From: Lachnospiraceae bacterium
Lineage (GTDB): Bacteria; Bacillota; Clostridia; Lachnospirales; Lachnospiraceae
Assembly (NCBI GenBank): GCA_017517305.1
Contig: JAFWZV010000006.1
Location: forward strand, 111,440-175,439
Direction of reading: 5' to 3'
DNA: 64,000 nucleotides
Positions 1 through 64,000 of the stretch are shown here, piece by piece. The notes beneath the pieces are model-generated. The model was given only the letters and a program-made list of their open reading frames with translations, was not told the DNA's origin and searched no databases. The position numbers and the translations under genes are program-made. Position 1 is the first letter of the stretch, and each line of letters starts with the position of its first letter.

Positions 1-606
1 GGACCAATGGGAATAGGTTTTGTATCAGGTGGATCAGGTGTGTCTGAACTTGCAAGCTTAGATAAAAATAGCATAAAGCTATTGATATCAGAGATGATCA
101 AGTTGGATAAAATGTATGATATTGTTATTATTGATACAGGTGCAGGAATTACAGATTCAGTTATGGAATTTGTTATGGTTAGTCCAGAGGTTTTGCTTGT
201 TGTAACTCCAGAACCAACTTCTATTACTGATGCGTATTCATTACTTAAGGTTCTAAGAAGAAAGAATGAGTTTAATCCAATTTACAAAACCATAAATGTT
301 GTATCAAATAGGGTTACAAATGATAGTGAAGGTGATGAAATATTTAGTAAGATGAACACTGTATCATCGAAATTTTTGAATACAAAGCTGGAATATTTGG
401 GGGCTATACCACAGGATAGGAATGCATCTATGGCAATTATTGAGCAAAAACCAGTTGTTTCTGCTTATCCAAATTCACCAGCCTCAAAGGCTATTCAGGA
501 ACTGGCGGGGAAACTAATTAACACTACTCATGAAGAGTATAAGAAGAAGGATGGAATTGCAAAGGTATTTTTAGATTTTATAAAATTTAAAAAGCGTGCT
601 AAATAA
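1..606 (+). CDS. flhG: FlhG (YlxH/MinD-like) flagellar ATPase, 5' truncated
   Basis: The reading frame is open from base 1, so the true start and the Walker A lysine motif lie outside the window; about 200 residues of a roughly 290-residue family are visible. The Walker B/switch region DIVIIDTGAGI is followed by the MinD/ParA-type stretch VTPEPTSITDAYSLLK. FlhG proteins are membrane-associated ATPases that, with the GTPase FlhF, set flagellar number and placement. It lies 15 bases upstream of a PilZ gene and directly before the che genes, the usual place for flhG in Firmicute fla/che operons. Family call is firm; the exact start cannot be given. Confidence 0.88.
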   Translation, partial: GPMGIGFVSGGSGVSELASLDKNSIKLLISEMIKLDKMYDIVIIDTGAGITDSVMEFVMVSPEVLLVVTPEPTSITDAYSLLKVLRRKNEFNPIYKTINVVSNRVTNDSEGDEIFSKMNTVSSKFLNTKLEYLGAIPQDRNASMAIIEQKPVVSAYPNSPASKAIQELAGKLINTTHEEYKKKDGIAKVFLDFIKFKKRAK

Positions 607-621
607 TGAAAAGGGGTATAT

Positions 622-1338
622 ATGGGAATATCAATAGGTAATAAAATTGAACTGGTAATGTTGGATGATATTATTAGAAATGAAAAGAATAAAAAAGTTT
701 ATGTCAGTAAGATATTTGATGTTTTGCCAGGCAATAAACTCCAGATAGCTATGCCTATTTATGAAGGAAAGATAGTTCCTCTTAATGTAAGTGATAAGTA
801 TTCAGCATGCTTTTATACAGACAAAGGATTGCTTCAGTGTAATGTAATTATTACCTCTCGATACAAGGATGGTCATATGTTCTTTCTTGAGGTTCTTATA
901 TTAGGCCAACTGGAGAAGGTTCAGAGAAGGCAGTTTTATAGATATGTGTGTAAGCTTAATGCTAAGATACGAGTGGTATCTGACGAAGAATATGAGACCG
1001 GGAAGCCTGATGTAGAGGTAATATCGGAGGATGATTTGGAGTGGCAGGAAGCAAAACTAATGGATATTAGTGGTGGTGGAGCCAAAATTATTCAAAAACA
1101 ATTTCTTGATAAGAATGAAGTTGTTAAGTTGAAATTTATACTTTCGGTTGAAGATTATACATTTAGATTCAGTTTATTTGCTAGAGTGCTTAGCTCTGTT
1201 CATATGCAAAATCATGCTGGGCTTGTTGAACAGAGACTTGAATTTATGAAGATTAGTAAAGAAGAACGTGATAATATTATAAAATACATCTTTGAGTCTG
1301 AAAGACGAAATAGGGCAAAGGAAATGGGAATGATATAA
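622..1338 (+). CDS. PilZ-domain flagellar brake protein (YcgR/YpfA-like)
   Basis: A 238-residue cytosolic protein with an N-terminal YcgR-N-like beta domain (about 1-95) and a PilZ domain (about 97-225). The c-di-GMP binding signature is visible as RRQFYR near residue 99 and DISGGGAKI near residue 148, matching RxxxR and (D/N)xSxxG. Members of the family bind c-di-GMP and slow or stop flagellar rotation. Placement between flhG and cheB in the motility operon supports that role. The stop codon overlaps the cheB start (TAATG), implying translational coupling. The link between c-di-GMP and motility is inferred from the family. Confidence 0.85.
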   Translation: MGISIGNKIELVMLDDIIRNEKNKKVYVSKIFDVLPGNKLQIAMPIYEGKIVPLNVSDKYSACFYTDKGLLQCNVIITSRYKDGHMFFLEVLILGQLEKVQRRQFYRYVCKLNAKIRVVSDEEYETGKPDVEVISEDDLEWQEAKLMDISGGGAKIIQKQFLDKNEVVKLKFILSVEDYTFRFSLFARVLSSVHMQNHAGLVEQRLEFMKISKEERDNIIKYIFESERRNRAKEMGMI

Positions 1339-2435
1339 TGAAAAAAATTCTAGTTATAGATGACTCTACACTTATGAGAAGGGTTATGTCTGATATAATT
1401 GGTAGTACAAGTGAATATGTTGTTGCCTACACAGCCGCTAATGGTGAGGAAGGTCTTCGAATTATTGAAGAAAAGGATGATATCGTTGCTATATTTTGCG
1501 ATATAAATATGCCAAAGATGAATGGACTTGAACTCCTTAGGATTATAAAGGAAAAAGGTATTGATACTCCTTTTATAATAATTAGTGCTCAGGGTGATGC
1601 AAAGGATACTTTCACAGCTCTTGAACTTGGTGCTATGGAATTTATTAAGAAGCCTAATAGAATTTTTGTTGATGTAGAATTTAGAGATAAGGTTAATAAA
1701 GCTTTATTTATTGCTAGTTCTATTAATGACAGAGAAGGCGTTGATGCTACTTATAAATCTCATGAAACTAAATCAAAAGCTATTGTAAGTAATGCGAAGA
1801 AAGAAACCGGTATCAAAGAGGTATCTGCTACTTCTGATACATCTAAGCTTAAGACTAGGAAGCTAGTGGCTCTTGTATGTTCTACAGGCGGTCCTAAGGC
1901 TTTGCAATCTGTTATTCCCAAGTTACCTAAGAATCTTGCGGCTCCTATGCTTGTTGTTCAACATATGCCTGCAGGATTTACAGACACTATGGCACGAAGG
2001 CTAGATGAACTTAGTGAGATAAAAGTTAAAGAAGCCGAGCAAGGAGATGTGCTTAAGAATAGCGTTGTTTACATAGCTAAAGGTGGAACACACTTGGCTG
2101 TTAAGGAGGAACATGGTAAGGTGTCTATTGTCTTCGATGATACACCTCCTATTGGTGGGTTAAAACCATGTGGCAACATTATGTATAGTAGCATATGCAA
2201 TTTGTTTTGTTATGATGAAATTGTATGTGTTGTGCTTACTGGCATGGGTGCAGACGGTACAAGAGGAATAACTGAATTAGCAGGACATAAGAAGCTGCAT
2301 GTTATTGCACAGGATGAAAAGTCCAGTACTGTTTACGGTATGCCTAAGGCGATATATGAGTCTGGTTTGACAGACGTTGTATGTGATCTTAATAAAATTT
2401 CAGAAGAAATAGTAAAGAAAGTAGGGGTGCTATAA
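1338..2435 (+). CDS. cheB: CheB, chemoreceptor glutamate methylesterase
   Basis: A two-domain response regulator of 365 residues. The receiver domain (1-120) shows acidic residues in VIDDS, phosphoacceptor Asp55 in FCDINMPKMNG, and the conserved Lys in KKPN. A linker of about 50 residues leads to the methylesterase domain (about 172-365), with the catalytic Ser in STGGP, His in QHMPAGFT and Asp in LTGMGADGTRG. CheB removes methyl groups from, and deamidates, chemoreceptors to reset adaptation; it is activated by CheA phosphorylation. It overlaps the upstream stop by one base and shares a TAATG junction with cheA, so the genes are translationally coupled. Confidence 0.96.
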   Translation: MKKILVIDDSTLMRRVMSDIIGSTSEYVVAYTAANGEEGLRIIEEKDDIVAIFCDINMPKMNGLELLRIIKEKGIDTPFIIISAQGDAKDTFTALELGAMEFIKKPNRIFVDVEFRDKVNKALFIASSINDREGVDATYKSHETKSKAIVSNAKKETGIKEVSATSDTSKLKTRKLVALVCSTGGPKALQSVIPKLPKNLAAPMLVVQHMPAGFTDTMARRLDELSEIKVKEAEQGDVLKNSVVYIAKGGTHLAVKEEHGKVSIVFDDTPPIGGLKPCGNIMYSSICNLFCYDEIVCVVLTGMGADGTRGITELAGHKKLHVIAQDEKSSTVYGMPKAIYESGLTDVVCDLNKISEEIVKKVGVL

Positions 2436-4507
2436 TGGATTTAAGTCAATATCTTGAGATTTTTATTGATGAGACAAAGGAACATTTACAGAATCTTAAC
2501 GATCAGGTTTTGATATTAGAGGCAGAACCAGAGAATATTGATACTGTAAATGAAATTTTCCGTGCTGCACATTCTTTAAAGGGTATGGCAGGAACAATGG
2601 GCTTTAAGAGAATGCAGAGACTTACACATGATATGGAAAATGTATTCTCAGAGGTTCGTAATGGAAAGCTTAATGTTAATGCAGATATGGTTGATATAGT
2701 ATTTAAGTGTCTTGATGCTATAGAAGGGTATCTGTCTAATATTGTTGAGTCATCAGACGAGGGTACAGAGGATAATGAAGAGTTAATTGGCTTACTTAAT
2801 GCAGCTCTTGAAGGTAAGTGTGATACTGGTGAACCAGATGAAGTACCAGTAGCACCTAAGGCAGATGTCGCACCTGTTGGAAGCGATGACAGAAAGAAGT
2901 ATCTTCAGATTCCAATAGCTGATTTTGAAAAGAATGCTATGAACGAAGCCAAGGCTAACGGTATGAATGTGTACGCTACTACTGTATATATTCAGGAAAC
3001 CTGTCTTCTCAAGGCTGCCAGAGCATTCCTTGTGTTCAAAGGACTTGAAGGTAAAGGCGAGATAATAAAGTCTGTTCCAAGCGTTCAGGATATTGAAGAT
3101 GAGAGATTTGATTTTGATTTCTCTATGTTCATATTATCTGAGAAGCCTATTGAAGAAATAAAGAAGATTATTGAGAATGTTTCAGAGATTGAGGAAGCAG
3201 TAATTGAGCATTTTGAAATTCCTGATGAGGTTCAGGAAACTGCTCCGGTTACATCTAATGAGTCTAAGGCTGAGGAAAAGGTTGTGGTTGAGAAGAAGGA
3301 AGAGAAGAAGGCATCAACAACAAGTTCTAAGTCTTCTAAGCCGGTTGTTAACCGTTCAGTTAGAGTTGATATTGAGAAGCTTGATGATCTTATGAATCTT
3401 GTGTCAGAGCTTATTATTGCAAAGAATGGTCTTGTGTCTGTTACTGGTGATGCAAGAGTTCAGGTTCAGACCTTTAATGAGCAGATAGAGTACCTTGAGA
3501 GAGTAACTACAAATCTTCATGAATCAGTCATGAAGGTAAGAATGGTGCCTATTGAAAGTGTTGTAAATAGATTCCCAAGAATGATTCGTGACCTTTCTAA
3601 GAAGCTTAATAAGGATATGGAGCTTATTATGACTGGTGAGGACACTGAGCTTGATAGAACAGTTATCGATGAGATTGGTGATCCACTTATGCATATGCTT
3701 AGAAATGCTGCTGATCATGGTCTTGAATCAACTATTGATAGATTAAAGATTGGTAAGCCTAAGGTTGGTACAATTCGACTTGATGCTTATCAGGATGGTA
3801 ATAACGTTACTATTGAAGTATCAGATGATGGTGCTGGTGTAGATGTTGAGAAGATTAAGCGTAAGGCTATAGAGAAGGGTACAATTACTGAAGAACAGGC
3901 AGAGTATATGACTGAGAAAGAAGCTGTTGATTTGTTATTTGCTCCAGCTTTCTCAACTGCTGAGAAGATTTCAGATGTATCTGGACGTGGAGTTGGTCTT
4001 GATGTTGTTAAGAATAAGATAGAAGGACTTGGCGGTGATGTAGAGGTAGTTACTAAGCTTGGAGAGGGAACTAAGTTCATCGTTAGACTTCCTCTTACAC
4101 TTGCTATTATACAGGCACTTATGGTTAATATTTCTGACGAGATGTATGCACTTCCTCTTAATTCGGTTGTAACTATTGAAGAGATAGTTCCAGAGGATAT
4201 TAAGTATGTACAGACTAAGGAGGTAATTAATCTTCGTGGTACAGTTATACCTCTTGTTAGACTTAATGAGGTTCTTGATATTGAGTCAATGGAAAGAGAT
4301 GATAATGATGACGAAGGCCTTATCGTTGTAATAGTTAAGAAGGGCGATAGACAGGCTGGACTTGTTATTGACAAGCTCTTAGGACAGCAGGAGATAGTAA
4401 TCAAGCCTTTAGGTAAGTATATTAGAGTTCCTAAGATGATAAGCGGTGCTACTATTCTTGGTAATGGTGAAGTTGCCCTTATAATTGACTCTAACACTTT
4501 AGTATAA
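2435..4507 (+). CDS. cheA: CheA, chemotaxis histidine kinase
   Basis: A 690-residue kinase with all five CheA domains: P1 with the phosphorylated His46 in AAHSLKGMAG, a P2 region with KEEKK-rich and Ser-rich linkers, P3 dimerisation helices starting around VRVDIEKLDDL, a P4 ATPase (N box NAADHGLE, G1 DDGAGVD, G2 GRGVGLDVVK), and a P5 CheW-like domain at the C terminus. It autophosphorylates in receptor arrays and passes phosphate to CheY and CheB. It starts inside the cheB stop codon (TAATG) and is followed 13 bases later by cheW. Nothing required for catalysis is missing. Confidence 0.97.
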   Translation: MDLSQYLEIFIDETKEHLQNLNDQVLILEAEPENIDTVNEIFRAAHSLKGMAGTMGFKRMQRLTHDMENVFSEVRNGKLNVNADMVDIVFKCLDAIEGYLSNIVESSDEGTEDNEELIGLLNAALEGKCDTGEPDEVPVAPKADVAPVGSDDRKKYLQIPIADFEKNAMNEAKANGMNVYATTVYIQETCLLKAARAFLVFKGLEGKGEIIKSVPSVQDIEDERFDFDFSMFILSEKPIEEIKKIIENVSEIEEAVIEHFEIPDEVQETAPVTSNESKAEEKVVVEKKEEKKASTTSSKSSKPVVNRSVRVDIEKLDDLMNLVSELIIAKNGLVSVTGDARVQVQTFNEQIEYLERVTTNLHESVMKVRMVPIESVVNRFPRMIRDLSKKLNKDMELIMTGEDTELDRTVIDEIGDPLMHMLRNAADHGLESTIDRLKIGKPKVGTIRLDAYQDGNNVTIEVSDDGAGVDVEKIKRKAIEKGTITEEQAEYMTEKEAVDLLFAPAFSTAEKISDVSGRGVGLDVVKNKIEGLGGDVEVVTKLGEGTKFIVRLPLTLAIIQALMVNISDEMYALPLNSVVTIEEIVPEDIKYVQTKEVINLRGTVIPLVRLNEVLDIESMERDDNDDEGLIVVIVKKGDRQAGLVIDKLLGQQEIVIKPLGKYIRVPKMISGATILGNGEVALIIDSNTLV

Positions 4508-4520
4508 TGGAGGTGTAATA

Positions 4521-4982
4521 ATGGACAATAATGCAGTAAATAACGATACAAAACAATACATAATGGTTAAGTTTGATAATGAGCAGTATGGTATAGATAT
4601 TGCATATATAGATAACATTGTTAGACTTCAGCCTATAACAAGAGTTCCTCATACACAGGAGTATTTTCTAGGAATTATTAATCTTAGAGGTGAAATTATT
4701 CCTGTTATGAGTTTAAGAAGAAAATTTGAACTGGATGATAAGGAGAATACTAATGCATCAAGAATACTTATAATTAAGTATGAAGGTAATGCTAAGATTG
4801 GTATGCTTGTTGATGAGGTTAAAGAGGTTGTGACTCTATCAGAAGATGATATAGAGAAAATTGCTAGTGATTCTCCTGATTCTAATAGGGGATATCTTGC
4901 TGGCGTTGGTAAGTATAATGACACTTTGATTACACTTCTTAATATAGGTGTGATTATTAACGATATTGATAACGATTTTTAG
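4521..4982 (+). CDS. cheW: CheW, receptor-kinase coupling protein
   Basis: A 153-residue protein consisting of a single CheW (SH3-like double beta-barrel) domain. The pattern EQYGIDIAYIDNIVR, VPHTQEYFLGIINLRGEIIPV and the C-terminal YLAGVGKYNDTLITLLNI are typical. It bridges chemoreceptors to CheA P5. A GGAGGTG Shine-Dalgarno at 4509-4515 precedes the ATG. It lies between cheA and cheC in one transcription unit. Confidence 0.95.
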   Translation: MDNNAVNNDTKQYIMVKFDNEQYGIDIAYIDNIVRLQPITRVPHTQEYFLGIINLRGEIIPVMSLRRKFELDDKENTNASRILIIKYEGNAKIGMLVDEVKEVVTLSEDDIEKIASDSPDSNRGYLAGVGKYNDTLITLLNIGVIINDIDNDF

Positions 4983-4992
4983 GAGATAGCTT

Positions 4993-5604
4993 ATGAACGA
5001 AAGATTATCAGAACAAGCCTTTAATGCATTAACAGAATTAGGTAATATTGGAGCAGGCAATGCTACAACTTCATTGTCTGTAATGCTTAATTCTAAGTTA
5101 ACTATGTCTCCACCTAAGGTTGATATTTACGATTTTAATTCTCTAGAGGGTATTCTTGGTGGCCCTGATGCTACTGTTATGGGAGTTTTAAGTACCATAG
5201 GGGGAGATATGAATGCCATGATATTGTTCGTGGTTGGTATGGAGGACGCTGAGAATCTTGTAAAGGCACTTATGGGTGACGAAGTAGAATGGCATTCTGA
5301 AATAGGTATATCAGCCATAGGAGAAATTGCCAATATAATAATAGGCTCTTATGTTGCTTCGTTGGAAACACTTACTGGTATGAAAATGCGATATACTCAG
5401 CCTGAATCATGTATTGACATGGCGGGGGCAATATTAAGTGTGCCATGTATAGAGTTTGGTAAAATAAGCGATAAGGCTTTATTGATTAATTCACAATTTA
5501 AGGCAGGTGAAAAGGAGGTAGACGGATATATTATGATGATGTCCGAGGTACACTCCTTTGATGCGTTGCTGAACAAATTAGGCATTGGAGGCATTGATGG
5601 GTAA
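4993..5604 (+). CDS. cheC: CheC, CheY-P phosphatase
   Basis: A 203-residue CheC/CheX/FliY-family phosphatase. Two active-site motifs are visible. The second, SAIGEIANIIIG, fits the (D/S)xxxExxN consensus. The first, NALTELGNIGAGNA, keeps Glu and Asn but has Asn where Asp or Ser is usual. CheC dephosphorylates CheY-P and is stimulated by CheD, the next gene, whose start codon lies inside cheC, so the pair is probably translated in a coupled way. The long central insertion between motifs is normal for CheC. Confidence 0.93.
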   Translation: MNERLSEQAFNALTELGNIGAGNATTSLSVMLNSKLTMSPPKVDIYDFNSLEGILGGPDATVMGVLSTIGGDMNAMILFVVGMEDAENLVKALMGDEVEWHSEIGISAIGEIANIIIGSYVASLETLTGMKMRYTQPESCIDMAGAILSVPCIEFGKISDKALLINSQFKAGEKEVDGYIMMMSEVHSFDALLNKLGIGGIDG

Positions 5605-6085
5605 TACAATCAAAGTCGGAATAGCAGACATGAATGTTTGCAAATCTCCTGATAAGATTACTACCATTGGTCTTGGTTCCTGTATAGGCGCTGTATTATA
5701 CGATAGTAATACTAAAACAGCCGGTTTGGTTCATGTAATGTTACCTGACAGTACAAAAATAAAAAACAATCAAAACAAAATGAAATTTGCTGATACTGGT
5801 ATTGATTTGCTGATAGAAAAACTTGAAGCTATGGGAATAAATCGTAGAAATCTTAAAGCAAAGATTGCTGGAGGTGCTAAGATGTTCTCATTCAATTCAG
5901 GAAACTCAGATATCGGTAATATAGGTAATAAAAATATTGAAGCTGTAAGAGCTAGGTTAAAAAGCCACAATATTAAAATTATTAGCGAGGATGTTGGCCT
6001 GGATTATGGGCGTACAATAGTCTTTGATCCGGAAACCTGCGAACTTTCAGTTATTAAAGCTGGAAAACAGGTTAATATAATTTGA
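5597..6085 (+). CDS. cheD: CheD, chemoreceptor glutamine deamidase
   Basis: CheD deamidates receptor glutamines and regulates CheC. The catalytic Cys is in TIGLGSCIGAVLYD, the His in AGLVHVMLP, and a Thr lies in KITTIGLGS. I chose the ATG at 5597 because a GGAGG at 5587-5591 sits five bases upstream; an in-frame TTG at 5585 would add four residues and lacks a good ribosome site. With this start, the gene overlaps the end of cheC by eight bases. The protein is 162 residues, the normal family length. Confidence 0.94.
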   Translation: MGNTIKVGIADMNVCKSPDKITTIGLGSCIGAVLYDSNTKTAGLVHVMLPDSTKIKNNQNKMKFADTGIDLLIEKLEAMGINRRNLKAKIAGGAKMFSFNSGNSDIGNIGNKNIEAVRARLKSHNIKIISEDVGLDYGRTIVFDPETCELSVIKAGKQVNII

Positions 6086-6102
6086 ACTTGAGGTAAGTAA
6101 AG

Positions 6103-6360
6103 TTGGATTTAAAGAACAAATACAGATATGCCAGAGCATTTGTGGTGCTTCTGTCAGCCTTGATTACATTAATACTTAATATAAAGTATAAGAGAGCGAT
6201 GATTCGTTCTCTGGTAATTATGCTAATAGTAATAATCGTATTCTATGTTATTGCTACAGTTGCAATAAAGCTTGTCGATAAGATTAGAACTATGGATACA
6301 AAGGTTGAGCAACTTGAAGAGGGAGATGCCTCAGAAGAGAAGGAAAATACAGAGTCTTAA
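6103..6360 (+). CDS. Small two-TM membrane protein in the motility operon
   Basis: An 85-residue protein with a TTG start at 6103 and upstream GAGGTAAG. Two hydrophobic segments (about 10-27 and 35-56) are separated by a basic loop (KYKRAMIRS), and the C terminus is acidic and probably coiled (TKVEQLEEGDASEEKENTES). I do not recognise a named family. Small membrane proteins at this position between cheD and the flagellar sigma gene are common in related genomes, so a minor motility role is possible but unproven. Real coding is supported by compact spacing (17 bases after cheD) and the clear membrane topology. Confidence 0.65.
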   Translation: MDLKNKYRYARAFVVLLSALITLILNIKYKRAMIRSLVIMLIVIIVFYVIATVAIKLVDKIRTMDTKVEQLEEGDASEEKENTES

Positions 6361-6430
6361 TATAGTTTTCGGGATTATACTCTGACGTGCTAGAAGGTTA
6401 CAAATGGACAAATAAGGGGTGGGTGTATAG

Positions 6431-7198
6431 ATGGCAATAATAGATAACAAGGAAAGGCTTTGGATTGAGTATTCTCATTCAAAGACTAGTGTTATACGCG
6501 AGCAGTTAATAATTGAATATATACCGTTAGTTAAGGTGGTTGCTGGAAGACTTGCTATATACTTAGGCTCTAATGTTGAGTATGAGGATTTGGTTAGCTA
6601 TGGCAATTTTGGACTGATTGATGCTATTGATAAATTTGACTATGGCAAAGGAATTAAGTTTGAAACATATGCTAGTCTTAGAATAAGAGGTGCTATATTA
6701 GACCAGATTAGAAAGATGGATTGGATTCCAAGATCTGTGAGACAAAAGCAGAAAGCTATTGATTCGGCAATTAAAAAGCTTGAAACAGAGATTGGGCCTA
6801 ATTATACAGATGAGGATATGGCTAGAGAGTTAGGTATATCAGATAGCGAATACCAAACATGGTTGGGGCAGACAAATGTGTCTAACATCTCATCTTTGGA
6901 GGATTTTGTTGAGCAGGGTAATGAAGTTAAAACCAGTTCCTCTTTAGGATATATGAGAGTTGAACCGGAGGCTATTGTGGAGGAAAAGGAGTTAAAGGAA
7001 ACTCTAATATCTGCTTTGGATAGTCTGACGGAGAAAGAAAAGACTGTTGTTGTTTTATATTATTATGAAGAGCTTACACTTAAGGAAATAAGTAATGTTA
7101 TGGAGGTTTCTGAGTCAAGGGTGTCTCAGCTTCATTCTAAGGCATTGACTAAGATGCGAGGCTTTTTGGGAGAAGATTTCATTATGTTGATGGGGTAG
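6431..7198 (+). CDS. fliA: Flagellar RNA polymerase sigma factor (FliA/SigD/WhiG family)
   Basis: A 255-residue group 3 sigma-70 factor. Region 2 is visible in YEDLVSYGNFGLIDAIDKFD and FETYASLRIRGAILDQIRKMDWIPRSVR, region 3 around residues 110-180, and the region 4 helix-turn-helix in LTLKEISNVMEVSESRVSQLHSKAL. These factors transcribe late flagellar, chemotaxis and motor genes. The gene stands after cheD and before a SwrB-like gene, as sigD does in Bacillus. A GGGGTGGG Shine-Dalgarno lies at 6416-6423. I saw no anti-sigma gene (flgM) in the window. Confidence 0.94.
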   Translation: MAIIDNKERLWIEYSHSKTSVIREQLIIEYIPLVKVVAGRLAIYLGSNVEYEDLVSYGNFGLIDAIDKFDYGKGIKFETYASLRIRGAILDQIRKMDWIPRSVRQKQKAIDSAIKKLETEIGPNYTDEDMARELGISDSEYQTWLGQTNVSNISSLEDFVEQGNEVKTSSSLGYMRVEPEAIVEEKELKETLISALDSLTEKEKTVVVLYYYEELTLKEISNVMEVSESRVSQLHSKALTKMRGFLGEDFIMLMG

Positions 7199-8809
7199 AT
7201 GTTGATGAAATATAAAAATTCATTTTTTAAAATTGAATTGAATGAGGATGGCACTTATCTTGATTTGTATCCTCCTATGAATGATGGTAAAAGCTTGGAG
7301 CTTAAGGAGATAACTGATTTTCTTGATGAAAGAACTTTTGCTCATTATAATCCATTGGTTATAAAAAAAGCTTTGGAGTCTTTGGCTGATAAGCCAGTTA
7401 GACTAAAAATAAGCGATAAGGTGATGGAAAAATTTAATGAATCTGCAAAGATTATTGTGTCTGAAGACAAATTAGTTGCTTATGCTAGATTCTATCCGCC
7501 ATCTACAGGTGGTAGCCTTATGACCAAAAAGGAGATATTGGCCGAGCTTGAAAGAGAGAATATTAGTTATGGAATAATAGATAAGGTTATAGATGTATTT
7601 CTTATGGCCAGACAATATTGCCTTAACATTCCAATAGTAAAGGGAGATAAGCCTGTTCATGGAACTGACACAAGAATAGAATACAAATTCAATACAAAGC
7701 CTTTAGCAAAGCCTAAAATGCTAGAGGATGGCAGTGTTGATTTCCATGAACTTAATCTTTTCGAGGGAGTAAGCGAGGGGGATGTGTTGGCTATTTTGAC
7801 ACCACATGATTTAGGTGCTCCTGGAAAGGATATATATGGACAGACTATTGTTCAGAACAAACCAAAGATAAAAATATTAAAGTATGGTAGAAATATTAGT
7901 ATTAATGAAGATAAGACAGTTATTACAAGTCAGGTGAATGGTAATGTTACATTAGCCGATGATACAGTCTTTGTGTCTGATACATATACCGTTGCTGCAG
8001 ATGTAGATGCTTCCACTGGTGATATTGAATATGATGGAAGTGTTATGATTCCTGGTACAGTTAGAACAGGTTTTACTGTAAAAGCCAAGGGCGATATTCA
8101 GGTTAATGGTGTAGTTGAAGGTGCAACTCTTATAGCAGGTGGTAATATTGTTATAAAAAGAGGTGTACAGGGTATGTCTAAGGGACATCTTGTGGCAGGT
8201 GGAGATATTTGCGCACATTTTTTCGAAAGTGCAAATGTAGATGCCAAGGGAGATGTTTTAGCTGGTTCCATACTTCATAGTAATATTTCTTCTGGCGGTA
8301 AGGTTGTTGTTAGTGGTAGAAAGGGCTTTATCGTAGGTGGCGAAATAATTTGTGAATCCTATGTTGAGGTTAATAGTATAGGTAACAGAATGGAGACACA
8401 AACTATGGTAAAGGTTGGAGTAAAACCTGAACTATATGAAGAGATGAAGGGTCTGGTTGGATTTGTTACTGAGATAAATAATCAGATTGAGGAGACATCT
8501 TCATATCTTAATGTATATAGAGAAAAGGTTAAAAATGGTGCAAAGCTTACTCCCGAGAATATGAAGTTGATTAAGCAGTATAACGCTAAGCTTGATGAAC
8601 TTAATGCAGAGCGGGGAGACAAGAACGAAAGATTGCTAGAGATTCGTCAGGAACTTGATAAAGGTAAAAAAGGCAGTATAAAGGTTCTTGGCAATGTATA
8701 TAGAGGCGTTACACTATTTATTGCCAGCTGTGTATATATTGTAAAAGATAAGGAAGCCCATGGATGGTATAGAATAGTAGATGGAGAAGTGAAACCAACC
8801 GTATTTTAA
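7199..8809 (+). CDS. fapA: FapA/DUF342-family polymer-forming protein
   Basis: A 536-residue protein of the FapA (flagellar assembly protein A, DUF342) family. An N-terminal region of about 170 residues precedes the diagnostic repeat-rich beta-helix, with alternating Gly and Val (GDIEYDGSVMIPGTVRTG, IQVNGVVEGATLIAGGNI, DICAHFFESANVDAKGDV), then a C-terminal coiled coil (about 400-490). The ATG directly abuts the sigma-factor stop; a second in-frame ATG at 7205 is an alternative start. Its biochemical role is unclear in the family, though the operon position argues for flagellar assembly or cell-envelope patterning. Confidence 0.85.
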   Translation: MLMKYKNSFFKIELNEDGTYLDLYPPMNDGKSLELKEITDFLDERTFAHYNPLVIKKALESLADKPVRLKISDKVMEKFNESAKIIVSEDKLVAYARFYPPSTGGSLMTKKEILAELERENISYGIIDKVIDVFLMARQYCLNIPIVKGDKPVHGTDTRIEYKFNTKPLAKPKMLEDGSVDFHELNLFEGVSEGDVLAILTPHDLGAPGKDIYGQTIVQNKPKIKILKYGRNISINEDKTVITSQVNGNVTLADDTVFVSDTYTVAADVDASTGDIEYDGSVMIPGTVRTGFTVKAKGDIQVNGVVEGATLIAGGNIVIKRGVQGMSKGHLVAGGDICAHFFESANVDAKGDVLAGSILHSNISSGGKVVVSGRKGFIVGGEIICESYVEVNSIGNRMETQTMVKVGVKPELYEEMKGLVGFVTEINNQIEETSSYLNVYREKVKNGAKLTPENMKLIKQYNAKLDELNAERGDKNERLLEIRQELDKGKKGSIKVLGNVYRGVTLFIASCVYIVKDKEAHGWYRIVDGEVKPTVF

Positions 8810-8839
8810 TGGTTGTCAGTGGAAGAAGGGGTTGATATT

Positions 8840-9148
8840 ATGATTCCACCAATTATTGCAATGCAGGGCTCAACACCTGTTGCTAGTATTCAACAGAGTA
8901 AGGATGGACAGAATGTTTTACAGAGCCAGAATGCACTTAATCAGGTAAAAGAAGAAACTAGACAGGTTAAGGAAACAGTTGTTCAAAAGGAAGAGGCTGT
9001 TTTTTACCAGCAGCGACATGACGCTAAAGAAGAGGGTAAAAACAAATATGAGAACCTGTATAGTAATAAGAAAAAACAGGCTAAGCAGGAAGATAAACCA
9101 ATTAGTACTCCTGGTATTAGCCGTGTAAATTTTGATATTAAAATCTAA
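8840..9148 (+). CDS. Small hypothetical protein of the motility operon
   Basis: About 102 residues from the ATG at 8840, preferred because AAGGGG at 8826-8831 lies eight bases upstream; a longer TTG version from 8813 is possible. The protein is hydrophilic and Gln/Lys-rich with a predicted helical middle (NQVKEETRQVKETVVQ) and no membrane segment. I do not recognise the family. Its placement between fapA and a SwrB-like gene, with short spacers, says it belongs to the same operon. No function can be assigned. Confidence 0.6.
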   Translation: MIPPIIAMQGSTPVASIQQSKDGQNVLQSQNALNQVKEETRQVKETVVQKEEAVFYQQRHDAKEEGKNKYENLYSNKKKQAKQEDKPISTPGISRVNFDIKI

Positions 9149-9168
9149 GACGGAATAGGAGAATAATT

Positions 9169-9822
9169 ATGTCACCAGCAGTTATTATATTAATCATAAT
9201 TGGAATAATATTTATATTTGTTAGCTATTATTTTGCAGAAAAGTTTGATAAAGAAGAGCCTAAGGAGGAGGTAATTGAAATACCTACTGAGCTTTCTTCT
9301 GAGCAAAAGGCTCAGATTGATAAGCTTATTAAAGATTACATGGATGAGCAAATCAATATTCAGCTTGATGATATAGAGACTAAATTTTCAGAAATAGTTA
9401 ATCAAAAGACACTTGCTTTAGGTGACTATGCAGTTACTGTTAATGAAGAAATAGAGAAAAACCATAACGAGGTAACCTTCTTATATAGTATGCTTTGTGA
9501 CAAGCAGAAAGAGCTCATGACCACAATTCAGATGATTGATGGTTATAAGAAGGATATAGAAGATATGCTTGCAAATAAGCAAGAACTAAAACAAGCTGAA
9601 CAGGATGCAGAGGAAGAGGAGCTTAAGGAGGCTATTTCAGAGATAGATCAGGTTATTCTTCAGGAAACTGAGGAGCAAGAAACTTCAGTTGATGGAAGTA
9701 AGGATATTATCTTAGAGATGCATAAGTCAGGCTTAAGTATATTGGAGATAGCTAAACATCTTGGACTTGGAGTAGGAGAGGTTAAGCTTGTTGTAGATTT
9801 ATATCGAGGAGATGCAAAATAA
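9169..9822 (+). CDS. SwrB-like (DUF6115-type) membrane-anchored protein
   Basis: A 217-residue protein: an N-terminal membrane helix (about 3-21), a long acidic coiled-coil region (about 45-165), and a C-terminal helix-turn-helix-like segment, IILEMHKSGLSILEIAKHLG, followed by GVGEVKLVVDL. This architecture matches DUF6115 proteins, which include Bacillus SwrB, an activator of flagellar type III export assembly. Synteny agrees: in Bacillus, swrB sits between sigD and rpsB. The last base of its stop overlaps the next ATG (TAATG). Function is inferred from architecture and position. Confidence 0.7.
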   Translation: MSPAVIILIIIGIIFIFVSYYFAEKFDKEEPKEEVIEIPTELSSEQKAQIDKLIKDYMDEQINIQLDDIETKFSEIVNQKTLALGDYAVTVNEEIEKNHNEVTFLYSMLCDKQKELMTTIQMIDGYKKDIEDMLANKQELKQAEQDAEEEELKEAISEIDQVILQETEEQETSVDGSKDIILEMHKSGLSILEIAKHLGLGVGEVKLVVDLYRGDAK

Positions 9823-10454
9823 TGAAATTAAAATATTTTTTACGAGGAGTAGGCGTAGGAGTAATATTTGGTGCCCTAATAATGATGGTGGCTTATCTTA
9901 CATCTGGTGCTTCTAAGCTTTCTGATAAAGAGATAATGGAGAGAGCGGAAAATCTTGGAATGGTTAAAGCTGAAGATATGGTTATAACTGGTCCTAAGGA
10001 AGATACATCAGAGAATGATTTGACTACTGAGAGTCAAGAAGAAGTAACAACAGAGGCAAAAGGAGATGTGACTACTCAGGAGATTATTCAAGATACAGAT
10101 GTTTCTTTGGAAGAGGTTGTAGATGATAGTATTAATTCTACAACAGAAGCAACAACTACAGAAAATGACGCACAAACAACTACAGAAGCGACTACTGAAA
10201 CAACTACTGAAACAACCCAATCGGTTAATTCAACCTATGTTACAGCCAAAATATCAGTAACAAGTGGTATGACTTCATCTGAGGTTGCTATGTTATTACA
10301 GGATGCTGGTATTATAGAGGATTACTTGGATTTTGATGATTATCTGAATCAGAATGGTTATTCAACTCAGATTAGGATAAATGACTATGAGTTTAATAGT
10401 AATATGACTTATCAAGAGCTAGCAGAGGCTTTGATTAAGGAAGATAAGCAATAA
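9822..10454 (+). CDS. MltG/YceG-like membrane protein lacking the lytic domain
   Basis: A 210-residue protein with one membrane helix (about 8-27), a Thr/Glu-rich extracellular linker (about 65-138, many TTE repeats) and a C-terminal domain starting ISVTSGMTSSEVAMLLQDAG and ending in NSNMTYQELAEALI. That domain resembles the LysM-like N-terminal subdomain of the endolytic transglycosylase MltG. The catalytic domain with its glutamate is absent, so this protein is unlikely to cleave glycan strands itself; it may bind peptidoglycan. It is the last gene of the fla/che operon and is followed by a terminator. Confidence 0.65.
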   Translation: MKLKYFLRGVGVGVIFGALIMMVAYLTSGASKLSDKEIMERAENLGMVKAEDMVITGPKEDTSENDLTTESQEEVTTEAKGDVTTQEIIQDTDVSLEEVVDDSINSTTEATTTENDAQTTTEATTETTTETTQSVNSTYVTAKISVTSGMTSSEVAMLLQDAGIIEDYLDFDDYLNQNGYSTQIRINDYEFNSNMTYQELAEALIKEDKQ

Positions 10455-10480
10455 TTACTAAAAAACCTTATTTTTCAAGA

Positions 10481-10508
10481 AGAAAGTGCTTGATTGCACT
10501 TTCTTTTT
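10481..10508 (+). terminator. Terminator of the fla/che operon
   Basis: Perfect nine-base-pair stem AGAAAGTGC (10481-10489) and GCACTTTCT (10496-10504) with loop TTGATT, followed by TTTTAT. It sits 26 bases after the mltG-like stop. The loop is also the -35 element of the next promoter. Confidence 0.85.
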
Positions 10509-10518
10509 ATGTTATAAT
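10490..10518 (+). promoter_or_regulatory. Promoter of rpsB-tsf
   Basis: TTGATT at 10490-10495 and a perfect TATAAT at 10513-10518, spaced 17 bases, form a housekeeping-type promoter. The -35 hexamer coincides with the loop of the preceding terminator. Expected transcription start is about 10525, giving a leader of about 125 bases before rpsB. Confidence 0.8.
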
Positions 10519-10524
10519 CGGCTA

Positions 10525-10650
10525 CGTGTGAAAAAACATGTGGAAGAATCAGTAGATTGGTGCCATAAACGCGATGGTTTCTACTCGTTTTTAGTAAATA
10601 TGCATGCTAAGAATTGAATTCCACAGAAGTTAAAAACCAGGAGGTATATT
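10525..10650 (+). ncRNA. Structured 5' leader of rpsB (candidate S2 autoregulatory RNA)
   Basis: The leader can fold into nested helices: P1 TGTGGAA (10539-10545) with TTCCACA (10619-10625); P2 AGTAGA (10551-10556) with TCTACT (10580-10585); P3 GCCAT (10562-10566) with ATGGT (10573-10577); and a further TTAG/CTAA hairpin before P1 closes. Ribosomal-protein leaders of this kind often bind the encoded protein. Pairings are seen in the sequence; binding of S2 is an inference. Confidence 0.5.
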
Positions 10651-11394
10651 ATGAGCGTTATTTCAATGAAGCAGTTACTCGAGGCAGGTGTTCATTTTGG
10701 ACATCAGACAAGAAGATGGAATCCTAAGATGGCTGAGTATATTTATACTGAGCGTAATGGAATCTATATCATCGACTTACAGAAGTCAGTAGGTAAGGTT
10801 GATGAGGCTTACAAGGCTATTTTAGATTGCGTAGCTGAGGGTGGAAAGGTACTTTTTGTTGGTACTAAGAAGCAGGCTCAGGATGCTATTAAGTCAGAGG
10901 CTGAGAGATGTGGTATGTACTACGTTAACGAGAGATGGTTAGGTGGTATGCTTACTAACTTTAAGACAATTCAGACTAGAATTGAGAAGTTAAAGAAGTA
11001 TGAGACAATGGAGCAGGATGGTACATTTGATGTATTACCTAAGAAGGAAGTTATCGAGATCAAGAAGGAGATGGATAAGCTTCAGAAGAACCTTGGTGGT
11101 ATCAAGGAGATGAAGACAATTCCTGATATGATTTTCGTTGTAGATCCTCGTAAGGAGAAGAACTGTATCCAGGAGGCTCACTCACTTGGAATTCCACTTG
11201 TTGGTATTGCTGATACTAACTGTGATCCAGAGGAGCTTGATTATGTAATTCCAGGTAACGATGATGCTATCAGAGCTGTAAAGCTTATCGTTGGTAAGAT
11301 GGCAGATGCTGTTATCGAGGCAAATCAGGGTGCAGATGCTGTGTCAGATGTTGAGGCTGAGTCTATGGCAGCTGATGAGGCAACTGAGGAGTAA
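10651..11394 (+). CDS. rpsB: Ribosomal protein uS2
   Basis: A 247-residue S2 protein. Recognisable stretches include [20 protein letters not shown] at the N terminus, [24 protein letters not shown] and [13 protein letters not shown]2 is a late-assembling 30S protein at the head-body junction. An AGGAGG Shine-Dalgarno at 10640-10645 precedes the ATG. Codons are strongly biased (GAG, AAG, GTT, CTT), unlike the more relaxed upstream genes, which fits high expression. It has its own promoter and leader and is followed by tsf. Confidence 0.98.
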
Positions 11395-11409
11395 TCATAG
11401 GATTTAGAT

Positions 11410-11450
11410 AGCCATGCTTGCTTGCTAACTTGCAGGCATGGCTTGTATTT
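11410..11450 (+). terminator. Intergenic hairpin between rpsB and tsf
   Basis: AGCCATGC (11410-11417) pairs with GCATGGCT (11436-11443), with additional inner pairing, followed by a short T-rich tract TGTATTTTAT. No separate tsf promoter is evident downstream, so this may be a partial terminator or processing site that lowers tsf relative to rpsB. Confidence 0.5.
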
Positions 11451-11479
11451 TATAAATAATTATTTAGGAGGATAATATT

Positions 11480-12415
11480 ATGGCAGCTATTACAGCTAGT
11501 ATGGTAAAAGAATTAAGAGAAATGTCAGGCGCTGGTATGATGGACTGTAAGAAGGCTCTTGGTGCAACAGACGGCGATTTCGATAAGGCTATGGAGTGGC
11601 TTAGAGAGAAGGGTCTTGCTACTGCACAGAAGAAGGCAGGAAGAATTGCAGCAGAGGGTATCGTTATGACTACAGTTATTAATGATGGAAAGACTGCAGC
11701 AATCGTTGAGGTTAATGCTGAGACAGATTTCGTTGCTAAGAATGATGTATTCCAGGGTTATGTATCAGAGGTTTTAGATCAGATTGTTAAGTCTACAGCA
11801 GCTGATGTAGAGGCTCTTAAGGAAGAGAAGTGGGCTCTTGATGATTCTATGACTGTTGCTGAGAAGCACGCAGCTATGATTGCAAGAATCGGCGAGAATA
11901 TGAACATAAGAAGATTTGAGAGAGTGAATACTGATGGTATGGTTGTTTCATACATCCATGCTGGTGGTAAGATTGGTGTTCTTGTAGAGGCTGATACAGA
12001 CGGTTCAGGTGCTGAGCTTGAGGAGTGCTTAAAGAACATCGCTATGCAGGTTGCAGCTATGAATCCAAAGTATGTTTCAACTGCAGATGTATCAGAGGAG
12101 TATAAGGCACATGAGTTAGAGATTCTTGTTGCTCAGGCTAAGAATGATCCTAAGAATGCTAATAAGCCTGATAATATCATCGAGAAGATGGTTCAGGGTA
12201 GACTTAACAAGGAGCTTAAGGAAGTATGTCTTCTTGAGCAGGAGTATGTTAAGGCAGAGAATAAGGAGTCTGTTGCTCAGTATGTAGCTAATGTAGCAAA
12301 GGCTGTTGGATGTAATCTTGCGGTTAAGAACTTCATTCGTTTTGAGACTGGCGAAGGTCTTGAGAAGAAGAATGAGGATTTTGCAGCAGAGGTTGCAGCT
12401 CAGATGGGCATGTAA
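11480..12415 (+). CDS. tsf: Elongation factor Ts
   Basis: A 311-residue EF-Ts, the nucleotide exchange factor for EF-Tu. The N-terminal UBA-like module (ASMVKELREMSGAGMMDCKK), the core motif VEVNAETDFVAKN and the second-half stretch VSYIHAGGKIGVLVEAD are all present. AGGAGG at 11467-11472 precedes the start. The final 15 bases including the stop (12401-12415) recur at 23011-23025, marking this gene end as the integration site of the adjacent island; the protein itself stays intact. pyrH and frr, which usually follow, are missing here. Confidence 0.98.
   Translation: MAAITASMVKELREMSGAGMMDCKKALGATDGDFDKAMEWLREKGLATAQKKAGRIAAEGIVMTTVINDGKTAAIVEVNAETDFVAKNDVFQGYVSEVLDQIVKSTAADVEALKEEKWALDDSMTVAEKHAAMIARIGENMNIRRFERVNTDGMVVSYIHAGGKIGVLVEADTDGSGAELEECLKNIAMQVAAMNPKYVSTADVSEEYKAHELEILVAQAKNDPKNANKPDNIIEKMVQGRLNKELKEVCLLEQEYVKAENKESVAQYVANVAKAVGCNLAVKNFIRFETGEGLEKKNEDFAAEVAAQMGM
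12401..12415 (+). repeat. Left 15-bp direct repeat of the tsf-site island (attL candidate)
   Basis: CAGATGGGCATGTAA, the last four codons and stop of tsf, is repeated exactly at 23011-23025. Chance recurrence of a given 15-mer in a window of this size is very unlikely. This is typical of elements that insert at gene 3' ends and restore the coding sequence. Confidence 0.75.
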
Positions 12416-12450
12416 TCCTATTTTAGCATAGTTAAATAATATGAATTATG

Positions 12451-12485
12451 ACGCTGGAAATACACGTATTTCCAGCGTTTTTTTG
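12451..12485 (+). terminator. Terminator after tsf (within the island)
   Basis: ACGCTGGAAATA (12451-12462) pairs with TATTTCCAGCGT (12467-12478) around CACG, followed by a run of seven T. It lies beyond the attL repeat, so the island supplies a new terminator for rpsB-tsf. Confidence 0.9.
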
Positions 12486-12822
12486 GTTTTAGGGTATATC
12501 GTAAGGTGATGTATAATATCACCACTTTTTACCTGAGTTTTGGTCATATTTCAGTCAGGTGATTTTGGGTGCTTCTTTGACCAAAACCTAAAGAAGAATT
12601 CGCCACTTTTTTATATAATAATAGGGGTTAGAAGGATTTTGGAAGTGAAAGTTGGCTTTACACTATGCAATGAGAAATTTGCAGGCTTATTTTTTGAGCC
12701 GGTTTGACCAATTTTGTTAAGTAAATATGGATAGATAAAGTTGTTGGACAGGAATAGTTATATGGCTATTTCTGTTTTATTTTATAAAGATTTTATAAGC
12801 TATATTCTGGAAAGGAGCAAGT
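12486..12822 (+). other. Gene-free left end of the island with inverted TTTGACCAA motifs
   Basis: No convincing gene here. It contains GTTTTGGTCA (12537-12546) facing TGACCAAAAC (12578-12587), a third TTTGACCAA at 12703-12711, and ACCTGA/TCAGGT arms (12531-12536, 12555-12560). GGTGAT (12505-12510) and ATCACC (12518-12523) form another small inverted repeat. These could be protein-binding sites or integrase arm sites; their function is unknown. Confidence 0.4.
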
Positions 12823-13041
12823 ATGAGGTTAATTGAAATTGAAACAAAGTTAGAGGCAGATGGTGTGATTAGAATTCCTATGGAGGAGCTTAAGGCTACG
12901 GGGCTTAAGGAGGGAGATGAGGTTTGCTTGATGTATGTTGAGGGGACTTGTGGTAAGGGAAGTAAGGTGGATGAGTTTATGGTGGAGAGGAATGTTGAGG
13001 AATTATATAACAATTTTGAGAACTCAAGATATACAAAATAA
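12823..13041 (+). CDS. AbrB/SpoVT-like small DNA-binding protein
   Basis: A 72-residue protein whose first 45 residues follow the AbrB swapped-hairpin pattern: an N-terminal beta strand, then GVIRIPMEELKATGLKEGDEVCLMYVE, comparable to the family's I-x-I-P-x-x-(6-8)-G-x-K-x-G-D-x-V signature. Such proteins are transition-state regulators or toxin-antitoxin antitoxins. AAGGAG sits eight bases before the ATG. No toxin-like partner follows on the same strand; the next gene is beyond a putative attachment site. It is either a stand-alone regulator or an orphan antitoxin. Confidence 0.6.
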   Translation: MRLIEIETKLEADGVIRIPMEELKATGLKEGDEVCLMYVEGTCGKGSKVDEFMVERNVEELYNNFENSRYTK

Positions 13042-13067
13042 TATTAGAGCGTAAAAATAGATTTTAG

Positions 13068-13119
13068 TGGTACAAAATTGTAATTTTATTAGAAAAGAGT
13101 GGGACAATGTAATGGGTGA
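13068..13119 (+). repeat. Left bipartite direct repeat of the inner element
   Basis: TGGTACAAAAT (13068-13078) and, after exactly 21 unrelated bases, TGGGACAATGTAATGGGTGA (13100-13119). The same two blocks with the same 21-base gap occur at 19460-19511, 81 bases behind the integrase stop codon. I read the pair as attL and attR of an integrase-mediated insertion; a repeated promoter-associated sequence is the alternative. Confidence 0.6.
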
Positions 13120-13185
13120 AAAATGTAATAAAAAGTATTATAATAAAATAAAAAATTGTATTATAGATTTTAAGGAGGTATTGTT

Positions 13186-14067
13186 ATGAATTTTGATGTC
13201 TGGAAACCGCCGTATGTTGAAAAATTTGATTTTGATCAATATTTATATCATTATACAAATATTGATAAAGCTTTAAAGATTATAAATACAAATAGCCTTC
13301 GTTTTTCTTCAATAAATAATATGAATGATACATCTGAATCGAAAATGAAAATTATCTTCTCAAGTGATAATATTACTAATATTAAAGAGTATAAAGAAAT
13401 AACAGATAGAATATCTAATTATTTTAAAGAATGTTCAGATATAATACAGTTATTATGTTTTAGTATGGATGTAAGATTGAACGAAGATGAAAATGAAAAA
13501 ATATTAAATATGCGGGATGATAAGGCCAAATATTACGATGTGTCTGGAAGAGGATTTGCATTACCTAGAATGTGGGCACAATATGCTACAAATAATGAGG
13601 GTGTGTGTTTTATTTTTAATAAAAGAAAATTAATAAAGTCAGTCGAAGATACAATTGCATTTATAAAACATGGACCAGTAGAATATAAAAAGATATTTGA
13701 TAGATATTATATAGATGAAAATACAATGGATACGTTAAATAGAAAAATATTGATGATTTCAAATGGAACTTTAACACTTTTAAATATGATTCAAGGTGAT
13801 AATAATTTCATGAAATATAATTATTTTGAAAAGTTAGATGATTGGAAAAGTGAAAATGAATATAGAATTATAGCACTAATTGATAATAGAAATTTAACAG
13901 AGCCAACTAAGATAAATAATATGTCTAATTTTTTAGAAGGTATTGTTATTGGTGAAAAGATGGATGTTGCATATGAAAAAACTATAAAGCTATTAATTAA
14001 GAATGAGAAAATGAATTGCGAAGTAAAAAGAATTAAATTTGATACTCGATTATGTAAATTAATATAG
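13186..14067 (+). CDS. DUF2971-family protein
   Basis: A 293-residue cytosolic protein. The N-terminal YHYTNIDKALKIINTNSLRFSSINNMND is the hallmark opening of DUF2971, followed by the family-typical LCFSMD...MWAQYATNNEGVCFIF block and a later DDWKSENEYRIIAL. The family is common on mobile elements and in defence neighbourhoods; its biochemical role is not established. AAGGAGG at 13172-13178 precedes the ATG. It is strongly AT-rich compared with the methyltransferase region of the same element. The next gene follows 17 bases later, so the two are probably co-transcribed. Confidence 0.75.
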   Translation: MNFDVWKPPYVEKFDFDQYLYHYTNIDKALKIINTNSLRFSSINNMNDTSESKMKIIFSSDNITNIKEYKEITDRISNYFKECSDIIQLLCFSMDVRLNEDENEKILNMRDDKAKYYDVSGRGFALPRMWAQYATNNEGVCFIFNKRKLIKSVEDTIAFIKHGPVEYKKIFDRYYIDENTMDTLNRKILMISNGTLTLLNMIQGDNNFMKYNYFEKLDDWKSENEYRIIALIDNRNLTEPTKINNMSNFLEGIVIGEKMDVAYEKTIKLLIKNEKMNCEVKRIKFDTRLCKLI

Positions 14068-14084
14068 AGGAAGGGGTGTTTATT

Positions 14085-15083
14085 ATGTCAACAAATTATA
14101 AAAATATTATACGACCAGAAATTTTGAAAAACTACACTAAGAAAATCAAAGAACGATATGTTTTGTTAAAGAAAGGTAGTTGTGAATTTAATGACATTGA
14201 ATATGTAGTTTCCTCTGTGAATCGTGATATAAATCTTATTATACAAGAATTGAATTTAAAAATTAAAGATAGACAGTTGCCATACATAACTTTGAAGATA
14301 TGTTATGGTGATATTATAAATAAGAGAGTAAGAGTATTTATACATAATGATGATACAGAATATTTATATGAAAGAGATGTAAAAGCTCAAATTGAATCGG
14401 AAGATGAAATATCACATATTCTAGATGTATTGATTGCATCTAGTTTAAAGATAATAACAATAAGTAATTTATCATGTGATGCTGAATTAGTTATTGATTA
14501 TGAATTGCTTAAATCTGCGATTATAGATATTTTATTGGATATTGTTATGTTTAATTCATATTCTTTTTTAAAAAAAATGAGCATTATAGAAAAAAAAGAA
14601 TTTAGTGGAAAAAAATATGATTTTTTTGTTGATGAAAAATTACCATGTTTTTATAATTGTCCAGAAGATAAGCTTTTATATTATTCATTATCATTTTCTG
14701 CAAGGAAAGAAGATAATAAATTTAATATAGATGATTATATAGGATATTGGAATAGCTTTATAGACAAGTACTATCCTACGTATTCACATAAAGAGAAAAG
14801 TATGATTGAACAAATTAAACAACATGTAGATTATGAGCAATTGCCTAAAAATATACTTAGTAAGTTTGATGAATACCCAGATGGTGCATATTTAATTTTG
14901 CGTACAAACAAAGGAAGAACGGATAGTTTGCAACCAAGAATTAAAGAGTTGTTTGGAAGAAAAAAAATTAGAGAAGGCTTGATTAAAATAGTTCCAATAG
15001 ATGATTTTTATAAACATAAGGAGTTATTTATTAATTTAGATGTTTCTGTTTATAAGGTAATAAAACAAAGTAATTTAGAGTAA
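14085..15083 (+). CDS. Unknown protein paired with the DUF2971 gene
   Basis: A 332-residue protein from the ATG at 14085, chosen because AGGAAGGGG (14068-14076) lies eight bases upstream. It is AT-rich, soluble, and has no motif I recognise. A His/acid-containing middle (about 190-260) and a C-terminal YLILRTNKGRTDSLQPRIKELFG segment are the most conserved-looking parts. It is directly behind the DUF2971 gene and followed by a terminator, making a two-gene cassette. Such cassettes in islands are often anti-phage or stress systems, but this is conjecture. Confidence 0.6.
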   Translation: MSTNYKNIIRPEILKNYTKKIKERYVLLKKGSCEFNDIEYVVSSVNRDINLIIQELNLKIKDRQLPYITLKICYGDIINKRVRVFIHNDDTEYLYERDVKAQIESEDEISHILDVLIASSLKIITISNLSCDAELVIDYELLKSAIIDILLDIVMFNSYSFLKKMSIIEKKEFSGKKYDFFVDEKLPCFYNCPEDKLLYYSLSFSARKEDNKFNIDDYIGYWNSFIDKYYPTYSHKEKSMIEQIKQHVDYEQLPKNILSKFDEYPDGAYLILRTNKGRTDSLQPRIKELFGRKKIREGLIKIVPIDDFYKHKELFINLDVSVYKVIKQSNLE

Positions 15084-15115
15084 CTAATTATATTACAACC
15101 CCAGAGTATTTGTAC

Positions 15116-15144
15116 AAAGCGATACCCCATGTATCGCTTTTTTA
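15116..15144 (+). terminator. Terminator after the DUF2971 cassette
   Basis: AAAGCGATAC (15116-15125) and GTATCGCTTT (15131-15140) around CCCAT, followed by TTTA. Perfect ten-base-pair stem. Confidence 0.8.
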
Positions 15145-15166
15145 TTTCCTAGAAAGGAGTGATTAC

Positions 15167-15271
15167 ATGTTCTATACAAAAGAACACCATCTATACGAGA
15201 TGGAGCAATTAATGCTACAGCCACCTGATTATGTTCCCAGAGGGAATAGGTGTATTGTAACTGAAAAATAA
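15167..15271 (+). CDS. Small 34-residue element protein
   Basis: A short open frame, MFYTKEHHLYEMEQLMLQPP to a stop at 15271, with AAAGGAG at 15153-15159 seven bases before the ATG. Length and strong ribosome site suggest it is expressed. Very short proteins at this relative position, ahead of DUF6075 and DUF4314 genes, are seen on Firmicute conjugative elements; I cannot name the family. It is acidic in the middle and has no membrane segment. Confidence 0.5.
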   Translation: MFYTKEHHLYEMEQLMLQPPDYVPRGNRCIVTEK

Positions 15272-15406
15272 AAAATTTATTCACATAGTAAGCAACTACC
15301 ACCGAGTTCGTGTAGTGAGTTACTTATAACAACTATAAAGTATGTAAAGAACCAACCATTTTCTGAAAGGTTAATAAATTATATTAAAGAAAGCGAGGCG
15401 AAGTGT

Positions 15407-15787
15407 ATGACTTACAGAAACAAAAAGCATAAAGAAATATTTGAAGAGATGATAAGGGAAGCAGATGAAAATAATCTTGCTTCCCTTTCTGCTTTATACC
15501 TTTTAACTGCTGATTACAGCCTGTGGCGAATTATGAGAAATCATATTAGCAAGAATAAGATAGATTTTAGGGATGTGAAGTTAAACGGGATTAGCGAGGA
15601 TGGATATACATTGTATTGTGTTGCTAAGGATTTATATCTTGGAACAAAACATATAACTGTGTGTGATTTGGCAGATAAGGAGCTTATATCACAGAAAATG
15701 TTTGGTCTTATATGTAATGCAATGGCAATTAGAAGGTATGGATTATGTGCTATAGAAGTGATGGGAGAGATGGCACCTTCTAAATAA
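15407..15787 (+). CDS. DUF6075-family element protein
   Basis: A 126-residue protein. The opening NKKHKEIFEEMIREADENN, the middle LSALYLLTADYSLWRIM and the C-terminal MFGLICNAMAIRRYG fit DUF6075, a family carried almost entirely on conjugative elements of Clostridia. Function is unknown. The N-terminal GCGAGGCGAAG ribosome site is weak. Base composition is closer to the methyltransferase part of the element than to the AT-rich DUF2971 cassette. Confidence 0.65.
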   Translation: MTYRNKKHKEIFEEMIREADENNLASLSALYLLTADYSLWRIMRNHISKNKIDFRDVKLNGISEDGYTLYCVAKDLYLGTKHITVCDLADKELISQKMFGLICNAMAIRRYGLCAIEVMGEMAPSK

Positions 15788-15942
15788 GCATTTTAAACAT
15801 AGAAATTGTGTTTCATATGCTTGTTAGAAATTTGAAATATATCACATAAATTTATACCGAAGGGAGGGATTAATGATTTAGGTTTATCTTAATAATACAA
15901 ATATAAATCAGTGCTAAAAAAATATAAGAAAGGAAAACGGAT

Positions 15943-16317
15943 ATGAACGAATACGAAAGGTTATCTAGACAAGCTAAAGTAGTCAAAGAGGATTATCCTC
16001 CAGGGACAAGAATAATGTTACTTGCTATGGAGGATCCTTTTGCACCAGTTCCATCAGGGACAAGAGGTACAGTGAAATTTGTGGATGACATTGGACAGCT
16101 CCATATGAGTTGGGATAATGGTAGGTCTCTTTCTGTTGTTCCAGGGGAAGATTCTTTCAGAAAGCTTACAGATAAGGAACAGCAGAATGAGTTAAGGCTT
16201 GAGGCAGCAAAAGAGGAAAATAAAGGCTACAATCTAGAAGATTTTACAGTAGAAACAGTAAATGAATCAGTAGAGAATGATGAGGTTGAATCATATAATA
16301 TTACATTAGGAATGTGA
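15943..16317 (+). CDS. DUF4314-family element protein
   Basis: A 124-residue protein with the DUF4314 core in the first 75 residues: PPGTRIMLLAMEDPFAPVPS, GTRGTVKFVDDIGQLHMSWD and NGRSLSVVPGEDSFRKLT, an SH3-like beta fold. The acidic C-terminal extension (about 80-124) is variable. This gene commonly lies just upstream of a cytosine methyltransferase on Clostridial conjugative elements, as it does here with one base between stop and next start. AGAAAGGAAAAC precedes the ATG. Biochemical function unknown. Confidence 0.75.
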   Translation: MNEYERLSRQAKVVKEDYPPGTRIMLLAMEDPFAPVPSGTRGTVKFVDDIGQLHMSWDNGRSLSVVPGEDSFRKLTDKEQQNELRLEAAKEENKGYNLEDFTVETVNESVENDEVESYNITLGM

Positions 16318-16318
16318 G

Positions 16319-17499
16319 GTGAATATAAAGACTAAATGGGCGCGGATGCTTTATGGCAATCCGTTTTTTGATATGTTTGCTGGAATAGGTGGATTTCGTT
16401 CTGGACTGGAAGCTGTGGGAGATTTTCAATGTGTGGGATACTGCGAAATAGATAAGTATGTGAGACAGGCATATGAGGCTATGTATGATACGAAAGGAGA
16501 GGTGTATTTTGATGATGCAAGAAACATTGAGCCAGAGAAACTTCCCGATATTGACCTTATTTGCGGAGGATTCCCTTGTCAGAGCTTTTCAATTGCTGGA
16601 AAGCGGGGAGGATTTGACGATGCAAGAGGAACGCTGTTCTTTGAAATCGCTCGAATTGCCGTCGTTAAAAGACCTTCTTATCTGCTCCTTGAAAATGTTC
16701 CCGGCTTGCTATCGCATAACGGGGGCAGGACTTTTGCGACCATCCTCAGTACGCTTTCTGACTTGGGGTACAATGTCGCATGGCAGGTTCTTAACAGCGC
16801 GAATTTTGGAGTTGCCCAATCCCGAAAGAGAGTGTTCATTGTCGGATTTCTTGGAGAGCGATGTGCCGGAAAAATACTTTCTTTCACAGAGACAAATGGA
16901 ACGTCTCTTATACAAAGCATACCCGGAACACAGGGAAACAGAGAGTCTATTCCACAGAAGGATTAAGCTGCACTTTAACAAGTGGTGCAGGAGGCTTTGG
17001 TGGCAAGTCGGGACTGTATGATGTAGGACTGCCAACTTCTGGAAATACACAAGGGTTGTTCTTCATCGATATGAATGAGAATCCGAAACTGACACAAAAT
17101 GCAAGGTGCATTACGACAAGACAGGATGCGGAAATCGGTAACAGAAAAGGAGAGCATTCAGGAGTGTTTATGGAAGAGACGAGAGCTATACTGACACCAG
17201 ATAGGGAAAAGGTAAGACAACAGGGCAGAAGGATTAAAGAACCTGATGAGCCAATGTTTACCATTACCGCATAAGACAGACAAGGTGTTGTAAGGTATGG
17301 CAAAGTAAGAAAGTTAATGCCGATTGAATGTTGGAGGCTTCAAGGCTTTAGTGATGAGCAGTTTTATAAGGCACAGGAAACAGGGCTGTCCGATGCAAGA
17401 CTTTATAAGATGGCTGGCAATGCCGTAACTGTCTCGGTGATTTCAGCACTAGGAAAATTAATATTAGAGATAAATGCCAAATATGGCGTTGTGAAATGA
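16319..17499 (+). pseudogene. Decayed DNA (cytosine-5) methyltransferase
   Basis: The C5-methyltransferase motifs are clear: motif I DMFAGIGGFRSGLEA, motif IV with catalytic Cys GGFPCQSFSIAGKRGGF, motif VI LLENVPGLLS, motif VIII SRKRVFIVGF, and motifs IX/X downstream (CWRLQGFSDEQFYK, YKMAGNAVTVSV). Two lesions break the gene. An extra GA in the AGAGAG tract at 16940-16945 shifts the frame and causes a stop at 16964. In the restored frame, CAA has become TAA at 17272 in a region where homologues read TAQDRHG. The GTG start at 16319 is tentative. The enzyme would have protected the element against restriction; only a C-less fragment could be made now. Confidence 0.85.
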
Positions 17500-17507
17500 G
17501 GTGGTAA

Positions 17508-18275
17508 ATGGAAATAAATCCAAACAAGGCAATGGTGGAACTTGTAAGGGAAAATCCCAACGATATAGGTTGTATTTATGCAAGCGTTGAACTTCCTATT
17601 TCGAAGTTACAGACACAGGATGCCCTGCACAGGGCAAGGTGGACAACTGAGGACGATGGGGAATACAGGGAACTGTATTTTACCAACTGTCCGAAATTGC
17701 CAGGGTTAGTGAATATGGTTATAAATGATGCAACTTTAAGAGAAGCAGACTTCTTTGCAAAAAGACTGGAACAGCTTCCGCTGGAAGAATTGATAGCCTT
17801 AAATGCCATTGTAGAAAATAACCTTGATGCTGGAAAATATAAGGATGGTGTATCTATGAAAGAGTTAATTAATCAGACCTATGGACTGGATGTAGTTATG
17901 ATAGCATCTGATGTAGGAAATGATGAGGCTCTGGGGCAGTTTGTCATAGAAAATGAACTGCACGAAGATGTGACATCAGTACCGGAAAATGCCATATATC
18001 TTCTCGACAAAGAAAAGTATCTTGGGATTGGTCAGACAAAAGCCAGGGAGATACTTACTAAGACCGAGAATAACTTTACTGTGAGAATAGGAAACAGATT
18101 GTATGTCAATAAGAGACAACTTGATAAATGGCTTATGAATATCAGTGGAAATCATGTGGATAAGGTTAGGGGGAACAGGAGATGGGAAAGGACAATAAAG
18201 GAAAAGAACTTGGAACACATTTCTATCAGAGAAAAGACGGAAGATATGAAGCAAGGGCAACAATTAATGGGGTGA
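17508..18275 (+). CDS. Fused antirestriction-like / excisionase-like protein
   Basis: A 255-residue chimera. Residues 1 to about 160 (CIYASVELPISKLQTQDALH, FFAKRLEQLPLEELIALNAI, ELINQTYGLDVV, ALGQFVIENELHEDV) resemble the ArdA-like antirestriction segments carried by Clostridial conjugative elements. From about residue 168 it changes to an excisionase-type DNA-binding domain: YLGIGQTKAREILT, then IGNRLYVNKRQLDKWLM. These two modules are normally separate genes at opposite ends of an element. The last 94 bases overlap the integrase gene in another frame. The simplest reading is an in-frame deletion joining them. GAGGTGG precedes the ATG. Confidence 0.6.
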   Translation: MEINPNKAMVELVRENPNDIGCIYASVELPISKLQTQDALHRARWTTEDDGEYRELYFTNCPKLPGLVNMVINDATLREADFFAKRLEQLPLEELIALNAIVENNLDAGKYKDGVSMKELINQTYGLDVVMIASDVGNDEALGQFVIENELHEDVTSVPENAIYLLDKEKYLGIGQTKAREILTKTENNFTVRIGNRLYVNKRQLDKWLMNISGNHVDKVRGNRRWERTIKEKNLEHISIREKTEDMKQGQQLMG

Positions 18276-19408
18276 AAATTAGTATTTATGGACGAAATCT
18301 CCGTGAACTCAGAAAACAATTTGAAGAACAAAAAGAACTGGCAGAAAACAGAATTGAAGCCAGAAGAAAAAGAATTACACTCAATGAATGGTTTGAGGAG
18401 TGGTTTGTCACATATAAAATCCCTAATATCAAGGAAACCAGTGTATTTCCAATGCGAAGAAAGTATTACAACACCTTTGGTAAGTACCTGGGGCATATGA
18501 GGGTTATTGATATAACTAATATGGATGTACAAAATGTCATAAACAGATTAAAAAGTGAAGGTAAGGCAACATCTACAATGCGAGATGCCTTAGGAAGAAT
18601 GAGGGATTGTATGGAAGCAGCAAAGAACAATATGCTTATTCCTATCAATCCCTGTTTTGAAATTAGGGTTCCTTGGGAGAATAAACAGGTTAAGAGACGA
18701 TTTCTGTCTCAGGAGGAACAAAATATATTCCTAAAGGCGGTTGAGAATAACTGGTATAAGGAAATGTTTTATATTATGTTTCTTACAGGTATTCGTGTTG
18801 GAGAAGTCGGTGGACTGATGTGGAGTGATGTTGATTTTGATAATAAATGTATATTTATTAATAGGACTCTTTCATGCCAATATGAATACGGAAATAAAAT
18901 GCTTCGACTAATGGAACCTAAAACTCATAATTCATATAGAAGGATTCCATTTTTCGGAGAAGCAGAGGAAATGTTTCGTGCACAATATAATAAGGTTCAA
19001 AATCTGAAGAAAGCTCTTGGTTCAAGATGGAGAGCCGGAGAAGGATATGAGGACTTGGTTTTTGTTACAACCATGGGGAGTCCGGTCTTAAGATATCATG
19101 CAGAGAAAGAGATTAAAAAAGTTGTAAAGGAGATTAATTATCAAGAGGAAATCAACTCAAAATTCGAGGGTAGAGAGCCAGTTTTCTTTGAAAATATGTA
19201 CCCACATGCCATAAGACATACTTTTTGTAGTCGTTGTTTTGAGGCACACATGCAACCTAAAGTTGTACAAAAGATTATGGGGCATCAGCATTATAGCACA
19301 ACTATCGATATATATACCCATGTAACGGATAATATTATGGAGGAAGAGATTTGTAAGTTTGGGTATGCCATGCAGGATGGCGGAGATGATGGTGGGATGA
19401 GGATGTGA
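18182..19408 (+). CDS. int: Tyrosine recombinase / integrase (Tn916 Int-like)
   Basis: A 408-residue site-specific recombinase. The N-terminal AP2-like arm-binding domain (about 10-60, HFYQRKDGRYEARATING) is followed by a core-binding SAM-like domain (about 65-160) and the catalytic domain with Arg205 (FLTGIRVGEVGGL), His342 and Arg345 (HAIRHTFCSR), His368 (MGHQHYSTT) and nucleophile Tyr378 (DIYTHV). All catalytic residues are present, so it looks functional. It overlaps the upstream fusion gene by 94 bases, and its stop is 51 bases before the right bipartite repeat, which suits integrase next to its attachment site. Confidence 0.93.
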   Translation: MGKDNKGKELGTHFYQRKDGRYEARATINGVKISIYGRNLRELRKQFEEQKELAENRIEARRKRITLNEWFEEWFVTYKIPNIKETSVFPMRRKYYNTFGKYLGHMRVIDITNMDVQNVINRLKSEGKATSTMRDALGRMRDCMEAAKNNMLIPINPCFEIRVPWENKQVKRRFLSQEEQNIFLKAVENNWYKEMFYIMFLTGIRVGEVGGLMWSDVDFDNKCIFINRTLSCQYEYGNKMLRLMEPKTHNSYRRIPFFGEAEEMFRAQYNKVQNLKKALGSRWRAGEGYEDLVFVTTMGSPVLRYHAEKEIKKVVKEINYQEEINSKFEGREPVFFENMYPHAIRHTFCSRCFEAHMQPKVVQKIMGHQHYSTTIDIYTHVTDNIMEEEICKFGYAMQDGGDDGGMRM

Positions 19409-19459
19409 GGGGACGGGCAGATGTGATAGAGGTTGGGTTGTGGAAAAAAAGAGTGATAC

Positions 19460-19511
19460 TGGTACAAAATGGCGGTTTTTGAGGATTTCACTGGGACAAT
19501 GTAATGGGTGA
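19460..19511 (+). repeat. Right bipartite direct repeat of the inner element
   Basis: TGGTACAAAAT (19460-19470), 21 bases, then TGGGACAATGTAATGGGTGA (19492-19511), identical in both blocks and spacing to 13068-13119. Weaker similarity continues for about 30 bases on the right of both copies (ATGTAA...ATTATAATA-like). Confidence 0.6.
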
Positions 19512-19578
19512 CAAGAATCGACAATAGATGTAAAATTATGATAATATAGCTGAATTATTTAGATTGGAGATGATAGAT

Positions 19579-19917
19579 TTGGGAACAAAAAAATTAACTG
19601 ATATTGTACCATGTAATATAGAAAAAAATAAAGCTGAAACTATAATGGATGTACAGAGAAAGTTTGAAAACTCTAAAGAAAAAATCAGTAAGGGATTAAA
19701 AAAAGAATGCGCATCTACAGGAACACCTATTGATAAATTGCGTGGTGGTGCTGAATTTATGGCAAAATTATCTAATATAGGTGGAGGTTCATTAGAAACA
19801 GGTGGAGGTGGTGTTAGGGAAGGTTTTAACATAATTAATGAAAATATTGCCACTAGAACTGTGCTAGAAATGCAACAAGGTAAGAAGAAAACAATTAAAA
19901 AAACGAACGACAAATAA
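19579..19917 (+). CDS. Unknown small protein upstream of an ART-like gene
   Basis: About 112 residues. I prefer the TTG at 19579 because GGAG at 19566-19569 is nine bases upstream; an ATG at 19570 would abut that site. The N-terminal half is Lys/Glu-rich and helical; the second half carries a Gly-rich stretch (LSNIGGGSLETGGGGVREG) and a basic tail (QQGKKKTIKKTNDK). No family recognised. The next gene follows 49 bases later on the same strand, and the pair could be co-transcribed; a toxin-antitoxin relation is possible but unsupported by motifs. Confidence 0.45.
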   Translation: MGTKKLTDIVPCNIEKNKAETIMDVQRKFENSKEKISKGLKKECASTGTPIDKLRGGAEFMAKLSNIGGGSLETGGGGVREGFNIINENIATRTVLEMQQGKKKTIKKTNDK

Positions 19918-19966
19918 AGCAAATCGTTGTATGCGAAAAATAGTTTGTTGAATATTAGGAGAAAAA

Positions 19967-20671
19967 ATGTATTATTTAAATCCAATACAATTGTATGAAT
20001 TTCTTGAGAGAAAAAACATACATCATTTTCATCATGCCAATTCAGTTAGAACAGCATGTACTTTTATAGAAAATAAAGGACTTTTTTCACGTGGAAGTAT
20101 AGAACGTAGAGGTTTGGTGCAAACAACACAATCATCTGATGCTATTGATAAAGAATTTGATGTGTGGAATGATATATTCTTAGATATAGTTGATTTACAT
20201 GGGTACTTCCCTAGACAAAATTATTATGGACCAGTATGCTTCGTTTTAGATACAAAGTTATTGCTTGATGATAAGTTGCCTAATATTTGTATTACAAAAG
20301 ATAATCCTATTTATTGGAATGAAGAAATGTCAGATGAAGAAAAATATTATTCATCTGTAGATGAATACATAAATAATTTTGATATAATTTTAAAGGAACA
20401 TAGGTTGCATAGTCAAATGTTCACTATTCACAATATAGATGGAAGAATTCCGTTAAAAAAATATCTGATTAAAATTATTTTGGATAATCCTAGATTGAAA
20501 ATAGGAGAAATAAAGTTGCTCGAGAAATCAAAACAAAAATTAGTAGAATCATTGAATGCTTCTGGTATAAGTGATGAAATACTGGAAATAAGAAAATGTC
20601 AAAATTGTTTCTGCAAAGATAATTATTTTAATCAGGTTGAAGTATCGGAATTAGAAAAGTTATTTTTGTGA
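19967..20671 (+). CDS. ADP-ribosyltransferase-like island protein (tentative)
   Basis: A 234-residue protein. The opening HFHHANSVRTACTFIENKG-LFSRGSIE, then QTTQSSDAIDKEFDVWNDIF and YGPVCFVLDTKLLLD, recalls the His...Gly-Ile-Leu-Ser-Arg start of DarT-like ADP-ribosyltransferases and a family of uncharacterised proteins in defence islands. I cannot name the family with confidence. Two Cys pairs near the C terminus (CQNCFCKDN) could bind metal. AGGAG at 19957-19961 lies upstream of the ATG. AT-rich, like the rest of this cargo segment. Confidence 0.5.
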   Translation: MYYLNPIQLYEFLERKNIHHFHHANSVRTACTFIENKGLFSRGSIERRGLVQTTQSSDAIDKEFDVWNDIFLDIVDLHGYFPRQNYYGPVCFVLDTKLLLDDKLPNICITKDNPIYWNEEMSDEEKYYSSVDEYINNFDIILKEHRLHSQMFTIHNIDGRIPLKKYLIKIILDNPRLKIGEIKLLEKSKQKLVESLNASGISDEILEIRKCQNCFCKDNYFNQVEVSELEKLFL

Positions 20672-20761
20672 TGTCTTTTGTTTTCTTTATTAGAAATTTG
20701 TATAATAATATTATTAGTTTTATGTGAAAAGTTTTGAACTGTGCTATTTATAGGAGGAAAA

Positions 20762-21487
20762 ATGAAAGACCATTTTATAATTTTATTTAAAAAAATATAT
20801 GAAGTAATCGTGAATTATTTTTTTAATAAAATTAAGAAAATAATAATCAATAATTTTCCTTTTATAAAGCACAAACAAGATAATTTGTGTCGTAATAAAG
20901 ATAATGCATATCCTCTCATAAAAATATTACAAGTCGATAAGCAAAAGAAAATTTATGTTGAAAAAATTATTTATAGGTGGAGTATAAATCGTAATGGTGA
21001 TTTGATAATTAATGTTGTTTTAAATAATATATACAGAATCGTATGTGATGATAAAACATACGAAATATATATATTAGAACACAATTTTAATAATATAAAA
21101 AAAGTTGAGATACAATATGATAACACAATAAGGTCTTTTGATTCGTGTAAAAAAAGAGGAAAGTATATAGTATATACTTTTGACGGTAATATTAACAAAT
21201 ATATAGATAATCAGGGTAAACCGCCTGCTGAAATAAATATTTCAATAGTTTTGAGTGCTGCAGCAATAACAGATAACTGTAATTTGTGTTTTATGCCCCT
21301 TAATTATGTATATAGTACAAATTGTATTAAAATTTTTAGTAATGGAAAGAATATTTGTTACTATAAGAAAAATAAAAATAAATATGATAATTATGAGATT
21401 GATGAAGGAAAAGTTGATAAACCACATATATATGAAAAAAGTGAAGCCACATATTATGTGTTTTATATTCTCGATATAAAAGATTAA
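20762..21487 (+). CDS. Unknown AT-rich island protein
   Basis: A 241-residue protein from the ATG at 20762, preceded by AGGAGG at 20752-20757. The first 35 residues are hydrophobic and basic (FIILFKKIYEVIVNYFFNKIKKIIINNF), possibly a membrane-associated amphipathic helix; the rest looks like beta-rich soluble sequence with no motif I know. It is among the most AT-rich genes of the window, with heavy use of ATA and AAA codons, pointing to recent transfer. No function is offered. Confidence 0.5.
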   Translation: MKDHFIILFKKIYEVIVNYFFNKIKKIIINNFPFIKHKQDNLCRNKDNAYPLIKILQVDKQKKIYVEKIIYRWSINRNGDLIINVVLNNIYRIVCDDKTYEIYILEHNFNNIKKVEIQYDNTIRSFDSCKKRGKYIVYTFDGNINKYIDNQGKPPAEINISIVLSAAAITDNCNLCFMPLNYVYSTNCIKIFSNGKNICYYKKNKNKYDNYEIDEGKVDKPHIYEKSEATYYVFYILDIKD

Positions 21488-21700
21488 ATTGAAAATTAAT
21501 ATAAAATATGATTAGTAAAAAGAGCAATAAATATAAATGAATATTTTCGAAATCGTCAACTTTATATATATTAAATAATAAATATTTCATATTTTATAAA
21601 GGAAAGTGTAGAAATTAAATTTACATCTATACTTGCAATAGTATGTACGATATTTTACAATTGAATTACAAAGAAATGCAAATGTAAAGGAGATTCTACT

Positions 21701-21871
21701 ATGGCTAATTCTTTACCTTTTAATATGACTTTGAATGATAGCAACTATAGAGTTGAGGAAGCAGTTGTGGCAATGCGAGAACTTAGTAGAATGGCAGTGG
21801 AAAATGGTACTGCTGACATGAGTTTAGAGGAGATTAATGCAGAAATAAATGCATCTAGAAATGAGGGGTGA
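21701..21871 (+). CDS. Orphan RelB/DinJ-like antitoxin
   Basis: A 56-residue frame starting MANSLPFNMT, with AAGGAG at 21687-21692 eight bases upstream. The region AVVAMRELSRMAVENGTADM and SLEEINAEINASRNEG matches the C-terminal toxin-binding half of RelB/DinJ-type antitoxins, which typically ends in an (S/T)LxEI(N/D)xEI motif. The N-terminal ribbon-helix-helix half is missing and no RelE/YafQ toxin follows, so this is an orphan or remnant, perhaps able to counter a toxin elsewhere. Confidence 0.55.
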   Translation: MANSLPFNMTLNDSNYRVEEAVVAMRELSRMAVENGTADMSLEEINAEINASRNEG

Positions 21872-21977
21872 GGAATAAAATAGGGAAGTTCCTAATGATG
21901 ATGCAATATAAAAAATATATACAAATCAATGTATTTTAGGTATAATTACTATATGTTAACATATAATAAAAATATAA

Positions 21978-22006
21978 TTGCAATTTTATACTTGGTGGTG
22001 TAAAAT
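21978..22006 (+). promoter_or_regulatory. Promoter of the repeat RNA
   Basis: TTGCAA (21978-21983) and TAAAAT (22001-22006) spaced 17 bases. Transcription would begin near 22013, just before the folded RNA, and no open frame lies between promoter and repeats. Confidence 0.55.
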
Positions 22007-22059
22007 GTAATTAGAAAAGCTGTGTATCAGCGGTGGGTTGACACCTAAAATCTGATATA

Positions 22060-22159
22060 TTTTCCGAACGAAGGTGTCGGAGGTTGGCAGGCAACGGAAA
22101 AACCTGTTATTTTCCAGACATGGGTGCTGGAGGTTGGCAGACAACGGAAAAATCAACCA
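22060..22159 (+). repeat. Two 50-bp tandem repeats
   Basis: Period exactly 50 bases (TTTTCC at 22060 and 22110). The longest identical block is GGAGGTTGGCAG in both, then one changed base, then CAACGGAAAAA. Conservation follows the predicted stem regions rather than codons. Confidence 0.8.
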
Positions 22160-22161
22160 TG

Positions 22162-22203
22162 AAAAGGGAATGTTTGATGCTGCGGCATAAACATTCCCTT
22201 TTC
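22162..22203 (+). terminator. Terminator between repeat RNA and PBECR4 gene
   Basis: AAAAGGGAATGTTT (22162-22175) pairs with AAACATTCCCTTTT (22189-22202); the loop holds an ATGC/GCAT inner stem. In type III loci, partial read-through of such a terminator sets the RNA:toxin ratio. Confidence 0.8.
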
Positions 22204-22231
22204 TAAATAACTTTGATGTAAGGATTTGATT

Positions 22232-22897
22232 ATGGACAAAAGACGTGCAATTCAGATAATAACAAAAGCAGCAGTATTATATAGAGATAATCTTGAAGAT
22301 CAGAAAGTATTGTTTTTGTACGGAATACCTTCAGAAGTGAAAAAACAGTTACAGACACAAGACAAAGTTTTGTCGGCTATTGAAAGTTATGAAGTTGCAT
22401 TTCATCGATATAATTTTTTGCATTTAACTGGAGTTAGATTGAATAAAAATGGTACAGCGTCTGCAATACATTTTTATCAGAAATGTTTAGACGGAAGATT
22501 ATCAGAAAATGATTTTACTTTTGCACAAGATGGTTCTACGGGACAAAAATTAGATATATTAGAAAGTATGATGCTGTTAAAGAAGAATGTAACAATGATA
22601 GGAGAATTTACAGATAGAGGCCCTAAATTGTTTACTGAGAAAGTAGCAGGAAATGTGTGTGGATGTATTGGTTTTGTGAAAGATAGAAATACAAAATTGA
22701 ATGTTCCGAATACTTTGCTCAAAAAAGACATAAGAGATGTGACTGCGCAGCCAGTTTATAAGGTTTTTGCTGTGGTTTCCAAGCATTATACAGATGATAA
22801 GTATACAAATATTGTAAAGTGTGACAAGAGTATTGATTTAAAAACATGTCGATTTATTGAGAAAATAGAAAATCAGATAAAAATAGATATGTTATGA
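22232..22897 (+). CDS. PBECR4-type nuclease-like protein (candidate RNA-antagonised toxin)
   Basis: A 221-residue soluble protein from the ATG at 22232 (TAAGGA seven bases upstream). Landmarks agree with the PBECR4 domain (BECR-fold nuclease group that also includes RelE-, barnase- and ToxN-like folds): FLHLTGV (63-69), FYQKCLDGRLSENDF (81-95), KLDILESMMLL (106-116), AGNVCGCIGFVKD (139-151), PNTLLKKDIRDV (159-170) and VFAVVSKHYTDDKY (178-191). A structured repeat RNA and a terminator lie directly upstream on the same strand, the arrangement of type III toxin-antitoxin loci. Nuclease activity is inferred, not shown. It is the last gene before the island's right repeat. Confidence 0.6.
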   Translation: MDKRRAIQIITKAAVLYRDNLEDQKVLFLYGIPSEVKKQLQTQDKVLSAIESYEVAFHRYNFLHLTGVRLNKNGTASAIHFYQKCLDGRLSENDFTFAQDGSTGQKLDILESMMLLKKNVTMIGEFTDRGPKLFTEKVAGNVCGCIGFVKDRNTKLNVPNTLLKKDIRDVTAQPVYKVFAVVSKHYTDDKYTNIVKCDKSIDLKTCRFIEKIENQIKIDML

Positions 22898-23010
22898 AGA
22901 AATAGATTGATTTGGCTCGAAATTCCTGACCAATCAAAAAGTTGGTAATAGAAATTTGTGAGTTCTATTTATCCCAGTAAATAAGACGTTTCTAAAAACA
23001 GTTCGCATAG

Positions 23011-23025
23011 CAGATGGGCATGTAA
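23011..23025 (+). repeat. Right 15-bp direct repeat of the tsf-site island (attR candidate)
   Basis: CAGATGGGCATGTAA, an exact copy of the tsf 3' end (12401-12415). Upstream bases (GTTCGCATAG) only loosely resemble tsf (GTTGCAGCT), placing the crossover at or near the repeat. Confidence 0.75.
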
Positions 23026-23065
23026 GATTATTTCAAGATTTATTTAATTTGATAAATTAAAGAAG

Positions 23066-23116
23066 AAAGTCGGTAATTATTAAACTAATAGTTTAATTAA
23101 ATTATCGACTTTTTTC
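23066..23116 (+). terminator. Terminator right of the island, probably the ancestral tsf terminator
   Basis: AAAGTCGGTAATT (23066-23078) pairs with AATTATCGACTTT (23100-23112), with an inner ATTAAAC/GTTTAAT stem, followed by TTTTTTC. It lies 40 bases after a copy of the tsf stop codon, where the original rpsB-tsf terminator is expected. Confidence 0.85.
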
Positions 23117-23145
23117 TTTACATACAAGTGTGTATAAAGTATAAT
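23117..23145 (+). promoter_or_regulatory. Promoter of the PcrA-like helicase gene
   Basis: TTTACA (23117-23122) and TATAAT (23140-23145) spaced 17 bases; the -35 directly abuts the T-tract of the preceding terminator. Confidence 0.7.
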
Positions 23146-23184
23146 TTTAGAAGAACAAATGTTTGTTGGTCTTGAGGTGATTTA

Positions 23185-25329
23185 ATGATTGATTTATTAG
23201 AAGGATTGAATGAAGAGCAAACAGAAGCAGTAACCACAACAGAAGGCTTTGTTAGAGTTATAGCAGGAGCTGGGTCTGGTAAAACTAAGGCTTTAACACA
23301 TCGTTATGCTTATCTGGTTAATGAATTGGGTATTTCTACTGCCAATATTCTTTGCGCGACCTATACTAATAAGGCTGCTAAGGAGATGCGTAACAGAATT
23401 AAAACTATGATTGGAGATAATGATACTGGATATATATGTACCTTTCATAGTATGGGTGTTTATATTTTGCGAGAAGATATACATTACATAAACTATCCTA
23501 GCAATTTTGTTGTTATGGATACTGAGGATACAGAAGCTATTCTTAAGGATGTGTATGAGAAAGCCAATATTGATACAAGTAAGCTTACCTTTGATATGGC
23601 TAGGAAGGCCATAGAAGCTTTTAAGTCAAAGTTTAAGCATATTCCTTATCTGTCGAATCTGGATAATTCGGAGCTTATTGAACAATATGAAAAGGCAGAT
23701 ACTATACAGAAGAAGGTTATTTACGGATATTTGTATGAACAAAAAAAGAATTATGGCTTGGATTTTGATGATTTGATTACAGTATCGTTGTATATTTTAA
23801 AAAGCTGTGAGGAAAAGAGGCTTAAGTGGCAGGAGAGAATGATGTATGTCATGGTTGATGAGTTTCAAGATGTAAGCGGATTAAACTACGAGATGGCAGA
23901 ACTTTTAAGCGGTTATCACAAGAATTTGTTTATAGTTGGAGATCCTGATCAAACCATATATTCCTGGAGGGGTGCTGATGTAAAGTTTATTATGGAATTT
24001 GACAATGAGTATGATGATACAAAAACCATAAAGCTATACAAAAACTATCGTTCAACTCCTGAGATATTAAGTGCAGCTAATTCTTTGATTAAGAATAACA
24101 AATACAGAATTCCTAATGATGTTGTTGCGACTAAGGAATCTAGTGTGATCACAGCTTATTATCATGGTAAAACCACTATGGATGAAGCAAAATGGATTGC
24201 TGATAAGATTAAGTTATTGGTTAATAACGGAGTATCTTACAGTAATGTTGCTATATTGTATAGATCGCATTTTGTATCAAGAAGTATAGAGGAGTTATTT
24301 GTAAGGGAAAAGCTGCCTTATGTTTTGTATAGTGGTATTGAGTTCTATAAGAGAAAGGAGATAAAGGATATTTTATCTTACCTTAGAATGATTGTATCTG
24401 GTGACGATTTGTCTTTTGTCAGAGTTGTTAATGAACCGAGACGTAATATTGGTAAGAAAAGAATGGAGTTTCTTAAGACTTACGCAGAGAAGATGAATTG
24501 TACACTGTATGAGGCTTTGTTGGATAACATTGATAATGAACCTATTGTATCTACCAGAGCAAAGGATTTTGTCAAAGTTATAGAAAAATATAGAATAAAA
24601 TATAAGGATATGAGAATTTCAGATCTTATCACTGGTGTACTTCATGATAGTGGATATGAAGCGATGCTTAGAACCTTAGGGGATGATGAAAGATTAGAGA
24701 ACATATCTGAATTAAAGAATTCAATATTTGAGTTTGAGAAGAATTCGGGTGAGATAAGTACCTTGGAGGATTATCTACAAAGTATTGCTCTTTATACTAA
24801 TTCTGATAAAGAAGAGAAGAAAGAAGCAGTAAAGCTTATGACAATACATATTGCTAAGGGATTAGAGTTTCCTTATGTATTTGTAATAGGGCTTAATGAA
24901 GGTATATTCCCAACTGCTCATGCTGATACAGAGGAAGATATTGAGGAGGAGAGAAGACTTGCCTACGTTGCATACACCAGGGCTGAGAATGCTTTATTCT
25001 TAACTGATTCAGAAGGTACTAACTATGATGGAAGTTATAGATATCCTTCTAGATTCATATTTAATACAGCTAAGGAATATCTTGAATTTGAAGTTGAATT
25101 GGATGAAGCATTAGTTAGGAGTGCCCATACATTTATAGCTTGTAACGAAGAGAAAATGGGCATTAGAAATTCCAATGTTTTATCAAAGGGTGATAGAGTA
25201 TCACATAAGGTTTTTGGACAGGGAGAGATTGTTGATATTCAAACCGAGAATTCTGTATATATTGTGCAATTTGATAAGTTAGATACACCTAGGAATCTGA
25301 GCTTTAGAGCGCCTTTAGAGAAACTGTAA
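23185..25329 (+). CDS. pcrA: UvrD/PcrA-family 3'-5' DNA helicase
   Basis: A 714-residue superfamily 1A helicase. Seen in order: Q motif LNEEQTEAV, motif I GAGSGKTKAL (about 29-38), Ia ATYTNKAAKEM, motif II VDEFQDV, motif III GDPDQTIYSWRGAD, motif IV NYRSTPEIL, motif V MTIHIAKGLEFPYVFVIG and motif VI VAYTRAE. The C terminus ends in a small Tudor-like domain (GDRVSHKVFGQGEIVDI), as in PcrA, which docks to RNA polymerase. It works in repair and conflict resolution. ATG 23185 follows GAGGTGA. Shorter than some PcrA, and a second paralogue elsewhere is possible. Confidence 0.9.
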   Translation: MIDLLEGLNEEQTEAVTTTEGFVRVIAGAGSGKTKALTHRYAYLVNELGISTANILCATYTNKAAKEMRNRIKTMIGDNDTGYICTFHSMGVYILREDIHYINYPSNFVVMDTEDTEAILKDVYEKANIDTSKLTFDMARKAIEAFKSKFKHIPYLSNLDNSELIEQYEKADTIQKKVIYGYLYEQKKNYGLDFDDLITVSLYILKSCEEKRLKWQERMMYVMVDEFQDVSGLNYEMAELLSGYHKNLFIVGDPDQTIYSWRGADVKFIMEFDNEYDDTKTIKLYKNYRSTPEILSAANSLIKNNKYRIPNDVVATKESSVITAYYHGKTTMDEAKWIADKIKLLVNNGVSYSNVAILYRSHFVSRSIEELFVREKLPYVLYSGIEFYKRKEIKDILSYLRMIVSGDDLSFVRVVNEPRRNIGKKRMEFLKTYAEKMNCTLYEALLDNIDNEPIVSTRAKDFVKVIEKYRIKYKDMRISDLITGVLHDSGYEAMLRTLGDDERLENISELKNSIFEFEKNSGEISTLEDYLQSIALYTNSDKEEKKEAVKLMTIHIAKGLEFPYVFVIGLNEGIFPTAHADTEEDIEEERRLAYVAYTRAENALFLTDSEGTNYDGSYRYPSRFIFNTAKEYLEFEVELDEALVRSAHTFIACNEEKMGIRNSNVLSKGDRVSHKVFGQGEIVDIQTENSVYIVQFDKLDTPRNLSFRAPLEKL

Positions 25330-25338
25330 ATCTATTTA

Positions 25339-25375
25339 ATCGAGATAATTTTAATGTGAATTATCTCGATTTTTT
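25339..25375 (+). terminator. Terminator after pcrA
   Basis: ATCGAGATAATT (25339-25350) and AATTATCTCGAT (25359-25370) around TTAATGTG, followed by TTTTTG. Confidence 0.9.
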
Positions 25376-25466
25376 GTTTTATGTTGAATAATGTTTAATT
25401 ATAAAGTAAAATATTTATATTGTTATATTAGATGAAATAATAAATTTAAATAGAAAGGAAGATGTT

Positions 25467-26945
25467 ATGTTTAAAGGAAATCTATCTGAGAAAGCTATAA
25501 GTAATGCGGCTAGTAAGCTATGTTACACTATCATTAATGTAATCTTAATTGCTTGTTATTTGATTGAGGTTGTGAAGGGTGCAAGAACTATTGGATATTT
25601 TACAGTATTTTGTATACTTGCTTTGATTCCGATGATTCTTACATATTTGATTTCATTTAAGAATAAGGAAAGTGACGCTATAAAGTATGTAATTATGATA
25701 GGTTTTGGAGTGTTCTATTTGTTTATTGTTTTTACAACTGTTTCACCTATTGCTTATATCTATGCATTTTTAATGGCTATTATACTTTTAGTATATAATG
25801 ATTTAAATCTTACAATAATCTTTTCAGGATTAATTGCTTTGGGTAATGTTGTCCATGTAGCTTATATGGGCTTATCTGGACAAATAGCCAAGGAAGATTT
25901 GGCCAATATTGAGATTCGTTTGGCATCGGTTATTTTGTTTATGGCATTTATGATTGTTTCAAGTATTGTTATGAATAAGAATAACAAGAGAAAGTTAGAT
26001 GAGATTAATGCAGAGAAGGAAAGAACAGCTCATCTTATGAATAATTTGCTTTTTACTTCTCAGAAGATTACCTCAGATATAGAAGTTGTTACTGGAAAGA
26101 TGTCACTACTAGAGGATTCTGCTAATAAAACAATGTCTTCTATGGAGGAGGTTGCTCAGGGAACAAGTGATACAGCTGATTCTATCCAGCGACAGATGGA
26201 GAAGACAGAGGAAATTCAAGGAACAATCCAAAAAGTAAACCAGGTTTCTGATAAGATTGAGTCTAACTTAGATAATACCAAGAGAGAGCTTCAGAATGCG
26301 CAGAAGAATATAGATGAGCTTATTGAAAGAGTTAATATATCTAATAAGGAAAATGCTATAGTGTCTAAAGAGCTGGCCGAGCTTAATGAATATGCAAGTC
26401 AGATGCAGTCTATAGTTAGCTTGATTGAATCTATTACAAGTCAGACAAGCTTGCTTTCCCTTAATGCAAGTATTGAGGCAGCACGCGCAGGTGAGGCAGG
26501 TAAGGGATTTGCAGTTGTTGCAACAGAAATATCCGGTCTTGCAACACAGACCAAGGATGCAACAGAAAGCATATCAAGTTTGATTAACAATATTTCTAAG
26601 GAACTTGAAGAGGTTGTTGAGGTTGTTGAGGGCATGATTGGTAATAGTAATATTCAAAGTGATGCTGCTCATAATGTTGCAGATAGCTTTGAGGTTATTA
26701 ATGTTTCGGCTGAAGAGGTATTTGTGGAATCTAATAATCTTAAGCTATTGGTTGAGGAGCTTGCTGTTAATAATCAGGCTATAGTTGAAGGTATTGAAAC
26801 TATTTCAGCAGCTACAGAGGAGGTTACTGCTCATTCTACAGAAACCTATGAAAGCTCAGCAGAAAATAGCGAGATTACATCTGAAGTAGGACAGATTATT
26901 CAGGAACTTAATAATATGGCACAGAACTTAGTGAATGCTAACTAA
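25467..26945 (+). CDS. Methyl-accepting chemotaxis protein with six-TM N terminus
   Basis: A 492-residue chemoreceptor. Six hydrophobic segments span about residues 15-170 with no periplasmic sensor domain. The cytoplasmic signalling domain has the conserved hairpin tip QTSLLSLNASIEAARAGEAG followed by KGFAVVATEISGLA, which contacts CheW and CheA. No clear HAMP domain is visible between membrane and coiled coil. With no extracytoplasmic domain it may sense a membrane or cytosolic cue, or membrane potential; this is inference. Single-gene transcription unit ended by a terminator. Confidence 0.9.
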   Translation: MFKGNLSEKAISNAASKLCYTIINVILIACYLIEVVKGARTIGYFTVFCILALIPMILTYLISFKNKESDAIKYVIMIGFGVFYLFIVFTTVSPIAYIYAFLMAIILLVYNDLNLTIIFSGLIALGNVVHVAYMGLSGQIAKEDLANIEIRLASVILFMAFMIVSSIVMNKNNKRKLDEINAEKERTAHLMNNLLFTSQKITSDIEVVTGKMSLLEDSANKTMSSMEEVAQGTSDTADSIQRQMEKTEEIQGTIQKVNQVSDKIESNLDNTKRELQNAQKNIDELIERVNISNKENAIVSKELAELNEYASQMQSIVSLIESITSQTSLLSLNASIEAARAGEAGKGFAVVATEISGLATQTKDATESISSLINNISKELEEVVEVVEGMIGNSNIQSDAAHNVADSFEVINVSAEEVFVESNNLKLLVEELAVNNQAIVEGIETISAATEEVTAHSTETYESSAENSEITSEVGQIIQELNNMAQNLVNAN

Positions 26946-26962
26946 ATATGCATTTTATAATA

Positions 26963-26998
26963 TGGAGGAACGATGATATTGTTCCTCCAATTTTTTTG
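26963..26998 (+). terminator. Terminator after the chemoreceptor gene
   Basis: TGGAGGAAC (26963-26971) and GTTCCTCCA (26981-26989), followed by ATTTTTTTG. Confidence 0.88.
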
Positions 26999-27008
26999 AA
27001 AAAAGTAC

Positions 27009-27037
27009 TTTACAACTTATTATCATTATGATAATAT
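27009..27037 (+). promoter_or_regulatory. Promoter and palindromic operator of the NAD-salvage cluster
   Basis: TTTACA (27009-27014) and TAATAT (27032-27037), 17 bases apart. A palindrome TATTATCATTATGATAATA (27018-27036; nine-base perfect arms, one central T) fills the spacer and -10. This is where a repressor would block RNA polymerase; the adjacent NrtR-type regulator is the natural candidate. Confidence 0.6.
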
Positions 27038-27069
27038 CAATATAGTAATAACAAAAGGAGGTAGTATTA

Positions 27070-27900
27070 GTGAGAGAAAAATATATATTAGATAATCTTG
27101 AAGAAAAAGATTATCTTGATAAATATAATATTGATAAATACGATAGACCATCTGTTACAACTGACATTGTTGCATTTAAGATTCGCTCACAAATTGGAGA
27201 TACCTACAGACATAATTCCAAAAGTAATTTGTCGGTGCTTTTGATTAAAAGAGGAGAACATCCCTTTAAAGATATGTGGGCTCTTCCTGGGGGCTTTCTG
27301 AGAAAGGGTGAAACCATAGAGGAATGTGCATATCGAGAGATAAAAGAGGAGTCAGGAATTTTACCTGTATCACTAATGCCTGTGGGAGTTTTTAGCGAAC
27401 CGAATCGTGATCCTAGAGGGAGAATTATTTCTAATGCATATTTGTCTATTATAAGTGATGAATCTGTTTTAGATGCAGGTACTGATGCTGTAGATGCTAG
27501 ATGGTTTGATGTATCGTTTGTAGATACGGGAGATTGTTATAAGCTTACTCTTGCTTGTGATGATATAGTTTTGACTACATGTCTAAAGAAGCTTAAAACA
27601 GTATTTAAGAAAACAGATTTTCAATTATTAGATGAAGGTAATCTGGCTTTTGATCATGGGAGAATTATTGCCACAGCTATATCGATACTAAAAGATAGTT
27701 CAAAGGATTATGATTTGATATTTGATTTTTTGCCAGAGAAGTTTACTCTTACAGCATTGCAAGATGTGATGGAAACTATAATAAATGTATCTTTAACACC
27801 TGCGAATTTTAGAAGGAAGATAGCAGAATTCGTTGAAGAAACAGAGGAAATGGTAACTGGAGCAGGACATAGACCTGCTAAACTCTATAAACGTAAGTAA
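27070..27900 (+). CDS. nrtR: NrtR-family Nudix transcriptional regulator of NAD metabolism
   Basis: A 276-residue protein with an N-terminal Nudix domain and C-terminal winged helix. The Nudix box is intact (GFLRKGETIEECAYREIKEE then SGI), so hydrolysis of an ADP-ribose-like substrate is possible. The C-terminal signature FTLTALQDVMETIINVSLTP and NFRRKIAE, ending GHRPAKLYKRK, is typical of NrtR, which represses NAD genes and is released by ADP-ribose. The GTG start at 27070 follows AGGAGG by eight bases. Downstream genes encode a nicotinamidase and NAD synthetase, supporting this role. An intact Nudix box leaves a plain hydrolase as a less likely alternative. Confidence 0.8.
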   Translation: MREKYILDNLEEKDYLDKYNIDKYDRPSVTTDIVAFKIRSQIGDTYRHNSKSNLSVLLIKRGEHPFKDMWALPGGFLRKGETIEECAYREIKEESGILPVSLMPVGVFSEPNRDPRGRIISNAYLSIISDESVLDAGTDAVDARWFDVSFVDTGDCYKLTLACDDIVLTTCLKKLKTVFKKTDFQLLDEGNLAFDHGRIIATAISILKDSSKDYDLIFDFLPEKFTLTALQDVMETIINVSLTPANFRRKIAEFVEETEEMVTGAGHRPAKLYKRK

Positions 27901-27924
27901 TTAATTATAAGGAGGAAGATTGTT

Positions 27925-28452
27925 ATGAAGAAGTTTTTGGTGGTTGTAGATATGCAGAAGGATTTTGTTGATGGTTCACTTGGTACAGCGGAGGCTGTTG
28001 CGATTGTTCCTAATGTTGTTAAGAAAATCAATGAGTTTGATGGAGATATATTTGTGACATACGATACTCACTTTGATAATTATATGAATACAAGTGAGGG
28101 AAAGAAGCTTCCTGTGCCACACTGTATCAAGGGAACAGATGGGTGGAAGCTGGATGCTAATGTAGCCAAGGCTCTACAGGGTAAAGAATATACAGAGGTT
28201 GAGAAGATTACTTTTGGTTCTGTAGATTTGCCTGATTTGATATTCAAGGCTGCAGGAGATGAGGATTTCAGTATAGAGCTTGTTGGACTTTGTACAGATA
28301 TCTGCGTTGTATCTAATACACTTATTTTAAAGGCAAATTATCCAGAGAAGTCCATTACAGTAGATGCAAGCTGCTGTGCAGGTGTTACTCCTGAAAGTCA
28401 CAATGCAGCACTTACCACTATGAAGATGTGTCAGATTAATGTAATAGGATAA
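27925..28452 (+). CDS. pncA: Nicotinamidase / isochorismatase-family hydrolase
   Basis: A 175-residue cysteine hydrolase. The catalytic triad is visible: Asp9 (VVDMQKDF), Lys94 (EKITFGS) and Cys127 (GLCTDICVVSN). Metal-binding residues Asp47 and His49 (YDTHFDNY) and His66 (PVPHC) fit nicotinamidases rather than general isochorismatases. It converts nicotinamide to nicotinate. It lies between an NrtR-type regulator and a phosphoribosyltransferase remnant plus nadE, which supports NAD salvage. GGAGGAAG precedes the ATG. Confidence 0.85.
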   Translation: MKKFLVVVDMQKDFVDGSLGTAEAVAIVPNVVKKINEFDGDIFVTYDTHFDNYMNTSEGKKLPVPHCIKGTDGWKLDANVAKALQGKEYTEVEKITFGSVDLPDLIFKAAGDEDFSIELVGLCTDICVVSNTLILKANYPEKSITVDASCCAGVTPESHNAALTTMKMCQINVIG

Positions 28453-28593
28453 TACATTTTCTCTGATGGACATACCTGGGATGAGTCGTCTACAGCTGAT
28501 AATTTGCTTGTAACTATTTTTAAAGATGGTAAAATGATTAAGGAACAAAGCTTAGCAGATATTAGGAGCATTTTGCATAATGGTATGTTTTAA
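28453..28593 (+). pseudogene. C-terminal remnant of a nicotin(am)ate phosphoribosyltransferase
   Basis: Directly behind the pncA stop, the frame stays open for 46 codons without a start. The translation has DGHTWDESSTADNLLVTIFK followed by DGKMIKEQSLADIRSIL. The LL-x-T-(I/V)-FK-x-GK...S...(D/E)IR pattern matches the C-terminal end of NAMPT/nicotinate phosphoribosyltransferases (human NAMPT ends LLHTVFKNGKV...SFDEIRK). About 400 upstream residues are missing, so the gene was deleted. The intact enzyme would have linked nicotinamidase to NadE. Confidence 0.6.
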
Positions 28594-28612
28594 GAATATG
28601 GAGGTAACAAAT

Positions 28613-29344
28613 ATGTTTGATGCAGTTAAAATAAAGGATGAATGTGTACAGTGGATAAGAGATTTTTTTGAGGAAAATGGCAAGGGCTGCAATGCAGTTC
28701 TTGGTATATCCGGAGGAAAAGATAGTTCTGTAGCTGCAGCACTTTGTGTGGAGGCTTTGGGAAAGGATAGAGTTGTTGGAGTATTGATGCCATGTGGTAC
28801 CCAGCACGATATAGATATGGCATATCTTCTTGTGAATCACCTTGGTATAAAGCATTATGAGGTTAATATTGAAGCTGCTATAGAAGGCCTAAAGTCAGCT
28901 ATTCCTGAGGAGTTAGAGCTTTCTACTCAGGCAAATACCAATCTTCCTCCTAGAATACGTATGTCAACACTTTACGCTGTATCTCAAAGCGTGAATGGAA
29001 GAGTTGTAAATACCTGTAATTTATCTGAGGATTGGGTTGGATATTCAACAAGATATGGTGATGCTGCCGGTGATTTTTCACCTATGAGTAATCTTACAGT
29101 TCAGGAGATTAAGGAGATAGGAAGAGTGCTTGGTCTTCCAGATGTGCTTGTAGATAAGGTTCCTATAGATGGACTTTGTGGAAAGACTGATGAGGATAAC
29201 CTTGGATTTACCTATGCAGAGCTTGATAGATATATTCGTACAGGAGAGATTGAGGACATGGCTAAAAAGGCACGCATAGACGATCTTCACAAGAAGAATC
29301 TGTTTAAGCTACAGCTTATGCCTGCCTTTAAACCAAATATATAA
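28613..29344 (+). CDS. nadE: NAD(+) synthetase, ammonia-dependent
   Basis: A 243-residue NadE from the ATG at 28613 (GGAGG at 28601-28605). The ATP-pyrophosphatase P-loop SGGKDSS lies at residues 33-39. Further family marks are NTCNLSEDWVGYSTRYGDAAGDFSP, containing the nicotinate-adenylate site, and GLCGKTDEDNLGFTYAELD. No glutaminase domain is fused, so it uses free ammonia. It makes NAD from NaAD at the end of the salvage pathway. An upstream in-frame start in the previous remnant is unlikely given the ribosome site. Confidence 0.93.
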   Translation: MFDAVKIKDECVQWIRDFFEENGKGCNAVLGISGGKDSSVAAALCVEALGKDRVVGVLMPCGTQHDIDMAYLLVNHLGIKHYEVNIEAAIEGLKSAIPEELELSTQANTNLPPRIRMSTLYAVSQSVNGRVVNTCNLSEDWVGYSTRYGDAAGDFSPMSNLTVQEIKEIGRVLGLPDVLVDKVPIDGLCGKTDEDNLGFTYAELDRYIRTGEIEDMAKKARIDDLHKKNLFKLQLMPAFKPNI

Positions 29345-29383
29345 TGTATGTAAAGTCCATAGGGACTAATAGTTAGACGAAGC

Positions 29384-29425
29384 GGATATAGTCATATACG
29401 TTGTATGACTATATCCCTTCTTTTT
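29384..29425 (+). terminator. Terminator after nadE
   Basis: GGATATAGTCATA (29384-29396) and TATGACTATATCC (29404-29416), followed by CTTCTTTTT. A smaller AGTCC/GGACT hairpin lies just upstream (29354-29367). Confidence 0.85.
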
Positions 29426-29615
29426 ATAGAGATTTCAAACCCGAATTTGTATATGTTTCTCTGTTATGGTTGTATTATATATTTGAAATATTAATAAATG
29501 GTGACTAAGCTGTGAGGAAAAAGTGAAATAAAAGTAAACCATTGTTTATACTCTTGATTTTAATAAATGAGAAATATATTATAGAACATATTTGGTTTTA
29601 AGAAAGGAATAGGCT

Positions 29616-30446
29616 ATGAGTGTTGTTAATAAGGCGGGTATTGTGTGCTGCTCAAATGGTCAAGCTTTGTCCTACAAGGAGGACATTGATGGTTTGATAG
29701 ATATTCTTAATGGGCGTGGGATTAATATAGATTTAAGCGACTATATATATTCTATAGATTCGGTTGCTTCTGGTGCACCTATTGAGAGAGCGCAAGCACT
29801 TATGAAATTTTATGAGGATGAAGAAATAACAGATATATTCGATATATCAGGAGGGGATATTGCAAATGAGATTTTACCCTATCTTGATTACAAAAAAATA
29901 TCAGATGTAAATAAACGCTTCTGGGGATACAGTGATTTAACAACAGTTATTAATGCAATATACACCATGACTGGTAGAGAATCTGTATTGTATCAAGTTA
30001 AGAATTTAATTTGGGATAAGACGGGCAGACAAGAAGAGATATTTTTGACTCCTAAGATGTATGAGTTTTCATACGAGTTTTATCAGGGAAGCTATATGTC
30101 TGGCGTAGTTGTTGGTGGAAATATAAGATGCTTGCTAAAATTAGCTGGTACAAAGTATTTCCCAGAGTTAAAAGATAAAATATTGTTTTTAGAAGCACTA
30201 AGTGGTGGTGAAGCACAGCTTAGAACGTATCTGGCGCAGCTTAATGAGTTAGGTGCATTTTCAAATACTAGAGGTATATTACTAGGCACATTTACAGAGT
30301 TCGAGAAAACGAATTCTGGTAAGAAAATATTTGATATGATTCACCAGTATACAGATGATATGTTACCGGTTGCGAAAACTAATGATATAGGTCATAGCAA
30401 TTTGTCTAAAGCATTAGTTATTGGAAAGGTCTATTCTCTTGGTTGA
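29616..30446 (+). CDS. S66-family serine peptidase (LD-carboxypeptidase/MccF-like)
   Basis: A 276-residue peptidase. The Ser-Glu-His triad is visible at Ser106 (RFWGYSDLTT), Glu193 (LFLEALSGG) and His260 (DIGHSN), with the N-terminal substrate region DIFDISGGDIANEILPYLDY. Members cleave L,D bonds in murein tripeptides or inactivate microcin C. Without membrane signals it works in the cytosol, as recycling LD-carboxypeptidases do. AGAAAGGAA precedes the ATG. Which substrate this one uses cannot be told from the sequence. Confidence 0.85.
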   Translation: MSVVNKAGIVCCSNGQALSYKEDIDGLIDILNGRGINIDLSDYIYSIDSVASGAPIERAQALMKFYEDEEITDIFDISGGDIANEILPYLDYKKISDVNKRFWGYSDLTTVINAIYTMTGRESVLYQVKNLIWDKTGRQEEIFLTPKMYEFSYEFYQGSYMSGVVVGGNIRCLLKLAGTKYFPELKDKILFLEALSGGEAQLRTYLAQLNELGAFSNTRGILLGTFTEFEKTNSGKKIFDMIHQYTDDMLPVAKTNDIGHSNLSKALVIGKVYSLG

Positions 30447-30554
30447 TTGAATAAATATGAAATATATTGCACTTAAATGGTAATTTTTTCTCTGTGTTTA
30501 AATAATGCTAAATATGTGTTATCATATTCCGGTAATTAATAAGGAGGGATATTT

Positions 30555-32597
30555 ATGAAATATAATAGACTTGTTGCGTACATATTAAGTCTAGTGATAA
30601 TAATATCAACGATGATGAATCTACCAACTGATTCGGCTATGAGAGTTAAAGCTCAATCTTTACATGACAAAAAGGCTTGTTGGGTTTCTTATCAGGATAT
30701 TAGTAATGAACTTAAGGATAAGAGTGAGGCTGATTTTCGTAATGCTTTATCCAAAATGTATGATAATATTTTGGATAATAATATGAACACCGTAATAATG
30801 CATGTTCGTGCTATGGGTGATGCCATGTATCCATCAAACTATTTCCCATGGTCTACTTATATAACAAGTAAGAGAAATGCACCTAGTTATGATCCTCTTA
30901 AGATTATGGTTGAGATGGCTCATGAAAAAGGATTGAAGATAGAAGCGTGGGTTAATCCATATCGTATTTCCTTGAGTGATACAACCACAGATAGCTTTAA
31001 GGCTACTGCTTATTATTCGCAATACAAGGATTATATTATGGAATATAAAAATTCGGGAGATCAAACCTGCATGGTACTTGATCCTTCTAAGCAGGAGACT
31101 AGAGACCTGATTACCGAAGGAGTTAAGGAAATAGTTACAAATTATGATGTTGATGCAGTTCACTTTGATGATTATTTCTATGTGGATGGAATGGTAGATG
31201 GTTTATCCCAGAGTGAAAGAATGAATAATGTAAATATGCTTGTTAAACAAGTGTATTCCGCAATCAAAGCTATAAATCCTAATTGTCAGTTTGGTATAAG
31301 TCCGGCAGGTAATTTATCCAATGCCAGAGCACAGGGAGCGGATATTGATACTTGGATGTCTGAAGTAGGGTATATAGATTATATAATGCCACAGATATAT
31401 TGGTCAGATACATACAAATTAAGTAATGGTACTATAACAACTATGTACTCAGACAGATGTAAAGCATGGCAGGAAATCAATAAAAGAGATATTCCAATAT
31501 ATGTAGGTTTGGCTCTTTATAGAGTTGGCGAAGATAGTTCCATAGACAAGGGATGGGCGGAATCTGATAGTAATTTGGCTCAGCAATATGAAATTGCTTA
31601 TGATATGGAATATGATGGCTATGGATTGTTTAGATATGAATGGCTAGGTAAATCTATTTCAACAGATGAACTTAATAATTTGAACAACTATATTAATATG
31701 CTTGAAGGTAAAGACGATGTAAATTCCGGATATTATATTTCTTACATGACTCATGTTGAAAAGTATGGTTGGCAATCTTCCAAAACGGATGGAGTATTAT
31801 CGGGGACTACTGGTGAATCGAAACGTCTGGAGGCTATAAGGATTGCTTTGGGTGGAAAAATTGCTAATGGAGGCATTACCTATCGAACTCATTGTGAGGC
31901 CTATGGTTGGTTGCCTTGGGTTAGTGATGGTGCTGTAAGCGGAACCTCAGGTGAAAGTAAGCGGTTAGAAGCGATACAGATAAAGCTTACTGGAGAAGCG
32001 GCAGAGTTGTATGATGTATATTACAGAGTACATGCAGAATCTTACGGATGGCTTGATTGGGCTTGCAACGGAGAAGCTGCGGGAACTGCTACCTTTAGTA
32101 AACGTTTAGAAGCAATCCAGATAGTTATTGTTAATAAGGGTGATAAGGCTCCTGGAGAAACAGCGGAGCCTTATGTGACAAGAAATGTTAGATATCAGAC
32201 TCATGTTGAAAAATATGGTTGGCGTGACAATGTCTATGATGGACAAGCCTCAGGTAGCTCTGGTGAATCCAAACGATTAGAGGGTATCAAGATTAAGCTT
32301 ACTGATAATCTCTATTCAGGAGGAATACAATACAGGACACATTGTGAAACCTATGGCTGGTTACCTTGGGTAAGTGATGGTGCAATGAGTGGTACTTCTG
32401 GTGAAAGTAAACGATTGGAGGCTATTCAGATTGAACTCACAGGTGAAATAAGTGAAGTATATGATGTGTATTACAGGGTGCATTGTGAATATTATGGATG
32501 GATGGAATGGGTTAAGAATGGTCAGGTTGCAGGAACTTCTGGAGAAAGCAAAAGACTGGAGGCTATAGAAATAAAATTGGTTCCAAAAGAAAAATAA
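30555..32597 (+). CDS. Secreted GHL10 (DUF187) glycosyl-hydrolase-like protein with six ChW repeats
   Basis: A 680-residue protein with a signal peptide (about 1-34, cleavage after VKA). The GHL10 TIM-barrel domain covers about 38-385: KKACWVSYQDISNEL, WVNPYRISLS, VDAVHFDDYFYVDG, YIDYIMPQIYW, IYVGLALYRVG. Six ChW repeats (about 395-678) follow, each with YGW and (S)GESKRLEAI; ChW repeats are thought to bind cell wall or cellulose. Repeats 1-3 and 4-6 look like a duplicated triplet. AAGGAGG precedes the ATG. Role: extracellular carbohydrate or peptidoglycan hydrolysis. Confidence 0.88.
   Translation: MKYNRLVAYILSLVIIISTMMNLPTDSAMRVKAQSLHDKKACWVSYQDISNELKDKSEADFRNALSKMYDNILDNNMNTVIMHVRAMGDAMYPSNYFPWSTYITSKRNAPSYDPLKIMVEMAHEKGLKIEAWVNPYRISLSDTTTDSFKATAYYSQYKDYIMEYKNSGDQTCMVLDPSKQETRDLITEGVKEIVTNYDVDAVHFDDYFYVDGMVDGLSQSERMNNVNMLVKQVYSAIKAINPNCQFGISPAGNLSNARAQGADIDTWMSEVGYIDYIMPQIYWSDTYKLSNGTITTMYSDRCKAWQEINKRDIPIYVGLALYRVGEDSSIDKGWAESDSNLAQQYEIAYDMEYDGYGLFRYEWLGKSISTDELNNLNNYINMLEGKDDVNSGYYISYMTHVEKYGWQSSKTDGVLSGTTGESKRLEAIRIALGGKIANGGITYRTHCEAYGWLPWVSDGAVSGTSGESKRLEAIQIKLTGEAAELYDVYYRVHAESYGWLDWACNGEAAGTATFSKRLEAIQIVIVNKGDKAPGETAEPYVTRNVRYQTHVEKYGWRDNVYDGQASGSSGESKRLEGIKIKLTDNLYSGGIQYRTHCETYGWLPWVSDGAMSGTSGESKRLEAIQIELTGEISEVYDVYYRVHCEYYGWMEWVKNGQVAGTSGESKRLEAIEIKLVPKEK
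31735..32588 (+). repeat. ChW repeat region (six units, duplicated triplet)
   Basis: Units of about 45 codons recur six times. Units 2 and 5 share CE(A/T)YGWLPWVSDGA and units 3 and 6 share DVYYRVH, so a three-unit block was duplicated in tandem. Confidence 0.85.
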
Positions 32598-32601
32598 AAA
32601 C

Positions 32602-32629
32602 TTGCATTTTGCAGATAAAGTGTTATAAT
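32602..32629 (+). promoter_or_regulatory. Promoter of the rimP-nusA-infB operon
   Basis: TTGCAT (32602-32607) and TATAAT (32624-32629), spaced 16 bases. Start would be near 32636, upstream of a terminator-like hairpin in the leader. Confidence 0.7.
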
Positions 32630-32656
32630 TTAATAGACTTGAATAACGTGAACGGC

Positions 32657-32688
32657 AGAGTGGGTTAAAAAACCCACTCTTTGTTTTT
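32657..32688 (+). terminator. Leader terminator/attenuator upstream of rimP
   Basis: AGAGTGGGTT (32657-32666) and AACCCACTCT (32671-32680) around AAAA, then TTGTTTTT. It lies between promoter and rimP, so it would reduce read-through into the operon unless relieved. Confidence 0.75.
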
Positions 32689-32712
32689 AGTAAAAATGGG
32701 GAGGTGGTTTTC

Positions 32713-33180
32713 GTGAAGAGAAGTGAGATTGAGCAACATTGTACGGAGCTAGTTACTCCTATAATAGAAGAGAATAATTTTGAGCTTGTAGATGTTGAAT
32801 ATGTAAAAGAAGGTGCAGATTATTATCTTCGTGTTTATGCAGATAAGGAAGGTGGAATTAACATAGATGATTGTGTGTTGATTAGTAGAGCCTTAGAAGC
32901 AAGACTTGATGAAGAGGATAAAATAAAGGATGCCTATATTTTGGAGGTAAGCTCTCCAGGGTTAACAAGACCTTTAAAAAAGGAAAAAGATTTCAAAAGA
33001 AGCATAGGTAAGCTTGTGGAAATAAAGCTTTATAAACAACATAATGGTTCAAAGGAATTGTGTGGTGTTTTGGAAAACTATGATGAAAATACAATAACCA
33101 TAATGAATGATGATGATAACCATGAAGAGATAATCTTGAATAGAAGTGATATTTCCATGATTAGATTAGCATTTGTTTAA
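32713..33180 (+). CDS. rimP: Ribosome maturation factor RimP
   Basis: A 155-residue RimP from the GTG at 32713; GGGGAGG (32698-32704) is eight bases upstream, better than the GTG at 32704. The N-terminal alpha/beta domain (FELVDVEYVKEGADYYLRVY, INIDDCVLISRALEARLDEE) includes the signature YILEVSSPGLTRPLKKEKDF, and the C-terminal SH3-like domain begins near residue 90. RimP assists 30S maturation. First gene of the translation operon, followed by nusA after 29 bases. Confidence 0.95.
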   Translation: MKRSEIEQHCTELVTPIIEENNFELVDVEYVKEGADYYLRVYADKEGGINIDDCVLISRALEARLDEEDKIKDAYILEVSSPGLTRPLKKEKDFKRSIGKLVEIKLYKQHNGSKELCGVLENYDENTITIMNDDDNHEEIILNRSDISMIRLAFV

Positions 33181-33209
33181 ATAATATATTTATAGGAGGT
33201 TTTATAAAA

Positions 33210-34364
33210 ATGTCAGAAATCATAAAGGCATTAGAGGAAATTGAAAAAGAGAAGAATATTAGCAAAGAGGTTTTAATAAGAGATATAGAGAAGTCTCTTG
33301 TGATTGCATGTAAGAGTAGATTTGGTGGTAATGACTCTGATTATGAGGCACATATGGATTGTAATACAGGAGAGTATTCAGCATATATGAAAAAGCTTGT
33401 AGTTGAGTCTGTAGCTGATAAGTTCAATCAAATTTCACTTACTGAAGCAAAGGCCATGAATGACAGCTATGAGCTTGGTGATTATGTTAAAATAAAAGTT
33501 GATACAAATGAGTTCAATAGAATTGCTGCTATTACTGCAAAGAATGTTATTATTCAGGCAATTAATGAGGGTGAGCGTTTTGCACTTTATCAAAAATATG
33601 CTGTAAAGGAAAAAGATATTATAACTGGTGAAGTTCAAAGCATTAATGGTAATAATATTAATATTACCTTAGATGATAAGACTGATACAGTACTTACAGA
33701 GAAAGAGCAGGTTCCAGGTGAAGTTTATAAGGTTGGAGACAGAATAAAGCTATATGTAGTATCTGTAACCTTAAATGATAATAACGATAAGGATAATAAG
33801 GACAAGAAGGACAATAGGAATAAGAAGAACAAGAAAGACAAAAAGGGATTTAGAGTTCTTGTTTCCAGAACCCATAAGGAGCTTGTTAAGAGATTATTTG
33901 AGAAAGAAGTTACTGAAATTGCAGATGGTACTGTTGAAATTATGAGTATTGCAAGAGAGCCAGGTTCAAGATCTAAGATAGCTGTAAAGTCAAATAATAA
34001 AGATGTTGATCCAGTAGGTGCATGTGTAGGACATGGTGGAAATAGAGTTAATAATATTGTTGATGATTTAAAGGGAGAGAAAATTGATATAATTAATTGG
34101 GATGAGGACCCAGCAGTTTATATTAAGAATTCTCTTAGTCCATCAGATGTTATTTCAGTTACAATTAATATGGATGATAAGAATGATAAGAGAGAAGCAG
34201 TTGTAGTGGTGCCAGATGATCAGTTATCACTTGCAATTGGTAAGGAAGGTCAGAACGTAAGACTTGCTCATCATCTTACTGATTATAAGATTGATATTAA
34301 GAGTGAATCTCAGGCTAAGGAGCTTGGTATATTAGATGACGAGGATGATTTTTACGAAGATTAA
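33210..34364 (+). CDS. nusA: Transcription termination/antitermination factor NusA
   Basis: A 384-residue NusA: N-terminal RNA polymerase-binding domain (1-125), S1 domain (about 130-220), and two KH domains (VGACVGHGGNRV, and IGKEGQNVRLAHHLTDYKID). Acidic C-terminal repeats are absent, as in Firmicutes. The S1 domain carries an unusual lysine/asparagine/aspartate insert at about residues 188-211 (LNDNNDKDNKDKKDN...KKDKKG) where relatives have a short turn before VLVSRTH. AGGAGG precedes the ATG. NusA regulates pausing, termination and antitermination. Confidence 0.96.
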   Translation: MSEIIKALEEIEKEKNISKEVLIRDIEKSLVIACKSRFGGNDSDYEAHMDCNTGEYSAYMKKLVVESVADKFNQISLTEAKAMNDSYELGDYVKIKVDTNEFNRIAAITAKNVIIQAINEGERFALYQKYAVKEKDIITGEVQSINGNNINITLDDKTDTVLTEKEQVPGEVYKVGDRIKLYVVSVTLNDNNDKDNKDKKDNRNKKNKKDKKGFRVLVSRTHKELVKRLFEKEVTEIADGTVEIMSIAREPGSRSKIAVKSNNKDVDPVGACVGHGGNRVNNIVDDLKGEKIDIINWDEDPAVYIKNSLSPSDVISVTINMDDKNDKREAVVVVPDDQLSLAIGKEGQNVRLAHHLTDYKIDIKSESQAKELGILDDEDDFYED

Positions 34365-34391
34365 TTATAATAAGCTATAAGGAGATTTCTA

Positions 34392-34649
34392 ATGGCAAAG
34401 CAGATACCTTTAAGACAATGTATAGGATGTAGAGAGATGAAGGCTAAGACTGAGCTTGTAAGGGTAATAAAAACTCAAGATAATCAGGTTTGTCTTGACA
34501 AAACCGGAAAGATGAACGGAAGAGGTGCCTACATTTGCTTAAACAGAGATTGTTATAATAAGGCTGTGAAGTCAAAGGGGATTGAAAGGTCGTTAAAGAT
34601 AGCTATTCCTGAAGAGATTTATGAAGCAATTGGCAAGGAGTTGATATAG
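34392..34649 (+). CDS. ylxR: YlxR (RnpM-like, DUF448) RNA-binding protein
   Basis: An 85-residue YlxR protein with the family signature PLRQCIGCREMKAKTELVRV and GRGAYICLNRDCYNKAVK. YlxR of Bacillus binds the RNA component of RNase P and modulates it. It is followed without gap by a ribosomal L7Ae-like gene, and preceded by nusA; the ylxR-ylxQ pair between nusA and infB is highly conserved in Firmicutes. Confidence 0.93.
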   Translation: MAKQIPLRQCIGCREMKAKTELVRVIKTQDNQVCLDKTGKMNGRGAYICLNRDCYNKAVKSKGIERSLKIAIPEEIYEAIGKELI

Positions 34650-34973
34650 ATGGATGAGAACAAAGCATTATCCTTATTGTCCATTGCTGCTAAGGCCGGT
34701 AAGGTTGTAAGTGGTGGATTTATGTGTGAGAAGGCCATACAGGAGGGCAATGCCTGCTTGATTATAATTGCCCAGAATGCGGCTAAGAATACTAGAAAGA
34801 AATTCACAGATAAATGTACATACTATAATGTACCTTACGTAATATTTGGTGATAGTAATGTGCTTGGGAATAGAATAGGCAAAGAAAGTAGAATGACTCT
34901 TGCAGTGACAGATATAGGTTTGGCAAAGCAGGTGGCCAATAAGCTAGATTGTAGCATGAGTGTGGAGGTGTAA
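34650..34973 (+). CDS. ylxQ: YlxQ, L7Ae/L30e-family RNA-binding protein
   Basis: A 107-residue protein of the L7Ae/L30e/S12e fold (LLSIAAKAGKVVSGGFMCEK, CLIIIAQNAAKNTRKKFTD, VLGNRIGKESRMTLAVTD). These bind kink-turn RNA. The ATG directly follows the ylxR stop, so the two are translated together. YlxQ's cellular target is not settled. Confidence 0.9.
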   Translation: MDENKALSLLSIAAKAGKVVSGGFMCEKAIQEGNACLIIIAQNAAKNTRKKFTDKCTYYNVPYVIFGDSNVLGNRIGKESRMTLAVTDIGLAKQVANKLDCSMSVEV

Positions 34974-34976
34974 TCT

Positions 34977-37391
34977 ATGATAATAAATAAATATAAAAAT
35001 GTTTTATCAGAAGAATTAGGAATACCAGTTGATTCTCAGATGATAATTAATGCATTAAGTGATATAAAGCCTGGTCTAAAACATAGTAATGGTATAGATG
35101 AGGAGTTAATGGAATATGCCAGAGAAAAGATTAAAAAGTCTGTATCTGGAAATTCAACAGAGGTAAAAAAAGAAGCTAAGAAGGAAACCAAGAAGGAAAC
35201 CAAGAAGGAAACCAAGAAGGAAACTAAGAAGGAAGCGTCGAATCAGGCTCCAAAGAAAGAAACTAAGAAGGAAGCTAAAAAGGAAGAGCCAAAGCAAGCT
35301 TCAAAGAAGGAAGTTAAGAAAGAAGAAGTAAAGGCAGAGCCTAAAAAAGATAACAAGAAAGAAGTAAAAAAGGATGTTAAGAATGAAGAGGTAAAGCCAG
35401 CTCCTAAAAAGGATAACAAGAAGGACAACAAACCTCAGAATGTTAACAACAATAACAATAATAGACAGGGTGATGCTGGAAAAAAGGTTACAAAATTCTT
35501 TAATCAGCCAAATAACAAGAAAAAGAATAATCAGAACAACCAGAATAACCAGAACAATCAGAATAATAAGAACAAAAATGGTAAGAGCCAGGTACAGCCA
35601 GAAGCACCTAAGAAGCAGGAACCAGTTGAACCAGTGATTAAGTCACTTACTCTTCCTGAAACTCTTACAGTTAGTGAGCTTGCAGCTAAGATTAAGGTGC
35701 CTGTAGCACAGCTTATTAAGAAGATGTTTATGGCTGGTAAGATGTATAATGTTAATTCAGAGCTTGATTTTGATACAGCTGCTGATATTGCGTTAGAGTA
35801 TAATTATATTTCAGAGCCAGAGGAAAAGGTAGATGTAATAGAGGAGCTTCTTCGTGAGGAGGCTGAGGATGAATCAACCATGACTCCAAGACCACCTGTT
35901 GTTTGTGTTATGGGACACGTAGACCATGGTAAGACCTCACTTCTTGATGCTATTAGAAATTCAGATGTAACAGCAGGAGAAGCTGGTGGTATTACACAGC
36001 ACATCGGTGCATCTGTAGTAAAAATTAATGGTGAGAAGATTACATTCCTTGATACGCCTGGACATGAGGCATTTACTGCTATGCGTATGAGAGGTGCACA
36101 GTCTACAGATATCGCTATTCTTGTAGTTGCCGCTGATGATGGTGTTATGCCACAGACAGTTGAGGCTATTAACCATGCTAAGGCTGCAGGAATTGAAATT
36201 ATTGTTGCAATCAATAAGATTGATAAGGAAAGTGCAAATGTTGATAGAGTTAAACAGGAGCTTATGGAATACGAGCTTGTTCCAGAGGATTGGGGCGGTT
36301 CAACTATATTCTGTCCAGTTTCTGCACATACTAAGGAGGGTATTGATAACCTTCTTGAGATGGTTATACTTACTGCTGAAATCTTGGAGCTTAAGGCAAA
36401 CAAGAAGAGAATGGCAAGAGGTATAGTAATTGAAGCTCAGCTTGATAAGGGCCGTGGCTCTGTTGCAACTGTTCTTGTTCAGAAGGGAACACTCCGTGTA
36501 GGTGACTGTGTTGCTATGGGTAATGTTCATGGTAAGGTTAGAGCTATGTTTGATGATAAGCGTAGAAAGGTTAAGGAGGCAGGTCCTTCTACACCTGTAG
36601 AGATACTTGGTCTTAATGGAGTACCTAATTCAGGTGAAATCTTTATGCAGACAGCTAATGAGAAGGAAGCTAGACAGATATCTGAGGCATTTATTACTAG
36701 AGGAAAAGAGAAGCTTATTGCAGATACTAAATCTAGAATGTCACTTGATGATTTATTTAACAAGATGCAGGAAGGAAATCTTAAGGAGCTTAACCTTATT
36801 ATTAAGGCAGATGTTCAGGGATCAGTTGAGGCTGTAAAGGCTAGCTTACTTAAGCTTTCTAATGAAGAGGTAGTTGTAAAGTGTATCCATTCAGGTGTTG
36901 GTGCTATCAATGAATCTGACGTTATGCTTGCATCTGCATCTAGTGCAATAATTATTGGATTTAATATTAGACCTGACAATCAGGCTAAGGATGTTGCAGA
37001 TAGAGAAAAGGTAGATATTAGACTTTACAGAGTAATCTACAATGCAATTGAGGATATTGAGGCTGCTATGAAGGGTATGCTTGATCCTATATTTGAGGAG
37101 AAGGTTATCGGTCATGCTGAGGTTAGACAGACCTACAAGGCGTCAGGAGTTGGTACAATTGCTGGTTCTTATGTTCTTGATGGAACAATCCAGAGAAATT
37201 GTAAGGTTAGAATTACTCGTGAGGGTGAGCAGATATTTGAGGGAGCTCTTGCATCACTTAAGAGATTTAAGGATGATGTTAAGGAAGTTAAGACAGGCTA
37301 CGAGTGTGGTCTTGTAATGGATGGCTTCAATGATATTAAGGAGTTTGATATTATAGAGGCATATATTATGCAGGAGGTTCCTAGAAAATAA
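34977..37391 (+). CDS. infB: Translation initiation factor IF-2
   Basis: An 804-residue IF-2. A long charged N-terminal region (about 55-215) is built of lysine-rich repeats and an Asn/Gln stretch. The IF2-N domain (about 222-290) precedes the GTPase: G1 GHVDHGKT (about 312-319), G3 DTPGHEAF, G4 NKID, G5 SAHTKEG. Domains II-IV follow with the fMet-tRNA-binding C-terminal barrel ([19 protein letters not shown]). IF-2 places initiator tRNA on the 30S subunit. Starts three bases after ylxQ. Catalytic parts are complete. Confidence 0.97.
35178..35237 (+). repeat. 12-bp tandem repeat in infB
   Basis: AAGAAGGAAACC is repeated four times in register (35178-35225, last copy ending CT) plus a degenerate fifth copy, encoding repeated KKET. 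Length change by multiples of four residues would keep the frame. Confidence 0.85.
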
Positions 37392-37400
37392 GGAGCATTT

Positions 37401-37754
37401 ATGAAAAAGACAAGTCATAAAAATCAAAGAATAAATGGCGAGGTTCAAAGAGAACTTAGTCGCATAATTACTATGGAGATAAAGGATCCGAGGATTAACC
37501 CTATGACATCTGTAACTGATGTCATAGTTACCCCGGACTTAAAGTACTGCAAGGCATTTATTAGTGTACTGGGAGATGAGGAGTCTGGAAGAGAGACTAT
37601 TGAAGGATTAAAGAGTGCTACTGGTTATATAAGAAGAGAATTAGCTAGAAGTATTAATCTTCGTAATACTCCAGAGATTACCTTTGTACTTGATAATTCA
37701 ATAGAGTACGGTATTGAAATGTCTAAAAAAATCGATGACGTATTAAAAAACTAA
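37401..37754 (+). CDS. rbfA: Ribosome-binding factor A
   Basis: A 117-residue RbfA: QRINGEVQRELSRIITMEIK, DPRINPMTSVTDV, LKYCKAFISVLGDEE and RRELARSINLRNTPEITFVL are typical KH-type RbfA motifs. It acts on late 30S maturation of 16S rRNA. Placed between infB and nrnA; AAGGAG lies upstream of the ATG. Confidence 0.96.
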   Translation: MKKTSHKNQRINGEVQRELSRIITMEIKDPRINPMTSVTDVIVTPDLKYCKAFISVLGDEESGRETIEGLKSATGYIRRELARSINLRNTPEITFVLDNSIEYGIEMSKKIDDVLKN

Positions 37755-37765
37755 AGGATTAATAT

Positions 37766-38710
37766 ATGAAAAGATTATTAGAAATGATTGAGAAATGTAA
37801 TAATATATCTATTGTTGGTCATATTAGACCAGATGGTGATTGCATTGGCTCAAGTCTTGGAATGTATAATTATATAATGGACAATTATCCTGGTAAGAGA
37901 GTGGATGTATATCTTCAGCCTATTATGGACAAATTCAAGTTTTTAAATGGTGCATTAGATATAATCAATACTCCTTCAGATGAGGTTTATGAATTATCTA
38001 TATCAGTTGATTGTAGTGACACAGACAGACATGGAGAATTTGCTGATATTTTTAAGAATGCTAAGAATACAGTGTGCATTGACCATCATAGAAGTAATAT
38101 GGGCTTCGGAGATTTGTATTATTGTGATCCTGATGCATCATCTGCATGTGAGGTTGTTTCAAGATTTTTTGATATGGATAAGATTTCAAAGTCCTGTGCA
38201 GAAGCCCTATATATGGGAATAATCCATGATACAGGAGTATTGAAGTATTCAGCCACCTCAGATGAGACTATGTTCATAGTTGGTAAGCTTATTGCCAAGG
38301 GTATAGATACTCAGTTTATTATTGATGAAACCTTCTATAGGGTTAGATATACTCAGAATAGACTTACTGGTAAGGCATTAATGGATTCAGAGTTGTATTT
38401 AGATGGCAAGGTTATAGCCTCATGTATAAGAGAGGAAGACTTTCAAATGTTTGGCTCTACCAAGGAAGATACAGATGGAATCATTGATAAGCTTCGAGTT
38501 ACTGAAGGAATAGAGGTTGCCATATTGGGGTATCAGACCGATGAGGGTAAATTCAAGTTTAGCCTTCGTTCAGTATCTAAGGTTGATGTTAGTACAATAG
38601 CCGTCGAATTAGGTGGAGGTGGACATATTCGCGCTTCCGGAGTGTGGATGGATGGTTCTTATGAGGAATCCTTAGAAAAAATACTTAAGATGATAGAAAA
38701 GCAGCTTTAA
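37766..38710 (+). CDS. nrnA: DHH-family nanoRNase / pAp phosphatase (NrnA-like)
   Basis: A 314-residue DHH-DHHA1 phosphoesterase. Motifs: GHIRPDGDCIGSSLG (motif I), SVDCSDTDRHG, CIDHHRSNMGFGD (DHH motif), MGIIHDTGVLKYS, and the DHHA1 C-terminal GGGGHIRASGVWMDG. NrnA degrades very short RNAs and 3'-phosphoadenosine-5'-phosphate. Its place between rbfA and truB is conserved in Firmicutes. Confidence 0.92.
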   Translation: MKRLLEMIEKCNNISIVGHIRPDGDCIGSSLGMYNYIMDNYPGKRVDVYLQPIMDKFKFLNGALDIINTPSDEVYELSISVDCSDTDRHGEFADIFKNAKNTVCIDHHRSNMGFGDLYYCDPDASSACEVVSRFFDMDKISKSCAEALYMGIIHDTGVLKYSATSDETMFIVGKLIAKGIDTQFIIDETFYRVRYTQNRLTGKALMDSELYLDGKVIASCIREEDFQMFGSTKEDTDGIIDKLRVTEGIEVAILGYQTDEGKFKFSLRSVSKVDVSTIAVELGGGGHIRASGVWMDGSYEESLEKILKMIEKQL

Positions 38711-38724
38711 CAAGGAGAATATTC

Positions 38725-39636
38725 TTGATAGATGGAATAATAAATGTATACAAGGAAGCAGGCTATACATCCTTTGATGTTGTTGCGAAGCTTCGAGGAA
38801 TACTTAAGCAAAAGAAAATAGGTCATACAGGTACATTAGATCCTATGGCAGAGGGTGTTTTGATAGTTTGTCTGGGAAAGGGGACAAAGCTTGTAGATAT
38901 GATTACTTCTGGAACTAAGGAGTATGAAGCTTCTATGAGACTTGGCATAACTACAGATACCGAGGATATAACAGGACAGATTTTAAGTGAAACTGTATTG
39001 GATTCTGGGTTAACCCATGACAAGGTCATCCAAGTGATTAATAGCTTTGTTGGAAAATATAATCAGATACCACCTATGTATTCTGCAATCAAAAAGGATG
39101 GAAAAAAACTGTATGAATATGCTAGAAGTGGTGTTCAGATAGAGAGAGAGCCACGCCCTGTTGAAATATTTTCAATAGATGATATAAGTGTTCAACTTCC
39201 AAATATTTCCTTTAAGGTTAATTGCTCTAAGGGAACCTATATTAGAAGCTTGTGTAGAGATATTGGAGATAAACTTCAGTGTGGTGGTACCCTTACTGGA
39301 CTTACTAGGAGTGAGGTTCACGGATTTTGGCTGAAGGATTCTCTTAAACTTTCAGATATAGAGAGGCTTAGAGATGATAATAAGCTGATGGATTATGTAC
39401 TTCCAGTTGACTCTTTGCTAAAACAATACAGTGCTTGTTCTATAAAGGACGAACATAGCAAACTGTTGTATAATGGTAATAAACTATATGGTAATCAGCT
39501 TATTTTTAATGATGCTTCAAATCCAAATGGACAATTATCAGAGATAATAAGGGTATATCATAATGATGAATTTATAGCCTTATATCAATATAATAATGCA
39601 GAAAATAATTACAAGCCATATAAGATGTTCTTGTAA
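38725..39636 (+). CDS. truB: tRNA pseudouridine(55) synthase TruB
   Basis: A 303-residue TruB with a TTG start at 38725 (AAGGAG 38712-38717 upstream). The catalytic Asp is in KIGHTGTLDPMAEGVL; GMINVYKEAGYTSFD-type opening, KEYEASMRLGITTDTED, and the substrate motif CSKGTYIRSLCRDIG are present. It modifies U55 in the T loop of all elongator tRNAs. Followed by ribF after 15 bases, a conserved pair. Confidence 0.95.
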   Translation: MIDGIINVYKEAGYTSFDVVAKLRGILKQKKIGHTGTLDPMAEGVLIVCLGKGTKLVDMITSGTKEYEASMRLGITTDTEDITGQILSETVLDSGLTHDKVIQVINSFVGKYNQIPPMYSAIKKDGKKLYEYARSGVQIEREPRPVEIFSIDDISVQLPNISFKVNCSKGTYIRSLCRDIGDKLQCGGTLTGLTRSEVHGFWLKDSLKLSDIERLRDDNKLMDYVLPVDSLLKQYSACSIKDEHSKLLYNGNKLYGNQLIFNDASNPNGQLSEIIRVYHNDEFIALYQYNNAENNYKPYKMFL

Positions 39637-39651
39637 TAAGAGGTAGCTAGC

Positions 39652-40536
39652 TTGAAGATTATAACCTATGATGAGGCACAATTACATAACACAGCAGTTG
39701 CTCTTGGCAAGTTTCAAGGGTTACATAGGGGACATCTTCTTTTAATTGAAGAGATTTTGAAACTGGCAAAAAATGAAGGTTTGACTAGTGCGGTGTTTAC
39801 TATTAATATAAATAATAGTAAAATGATTAATACAAGAGTAGATAGGGAAGGTATACTGCAAGAGCTTGGTGTAGATTATCAGATTGATTGTGACTTTACA
39901 CCAGATTTTGCTGCTATTAAACCCTATGATTTTATCAAGGAAGTGCTAATTGGTAAGCTAGGTGCAAAATATGTGGTTGTGGGTACAGATTTTTGCTTTG
40001 GATGTAAGAGAGAAGGCAATGTAGATACTCTTCTTAAGTATCAGGAGGAGTTTGGATATAAGGTAATTGCCTTTAAGAAGCTTTCAGTGAATGGCGATAT
40101 AATAAGCTCAACTGCTGTTCGCCAGTTTATACAGACAGGTGACTTAGTAAAGGCATCAGAATATATGGGGCGACATTATTTTATTAAGGAAAAAGTCGTA
40201 AAGGGGAAGCAGCTTGGTAGAACTATAGAATTTCCTACAGTGAATCAATATCCTCCCATGGATAAGCTTTTACCTCCATATGGAGCTTATGAAACTAGAG
40301 TGAAAATTAATGGAACATATTATAAGGCAATTACAAATATAGGAGATAATCCTACTATAGCGTCAGATAATCAAGTTACTGTTGAAACTCATATAATTGA
40401 TTATGAGGGTGATTTGTATGATGCTTTGCTAAAGGTTGAATTTATAAGATACATTAGAGAACAGAAACGGTTCAGGGATGTCAGTGAATTGAGACAGCAG
40501 TTGCTTATAGATAAAGCAAGTGTCATGCATCAGTAG
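39652..40536 (+). CDS. ribF: Bifunctional riboflavin kinase / FAD synthetase
   Basis: A 294-residue RibF with TTG start at 39652 (AGAGGTAG upstream). The N-terminal FAD synthetase domain has ALGKFQGLHRGHLLLIEE and STAVRQFIQTGDL; the C-terminal riboflavin kinase domain has GKQLGRTIEFPTVN and PPYGAYETRVKINGTYYKA. It converts riboflavin to FMN and FAD. The last ten bases, including the TAG stop, lie inside the following tRNA gene. Last gene of the operon. Confidence 0.94.
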   Translation: MKIITYDEAQLHNTAVALGKFQGLHRGHLLLIEEILKLAKNEGLTSAVFTININNSKMINTRVDREGILQELGVDYQIDCDFTPDFAAIKPYDFIKEVLIGKLGAKYVVVGTDFCFGCKREGNVDTLLKYQEEFGYKVIAFKKLSVNGDIISSTAVRQFIQTGDLVKASEYMGRHYFIKEKVVKGKQLGRTIEFPTVNQYPPMDKLLPPYGAYETRVKINGTYYKAITNIGDNPTIASDNQVTVETHIIDYEGDLYDALLKVEFIRYIREQKRFRDVSELRQQLLIDKASVMHQ

Positions 40537-40598
40537 CTCAGTGGATAGAGCAATGGCCTCCGGAGCCATGTGGGGAGGTTCGATTCCTCTCTGGTGCA
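40527..40598 (+). tRNA. tRNA-Arg (anticodon CCG)
   Basis: Cloverleaf of 72 bases: acceptor GCATCAG/CTGGTGC, D stem GCTC/GAGC, anticodon stem ATGGC/GCCAT with loop CTCCGGA (CCG), T stem GGAGG/CCTCT with loop TTCGATT, discriminator A. CCA is not encoded. The 5' end overlaps the ribF stop codon. Confidence 0.93.
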
Positions 40599-40632
40599 TT
40601 AGAAAAATTCTAAAGAATAAGGAGAAAAGGTT

Positions 40633-41313
40633 ATGAGTAAAAAAACTAAGGATAGTGGAATAGCTGGGTTATTATTGCTTTTTGGATGGTTAGTATTTTT
40701 GTTACTTGTTCTGGTATTTTATTTTTACTTTATGGATAAGGTAGATTTTAATGAGCTGTTTGGTAAGGAGACTACTGCAGAAACTACAGAGGGACCTGTT
40801 AGTGATAATCCTGAGCAGTATGAGACAAAATACTCATATCAGACAAATGCAAACCTTGATATCAACTCTTTGATGATTGAGTATTATGCAGCGTTAGCTG
40901 TATGTGATAAGAATAAACTTGTTACATTAGTAACAGATCCAAGCGTGTATGATGATATGACACCATACGAGCAGAAATCTCAGATTATAACACATTATTC
41001 AAATATAAATTGTTATACTGTTCCTGGTAATACAGAAGATTCAACTGTTCTTTATGTGACATGTAATATTAATATTGCAGGTGTTACTAGTGCCCCAATG
41101 AATATTAGTCATTTTTACATAGTAAAGACAGCTGAGGGATATAAGATTAATAATGGACCACTGGATGAGGCAACAACTGCATATATTAATGAGGTTAGTG
41201 CATCAGCAGATGTTCAGGAGCTTTACAAAAACGTTAAGACTAATATAGATGAATGTTTGTTGGCAGACCCAACATTTGCAGAGTTTTACAATACAATATA
41301 TACAACAGAGTAA
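40633..41313 (+). CDS. Single-TM anchored extracellular protein
   Basis: A 226-residue protein: short basic N terminus, one membrane helix (about 12-34), an acidic/Thr-rich spacer (ETTAETTEGPVSDN) and a soluble domain (about 75-226) of alternating strands and helices (LMIEYYAALAVCDKNKLVTL, TVLYVTCNINIAGVTSAPMN). Topology suggests an N-in, surface-exposed domain, perhaps NTF2-like in shape. I do not recognise the family. Preceded by AAGGAGAAAAGG. Monocistronic between the tRNA and a pseudouridine synthase gene. Confidence 0.6.
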   Translation: MSKKTKDSGIAGLLLLFGWLVFLLLVLVFYFYFMDKVDFNELFGKETTAETTEGPVSDNPEQYETKYSYQTNANLDINSLMIEYYAALAVCDKNKLVTLVTDPSVYDDMTPYEQKSQIITHYSNINCYTVPGNTEDSTVLYVTCNINIAGVTSAPMNISHFYIVKTAEGYKINNGPLDEATTAYINEVSASADVQELYKNVKTNIDECLLADPTFAEFYNTIYTTE

Positions 41314-41359
41314 CTATAGACTTTAATATTTTGACATTAAATGGTGAGAGTGAATAAGT

Positions 41360-42082
41360 ATGAGTGAAGGAATTAGACTAAATAAATACTTAAGTGAGGC
41401 TGGAATTTGTTCCAGAAGACAGGCTGACAAGCTTATTGAAAATGGTGAGATAACAATCAATGGCGAAGTTGCTGGTATTGGTGCAAAGGTGCCAGAGGGT
41501 GCTAAGGTTAAGTACAAAAATAGAATAGTTAGATTGAAAGAAAATACTGTTATATATGCTTATCATAAGCCAGTAGGTCAGGTTTGTACATCTAAGGAAG
41601 CAGATAAGGATAGTATCTTTAACTATGTTGAATTTCCTGAAAGAGTAAACTATGTTGGAAGACTTGATAAGGATTCACAGGGATTGCTATTGCTTACTAA
41701 TGATGGAGATTTGGCAAATAATATTCAAAGATCAGTCAATAATCACGAGAAGGAATATCAGGTACGTGTTGATAAGGATATTACAGATGAATTCTTGGAT
41801 GGTCTAAGAAATGGAGTTCCTATTCTTGACACTGTAACAAAGCAGTGTAAGGTGACTAAGACTGCTGCCAGAACCTTTAAGATTGTACTTACTCAGGGAT
41901 TAAATCGTCAGATCAGACGAATGTGTGAATATTTTGGTTATAGGGTAGTTTACCTTAAGCGTTTTAGAGTATTAAATGTTAAACTAGAGGGTATAAAGCC
42001 AGGTCAGTTTAGAGAACTTACACCTGCGGAGGAGGCAAAGCTAAGAAAGCTTGTTTCAGAGCAGGGTGAGGAGGAATCATAA
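41360..42082 (+). CDS. rRNA pseudouridine synthase (RsuA/RluB/RluF family)
   Basis: A 240-residue enzyme with an N-terminal S4 RNA-binding domain (RLNKYLSEAGICSRRQADKL) and a catalytic domain. The active Asp is in YVGRLDKDSQGLLLLTNDGD; the KxxR-type motif TQGLNRQIRRMCEYFGY follows. It isomerises uridine in rRNA, most similar to the RluB/RluF group; which position it modifies is undetermined. GGTGAGAG precedes the ATG. The stop abuts the GTG of ligA. Confidence 0.9.
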   Translation: MSEGIRLNKYLSEAGICSRRQADKLIENGEITINGEVAGIGAKVPEGAKVKYKNRIVRLKENTVIYAYHKPVGQVCTSKEADKDSIFNYVEFPERVNYVGRLDKDSQGLLLLTNDGDLANNIQRSVNNHEKEYQVRVDKDITDEFLDGLRNGVPILDTVTKQCKVTKTAARTFKIVLTQGLNRQIRRMCEYFGYRVVYLKRFRVLNVKLEGIKPGQFRELTPAEEAKLRKLVSEQGEEES

Positions 42083-44026
42083 GTGGATAAAACTAGTAGA
42101 ATTAAAGAATTAGTGAGGCTTCTTAATGAAGCCTCAAAAGCATATTATCAGCAGGATACTGAGATTATGAGCAATTTTCAGTATGATGCATTATATGATG
42201 AGCTTGTTTCCTTAGAGAAGGAGACAGGCCTTATTCTGTCTAATAGCCCAACAGTGAAGGTTGGTTATGAGGTTATTAGTGAGCTTCCTAAGGAGGCACA
42301 TCCATCACCTATGCTTTCTTTAGATAAAACTAAGGAGGTGGAAGCTTTAGCAGCATGGCTTAACGATAAAAAAGGTGTGTTATCATGGAAGATGGATGGT
42401 CTTACAGTAGTGCTTACCTATGTTGATGGTCAGATGGTTAAAGCAGTTACTAGAGGAAATGGTGAGATTGGAGAGGTAATAACTAACAATGCCAAGGTGT
42501 TTGTTAATATTCCTAGAAGTATCTCCTATAAAGGTGAGCTTACCATAAGAGGTGAAGCGGTAATTACCTACACTGAATTTGAACGAATTAATGCAACCAT
42601 TATGGATGCAGAGTCCAAATATAAGAATCCACGAAACTTATGTAGTGGAACTGTAAGACAGCTTAATAATGAGATAACAGCAAGTAGAAATGTAAGTTTC
42701 TTCGCCTTTAACATGCTGGATTGTGGTGATGAGAAGGTGGATGCAACTATTAATTCCAAGTTTGAATTTTTAAAGGGTCTTGGTTTTGAGGTTGTAGAGT
42801 ATATGAACTGCGATGCATCAACTATTTCAGATGCAGTAAAAAGCTTTGCTGATAAGATTAGCACTAATGATTTTCCATCAGATGGTTTAGTGCTTTCCTT
42901 TGATGATATAGCTTATGGAAGAAGTCTTGGAAGAACAGCAAAATTTCCTAGAAATGCTATTGCGTTTAAGTGGGCTGATGAGGAAGCAGAGACTATACTT
43001 AGAGAGGTTGAATGGAGTCCATCTAGAACAGGACTTATTAATCCTGTTGCTATATTTGATAGTGTGGAGTTAGAGGGTACCTCTGTATCAAGAGCTAGTA
43101 TTCATAATGTTAGTATCTGTAAGCAATTAAAGCTTGGTATAGGAGACACTATTAAAGTCTACAAAGCCAATATGATAATTCCACAAATTAGTGAGAATCT
43201 TACTAAAAGTGGTAATTTGGATATACCATGTAGCTGTCCTGCCTGTGGTGGAGAAACTGTTCTTCAAAATGAGAATGATATAGAAACCCTATATTGTCCA
43301 AATCAGGATTGCCCAGCAAAGTCTATTAAACTATTTTCGCATTTTGTATCAAGAAATGCTATGAATGTGGATGGAATGAGCGAGGCTACTCTTTCAAAGT
43401 TTATCGATATGGGATATTTGGTTGAACTTTATGACTTGTATCGCATAGATAGATATAAGGATGAAATAGTAAAGCTTGAGGGCTTTGGTGTTAAATCCTA
43501 CGAAAACATGATTAATGCTATAGACCAATCTAGAAACACAAATCTTATTAGATTAATATATGGTTTGGGTATTCTTAATGTTGGTAATGCAACAGCAAAG
43601 CTTATAGTTAAACACTTTGATTATGATGTGGAGAAGATTATTACTGCTGACGCATCGGAATTTGCCCAGATAGAGGGTATTGGTCAGGTTATTGCAGATA
43701 CAATAGTGTCTTACTTTGCTGATAGTAATAATGTTAGAATACTAAGAGAGCTTCTTAAGGAGGTTACCTTAGTTAAAGAAGAGAAGACTATGGAGCAGGA
43801 TTTGGCTGGTAAGACCTTTGTTATAACCGGCTCTCTGAATAGCTTTGCTAATCGTGAAGAATTAAAACAGCTTATAGAGGATAGAGGAGGAAAGGTGGCA
43901 GGTAGTGTATCAGCCAAAACCAGTTATCTTATCAATAATGATGTGGAATCATCCTCGTCTAAGAACAAAAAGGCAAAATCTCTGGGTGTACCAATTATAT
44001 CAGAGGAAGATTTTCTTAAGCTTTAA
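42083..44026 (+). CDS. ligA: NAD-dependent DNA ligase
   Basis: A 647-residue LigA with GTG start. The nucleotidyl-accepting Lys103 lies in SWKMDGLTVV; Ia domain at 1-70, adenylation domain to about 310, OB fold, a four-Cys zinc finger (CSCPACG, YCPNQDCPAK), helix-hairpin-helix domains (GLGILNVGNATAKLIV, IEGIGQVIADTIV) and a BRCT domain (about 570-647). It seals nicks in replication and repair. Slightly shorter than typical 660-670 residues but with every domain. Confidence 0.95.
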   Translation: MDKTSRIKELVRLLNEASKAYYQQDTEIMSNFQYDALYDELVSLEKETGLILSNSPTVKVGYEVISELPKEAHPSPMLSLDKTKEVEALAAWLNDKKGVLSWKMDGLTVVLTYVDGQMVKAVTRGNGEIGEVITNNAKVFVNIPRSISYKGELTIRGEAVITYTEFERINATIMDAESKYKNPRNLCSGTVRQLNNEITASRNVSFFAFNMLDCGDEKVDATINSKFEFLKGLGFEVVEYMNCDASTISDAVKSFADKISTNDFPSDGLVLSFDDIAYGRSLGRTAKFPRNAIAFKWADEEAETILREVEWSPSRTGLINPVAIFDSVELEGTSVSRASIHNVSICKQLKLGIGDTIKVYKANMIIPQISENLTKSGNLDIPCSCPACGGETVLQNENDIETLYCPNQDCPAKSIKLFSHFVSRNAMNVDGMSEATLSKFIDMGYLVELYDLYRIDRYKDEIVKLEGFGVKSYENMINAIDQSRNTNLIRLIYGLGILNVGNATAKLIVKHFDYDVEKIITADASEFAQIEGIGQVIADTIVSYFADSNNVRILRELLKEVTLVKEEKTMEQDLAGKTFVITGSLNSFANREELKQLIEDRGGKVAGSVSAKTSYLINNDVESSSSKNKKAKSLGVPIISEEDFLKL

Positions 44027-44063
44027 AGCTATGCTGTAATATATAAATGAAAGGTGAAATGTT

Positions 44064-44969
44064 ATGCCAATTAAGATAGACAACGATTTACCGGTTAAGA
44101 AGATATTAGAAGAAGAAAATATATTTGTTATGGATGAAAATAGAGCTATGAGTCAGGATATTCGTCCTTTGGATATACTTATCCTGAATCTTATGCCTCT
44201 TAAGGAGGATACAGAGCTTCAGCTACTTAGAAGCTTATCAAATACTCCTTTGCAGGTGAATATCAGCTTTATTAGAACTGTATCCTATGAATCTAAGAAT
44301 ACGGACAAAAGGCATCTTGCCAGATTCTATACTACCTTTGAAAATGTAAAGCGTAGAAAATGGGATGGACTAATAATTACAGGTGCTCCTGTTGAGACTA
44401 TGGAATTTGAAGATGTGGAGTATTGGAAGGAATTGACTGAGATTATGGATTGGTCTGAGAAGAATGTTACTTCAACTCTTCATATATGTTGGGGGGCACA
44501 AGCTGGACTTTACTACCGTTATGGGGTTAAGAAGCTTCCTCTTGGTTTTAAGTTCTCAGGTGTTTACGAGCACTATCCATTACATAAAAAGACTCCGTTG
44601 GTTCGTGGCTTTGATGATACATTCTATGTACCACAGTCAAGATATACAGGGGTTGATAAGGATGCAATACTTGCAAATCCTAGACTTGAGATAGTGTCAG
44701 AGTCAAAGATTACAGGGCCATATCTTATTATTGGAGATGATGGTAAGAATATATTTGTAACTGGTCATCCAGAGTATGATACAGTTACTCTTGACCAGGA
44801 GTATAAGAGAGATGTGGGCAAGGGAATTAACCCGGATATTCCGGTAAATTACTATCCTGATAATAATCCTGACAACAAGCCTATTAAGAGCTGGAGATGT
44901 CATGCTAATACTCTGTATAGTAATTGGCTCAATTACTACGTATATCAGGTTACTCCATATGAGTTATAA
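44064..44969 (+). CDS. metA: Homoserine O-acetyltransferase (MetA family)
   Basis: A 301-residue MetA. Catalytic Cys142 is in LHICWGAQAGLYYRYG, with His and Glu in the C-terminal half (FVTGHPEYDT). Residue 111 in TGAPVETMEF is Glu, the residue that in this family selects acetyl-CoA rather than succinyl-CoA (Gly111 in E. coli). So it most likely makes O-acetylhomoserine, the first committed step to methionine. Stand-alone gene with terminator; no riboswitch seen immediately upstream. Confidence 0.92.
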   Translation: MPIKIDNDLPVKKILEEENIFVMDENRAMSQDIRPLDILILNLMPLKEDTELQLLRSLSNTPLQVNISFIRTVSYESKNTDKRHLARFYTTFENVKRRKWDGLIITGAPVETMEFEDVEYWKELTEIMDWSEKNVTSTLHICWGAQAGLYYRYGVKKLPLGFKFSGVYEHYPLHKKTPLVRGFDDTFYVPQSRYTGVDKDAILANPRLEIVSESKITGPYLIIGDDGKNIFVTGHPEYDTVTLDQEYKRDVGKGINPDIPVNYYPDNNPDNKPIKSWRCHANTLYSNWLNYYVYQVTPYEL

Positions 44970-44985
44970 TAGTGATTAGAACTAA

Positions 44986-45020
44986 GACTTACAAGTGTAA
45001 AAGCTTGTAAGTCCTTTTTT
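44986..45020 (+). terminator. Terminator after metA
   Basis: GACTTACAAG (44986-44995) and CTTGTAAGTC (45004-45013) around TGTAAAAG, followed by CTTTTTT. Confidence 0.88.
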
Positions 45021-45063
45021 ATGTAAAGAATTATAAGATTGGTGAATAAACATTATATTTATG

Positions 45064-46395
45064 CTAATTTGTAATGTGGTTTTTGTTTTCTTTTAGTAAT
45101 GTACATCTTATGGTTACACTCATAAGAATAAGCATACATAAGTAGCTTATAAACATACCAAGTATATAGGCGTCGAAGCCATAGTTTGGAACTAGTAATG
45201 ATACGAAGGCGATTCTTATAATCAATCCAAAGACGTTTATGAGCATATTGTTAAAAGCTTTATCGATTCCGTTTAATATAGTTGACAGTACACCGTTTAT
45301 ATAGATAAATGGACATAGGAAACACATTTTCCGTAGTATTACTCCTGCGTCCTTGCTTTTGAAAGCAAACTCGCAGGCCCATTCTCCAAGAAAAGTATAA
45401 CCTAAAAATGCCACAACTCCTAAGATGATACAAAAGCTTACACATAAGAATATGGCACTTTTGATTTTGTTGTAATTCTCTGCAGCTGTAGCCTTAGATA
45501 TGGCGGGTAAAAGTATGGTGGATAAAGAGGTTGTAATAGTAGCTGGAAATAGTAAAAATGGTATTACAATTCCTGTGATTATGCCATATAATTCCATGGC
45601 GGTATCCTGATTAAAATAATATTTGTATAACATAGCGGGAAATATTATTGATTCAAGTGATGCAAATAATGTAAATATTAGGTTGTTAGAGGTGATAGGG
45701 ATGGCATCAGCTAAAAAACGTTTGACACTAGTATTACTAAGTTTTTCCATACTGTTTTGGGTATCTTTTTTTCTTGAATTATATATTAAGCATATTGAAA
45801 GGATACCGGAAAACACCTCACCACTTACAACAGATATGGTTGCCATAGTTGCATCAAGGTTTTTCAGTGTTAAGCAATAGGTTAGTACATAAGCAGTTAT
45901 AACTCGAATTAGTTGCTCAAAGAAGTGGGATATACCTTGTATTTTAGGGTTATCGGTTCCGATGAAATATGCATTTATGCAATTTTTAACTGCTACAAAG
46001 GGAAGAGCTATGGACACAATCCGCAATAATATTCCACAATCAGAATTTTTCAGGATAATAATACTGATTGAATCAGATAGACAGTATATGATAGTCATAA
46101 TTATTATGCTGAAGGATAAGGATATGCCTAGTCCAAACTTGAATATTTTCTTAGCGTTTCCTTGATGCCTTTTGCCTAGATAGTATGATACATGCTTTGT
46201 GATAGCAGTTGAGATTCCTTGTGTGCTAAGAGATATAGCCAATATGTAAATAGGAAATATTAATTGATAAACTCCAAGCTCCTTAACACCAATTACTCTG
46301 GTTAAGAATATTCTATTATAGAACCCTAACAGTTTGGTAAGAACACCTGCTATAGTGAGGATTAATGTGCCTTTTATTATTGTATTTTTAGACAA
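45064..46395 (-). CDS. MATE/MOP-superfamily flippase (SpoVB/PST-like)
   Basis: A 443-residue membrane protein with about 12 hydrophobic helices and the MOP-type start KGTLILTIAGVLTKLLGFYNRIFLTRVIG. It resembles the SpoVB/oligosaccharide flippase family, which moves lipid-linked sugars across the membrane; Lachnospiraceae often carry several. Shorter than SpoVB (about 520). It is on the minus strand, convergent with metA and divergent from nifS. No sporulation gene is adjacent, so a role in exopolysaccharide or peptidoglycan precursor export is left open. Confidence 0.8.
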   Translation of the reverse strand: MSKNTIIKGTLILTIAGVLTKLLGFYNRIFLTRVIGVKELGVYQLIFPIYILAISLSTQGISTAITKHVSYYLGKRHQGNAKKIFKFGLGISLSFSIIIMTIIYCLSDSISIIILKNSDCGILLRIVSIALPFVAVKNCINAYFIGTDNPKIQGISHFFEQLIRVITAYVLTYCLTLKNLDATMATISVVSGEVFSGILSICLIYNSRKKDTQNSMEKLSNTSVKRFLADAIPITSNNLIFTLFASLESIIFPAMLYKYYFNQDTAMELYGIITGIVIPFLLFPATITTSLSTILLPAISKATAAENYNKIKSAIFLCVSFCIILGVVAFLGYTFLGEWACEFAFKSKDAGVILRKMCFLCPFIYINGVLSTILNGIDKAFNNMLINVFGLIIRIAFVSLLVPNYGFDAYILGMFISYLCMLILMSVTIRCTLLKENKNHITN

Positions 46396-46563
46396 TTTTA
46401 TGCTCCGAGAAATACTTATAATTATTATATTATTCTTCTTATAGTTGTATTACTGATAATATTTTTCATTAAGGCAAAATATGGGTATGGTTTGGTTGAC
46501 TTTGAAAAATCATAGTGATAAGGTATCTAAGTGAAAAAGTTTAACATATAAAGGAGTTATATT

Positions 46564-47745
46564 ATGAATAGATTAATATATTTGGATCATGCTGCAACTA
46601 CAGCTACAAGACCAGAGGTTGTAGAAGCCATGCTCCCATATTTTACAGAAAATTATGGAAATCCATCAAGTGTTTATAAGTTTTCTAATGCTTCAAAGGA
46701 CGCAATTGTTAATGCTAGAGAAACTATTGCCAAGTCCTTGAATGCAGAAGCTAAGGATATATATTTTACAGCTGGAGGCTCAGAGTCAGATAACTGGGCT
46801 CTTAAGGAGACTGCCAGAGTGTATAAGACAAAGGGAAAGCATATAATTACAAGTGCAATAGAACACCATGCTATACTTCATACCTGTGAATTCTTAGAGA
46901 AGGAAGGCTTTGAAGTTACTTATGTAGGTGTGGACGAGAATGGTATAATTAAGATGGATGAGCTTAAAAAGGCAATTAGACCTGATACCATTCTTATATC
47001 TGTTATGTTTGCTAATAATGAAATAGGAACCATACAGCCTATTAAGGAGATTGGTGCGATTGCTAGGGAGAAGGGTATATTATTCCACACAGATGCTGTT
47101 CAGGCATATGGTCAGCTACCTATAGATGTGGAGGAGTTAAATATCGATATGCTTAGTGCTAGCGGTCACAAGCTTAATGGCCCTAAGGGTATAGGCTTCC
47201 TGTATATTAGAAAGGGTATCAAAATCAGAAATCTTATCCATGGTGGTGGACAGGAGAGAGCCCGTCGTGCAGGTACTGAAAATGTGCCTGGTATAGTCGG
47301 TCTTGGAATGGCAGTTGAGATAGCTGTTAATACTATGTCAGATAGAGCAAAATATGAGACAAATCTTAGAAACTATCTTATAGACAGAGTGCTATCAGAG
47401 ATTCCTTATACTAGACTTAATGGTGACAGAAACAAGAGATTACCTAATAATGTGAATTTCAGCTTTCAGTTTATAGAGGGAGAATCTCTACTTATTATGC
47501 TTGATATGGCAGGAATCTGTGGTTCAAGTGGTTCTGCATGTACATCTGGATCATTGGACCCATCTCATGTATTGCTTGGAATAGGACTTCCACATGAGAT
47601 AGCTCATGGTTCTCTCAGACTTACCTTAGGCGATGAGAATACTAAGGAAGAGTTAGATTATGTAATTGAAAAGCTAAAGGAGATAGTTCAAAAGCTTAGA
47701 GATATGTCACCTCTTTATGAGGATTTTATAAAGAAAAATAGATAA
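46564..47745 (+). CDS. nifS: Cysteine desulfurase (NifS/IscS)
   Basis: A 393-residue PLP enzyme. [15 protein letters not shown] opens the chain; the PLP lysine is in [18 protein letters not shown] in [13 protein letters not shown] binds the cofactor, and the catalytic Cys lies in [18 protein letters not shown]. It supplies sulfur for iron-sulfur clusters. The scaffold gene nifU follows after 41 bases. AAAGGAG precedes the ATG. No iscR-like regulator is next to it. Confidence 0.95.
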
Positions 47746-47786
47746 ACTAAGGAATAATTTGATGTGTATATAGGAGGAATAAAGAT

Positions 47787-48224
47787 ATGTATAGTGAAAA
47801 GGTAATGGATCATTTTCAAAATCCAAGAAATGTAGGAGAGATTGAGAATGCCAGTGGCGTAGGTACAGTAGGTAATGCCAAGTGTGGCGATATTATGAGA
47901 ATATACTTTGATATAGATGATAACCAGGTTATTCAGGATGTTAAGTTTAAGACCTTTGGCTGTGGAGCGGCAGTTGCAACTAGTAGCATGGCCACAGAGC
48001 TTGTTAAGGGTAAGACAATATATGAGGCGCTTGAAGTTACCAATAAAGCTGTTATGGAGGCGTTAGACGGACTTCCACCAGTAAAGGTGCATTGCTCTCT
48101 TCTTGCTGAGGAGGCAATTCATGCAGCGCTTTGGGATTATGCTGAAAAGAACGGTATTAAGATTGAGGGATTGGAGAAACCAAAGTCTGATATTAGCGAG
48201 CATGAGGAAGAAGAGGATTACTAG
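47787..48224 (+). CDS. nifU: Iron-sulfur cluster scaffold NifU/IscU
   Basis: A 145-residue U-type scaffold with the three ligand cysteines in GNAKCGDIMRIYF, TFGCGAAVATSSMA and KVHCSLLAEEAIHAA, plus the DHFQNPRNVG opening. It assembles clusters with the upstream desulfurase. The NifU C-terminal thioredoxin-like domain is absent, as in IscU-type and Firmicute NifU-N proteins; an acidic tail ends the chain. Confidence 0.94.
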   Translation: MYSEKVMDHFQNPRNVGEIENASGVGTVGNAKCGDIMRIYFDIDDNQVIQDVKFKTFGCGAAVATSSMATELVKGKTIYEALEVTNKAVMEALDGLPPVKVHCSLLAEEAIHAALWDYAEKNGIKIEGLEKPKSDISEHEEEEDY

Positions 48225-48268
48225 GTTTTTATATAATTGGGTCGGGTTATTTTACTAAGGAGGCATAC

Positions 48269-51200
48269 ATGAGAGATATTAATGATAGGAATATTAAAAT
48301 ATATCGTTCGCCAAGAAAAATTCATAGCTTTGAATATAAGAGAATACATCCACTTAAGCTTGTTGTTGTTGGTAAGGATACTTATCTGGGTGAGGATACT
48401 GACTATATAATTGAGGAAATTCCATATGAAGGTAATGATAAATTATCCTATGATTCTGACAAAAGCTTTTATGATGAGATATTGAAGAAAATACCAAAGC
48501 TTGGTACTAAGTTTACACCACGTATAGGTATAGTTAATCCAGTTCAGAAAGTAGATATACCAGATGTTAAAGAATATTCTATCTGTGGATTATATGGTCA
48601 GGGTGTAAAAAAAGGATGTAATATATATGACATTAGAGAATGCAAAACAATGTTTGATGAGTTATATATGAGCTATTGGCTGGTATATAACATAGAGCCT
48701 GACATGCTAAAGCTATATTATGGAAGAGGCAATGTTAATGGGAGCAATAATGCAACAATTAAGTATTATGGCTCAAGTATTGATAGTCAAGATTTTTTTG
48801 ATCATATTAAAGACTTCCAAAACATTCAGGCAGATAATAATGTATTTTGTATATCATACAAGGACTTAAATGAATTCTATAACCTATTAATGGCAGAACA
48901 TTTTTATTATCTAGAAGAATTTTTAGATTCTCAGGCATATGAGTATCTTCTAGAGGTTGAGCAACCAATGGAGGGTTATGAGGAATGGGTTGCTTATAGA
49001 AAAAGTTTGAAGAAGACTAAAAAAGCTAAAAGTGATGCAAAGACAAAGGCAGAAAGTCAGTCAGCTCCGGTAAATGTAATACAGAATAAGCTTGATAAGC
49101 TTGATAAGGATTTAGGTAACCTTGTATTTGATAGATATAAGGATGTTATAAAGCGATTTGTTATATTTACAACACAGCGAGACAAGGCGTCTGGCGAAGG
49201 CTTGTTTAATATGATTTTATATTCCAATGATAAGGACAGAATAAGTAAGCTGGTTGAGTTGCTTAATAACAGTCTGGAATGTTCTCAGGAAGCATATACT
49301 ATAACAGAAGAAGCTCTGCTTAATAATTATAGAGAAAATAATTGGATAAAGTTTAATGTAACTAATAGAATTATTCATATATCGGAGTGTGGTAATAGAC
49401 CATTTGTTGATCCTAATGCAGGTACAGGTCGTAAACAGGATAGCCAAATTGAAGCGTTAAAAGAATACAATAACTTTTGGGAAGCCTTAAAATATTTTAT
49501 CAATATGCAAAAGAATAAAATATTTATTCTTTCTATGAATAAGAGTGTATATAATACTTCTTTCTGTAATAGAAGAGATTTGACAGACTATTTTTTTCAA
49601 AATGTTATATATATTGGTCCAACACCTAAGGAAGATATTTTTGAGATGTTTAAGAATAATATTCCTGAAGAAAGGGCTACTCCTGAATTTTTTGATGGGT
49701 TAAAAAAATATATAGACTTAACATATTCTCATTCTGAAGTTAAGGGAAAAAAATATTATGATCAGCTGTATCATAACATAGCTACCAATTATTATTCGAT
49801 AGAGCACGAAAATCGTACTCCTTTAGGGATAGAATGTATTCCACAATCAGACATTCCGTCAGTTGATGAAATTATGGAGCAGGTAAATAAGCTACCAGGC
49901 TTGTATACCGTGAAAAAGGTTTTTGAAAGACTATCCAAGACAAAGGTATATGAAGCACAGCATGGAGTTACCAAGAATAAGAATAGATATCATATGGCAT
50001 TTGTGGGTAATTCTGGTACAGGTAAGACAACAGTTGCTCGTATGGTTGCTGATATGTATTATTCTATGGGAATAATAAAAACTCGTAAACTGGTTGAAAA
50101 AAGAGCATCAGATTTAATTGGAAAGTGGTCAAACAGTACACGTGATACGGTAAAGGCAATTGTTGAAGAGGCAAGATATGGAGTTTTATTCATAGATGAG
50201 GCCTATGGCTTTTTGAACCAGAATAAGGAATATGGTGGTCAGGCTATAGATGCTTTAATGAAAACCTTGGATGTAGAGCCGGTTATCCTTATTATAGCTG
50301 GGTATGAGGATGAAATTAACGAGCTATACGATATGAATCCAGGACTTAAAAGCAGAATAGGTGAACAGGTTCTGTTTGAGGACTATACCAAGGAGGATTT
50401 GTTGAAAATCCTTGTTAATAGATTGGAAAAAAGAGGATTTATTATAGAGGATCATATAGTTCCTTTATTAGAAGAATGTATATCAGCTAAAATGTCTGAG
50501 GTGAACTTTGGAAATGCCAGAGAGATTAGTAAGCTGTCACAGAGAATTGATGAGGAGTATAAGAATAGCGTAGTAAGCTCTGAATTCCCTGATGATAATA
50601 TACTAAGAAAAGAAATGCTTGACAGAATAATGCCTAAGGTAGAGGAGACAAGGCTTGATAAGCTGATAGGAATTAGGCAGGTTAGAGAGAGACTTGATAG
50701 TTTAAAAAAAGCTGCTGTTTACAAGAAAGTGGCAAAGGAGTATTCCCTTAATATTCCATCCTCCTCTATGCACATGATTTTTACTGGTAATCCAGGTACA
50801 GGTAAAACAACTGTGGCAAAGCTTTTTGCACAGGAGCTATATAATGCAGGAGTGTTAGATACCAATAAAACTATTATATTAGAGCCTAAGGATTTAGCTG
50901 GAAATTCTAAGGAATCACCTGTTATGGTCTTTAAGAGAAAGCTACGTGAGGCTAAGGGTGGCATCCTGTTTATTGATGAGGCATATGCCATTACTAATAA
51001 AGGTTCTATTATGGGAATGCAGATTGTGGAAGAACTACTTACAGCCATGATTGACTACAAGGATCAGATAATATTCATATTTGCAGGATATGAGGATGAA
51101 ATGTTTGATTTTATGGAGGCAAATCCTGGACTTAAGTCTAGAATAGGACATAAAATTCATTTTAAGGATTATGATCCTGATGAATTGGTGGAAATCTTCA

Positions 51201-52039
51201 AGATGAATGTGGAGCAAATCGGTTATACCTATGAAAAGGCAGTTCTAGAAGAGGTAAAAAGAATTGTTCTATACTATTATGGTATGAAGGATTTAGGCAA
51301 TGCCCGTTTTGTTGAGCATCTTATATCTTTGATGATTGATAAGATAGGCAAAAGATATTGTAGAAAGGTTGAAAGAATTAATAGATTAAATAAAAATTTA
51401 AGCCAACCTATAGATAAAAAAATATCGAAAAAGGACATTACCCATATTTACGTAAGGGATGTTCCTAGCTTGTGGGATGTGTATGTTAGCTTACCTGGTA
51501 ATGAAAGAATGGTGCCGCCTACAGAAAGAGATGAAGAGGATCGTAGACGAACAGTGTATCATGAGTTAGGACATGCGGTGGCAAGTATAGTAGCAGCGCC
51601 AGAGAAGATGCATCCTCGATATCTGTATTTTGTCAAAAACTTCATGTCTAATGGTAGGGTTGTGTTCCATGGGCATGGACCTAGAACAGAGCAGGAGTAC
51701 ATGGCTCATCTTATTATGTTATTAGCTGGACGAAATGCAGAAAGAATGATATATGGAGATAATTCATCGGGCTGTTCATCAGATTATATGATTGCAAAGA
51801 ATGTTTCTAAAAGGATGGCTGAGGAATATGCTATGGGTGAGTTACTTTCTTCAAATCAAGGAAAATTTCTTAAGGAAGCAGATGCGAAGGCTACAGAAAT
51901 ACTGCTTAAGTACAAAGCATTTATAGTTGATATTGCTGATAAAATCATGAATGATAATCTTAAATGTATGAAGGATTACTCTATTAAGGGTGAGGATTTT
52001 AAGAAATTGTTTGATAAATTTAACAGTAATATTGTCTAA
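48269..52039 (+). CDS. Giant twin-AAA+ protein with M41 (FtsH-like) protease domain
   Basis: A 1256-residue cytosolic protein. Residues 1-530 have no clear domain (a KKTKKAKSDAKTK linker near 245). Two CbxX/SpoVK-like AAA+ modules follow: Walker A GNSGTGKTTVARM (about 578) and GNPGTGKTTVAKL (about 837), Walker B VLFIDEAYGF and ILFIDEAYAI, each with a GYEDE second-region motif. The C terminus (about 1085-1250) is an M41 peptidase: YHELGHAVASIV with HExxH at about 1097 and metal-ligand Asp in GCSSDYMIAKNVSKRMAEEY. Unlike FtsH there are no membrane helices. Likely an ATP-driven protease of unknown substrates. Follows nifU. Confidence 0.82.
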   Translation: MRDINDRNIKIYRSPRKIHSFEYKRIHPLKLVVVGKDTYLGEDTDYIIEEIPYEGNDKLSYDSDKSFYDEILKKIPKLGTKFTPRIGIVNPVQKVDIPDVKEYSICGLYGQGVKKGCNIYDIRECKTMFDELYMSYWLVYNIEPDMLKLYYGRGNVNGSNNATIKYYGSSIDSQDFFDHIKDFQNIQADNNVFCISYKDLNEFYNLLMAEHFYYLEEFLDSQAYEYLLEVEQPMEGYEEWVAYRKSLKKTKKAKSDAKTKAESQSAPVNVIQNKLDKLDKDLGNLVFDRYKDVIKRFVIFTTQRDKASGEGLFNMILYSNDKDRISKLVELLNNSLECSQEAYTITEEALLNNYRENNWIKFNVTNRIIHISECGNRPFVDPNAGTGRKQDSQIEALKEYNNFWEALKYFINMQKNKIFILSMNKSVYNTSFCNRRDLTDYFFQNVIYIGPTPKEDIFEMFKNNIPEERATPEFFDGLKKYIDLTYSHSEVKGKKYYDQLYHNIATNYYSIEHENRTPLGIECIPQSDIPSVDEIMEQVNKLPGLYTVKKVFERLSKTKVYEAQHGVTKNKNRYHMAFVGNSGTGKTTVARMVADMYYSMGIIKTRKLVEKRASDLIGKWSNSTRDTVKAIVEEARYGVLFIDEAYGFLNQNKEYGGQAIDALMKTLDVEPVILIIAGYEDEINELYDMNPGLKSRIGEQVLFEDYTKEDLLKILVNRLEKRGFIIEDHIVPLLEECISAKMSEVNFGNAREISKLSQRIDEEYKNSVVSSEFPDDNILRKEMLDRIMPKVEETRLDKLIGIRQVRERLDSLKKAAVYKKVAKEYSLNIPSSSMHMIFTGNPGTGKTTVAKLFAQELYNAGVLDTNKTIILEPKDLAGNSKESPVMVFKRKLREAKGGILFIDEAYAITNKGSIMGMQIVEELLTAMIDYKDQIIFIFAGYEDEMFDFMEANPGLKSRIGHKIHFKDYDPDELVEIFKMNVEQIGYTYEKAVLEEVKRIVLYYYGMKDLGNARFVEHLISLMIDKIGKRYCRKVERINRLNKNLSQPIDKKISKKDITHIYVRDVPSLWDVYVSLPGNERMVPPTERDEEDRRRTVYHELGHAVASIVAAPEKMHPRYLYFVKNFMSNGRVVFHGHGPRTEQEYMAHLIMLLAGRNAERMIYGDNSSGCSSDYMIAKNVSKRMAEEYAMGELLSSNQGKFLKEADAKATEILLKYKAFIVDIADKIMNDNLKCMKDYSIKGEDFKKLFDKFNSNIV

Positions 52040-52045
52040 TAAAAT

Positions 52046-52088
52046 AACTCATATAAGTCACTAAAAATGATTTATATGAGTTATTTTT
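52046..52088. terminator. Bidirectional terminator between the AAA-M41 gene and the PHP gene
   Basis: AACTCATATAA (52046-52056) and TTATATGAGTT (52072-52082), flanked by A-rich sequence left and ATTTTTG right, serving convergent genes. Confidence 0.75.
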
Positions 52089-52108
52089 GTTGTGTTTAAT
52101 ATATTTAA

Positions 52109-52927
52109 TTAAATTGTATTAAATTTAAGTACTCGATTCTTAAAGGTGCAATAATATTTAAAACCACATTCAAGTAGTAAATCTCTTGCTACATCAAAGC
52201 CATATCCAATTCTGTCAGGTGAGTGAGCATCGCTTCCTACAGTGATTATTTCTCCACCTAGCTCCTTGTAGAGCTTAAGGTAATCCTTGCATGGGTGGGT
52301 TTGGCTTAAATCCTTATATAATCCACCTGTGTTTAGCTCGATTCCCTTGCCCTTAGTTATAATTTGCTTAAATATCTCTTCAAAGATATTCATAAAATCC
52401 ATAGGATTAAAAGGATTTTTAGAATCACGCCCATATCTTAAGATATAATCAAGATGACCATACACATCATAAGAGTCATAGTTTGATACAGCGTATAATT
52501 CATCCTCAAAATATCGTCTATGTCCCTCCCTTATGCTTCGACCTTCAAAGTAGGAAGGATAGTAGGGGTCCATATTATCAACTATATGGGTGTTGGCGAT
52601 AATAAAATCAAAATATGGATTATTCTTTACAAAGTCATTTAGCTTGTCTAAGGTGTTTGGCATGGTTCCAAGCTCTATTCCTATTCTCAAGTCAAAATCA
52701 GGAGCAAGAGACTGTTTGAATTCGTTTAAGGTTTTTATATAGCTTGGAATATCTAAATCAAATTTCATCTCGGGAGCTTCCTTGATAACAGGAAAATCCA
52801 TATCATAATGGTCGGTTATACATATAGAAGTCATGCCCTTATGCTTTGCGGACTGAATTATATCTTTAATGTTAGCATCTGAATCATCTGAAAAAGAAGA
52901 GTGGAGATGATAATCAGGGAAAATCAT
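52109..52927 (-). CDS. PHP-domain phosphatase (histidinol-phosphatase HisK-like)
   Basis: A 272-residue PHP-fold metal phosphatase: DYHLHSSFSDDSDANIKDII gives the first His motif, ICITDHYDMDFP the second, IGIELGT and IANTHIVDN the further metal ligands, and GGEIITVGSDAHSPDRIGYG the last. Most Firmicute members are histidinol-phosphate phosphatases (HisK/HisJ). No histidine gene lies nearby, so the substrate is inferred. It is on the minus strand, convergent with the AAA-M41 gene and divergent from gap. Confidence 0.85.
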   Translation of the reverse strand: MIFPDYHLHSSFSDDSDANIKDIIQSAKHKGMTSICITDHYDMDFPVIKEAPEMKFDLDIPSYIKTLNEFKQSLAPDFDLRIGIELGTMPNTLDKLNDFVKNNPYFDFIIANTHIVDNMDPYYPSYFEGRSIREGHRRYFEDELYAVSNYDSYDVYGHLDYILRYGRDSKNPFNPMDFMNIFEEIFKQIITKGKGIELNTGGLYKDLSQTHPCKDYLKLYKELGGEIITVGSDAHSPDRIGYGFDVARDLLLECGFKYYCTFKNRVLKFNTI

Positions 52928-53049
52928 ATTATTTTACCTCCGTAAAGTAAATTCATGTAAATCATTGTTATATTTTAGACTTTTTGTGTGAAAAATTCAA
53001 CATAGATGGAACATATTTAAAAATTACACTAAAATTTACTAAATAGCAC

Positions 53050-53078
53050 TTGAATTTTATTCTTGAAAAGGGTAGAAT
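53050..53078 (+). promoter_or_regulatory. Promoter of gap
   Basis: TTGAAT (53050-53055) and TAGAAT (53073-53078) with 17-base spacing, leaving a leader of about 80 bases before the gap ATG. Confidence 0.65.
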
Positions 53079-53167
53079 GTCCTTGTGAAATTCATCACAG
53101 CTTAATTACTGCGAGCCAAGCAGTATTTATAAATTATAATTTATTCAAGACTTAGGAGGAATAAAAA

Positions 53168-54190
53168 ATGGCAGTAAAAGTAGCAATTAATGGTTTTGGA
53201 CGTATCGGTCGTCTTGCATTCAGACAGATGTTTGATGCTGAAGGTTATGAGGTTGTAGCAATCAACGACTTAACTAAGCCTTCAATGCTTGCGCACTTAT
53301 TAAAGTATGATTCATCACAGGGTAAGTATCAGTACGCTGATCAGGTTACAGCTGATGATGAGGCTGGTACAATCACAGTATGTGGCAAGACTTTAAAGAT
53401 TTATGCAATGGCTAATGCAGCTGAGCTTCCATGGGGCGAGCTTGATGTAGATGTAGTACTTGAGTGTACTGGTTTCTATGTATCAAAGGCTAAGTCACAG
53501 GCTCACATCGATGCAGGTGCTAAGAAGGTAGTTATTTCAGCTCCAGCTGGTAACGATCTTCCAACTATCGTTTACAGCGTTAACGAGAAGACTTTAACAG
53601 CTGATGACAAGATCATCTCAGCTGCTTCATGTACAACTAACTGTTTAGCTCCTATGGCTAAGGCTCTTAATGATTACGCTCCAATTCAGTCAGGTATCAT
53701 GGCAACTATCCATGCTTACACTGGTGATCAGATGGTTCTTGATGGTCCACACAGAAAGGGTGACCTTAGAAGAGCAAGAGCTGCTGCAGTTAATATCGTT
53801 CCTAACTCAACTGGTGCTGCAAAGGCAATCGGCCTTGTTATTCCAGAGTTAAACGGAAAGCTTATCGGTTCTGCACAGAGAGTTCCAGTTCCAACTGGTT
53901 CAACTACAATCCTTACTGCAGTTGTTAAGGGTGCTAACGTAACTAAGGATGGCATCAACGCTGCTATGAAGGCTGCTGCTTCAGAGTCATTCGGTTACAC
54001 TGAGGAAGAGCTTGTATCATCAGATGTTGTTGGTATGAGATTTGGTTCATTATTCGATGCTACTCAGACTATGGTAGCTCCAATCGCTGATGACCTTTAT
54101 GAGGTACAGGTTGTTTCATGGTATGACAACGAGAACTCATACACTAGCCAGATGGTTAGAACTATTAAGTACTTCGCTGAGTTAGCTTAA
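53168..54190 (+). CDS. gap: Glyceraldehyde-3-phosphate dehydrogenase
   Basis: A 340-residue NAD-type [20 protein letters not shown] (Rossmann), catalytic Cys in [12 protein letters not shown], His in [17 protein letters not shown] and C-terminal [17 protein letters not shown]. Asp32 region reads VAINDL, supporting NAD. It carries the glycolytic oxidation step. Very biased codon use (GCT, GTT, AAG, GAG) signals very high expression. AGGAGG at 53155-53160 precedes the ATG. Heads the gap-pgk-tpiA block. Confidence 0.98.
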
Positions 54191-54221
54191 TTAATTTTAA
54201 GTTTTTATTTCAGACCTAATG

Positions 54222-54254
54222 GGGTCCGGTCTTACATGGACCGGACCCTTTTTT
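54222..54254 (+). terminator. Strong hairpin between gap and pgk
   Basis: GGGTCCGGTC (54222-54231) and GACCGGACCC (54239-54248) around TTACATG, followed by six T. No strong promoter is seen between it and pgk, so some read-through probably feeds pgk-tpiA at a lower level than gap. Confidence 0.85.
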
Positions 54255-54283
54255 ACAAAATAAATTATAGGAGGACAGGTAAT

Positions 54284-55495
54284 ATGTCATTAAACAAAAA
54301 GTCAGTAGATGATATCAATGTAAAGGGACTTCGTGTACTTTGCAGATGTGATTTCAACGTACCATTAAAGGAAGGTAAGATTACAGATGAGAACCGTCTT
54401 GTAGCAGCTCTTCCAACTATTAAGAAGCTTATTGCTGATGGTGGTAAGGTTATTCTTTGTTCACACCTTGGAAAGGTTAAGACTGAGGAGGATAAGGTTA
54501 CTAAGACTTTAGCTCCAGTAGCTGCTCGTCTTTCAGAGCTTCTTGGTCAGGAAGTTAAGTTTGCAGCTGATCTTGAGGTTGTAGGTCCTAACGCTAAGGC
54601 TGCTGTTGAGGCTATGAATGATGGAGATGTTATTCTTCTTGAGAACACTCGTTTTAGAGCAGAGGAGACTAAGTGTGGAGAGGCTTTCTCACAGGATTTA
54701 GCTTCAATCTGTGACGTATTTGTAAATGATGCTTTCGGTACTGCACATAGAGCACACTGCTCAAATGTTGGTGTAGCACAGCTTGTTGATACTGCAGTAG
54801 TTGGTTACTTAATGCAGAAGGAGATTGATTTCCTTGGTAATGCAGTAGAGAATCCTGTAAGACCTTTCGTAGCTATTCTTGGTGGTGCTAAGGTTGCAGA
54901 CAAGCTTAATGTTATCTCTAACTTAATTGAGAAGTGTGATACACTTATCATCGGTGGCGGTATGGCTTATACATTCCTTAAGGCTAAGGGCTATGAGATT
55001 GGTAAGTCACTTGTAGATGATACTAAGATTGATTACTGTAAGGAAATGATGGAGAAGGCTGAGAAGCTTGGCAAGAACCTTATGCTTCCAGTTGATTCAG
55101 TTATGATTGATGATTTCCCTAATCCAATCGATGCTCCAGTTGATACAGTTGTATGTGACGCTGACAAGATGGATGCTAACAAGGAGGGCTGTGATATCGG
55201 ACCTAAGACTGTTGCATTATTCTCAGAGGCAGTTAAGACAGCTAAGACTGTTGTTTGGAATGGACCTATGGGTGTATTCGAGAACCCAACACTTGCTGTA
55301 GGTACTAAGGCAGTTGCAGCAGCACTTGCTGAGACTGATGCTACAACAATCATTGGTGGTGGTGATTCAGCAGCAGCTGTTAATCAGCTTGGATATGGTG
55401 ATAAGATGAGCCATATTTCAACTGGTGGTGGTGCATCACTTGAGTTCCTTGAGGGTAAGGAGCTTCCGGGTGTAGCTGCAGCTAACGATAAGTAA
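54284..55495 (+). CDS. pgk: Phosphoglycerate kinase
   Basis: A 403-residue PGK from the ATG at 54284, preceded by AGGAGGACAG; a longer frame starting in the terminator hairpin is not credible. Motifs: [45 protein letters not shown] and [13 protein letters not shown]. It makes ATP and 3-phosphoglycerate. Same codon bias as gap. Followed by tpiA after 21 bases. Confidence 0.97.
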
Positions 55496-55516
55496 GAAGA
55501 TTAGGAGATTAAGATT

Positions 55517-56263
55517 ATGGCAAGAAAGAAGATTATCGCAGGTAACTGGAAGATGAACATGACTCCTTCACAGGCAGTGAAGCTTGTTGAGGAGCTTGCT
55601 CCACTTGTAAAGAATGATGAAGTAGACGTTGTTTACTGTGTTCCTGCAATTGATATAGTTCCTGTAGTTGAGGCTGTTAAGGGTTCAAATGTACAGGTTG
55701 GTGCTGAGAATATGTACTTTGAGGAGAGCGGAGCATATACTGGTGAGATTTCAGCAGCTATGCTTGTTGATGCTGGTGTTAAGTATGTAATTATCGGACA
55801 CTCAGAGAGAAGAGATTACTTCAAGGAGGATGATGCTTTACTTAACAAGAAGGTTAAGAAGGCTATCGAGGCTGGTTTAGTTCCAATCCTTTGCTGTGGT
55901 GAGTCACTTGAGCAGAGAGAGATGGGTGTAACTATGGACTGGATTAGATTCCAGATTAAGTCTGACCTTGTTGGAGTTACTGCTGATCAGGTTAAGGATA
56001 TCGTTATCGCGTACGAGCCAATCTGGGCTATCGGTACTGGTAAGACTGCTACAACTGAGCAGGCTGAGGAAGTATGTAAGGGCATCAGAGAGTGTATCGC
56101 CGAGATGTATGATCAGGCAACTGCAGATGCTGTTCGTATTCAGTACGGTGGATCTGTTAATGCTGGTAATGCAGCAGAGCTTTTTGCACAGCCAAACATC
56201 GACGGTGGTCTTGTAGGTGGTGCATCACTTAAGGCAGACTTCGGTAAGATTGTTTGCTACTAA
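55517..56263 (+). CDS. tpiA: Triosephosphate isomerase
   Basis: A 248-residue TIM barrel: [19 protein letters not shown], the electrophilic His in [15 protein letters not shown], catalytic Glu in [14 protein letters not shown] and phosphate-binding [16 protein letters not shown] / [14 protein letters not shown]. It interconverts the triose phosphates. AGGAG lies upstream of the ATG; a strong terminator follows. gpmI is separated from it by seven kilobases here. Confidence 0.97.
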
Positions 56264-56289
56264 AAAATTGCTAATTTAATTAGTCATAT

Positions 56290-56325
56290 AAGCAACTTGG
56301 CTTTATAAGTCAAGTTGCTTTTTTT
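56290..56325 (+). terminator. Terminator after tpiA
   Basis: AAGCAACTTG (56290-56299) and CAAGTTGCTT (56311-56320) around an 11-base loop, followed by TTTTTA. Confidence 0.9.
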
Positions 56326-56416
56326 ATGAGAAATAATATAGTATTTCAACTTGTTTTATATTTTAGATTATATTATACTTTTAAGGTGAAATTCATACAT
56401 AAGATGGAGGATTGTT

Positions 56417-57190
56417 ATGGGAAGAGAATTAGTGTTAAAACGAATTAAAAGATCAGGAATTGCATTAACAATCTTTGGAGCTTTGTTTACTGCATTTCCA
56501 TTACTTTCTGCAATTGCATTTGCAATTGATGGCTCCTTAGGTGAGTATATTGTAATAATGTTAATTATGTTTATTCCAGGTGTTCTTATGCTTGTGTTTG
56601 GTATAAAGAACTTAACTAATCCTATGGGCAATGGAATGTTTAAAAGGAATCCCAATTTGCTTGCTCAGGTTGATAATATGGCTACTAACAAGAGATATGA
56701 GGATAAGTTTATTATGCTTTCTGATCGTTGCATAGCTAATAAGAAATCCTTTACAGAGATTGCATACCTTGAGGATGTATTTCTTGTGTATATACAGAGA
56801 CATACTACAAACTTGATCCCTACAGGAAAAATTCTTATGATATGTACAGCTACAGGTAATATAGGAATTAATGTCTATGGTTGTAAAAAGGCAACCATTG
56901 ATGAGCTTGCTTCTAAAATATCAAAGGTATGTCCAAATGCTCGTTTTGGATATAATAATGAGGGCTTGGCTTATTTGAAGCAAATGCAACAAATTTACAA
57001 TAATAATAACGGTATGATTAATCATAGAGGTTTTGTGCAGAATATGTATATTTTGCCAGAGTATATGAATAATGCAAATTTACAGAATCAGATGAATCAA
57101 AATCAGTATTATCAAAATGATTATAATCAGAATAGTTATAATCAAGATGTGTACTATCAAAATAATCAGAATACATATAATCAATTTTAG
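56417..57190 (+). CDS. Two-TM membrane protein with Asn/Gln/Tyr-rich tail
   Basis: A 257-residue protein. Two membrane helices (about 12-35 and 42-63) precede a cytosolic domain (about 75-180, resembling DUF6709-type proteins: FIMLSDRCIANKKSFTEIAY, ILMICTATGNIGINVYGCKK). The last 70 residues are low-complexity, dominated by N, Q and Y in YNQN-like repeats. AT-rich tail DNA is repetitive (TATAATCA-like). I cannot assign a function. ATGGAGGATTG precedes the ATG. Confidence 0.6.
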   Translation: MGRELVLKRIKRSGIALTIFGALFTAFPLLSAIAFAIDGSLGEYIVIMLIMFIPGVLMLVFGIKNLTNPMGNGMFKRNPNLLAQVDNMATNKRYEDKFIMLSDRCIANKKSFTEIAYLEDVFLVYIQRHTTNLIPTGKILMICTATGNIGINVYGCKKATIDELASKISKVCPNARFGYNNEGLAYLKQMQQIYNNNNGMINHRGFVQNMYILPEYMNNANLQNQMNQNQYYQNDYNQNSYNQDVYYQNNQNTYNQF

Positions 57191-57211
57191 TAAGTTGTAG
57201 AAAGGTAATAA

Positions 57212-57862
57212 TTGCAAATGAAAGAGATTAATTATGAAAAAGCTTTAGAAAAGATGAGAAAAAAATACAAGAGAAAGCCTTTTAAGGAAGCTTTAGAGCA
57301 TGCATTGTGGATGAAGCGTGATGATAAGCTTTATAAGATGTATGAGGAATATAAGGATGTATATCTTAAGGGACAGGTGTATTATGCTCAGGTTGTTATG
57401 GCGAATCCTATGATGAAGGATGATTCGGATTTTATGGATGGACCAGCTGTTATTGTTTACTCTAATCATGAGTGGGCCAATGCTAATCCAGAGAAGCTAA
57501 TTTACATAGCAAAGGATATAATAGGATATAAGAATACACCGGATGAATCAATTCCAGATGACCTTCTTCCTGCTGTGAGAAAATTTAGAGAAGATCCGGA
57601 CAGACCGAATTTTAGATTTGATTATATGTTGGAGGGACACAAGGTTAAAGCACATTTTGCTACTATGCTAGTAACAAGAAAATTCCTTCCTACAGGGTAC
57701 CTTAGTGGAGATATATTCCCTGTATTAGCTACAGAGGAGTTAGAGACAGTTCTCACCCTTCCTAACATATACTGGTCTAAGGATATGAAGAAGAAATTTG
57801 CTGAGAACGCAAGGGTTGACACGCTTGTTGCAGATGAGGATTTTGATGAGGATGAATTCTAG
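57212..57862 (+). CDS. Unknown cytosolic protein with acidic C terminus
   Basis: A 216-residue protein; TTG 57212 lies eight bases after AAAGG and is preferred over ATG 57218. The first 50 residues are basic helices (EKALEKMRKKYKRKPFKEAL), the middle shows IVYSNHEWANANPEKLIYIA and RFDYMLEGHKVKAHFATMLV, and the tail is DEDFDEDEF. No membrane segment or recognised domain. It follows the two-TM gene after 21 bases and may share its operon. Confidence 0.6.
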   Translation: MQMKEINYEKALEKMRKKYKRKPFKEALEHALWMKRDDKLYKMYEEYKDVYLKGQVYYAQVVMANPMMKDDSDFMDGPAVIVYSNHEWANANPEKLIYIAKDIIGYKNTPDESIPDDLLPAVRKFREDPDRPNFRFDYMLEGHKVKAHFATMLVTRKFLPTGYLSGDIFPVLATEELETVLTLPNIYWSKDMKKKFAENARVDTLVADEDFDEDEF

Positions 57863-57930
57863 GTAAAGTATGTACCTATTTTTTATAATTTTTGTGTTTA
57901 AAATATGAATGAGTTTAGGAGGATAATATT

Positions 57931-58275
57931 ATGCCATTTATTAATTCTAAGATTAGTAAAAAAATCACAAAGGATCAGGAGGTAGAGCTAAAGACCTTAT
58001 TAGGCCAGGCTATAGCTACAATTCCAGGTAAAAGTGAGTCATGGCTTATGCTTGGCTTTGAGGATGAGTATTCGCTGTATTTTAGAGGTGATAACAGTGA
58101 GGATATAGCTTTTGTTGAGGTTAGTGTGTTTGGCGGTGAGAATAAGGCTGCATTTGATGCTCTTACTGGAAAAATCTGTGATATATTTGGACAAGTGCTT
58201 GGTATAAAGGCAGACCATATATATGTTAAGTATGAGGCAACTACTAACTGGGGATGGAATGGTGGTAATTTCTAA
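57931..58275 (+). CDS. MIF/tautomerase-family protein
   Basis: A 114-residue MIF-like protein with Pro directly after Met (MPFINSKISKKITKDQ), the catalytic base of the tautomerase superfamily. The stretch SWLMLGFEDEYSLYFRG and the C-terminal HIYVKYEATTNWGWNGGNF fit the MIF group, where related proteins show phenylpyruvate tautomerase activity. AGGAGGATA precedes the ATG. The stop overlaps the next start (TAATG). Physiological substrate unknown. Confidence 0.8.
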   Translation: MPFINSKISKKITKDQEVELKTLLGQAIATIPGKSESWLMLGFEDEYSLYFRGDNSEDIAFVEVSVFGGENKAAFDALTGKICDIFGQVLGIKADHIYVKYEATTNWGWNGGNF

Positions 58276-59813
58276 TGGATAAAAAACTTAAGATAATTAT
58301 TATCATTCAAGCATTTGTGGTTGTATTTTTGCTCGGAATATTACTGGGTATGAATATACAGAAGAAAAGAATGATTGATAATGGCAATTCAATAGAGGAT
58401 ACATCCTTAACTACGGATAACGTAGAGGATGTTGTTAATGAGACAAAGGACCATGAACAAAATACTGATGATTCGAATGATGTAGATGTTGATAATATAG
58501 AAGATTCATCCAAAGAAGAAGGTGTTTCTCAAGCAACAGAAACCACCAATCATGTAACAGTTGAAAGAGATGTTGACTATGGTGCTATGGATGTACCTGA
58601 GCCAACCACTGATGACTGGCTTTTTGTAGAAGGTAACAAAATTGTTGATAAGGATGGCAAAGAGGTATGGCTTACCGGTATAAACTGGTTTGGCTATAAT
58701 ACAGGAACTAATACCTTTGACGGACTTTGGGCTGGAGATATGAATACATCTGTTCAGGAAATTGCTAATCATGGTTTTAATGTTATTAGAGTTCCCTTTT
58801 CAGCAGAGCTAATTCTTCAGTGGTCAAGAGGTGAGTATCCTCAGGCAAACTTTAACCAGGCTACAAATGACTATTTGGTTGGTATGGATAGCTTACAGAT
58901 ATTTGAATATTTCCTTGGTCAGGCCAGAGCAAATGGTCTTAAAGTAATAATCGATATTCACAGTGCCGAGACTAATGCCAGTGGTCACATGATAAATCTA
59001 TGGTATACAGAGAAAATATCTAGAGATGATTATTTGTTTGCATTATCCTGGATGTCTGATAGATACAAGAATGATGACACTATAATTGCCTACGACCTTA
59101 AGAATGAGCCACATGGCAAGCATTATGAGGGCGATGCAGGTGCAATATGGAATGATTCCACTAAGGATAATAACTGGAAATATGTGGCAGAGCTTGCGGC
59201 AGATGCAGTATTATCTAAGAATCCTAATGTGCTAGTTTTGGTAGAGGGAATAGAGATATATCCTAAGGATATTAAGAAGAATGGGGATTATGCATCTCAG
59301 AATGAAGATGATTACTTCTATAACTGGTGGGGTGGAAATTTAAGAGGAGTAGCAGATTATCCAGTAGATCTTGGAGAATATCAGAATAAGCTTATATATT
59401 CCCCTCATGACTATGGCCCAACAGTATATGCTCAGCCTTGGTTTGAAGGTGATTTTACATATGAAAGCCTTATGGAGGACTGTTGGTATGATAACTGGCT
59501 ATATATCCATGAGGAAGAAATTGCACCACTTCTTATAGGTGAATGGGGTGGCTTTATGAAGGAGCCAAACCTAGAGTGGATGACATATATGAGACAGCTT
59601 ATAGGAGAATATAAGCTTCATCATACATTCTGGTGCTTTAATGCAAACTCAGGAGATACAGGTGGAATGGTATTAGATGATTTCACAACCTGGGATGAGG
59701 AGAAATACGCATTTGTGAAAGAGGTTTTATGGAATGATGGAGAGCATTTTATAGGACTTGACCATGAGATACCTCTTGGAATAAATGGAATTAGCTTAGG
59801 GGAGTATTATTAA
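58275..59813 (+). CDS. Membrane-anchored GH5 family glycoside hydrolase (endoglucanase-like)
   Basis: A 512-residue enzyme with an N-terminal membrane helix (about 5-26, uncleaved signal anchor), an acidic linker (30-110), and a GH5 barrel (about 118-500). Landmarks: WLTGINWFGYNTGT, GFNVIRVPFS, VIIDIHSAETN, the acid/base Glu in YDLKNEPHGK (about 277), SPHDYGPTVYAQPWF and nucleophile Glu in LLIGEWGGF (about 423). It probably cleaves beta-1,4-glucans at the cell surface. Coupled with the MIF gene by TAATG. The next gene encodes a lipoprotein. Confidence 0.85.
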   Translation: MDKKLKIIIIIQAFVVVFLLGILLGMNIQKKRMIDNGNSIEDTSLTTDNVEDVVNETKDHEQNTDDSNDVDVDNIEDSSKEEGVSQATETTNHVTVERDVDYGAMDVPEPTTDDWLFVEGNKIVDKDGKEVWLTGINWFGYNTGTNTFDGLWAGDMNTSVQEIANHGFNVIRVPFSAELILQWSRGEYPQANFNQATNDYLVGMDSLQIFEYFLGQARANGLKVIIDIHSAETNASGHMINLWYTEKISRDDYLFALSWMSDRYKNDDTIIAYDLKNEPHGKHYEGDAGAIWNDSTKDNNWKYVAELAADAVLSKNPNVLVLVEGIEIYPKDIKKNGDYASQNEDDYFYNWWGGNLRGVADYPVDLGEYQNKLIYSPHDYGPTVYAQPWFEGDFTYESLMEDCWYDNWLYIHEEEIAPLLIGEWGGFMKEPNLEWMTYMRQLIGEYKLHHTFWCFNANSGDTGGMVLDDFTTWDEEKYAFVKEVLWNDGEHFIGLDHEIPLGINGISLGEYY

Positions 59814-59815
59814 AA

Positions 59816-61063
59816 ATGCTAAAGAATAAATTAAGTTTAGCTTTATTATTGATATTATGTTTGTTTCTTGGTGGTTGTAAAAAGGATGAGCAGGCTGTTA
59901 CCTATACAGAGTTAACCCAGAGTGAGGTGGGTGAACCGGGTAGTGATTGGGGTAAATCAGCCACTGGAAGTGCCAAGTACTTAGATGGTACATCAGTTCT
60001 TGTGACAATCTATCTTGATGATGTTAATTCACTATGGCTTGAAAGTGACGAGCAGCTAGTGGCGGATAATATGAAGTTTGCATGTGATTATCTTGCAGAG
60101 CAGGGAAAGCTTTATGGTAAGGAAGTAAAGCTAATTTATGATACATCTGTAGACAGTGACCTTGCCTATAGATTGTCGTATAAAGATGCTTTTGCTGGAA
60201 GTACGCGTGGTGATAAGGCTGAACAATTAGTTTATTCTGTGTATGATTATATAGAAAATAATATTGATACCCAAGCTATACTGAAAAAATACAATGTGAA
60301 CAGTATAGGATATATGGTGTTTATAGATGGAGAAGCAGATAGATGTACAGCCTATTGCTATCAATTAGAGTATAGGGATTACTATTATAATGAGTTTTGC
60401 CTTATAAACCTTAGGTGGAATGGTGGTCATAATGTTTATCCTGATACTTATGCTCATGAGATTTTACATTTATTTGGAGCAAGAGATTTGTATTATACTG
60501 ATAAATATGATGGTTTATCAAGACCATTCATAGATTATGTATATGAGAATTATGATACAGATATTATGCTTGGTAGTGGAACCAATGTTGTAGCTTATGA
60601 GAATAAAATAACCTCAGATATAACTGACATAACTGCTTATTACCTTGGATGGTTAAGCTATTTATATGAATTTGAAGAATATCCACATATAAAATCTAAA
60701 TATCCTGCTTCCTTTTCAGAGGTTGAAAAGGTGATTGGTGTAGACTTTATGGACTATACAGTGGAAGCTAGAAAGCTGCGTGGTGGATATTATACAGACG
60801 AAGGAAGGTTTATTATGACTGATGAAAAAATAAGTGCATTAATAGCTTTGATAATTGCCATAATTATGCTTGCTTGTATTCTCAGTAAAAGCTATAGGAT
60901 GAAGAAAATATATAATATGAATAGTAAGCAGTATAAGAATTATAAAAATAGCTTAAAGCGTCAGAAAGCAAAGGAAAAGGCTGGGAGACAGTATGCTAAA
61001 CAGGATAATATAATTAGCTTATACAGCTCTAATCCTGATATTATAGATGATAAAGAAGAATAA
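59816..61063 (+). CDS. Lipoprotein metallopeptidase-like protein with C-terminal TM
   Basis: A 415-residue protein: lipoprotein signal LFLGGC with Cys21, a large extracytoplasmic domain with the zinc-site motif THAHEILHLFG-like (TYAHEILHLFGARDLYY, HExxH about 213-217), and, unusually, a C-terminal membrane helix (about 338-360) followed by a basic cytosolic tail (RMKKIYNMNSKQYKNYKNSL). It starts two bases after the GH5 stop, with GGGGAG upstream, so they form an operon. The peptidase function is inferred from the motif only; family not recognised. Confidence 0.6.
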   Translation: MLKNKLSLALLLILCLFLGGCKKDEQAVTYTELTQSEVGEPGSDWGKSATGSAKYLDGTSVLVTIYLDDVNSLWLESDEQLVADNMKFACDYLAEQGKLYGKEVKLIYDTSVDSDLAYRLSYKDAFAGSTRGDKAEQLVYSVYDYIENNIDTQAILKKYNVNSIGYMVFIDGEADRCTAYCYQLEYRDYYYNEFCLINLRWNGGHNVYPDTYAHEILHLFGARDLYYTDKYDGLSRPFIDYVYENYDTDIMLGSGTNVVAYENKITSDITDITAYYLGWLSYLYEFEEYPHIKSKYPASFSEVEKVIGVDFMDYTVEARKLRGGYYTDEGRFIMTDEKISALIALIIAIIMLACILSKSYRMKKIYNMNSKQYKNYKNSLKRQKAKEKAGRQYAKQDNIISLYSSNPDIIDDKEE

Positions 61064-61080
61064 ATATTGCAACATATTGC

Positions 61081-61110
61081 TTGAAAATAAGAGTCGGTAT
61101 GTTATATAAT
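61081..61110 (+). promoter_or_regulatory. Promoter of gpmI
   Basis: TTGAAA (61081-61086) and TATAAT (61105-61110), 18 bases apart, 73 bases before the gpmI start. Confidence 0.65.
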
Positions 61111-61182
61111 AATTTCTTGGTGGAATACACTAGATGTACATAGATGCATATTTATGATTTTAATTTAAAGGAGATAAATATA

Positions 61183-62724
61183 ATGAGTAAGAAACCAGTA
61201 GTATTAATGGTACTTGATGGCTATGGAATTAGCGATAACGCAGAGGGTAATGCAATTGCTATGGCAAATACCCCAGTTATGGACAAGCTTATGGCAGAGT
61301 GTCCATTTGCAAGAGGTAATGCGTCAGGACTTGCAGTAGGTCTTCCTGATGGACAGATGGGTAATTCAGAGGTTGGACATATGAATATTGGTGCCGGAAG
61401 AATTATCTACCAGGATTTAACATCAATCACTAAGGCTATCGAAGATGGTGATTTCTTCGAGAATGAAGCTATGCTTGAAGCTATTGAGAACTGTAAGAAG
61501 AATAATTCAGACCTTCACCTTTGGGGACTTCTCTCAGATGGTGGTGTTCACAGCCATAATACACATGTATACGGAATTCTTGAGCTTTGTAAGAAGCAGG
61601 GACTTTCAAATGTATACGTTCATCCATTCCTTGATGGTAGAGATACACCCCCAGCATCAGGTAAGGATTATGTGGCTGAGTTAGTAGAGAAGATGGCTGA
61701 GATTGGTGTAGGTAAGGTTGCATCTATTTCTGGCCGTTACTATGCTATGGATAGAGATAACAACTGGGATAGAGTTGAGAAGGCTTATGCAGCTATGGTT
61801 TATGGTGAGGGTGTTCAGGCAAATGACCCTGTACAGGCTGTTGCAGATTCATATGCAGCAGAGAAGACAGATGAGTTTGTGCTTCCTACAGTAATTATGG
61901 AAAATGGTGCTCCAGTAGCTACAGTAAAGGCTAATGACTCAGTTATTTTCTACAACTTCCGTCCAGATAGAGCTAGAGAGATTACTAGAGCTTTCTGTGC
62001 TGATGAGTTTGATGGCTTTGATAGAAAGGGAGGAAAGCTTCCTTTAACATACGTATGCTTCAAGGACTACGATGAGAGCATACCTAACAAGATTATTGCA
62101 TTCAAGAAGCAGGAGATTACTAATACTTTAGGTGAGTACCTTGCTGCTTGTGGTAAGACTCAGCTTAGACTTGCTGAGACTGAGAAGTATGCACATGTAA
62201 CATTCTTCTTCAATGGTGGTCTTGAGGAGCCTAACAAGGATGAGGATAGAACTCTTGTTAAGTCACCAGCTGTTGCAACATACGACTTAAAGCCTGAGAT
62301 GAGTGCTCCTGAGGTAGGTGTTAACCTTGTAGAGGCTATTACTTCTGATAAGTATGATGTAATTATTATTAACTTTGCAAATCCAGATATGGTTGGACAT
62401 ACAGGAATTATTCCAGCAGCTGTTGCAGCTGTTGAGAGAGTTGACCAGTGTGTAGGTGCAGCAGTCGAGGCTGTAAAGCAGGCTGATGGCGTTCTCTTTA
62501 TCTGTGCTGACCACGGTAATGCAGAGCAGATGGTTAACTTCGAGACAGGTGCACCACATACAGCACATACTACTAATCCAGTTCCATTCATCCTTTACAA
62601 CTATGGACAGGATGTTAAGCTTCGTGAGGGTGGATGTCTTGCTGATATCGCTCCAACACTTCTTGAGATTATGGAGCTTCCACAGCCAGCAGAGATGACT
62701 GGTAAGTCACTTATCGTAAGATAA
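61183..62724 (+). CDS. gpmI: Cofactor-independent phosphoglycerate mutase
   Basis: A 513-residue iPGM from the ATG at 61183 (AAGGAG at 61168-61173). KKPVVLMVLDGYGISD holds the first metal site, the phosphorylated Ser is in GNSEVGHMNIGAGR, DGRDTPPASG and GRYYAMDRDNNWDRV follow, and CADHGNAEQM / PHTAHTTNPVPFIL supply the Mn ligands. It converts 3- to 2-phosphoglycerate. High-expression codon bias as in gap-pgk-tpiA. Confidence 0.97.
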   Translation: MSKKPVVLMVLDGYGISDNAEGNAIAMANTPVMDKLMAECPFARGNASGLAVGLPDGQMGNSEVGHMNIGAGRIIYQDLTSITKAIEDGDFFENEAMLEAIENCKKNNSDLHLWGLLSDGGVHSHNTHVYGILELCKKQGLSNVYVHPFLDGRDTPPASGKDYVAELVEKMAEIGVGKVASISGRYYAMDRDNNWDRVEKAYAAMVYGEGVQANDPVQAVADSYAAEKTDEFVLPTVIMENGAPVATVKANDSVIFYNFRPDRAREITRAFCADEFDGFDRKGGKLPLTYVCFKDYDESIPNKIIAFKKQEITNTLGEYLAACGKTQLRLAETEKYAHVTFFFNGGLEEPNKDEDRTLVKSPAVATYDLKPEMSAPEVGVNLVEAITSDKYDVIIINFANPDMVGHTGIIPAAVAAVERVDQCVGAAVEAVKQADGVLFICADHGNAEQMVNFETGAPHTAHTTNPVPFILYNYGQDVKLREGGCLADIAPTLLEIMELPQPAEMTGKSLIVR

Positions 62725-62757
62725 TAATATAATAATAGTATAAATTTTAAGTACTTT

Positions 62758-62792
62758 ACTGCCGACATAGATTATGTATTCTTGTCGGCAGT
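62758..62792 (+). other. Hairpin without T-tract between gpmI and mscL
   Basis: ACTGCCGACA (62758-62767) and TGTCGGCAGT (62783-62792), a perfect ten-base-pair stem. The sequence after it is AGCTATAAAG rather than a T-run, so it is more likely an mRNA-stability or regulatory hairpin than an intrinsic terminator. Confidence 0.6.
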
Positions 62793-62844
62793 AGCTATAA
62801 AGAAAGAAGTTTAAATAATATACAAATGAAAGGGGTTATAATTT

Positions 62845-63249
62845 ATGAAGAAATTTTTACAGGAATTCAAGGAATTCGCACTTCAGGGTAATGTAATGAG
62901 TATGGCAGTAGGTGTTATCGTAGGTGCAGCCTTCAAGGATTTAGTAACATCATTTACTGACAATGTAATTACACCAATTATCAACTGTATTGGCGGAGCT
63001 GAGATTCAGGGTAGAATCCACCTGTTAGGTGACCAGTATATAAACTACGGTGCATTTATAACAGCTGTAATAAACTTCCTTATAATGGCATTCATCATCT
63101 TCCTTATGGTTAAGGGTATGAATAACCTTGCTAATATGGGTAAGAAGAAGGAAGAAGAGGCTGTTACAACTAAGGAGTGTCCTTACTGTAAGAGTGAAAT
63201 TCACAAGGATGCAACTAAGTGTCCACACTGTGCATCGGATGTAGAGTAA
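62845..63249 (+). CDS. mscL: Large-conductance mechanosensitive channel with C-terminal zinc ribbon
   Basis: A 134-residue MscL. The gate helix LQGNVMSMAVGVIVGAAF (about 13-31), a short periplasmic loop, and a second helix (about 70-90, AVINFLIMAFIIFLMV) are present. The cytoplasmic helix is replaced by a zinc ribbon, CPYCKSEIH...CPHCASD (four Cys), about residues 111-131. The channel opens under hypo-osmotic shock. AGGGG precedes the ATG; a strong terminator follows. Confidence 0.92.
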   Translation: MKKFLQEFKEFALQGNVMSMAVGVIVGAAFKDLVTSFTDNVITPIINCIGGAEIQGRIHLLGDQYINYGAFITAVINFLIMAFIIFLMVKGMNNLANMGKKKEEEAVTTKECPYCKSEIHKDATKCPHCASDVE

Positions 63250-63285
63250 ATAATATCCTTTAAATATAGACGATTGTTTTGAAAA

Positions 63286-63326
63286 AGACATTGAATTACA
63301 GAAAATGTAATTCAATGTCTTTTTTT
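63286..63326 (+). terminator. Terminator after mscL
   Basis: AGACATTGAATTACA (63286-63300) and TGTAATTCAATGTCT (63306-63320) around GAAAA, followed by TTTTTT. Confidence 0.92.
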
Positions 63327-63411
63327 ACATCACTTAAGCAAAATCAGCCTACACTTACGCAAATTGGGTTGTTTTTTTAATAATTAGATTATAAAATGGC
63401 GAGAAAACTCG

Positions 63412-63444
63412 TATTTTCAACAATAGATGCATTATTTTCAACAA
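63412..63444 (+). repeat. Paired 12-bp direct repeats upstream of the YD-repeat gene
   Basis: TATTTTCAACAA occurs at 63412-63423 and 63433-63444, offset 21 bases, about two helical turns. They lie just ahead of a TATAAT (63473-63478). A regulator dimer site is possible. Confidence 0.45.
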
Positions 63445-63527
63445 GTGGTGAATTTTATTGATTGTTTTATGCTATAATTTGGCAAAAATTGTGGGATACA
63501 AAATATTATACAAGGAGAACAAAAGAT

Positions 63528-64000
63528 ATGAAAAGAATTAGAACATTAATAATACATACTACGCTATTAATTATGATGATAGCTAGCAACATCATTGTAT
63601 GCCACGCCGCAGACAAAGAATACGAATACGATGACAGTGGTCGAGTAACCAAGGTGACATATGAGGACGGAAGCTATGAGACCTATGAATATGATGATAA
63701 CGGAAATGTTATTCAGATAACATATACGAATGCCTCCATAGATAGTTCTCAGGAAAGCACAACTACAGCAGGGAATGGTGATACAACAAGTGATAATGTA
63801 GACGGAAATAATAATTCACAGTCTGGGAATGGGAATAATAATACAGGGGATTCTAATAATGGTGACGGAGCAGATAGTTCAGGAAATAATACCCAGGGAA
63901 ATAATTCTTCAGGAAGCAATTCGTTGAATAATGGCGAAAACAACGAAAGCAATGAAACGAACAGCGGAGAAAACAAGGAATCAAGCAATACAGGTAATAG
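63528..64000 (+). CDS. Secreted YD-repeat/RHS-like protein, 3' truncated
   Basis: Open to the window edge; 157 codons visible. A signal peptide (about 1-27, cleavage near CHA-AD) is followed by two YD/RHS-type units (KEYEYDDSGRVTKVTYEDGS, YETYEYDDNGNVIQITY), then a long low-complexity linker rich in Ser, Asn, Gly, Thr and Glu. AAGGAGAAC precedes the ATG. The architecture suggests a surface or secreted protein whose functional domain lies downstream, outside the window. Adhesin or toxin possibilities cannot be separated. Confidence 0.65.
   Translation, partial: MKRIRTLIIHTTLLIMMIASNIIVCHAADKEYEYDDSGRVTKVTYEDGSYETYEYDDNGNVIQITYTNASIDSSQESTTTAGNGDTTSDNVDGNNNSQSGNGNNNTGDSNNGDGADSSGNNTQGNNSSGSNSLNNGENNESNETNSGENKESSNTGN

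Follow-up and report, generated by a model that had tools for sequence, protein, structure and literature searches.

The window, which is the whole stretch of 64,000 nucleotides analysed here, carries on its forward strand a locus composed of a promoter-like sequence, a structured RNA, an intrinsic terminator, and a gene for a PBECR4 protein. The promoter-like sequence (21978..22006) combines the -35 hexamer TTGCAA (21978-21983) and the -10 hexamer TAAAAT (22001-22006) with a 17-nt spacer; at the same position, homologous loci show, by eye, TTGCAT-17-TAGAAT or TTGCAT-17-TAAAAT. Downstream lies a three-unit structured RNA (22018..22161), denoted ring RNA and proposed below to be an antitoxin, which scores 135.3 bits with the covariance model R1, the window itself being a member of the R1 training set. 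The terminator between RNA and gene (22161..22203) has perfect 15-bp arms (22161-22175 and 22189-22203) with 13 nt between them. The 201 nt containing RNA and terminator reach -69.2 kcal/mol, compared with a mean of -48.4 kcal/mol for 200 dinucleotide shuffles (z -5.4). A ribosome-binding-site-like AAGGA (22220..22224) precedes the PBECR4 open reading frame (22232..22897; ATG at 22232, 221 amino acids), which encodes the proposed toxin, a predicted metal-independent RNase. A preliminary description of this DNA had listed the promoter, the RNA, the terminator, and the PBECR4 gene with its own ribosome site; this observation is confirmed as a whole, the terminator arms being 15 bp long rather than 14.

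To the left of the locus are a DUF4314 gene, a C-5 cytosine methylase gene broken across two ORFs (16319-16966 and 17317-17499), and a tyrosine integrase gene (18182-19408); to the right are genes for a PcrA/UvrD-like helicase, chemotaxis, and NAD metabolism. This gene content fits the earlier placement of the locus at the edge of a putative island. A 56-aa ORF just upstream of the RNA (21701-21871) had no family match over the cut-off and looks, by eye, like the C-terminal part of a short ORF adjacent to a solitary RNA (L136).

The PBECR4 protein

The 221-aa protein matches Pfam family PF18813 (PBECR4) with an E-value of 2.9e-43 and 148.9 bits, against a curated cut-off of 27, and no other Pfam family matches it at an E-value of 1 or lower, in agreement with the preliminary assignment to PBECR4 rather than to ToxN, CptN, or TenpN. 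NCBIfam and PADLOC searches with this protein returned nothing useful, and a PDB sequence search, performed also with a 28-member profile, detected no ToxN-type or other relevant chain. According to the available part of the source publication, PF18813 is named after a predicted RNase group, the PBECR domains of polyvalent phage proteins, which carry a histidine in an N-terminal helix; that text names no RNA antitoxin, and the word PBECR4 is absent from its main text. Unlike these domains, PBECR4 is encoded here by a gene of its own, which is paired with an RNA.

Only Met1, His64, and Gly67 are invariant across 28 diverse PBECR4 members. The conserved N-terminal histidine of the PBECR RNases is thus represented in 28 of the 28 by His64, the putative catalytic residue. 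As a possible counterpart of the C-terminal Thr/Ser of the PBECR RNases, a serine or threonine occurs near P159-L162 in most of the rows, as judged by eye from the sequence alignment alone. A BECR fold is predicted from Pfam and the literature, and by family membership, PBECR4 is predicted to be a growth-inhibiting endoribonuclease.

Fold and conservation of the ring RNA

The two repeats of the preliminary description are present (22058-22102 and 22108-22152; spacing 50, in-register identity of 82% over 45 nt), but the RNA has three units, the first of which, unit 0, had been missed. Unit 0 (22032..22054) precedes both repeats and consists of the hairpin GGTGGGTTGACACC at 22032-22045, with the stem GGTG/CACC and the loop GGTTGA (22036-22041), followed by the tail TCTG (22051-22054). 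Units 1 (22083..22106) and 2 (22133..22158) share the hairpin stem GTTG/CAAC, which had been correctly recognized, and have the loops CAGG (22088-22091) and CAGA (22138-22141) and the tails CCTG (22103-22106) and TCAACC (22153-22158), respectively. The TTTTCC/GGAAAA stem also assigned to the repeats is, by eye, not kept in other RNA classes.

The pseudoknot suspected earlier is supported, with pairs different from those proposed. Loop CAGG of unit 1 pairs with its own tail CCTG, within repeat 1, forming an H-type pseudoknot, whereas repeat 2 pairs with the upstream unit: loop 0 (GGTTGA) binds TCAACC, the tail of unit 2, and loop CAGA of unit 2 binds tail 0 (TCTG). Because units 0 and 2 swap tails, the chain closes into a ring. 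In other loci, the loop 0 pairing takes the forms GCTGA/TCAGC, GGCTAA/TTAGCC, GCTTGA/TCAAGC, and TGGTTAG/CTAACCA, and the loop 2 pairing the forms CGGA/TCCG, CAAG/CTTG, CTGG/CCAG, and TGGG/CCCA.

The fold covaries. Across 19 diverse rows and 26 base pairs, 95.7% of the cells are paired (80.7 in shuffled controls), 22 of the 26 pairs change on both sides (9.0 shuffled), and the covariation score is 0.452 against 0.166, with none of 500 shuffles as high. Partners slid out of register are paired in 26-52% of the cells, a comparison biased towards the proposed register, because the structure was read off some of the same sequences. For the unit 1 pseudoknot, all 4 pairs change on both sides and 98.7% of the cells are paired; for the two helices joining units 0 and 2, the values are 93.9% and 100%, and all 10 pairs change on both sides. 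In a set of 38 rows, loop and tail of the same RNA form 4 or more base pairs in 37 cases for loop 0, 36 for loop 1, and 35 for loop 2, counts that include four passes that are not real units (L155 for loop 0; L110, L054, and L063 for loop 1), compared with 59%, 29%, and 37%, respectively, when loops and tails are swapped between rows with different loops. The real loop 1 helix of L110 is, by eye, TTGG/CCAA. The misses are L127, a solitary RNA, for loop 0; L146 and L153, with 3 bases each, for loop 1; and L134 (a solitary RNA), L155 (two units), and L063 for loop 2.

Eighteen close homologs of the window PBECR4 were found, most of them in Lachnospiraceae, with 69-87% protein identity, and all 18 have ring RNA directly upstream, with one repeat retained in L049 and the contig beginning inside the RNA in L034. 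In 13 homologs, identity to the window is 92-97% for the RNA (144 nt), 68-89% for the ORF, and 51-64% for the stretch before the RNA, and unit 0 is as conserved as both repeats. Neither the window nor a 451-base segment surrounding the RNA had a relevant Rfam match, whether to drum (RF02958; see below) or to any other family. The number of units varies by eye: the ring RNA of L132 has four, and those of L049, L135, and L140 have lost one; the toxin beside these four RNAs is broken, a remnant, or absent.

Association of the RNA with PBECR4 genes

PF18813, the R1 model, and the drum model were searched in the same set of 397 genomes of the family to which the window belongs. With an E-value limit of 0.001, PF18813 was detected at 95 places, distributed over 72 genomes (65 genomes over the curated cut-off), ring RNA at 43 places in 37 genomes, and drum at 42 places in 35 genomes, 40 of these over the gathering score. 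A PF18813 match follows 14-202 nt downstream on the same strand for 22 of the 43 ring RNAs and 30 of the 42 drum RNAs, where chance would give, by a rough estimate, about 3e-5 per RNA. The preliminary description would have been refuted by a lack of repeat RNA upstream of homologous PBECR4 genes; such RNA is present at all 18 close homologs, and a ring or drum RNA precedes 55 of the 95 PF18813 places. The other 40 places lack both, and many of them have other RNAs by eye; one of the 95 places (G147:C30) was left out of the fetched loci.

Of 64 nonredundant intact PBECR4 genes (from 77; L049, of 172 aa, is counted as intact here and as broken in the RNA-presence count below), 56 are preceded by a terminator-like hairpin, compared with 21 of 74 control ORFs, which were drawn from the window and from 11 loci of close homologs. 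By eye, several of the eight loci without a terminator call have an interrupted terminator. The position of the terminator between RNA and gene fits an excess of RNA over toxin, as described for type III systems in the available literature. In a broader sample of the phylum, PF18813 is rare, with 4 of 398 genomes, including that of the window, and the two carriers from other families show, by eye, an RNA-like stretch and a terminator.

RNA classes and the PBECR4 phylogeny

The link to drum was found when Rfam named RF02958 in 8 of 20 PBECR4 loci scanned. A 2017 paper reportedly contained 224 candidate RNAs. The accessible literature on drum gives its structure only, with no function. In one PBECR4 clade of 23, drum occupies the position of the ring RNA ahead of the gene, and this shared place is what the two RNAs have in common; no tandem units were seen in drum, unlike in ring RNA, and the window RNA does not match the drum model. 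Closure of the drum tail and loop was observed in 15 of 25 own pairs and 157 of 584 swapped pairs, a difference that is only suggestive (one of the 26 loci, L029, was dropped for want of the anchor).

Seven RNA classes were distinguished, ring and drum by covariance models, or by alignment for close homologs, and the others by eye. On a tree of 75 PBECR4 proteins, which includes near-copies and some long branches, these classes require 8 changes, with a minimum of 6 and a mean of 39.6 for shuffled classes; none of 200 shuffles was as low as 8. A single branch (92/91) separates the 23 drum rows from all others, and classes J, K, and M are each set apart by one branch as well; ring accounts for two changes, class I for two, and the mixed class 'other' for five. 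The RNA class therefore follows the toxin tree, that is, the RNA co-evolves with the toxin.

Class J RNAs are tandem self-contained pseudoknots: all 7 loci have one or more units, and some shuffles score as well as L079. Class I has two self-contained pseudoknot units in 3 of 4 loci. Other upstream RNAs, recognized by eye only, define classes K and M and several singletons, with L067, L081, and L095 ambiguous. In class K (L092, L098, L099, L104, and L106), the RNA looks alike in all five loci, GTTCGG...GGAGTTCC...CCGAATAGG, and a terminator is present. Rfam scans of these five loci gave no match up to E 0.05. A generic pseudoknot finder detected no unit in 9 of 21 loci, namely, the five of class K, L071, L094, L100, and L113.

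Broken PBECR4 genes and solitary RNAs

All 56 rows with intact toxins of the ring and drum clades have the RNA; these represent 55 distinct loci (L008 and L036 are one locus; the gene of L015 is cut by the contig end) and 43 nonredundant ones after collapsing at 0.85 similarity. Among 22 broken toxins of the same clades (L018 and L048, and L049 and L055, each pair counted once), the RNA is kept in 16 and absent in 6, which compared with the 43 intact toxins gives a p value of 9e-4, to be taken only as a guide because the intact lists were partly drawn with the RNA in view and the comparison is partly circular. The RNA is missing only at broken toxins in these clades, the asymmetry expected of an antitoxin.

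Conversely, 21 of the 43 ring RNAs and 12 of the 42 drum RNAs have no adjacent PBECR4 match. BLAST identified a remnant, or a PBECR4 start at the contig edge, in 5 of 20 fetched ring loci (one of the 21, G010:C204, was left out) and 3 of 12 fetched drum loci; the remnant in L133 is about 1.5 kb from the ring RNA. In two genomes (L138 and L139), the RNA is an additional ring RNA that lies some 1.5-1.7 kb away from a PBECR4 gene and on the other strand. BLAST found no PBECR4 remnant at 13 ring and 9 drum solitary loci, and no shared neighbor of the solitary loci was noticed by eye. Remnants explain only some of these cases, so the RNA can persist alone. An antitoxin RNA without a toxin would be tolerable, and a toxin without its antitoxin would not.

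Phages and plasmids

PBECR4 copies recur on phage, Enterococcus, lactobacillus, and Avibacterium elements. Ring RNA precedes PBECR4 in Erysipelothrix phage phi1605 and on one plasmid each from Pediococcus, Enterococcus faecium, Macrococcoides, and Avibacterium paragallinarum; 77 Enterococcus records match the L112 protein, the RNA context being taken from one record. In Lactiplantibacillus plantarum, ring RNA precedes a broken PBECR4 copy (L154), and on an L. plantarum plasmid with PBECR4 in two pieces (L156), no ring RNA was detected (best E 0.97). L110-L112 were included in the R1 training set, and L152-L154 were outside it. In IMG/VR, protein searches with four single PBECR4 proteins found nothing, and a 23-base pattern from unit 2 alone retrieved three contigs, all three with a PF18813 ORF next to the match (E 5.6e-31, 1.2e-23, and 3.9e-18); in one of these contigs (L148), the ORF is partial, and its score covers just 150 aa of the gene.

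Discussion

We propose, with a probability of about 0.8, that the locus is a type III-like module for addiction or abortive infection, in which a structured RNA is the antitoxin and the PBECR4 nuclease the toxin. The best reading of the sequence comparisons is that the module would represent a new family of RNA antitoxin and nuclease, with a toxin outside ToxN, CptN, and TenpN. The solitary ring and drum RNAs, and the 40 PF18813 places that lack both RNAs, weigh against this proposal. The core idea of the preliminary description, an undescribed type III-like locus, survives, whereas its count of units, with which the ring closure was missed, the repeat stem, and the likeness of known type III toxins to the BECR fold do not.

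In the proposed mechanism, a single promoter would yield abundant RNA that mostly ends at the terminator, and occasional readthrough would provide PBECR4 mRNA. The RNA would fold into three hairpins, with each loop capped by a tail that is joined through an A-rich linker; unit 1 would use its own tail, and units 0 and 2 would cap each other. Each capped hairpin would bind one PBECR4 RNase and block its active site. The trigger would be a failure of RNA supply, by loss of the element or shut-off of transcription by a phage, upon which free PBECR4 would cut RNA and become toxic.

Alternatively, the RNA might act in cis as a leader: responding to a ligand or stress in the manner of a riboswitch or attenuator, it would regulate readthrough into a PBECR4 gene that is harmless by default. 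A series of structured domains ahead of a terminator would also be compatible with tandem riboswitches, and RNA, terminator, and gene are co-oriented at nearly every locus inspected. We nevertheless consider this explanation unlikely. One argument comes from locus L155, Ligilactobacillus salivarius plasmid pCTN1046. Here, no ring RNA lies upstream of PBECR4, and a convergent two-unit RNA (R1 E 1.1e-7) with its own terminator is located just downstream, on the other strand; in the region 663-1680, PBECR4 follows, at a distance of 5 nt, a coiled-coil ORF whose N-terminus is weakly MerR-like. A leader acting only in cis cannot explain this arrangement, and a trans-acting antitoxin can. Furthermore, RNAs that keep the fold occur without PBECR4, and the RNA classes shift with the toxin clade, whereas a ligand pocket would stay constant.

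It is still more doubtful that the RNA is a cofactor or guide which, like a crRNA, activates or aims the nuclease instead of inhibiting it. The close pairing of RNA and protein in the ring and drum clades and the stronger conservation of the RNA relative to the gene would suit such a role, but no spacer-like variable segment was seen, and the variable loops and tails covary within the RNA; moreover, broken toxins often keep the RNA, and the RNA is missing only with broken toxins. A diverged member of ToxIN, CptIN, or TenpIN, as might be suggested by the same gene order, terminator, tandem RNA, and H-type pseudoknots reported in the accessible literature for these systems, is hardly credible, given that PF18813 is the protein's only Pfam match (E up to 1), no ToxN-type chain was matched in PDB, and the RNA has no Rfam match.

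Returning to the RNA-antitoxin module, a broader proposal, to which we give somewhat less than even odds, is that PBECR4 serves as the toxin in RNA-antitoxin systems that form a large class of their own, with ring RNAs, tandem pseudoknots, and drum all guarding one nuclease family and with the tail swap between the end units of the ring RNA pre-organizing three docking sites in one unbroken chain. If this is true, the function of drum RNA would be solved. The RNA-neutralized toxins would gain a family outside ToxN, CptN, and TenpN, the orphan Rfam family drum would acquire a proposed function, and an RNA topology closed by tail exchange between the first and last units would be added. Among the open-access papers listed in our searches, none was seen to connect PBECR4 or drum with a toxin-antitoxin system.

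Comparison with known systems

Among the systems described in the accessible literature, AbiF-RCd22 of Clostridioides difficile, in which a two-motif RNA neutralizes a non-ToxN toxin in cis and in trans, shares with the PBECR4 locus the promoter, a multi-motif RNA with a terminator, and the toxin gene behind it. The toxin and RNA families differ, and neutralization is experimental for AbiF-RCd22 and inferred from sequence for PBECR4.

With ToxIN, CptIN, and TenpIN, as far as the available accounts describe them, the locus shares a tandem pseudoknot RNA, followed by a terminator and then the toxin gene. The RNA lies upstream of the toxin gene in the PBECR4 loci, with the exception of L155; a Rho-independent terminator separates the two; and the RNA is a repetitive pseudoknot in ring RNA and classes J and I. 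CptI is likewise reported as a 45-nt H-type pseudoknot, and some type III systems are reported to stabilize plasmids. Type III toxins in general are endoribonucleases that inhibit growth, process their antitoxin RNA, and are neutralized through direct contact with it. The toxins are different: those of type III systems, which the preliminary description had taken for BECR-fold-like, resemble the MazF/Kid/CcdB family according to the accessible part of a review, and neither Pfam (E up to 1) nor PDB searches revealed a sequence relationship of PBECR4 to ToxN, CptN, or TenpN. Because its toxin and RNA match none of the three, the locus is not filed as ToxIN, CptIN, or TenpIN. The RNAs differ as well, in that one branch of PBECR4 uses the non-tandem drum RNA, and in that each unit of the known systems is knotted to itself, whereas units 0 and 2 of the ring RNA are knotted to each other. 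If the proposal of pre-organized docking sites is true, the ring RNA would be a one-molecule version of the ToxIN triangle.
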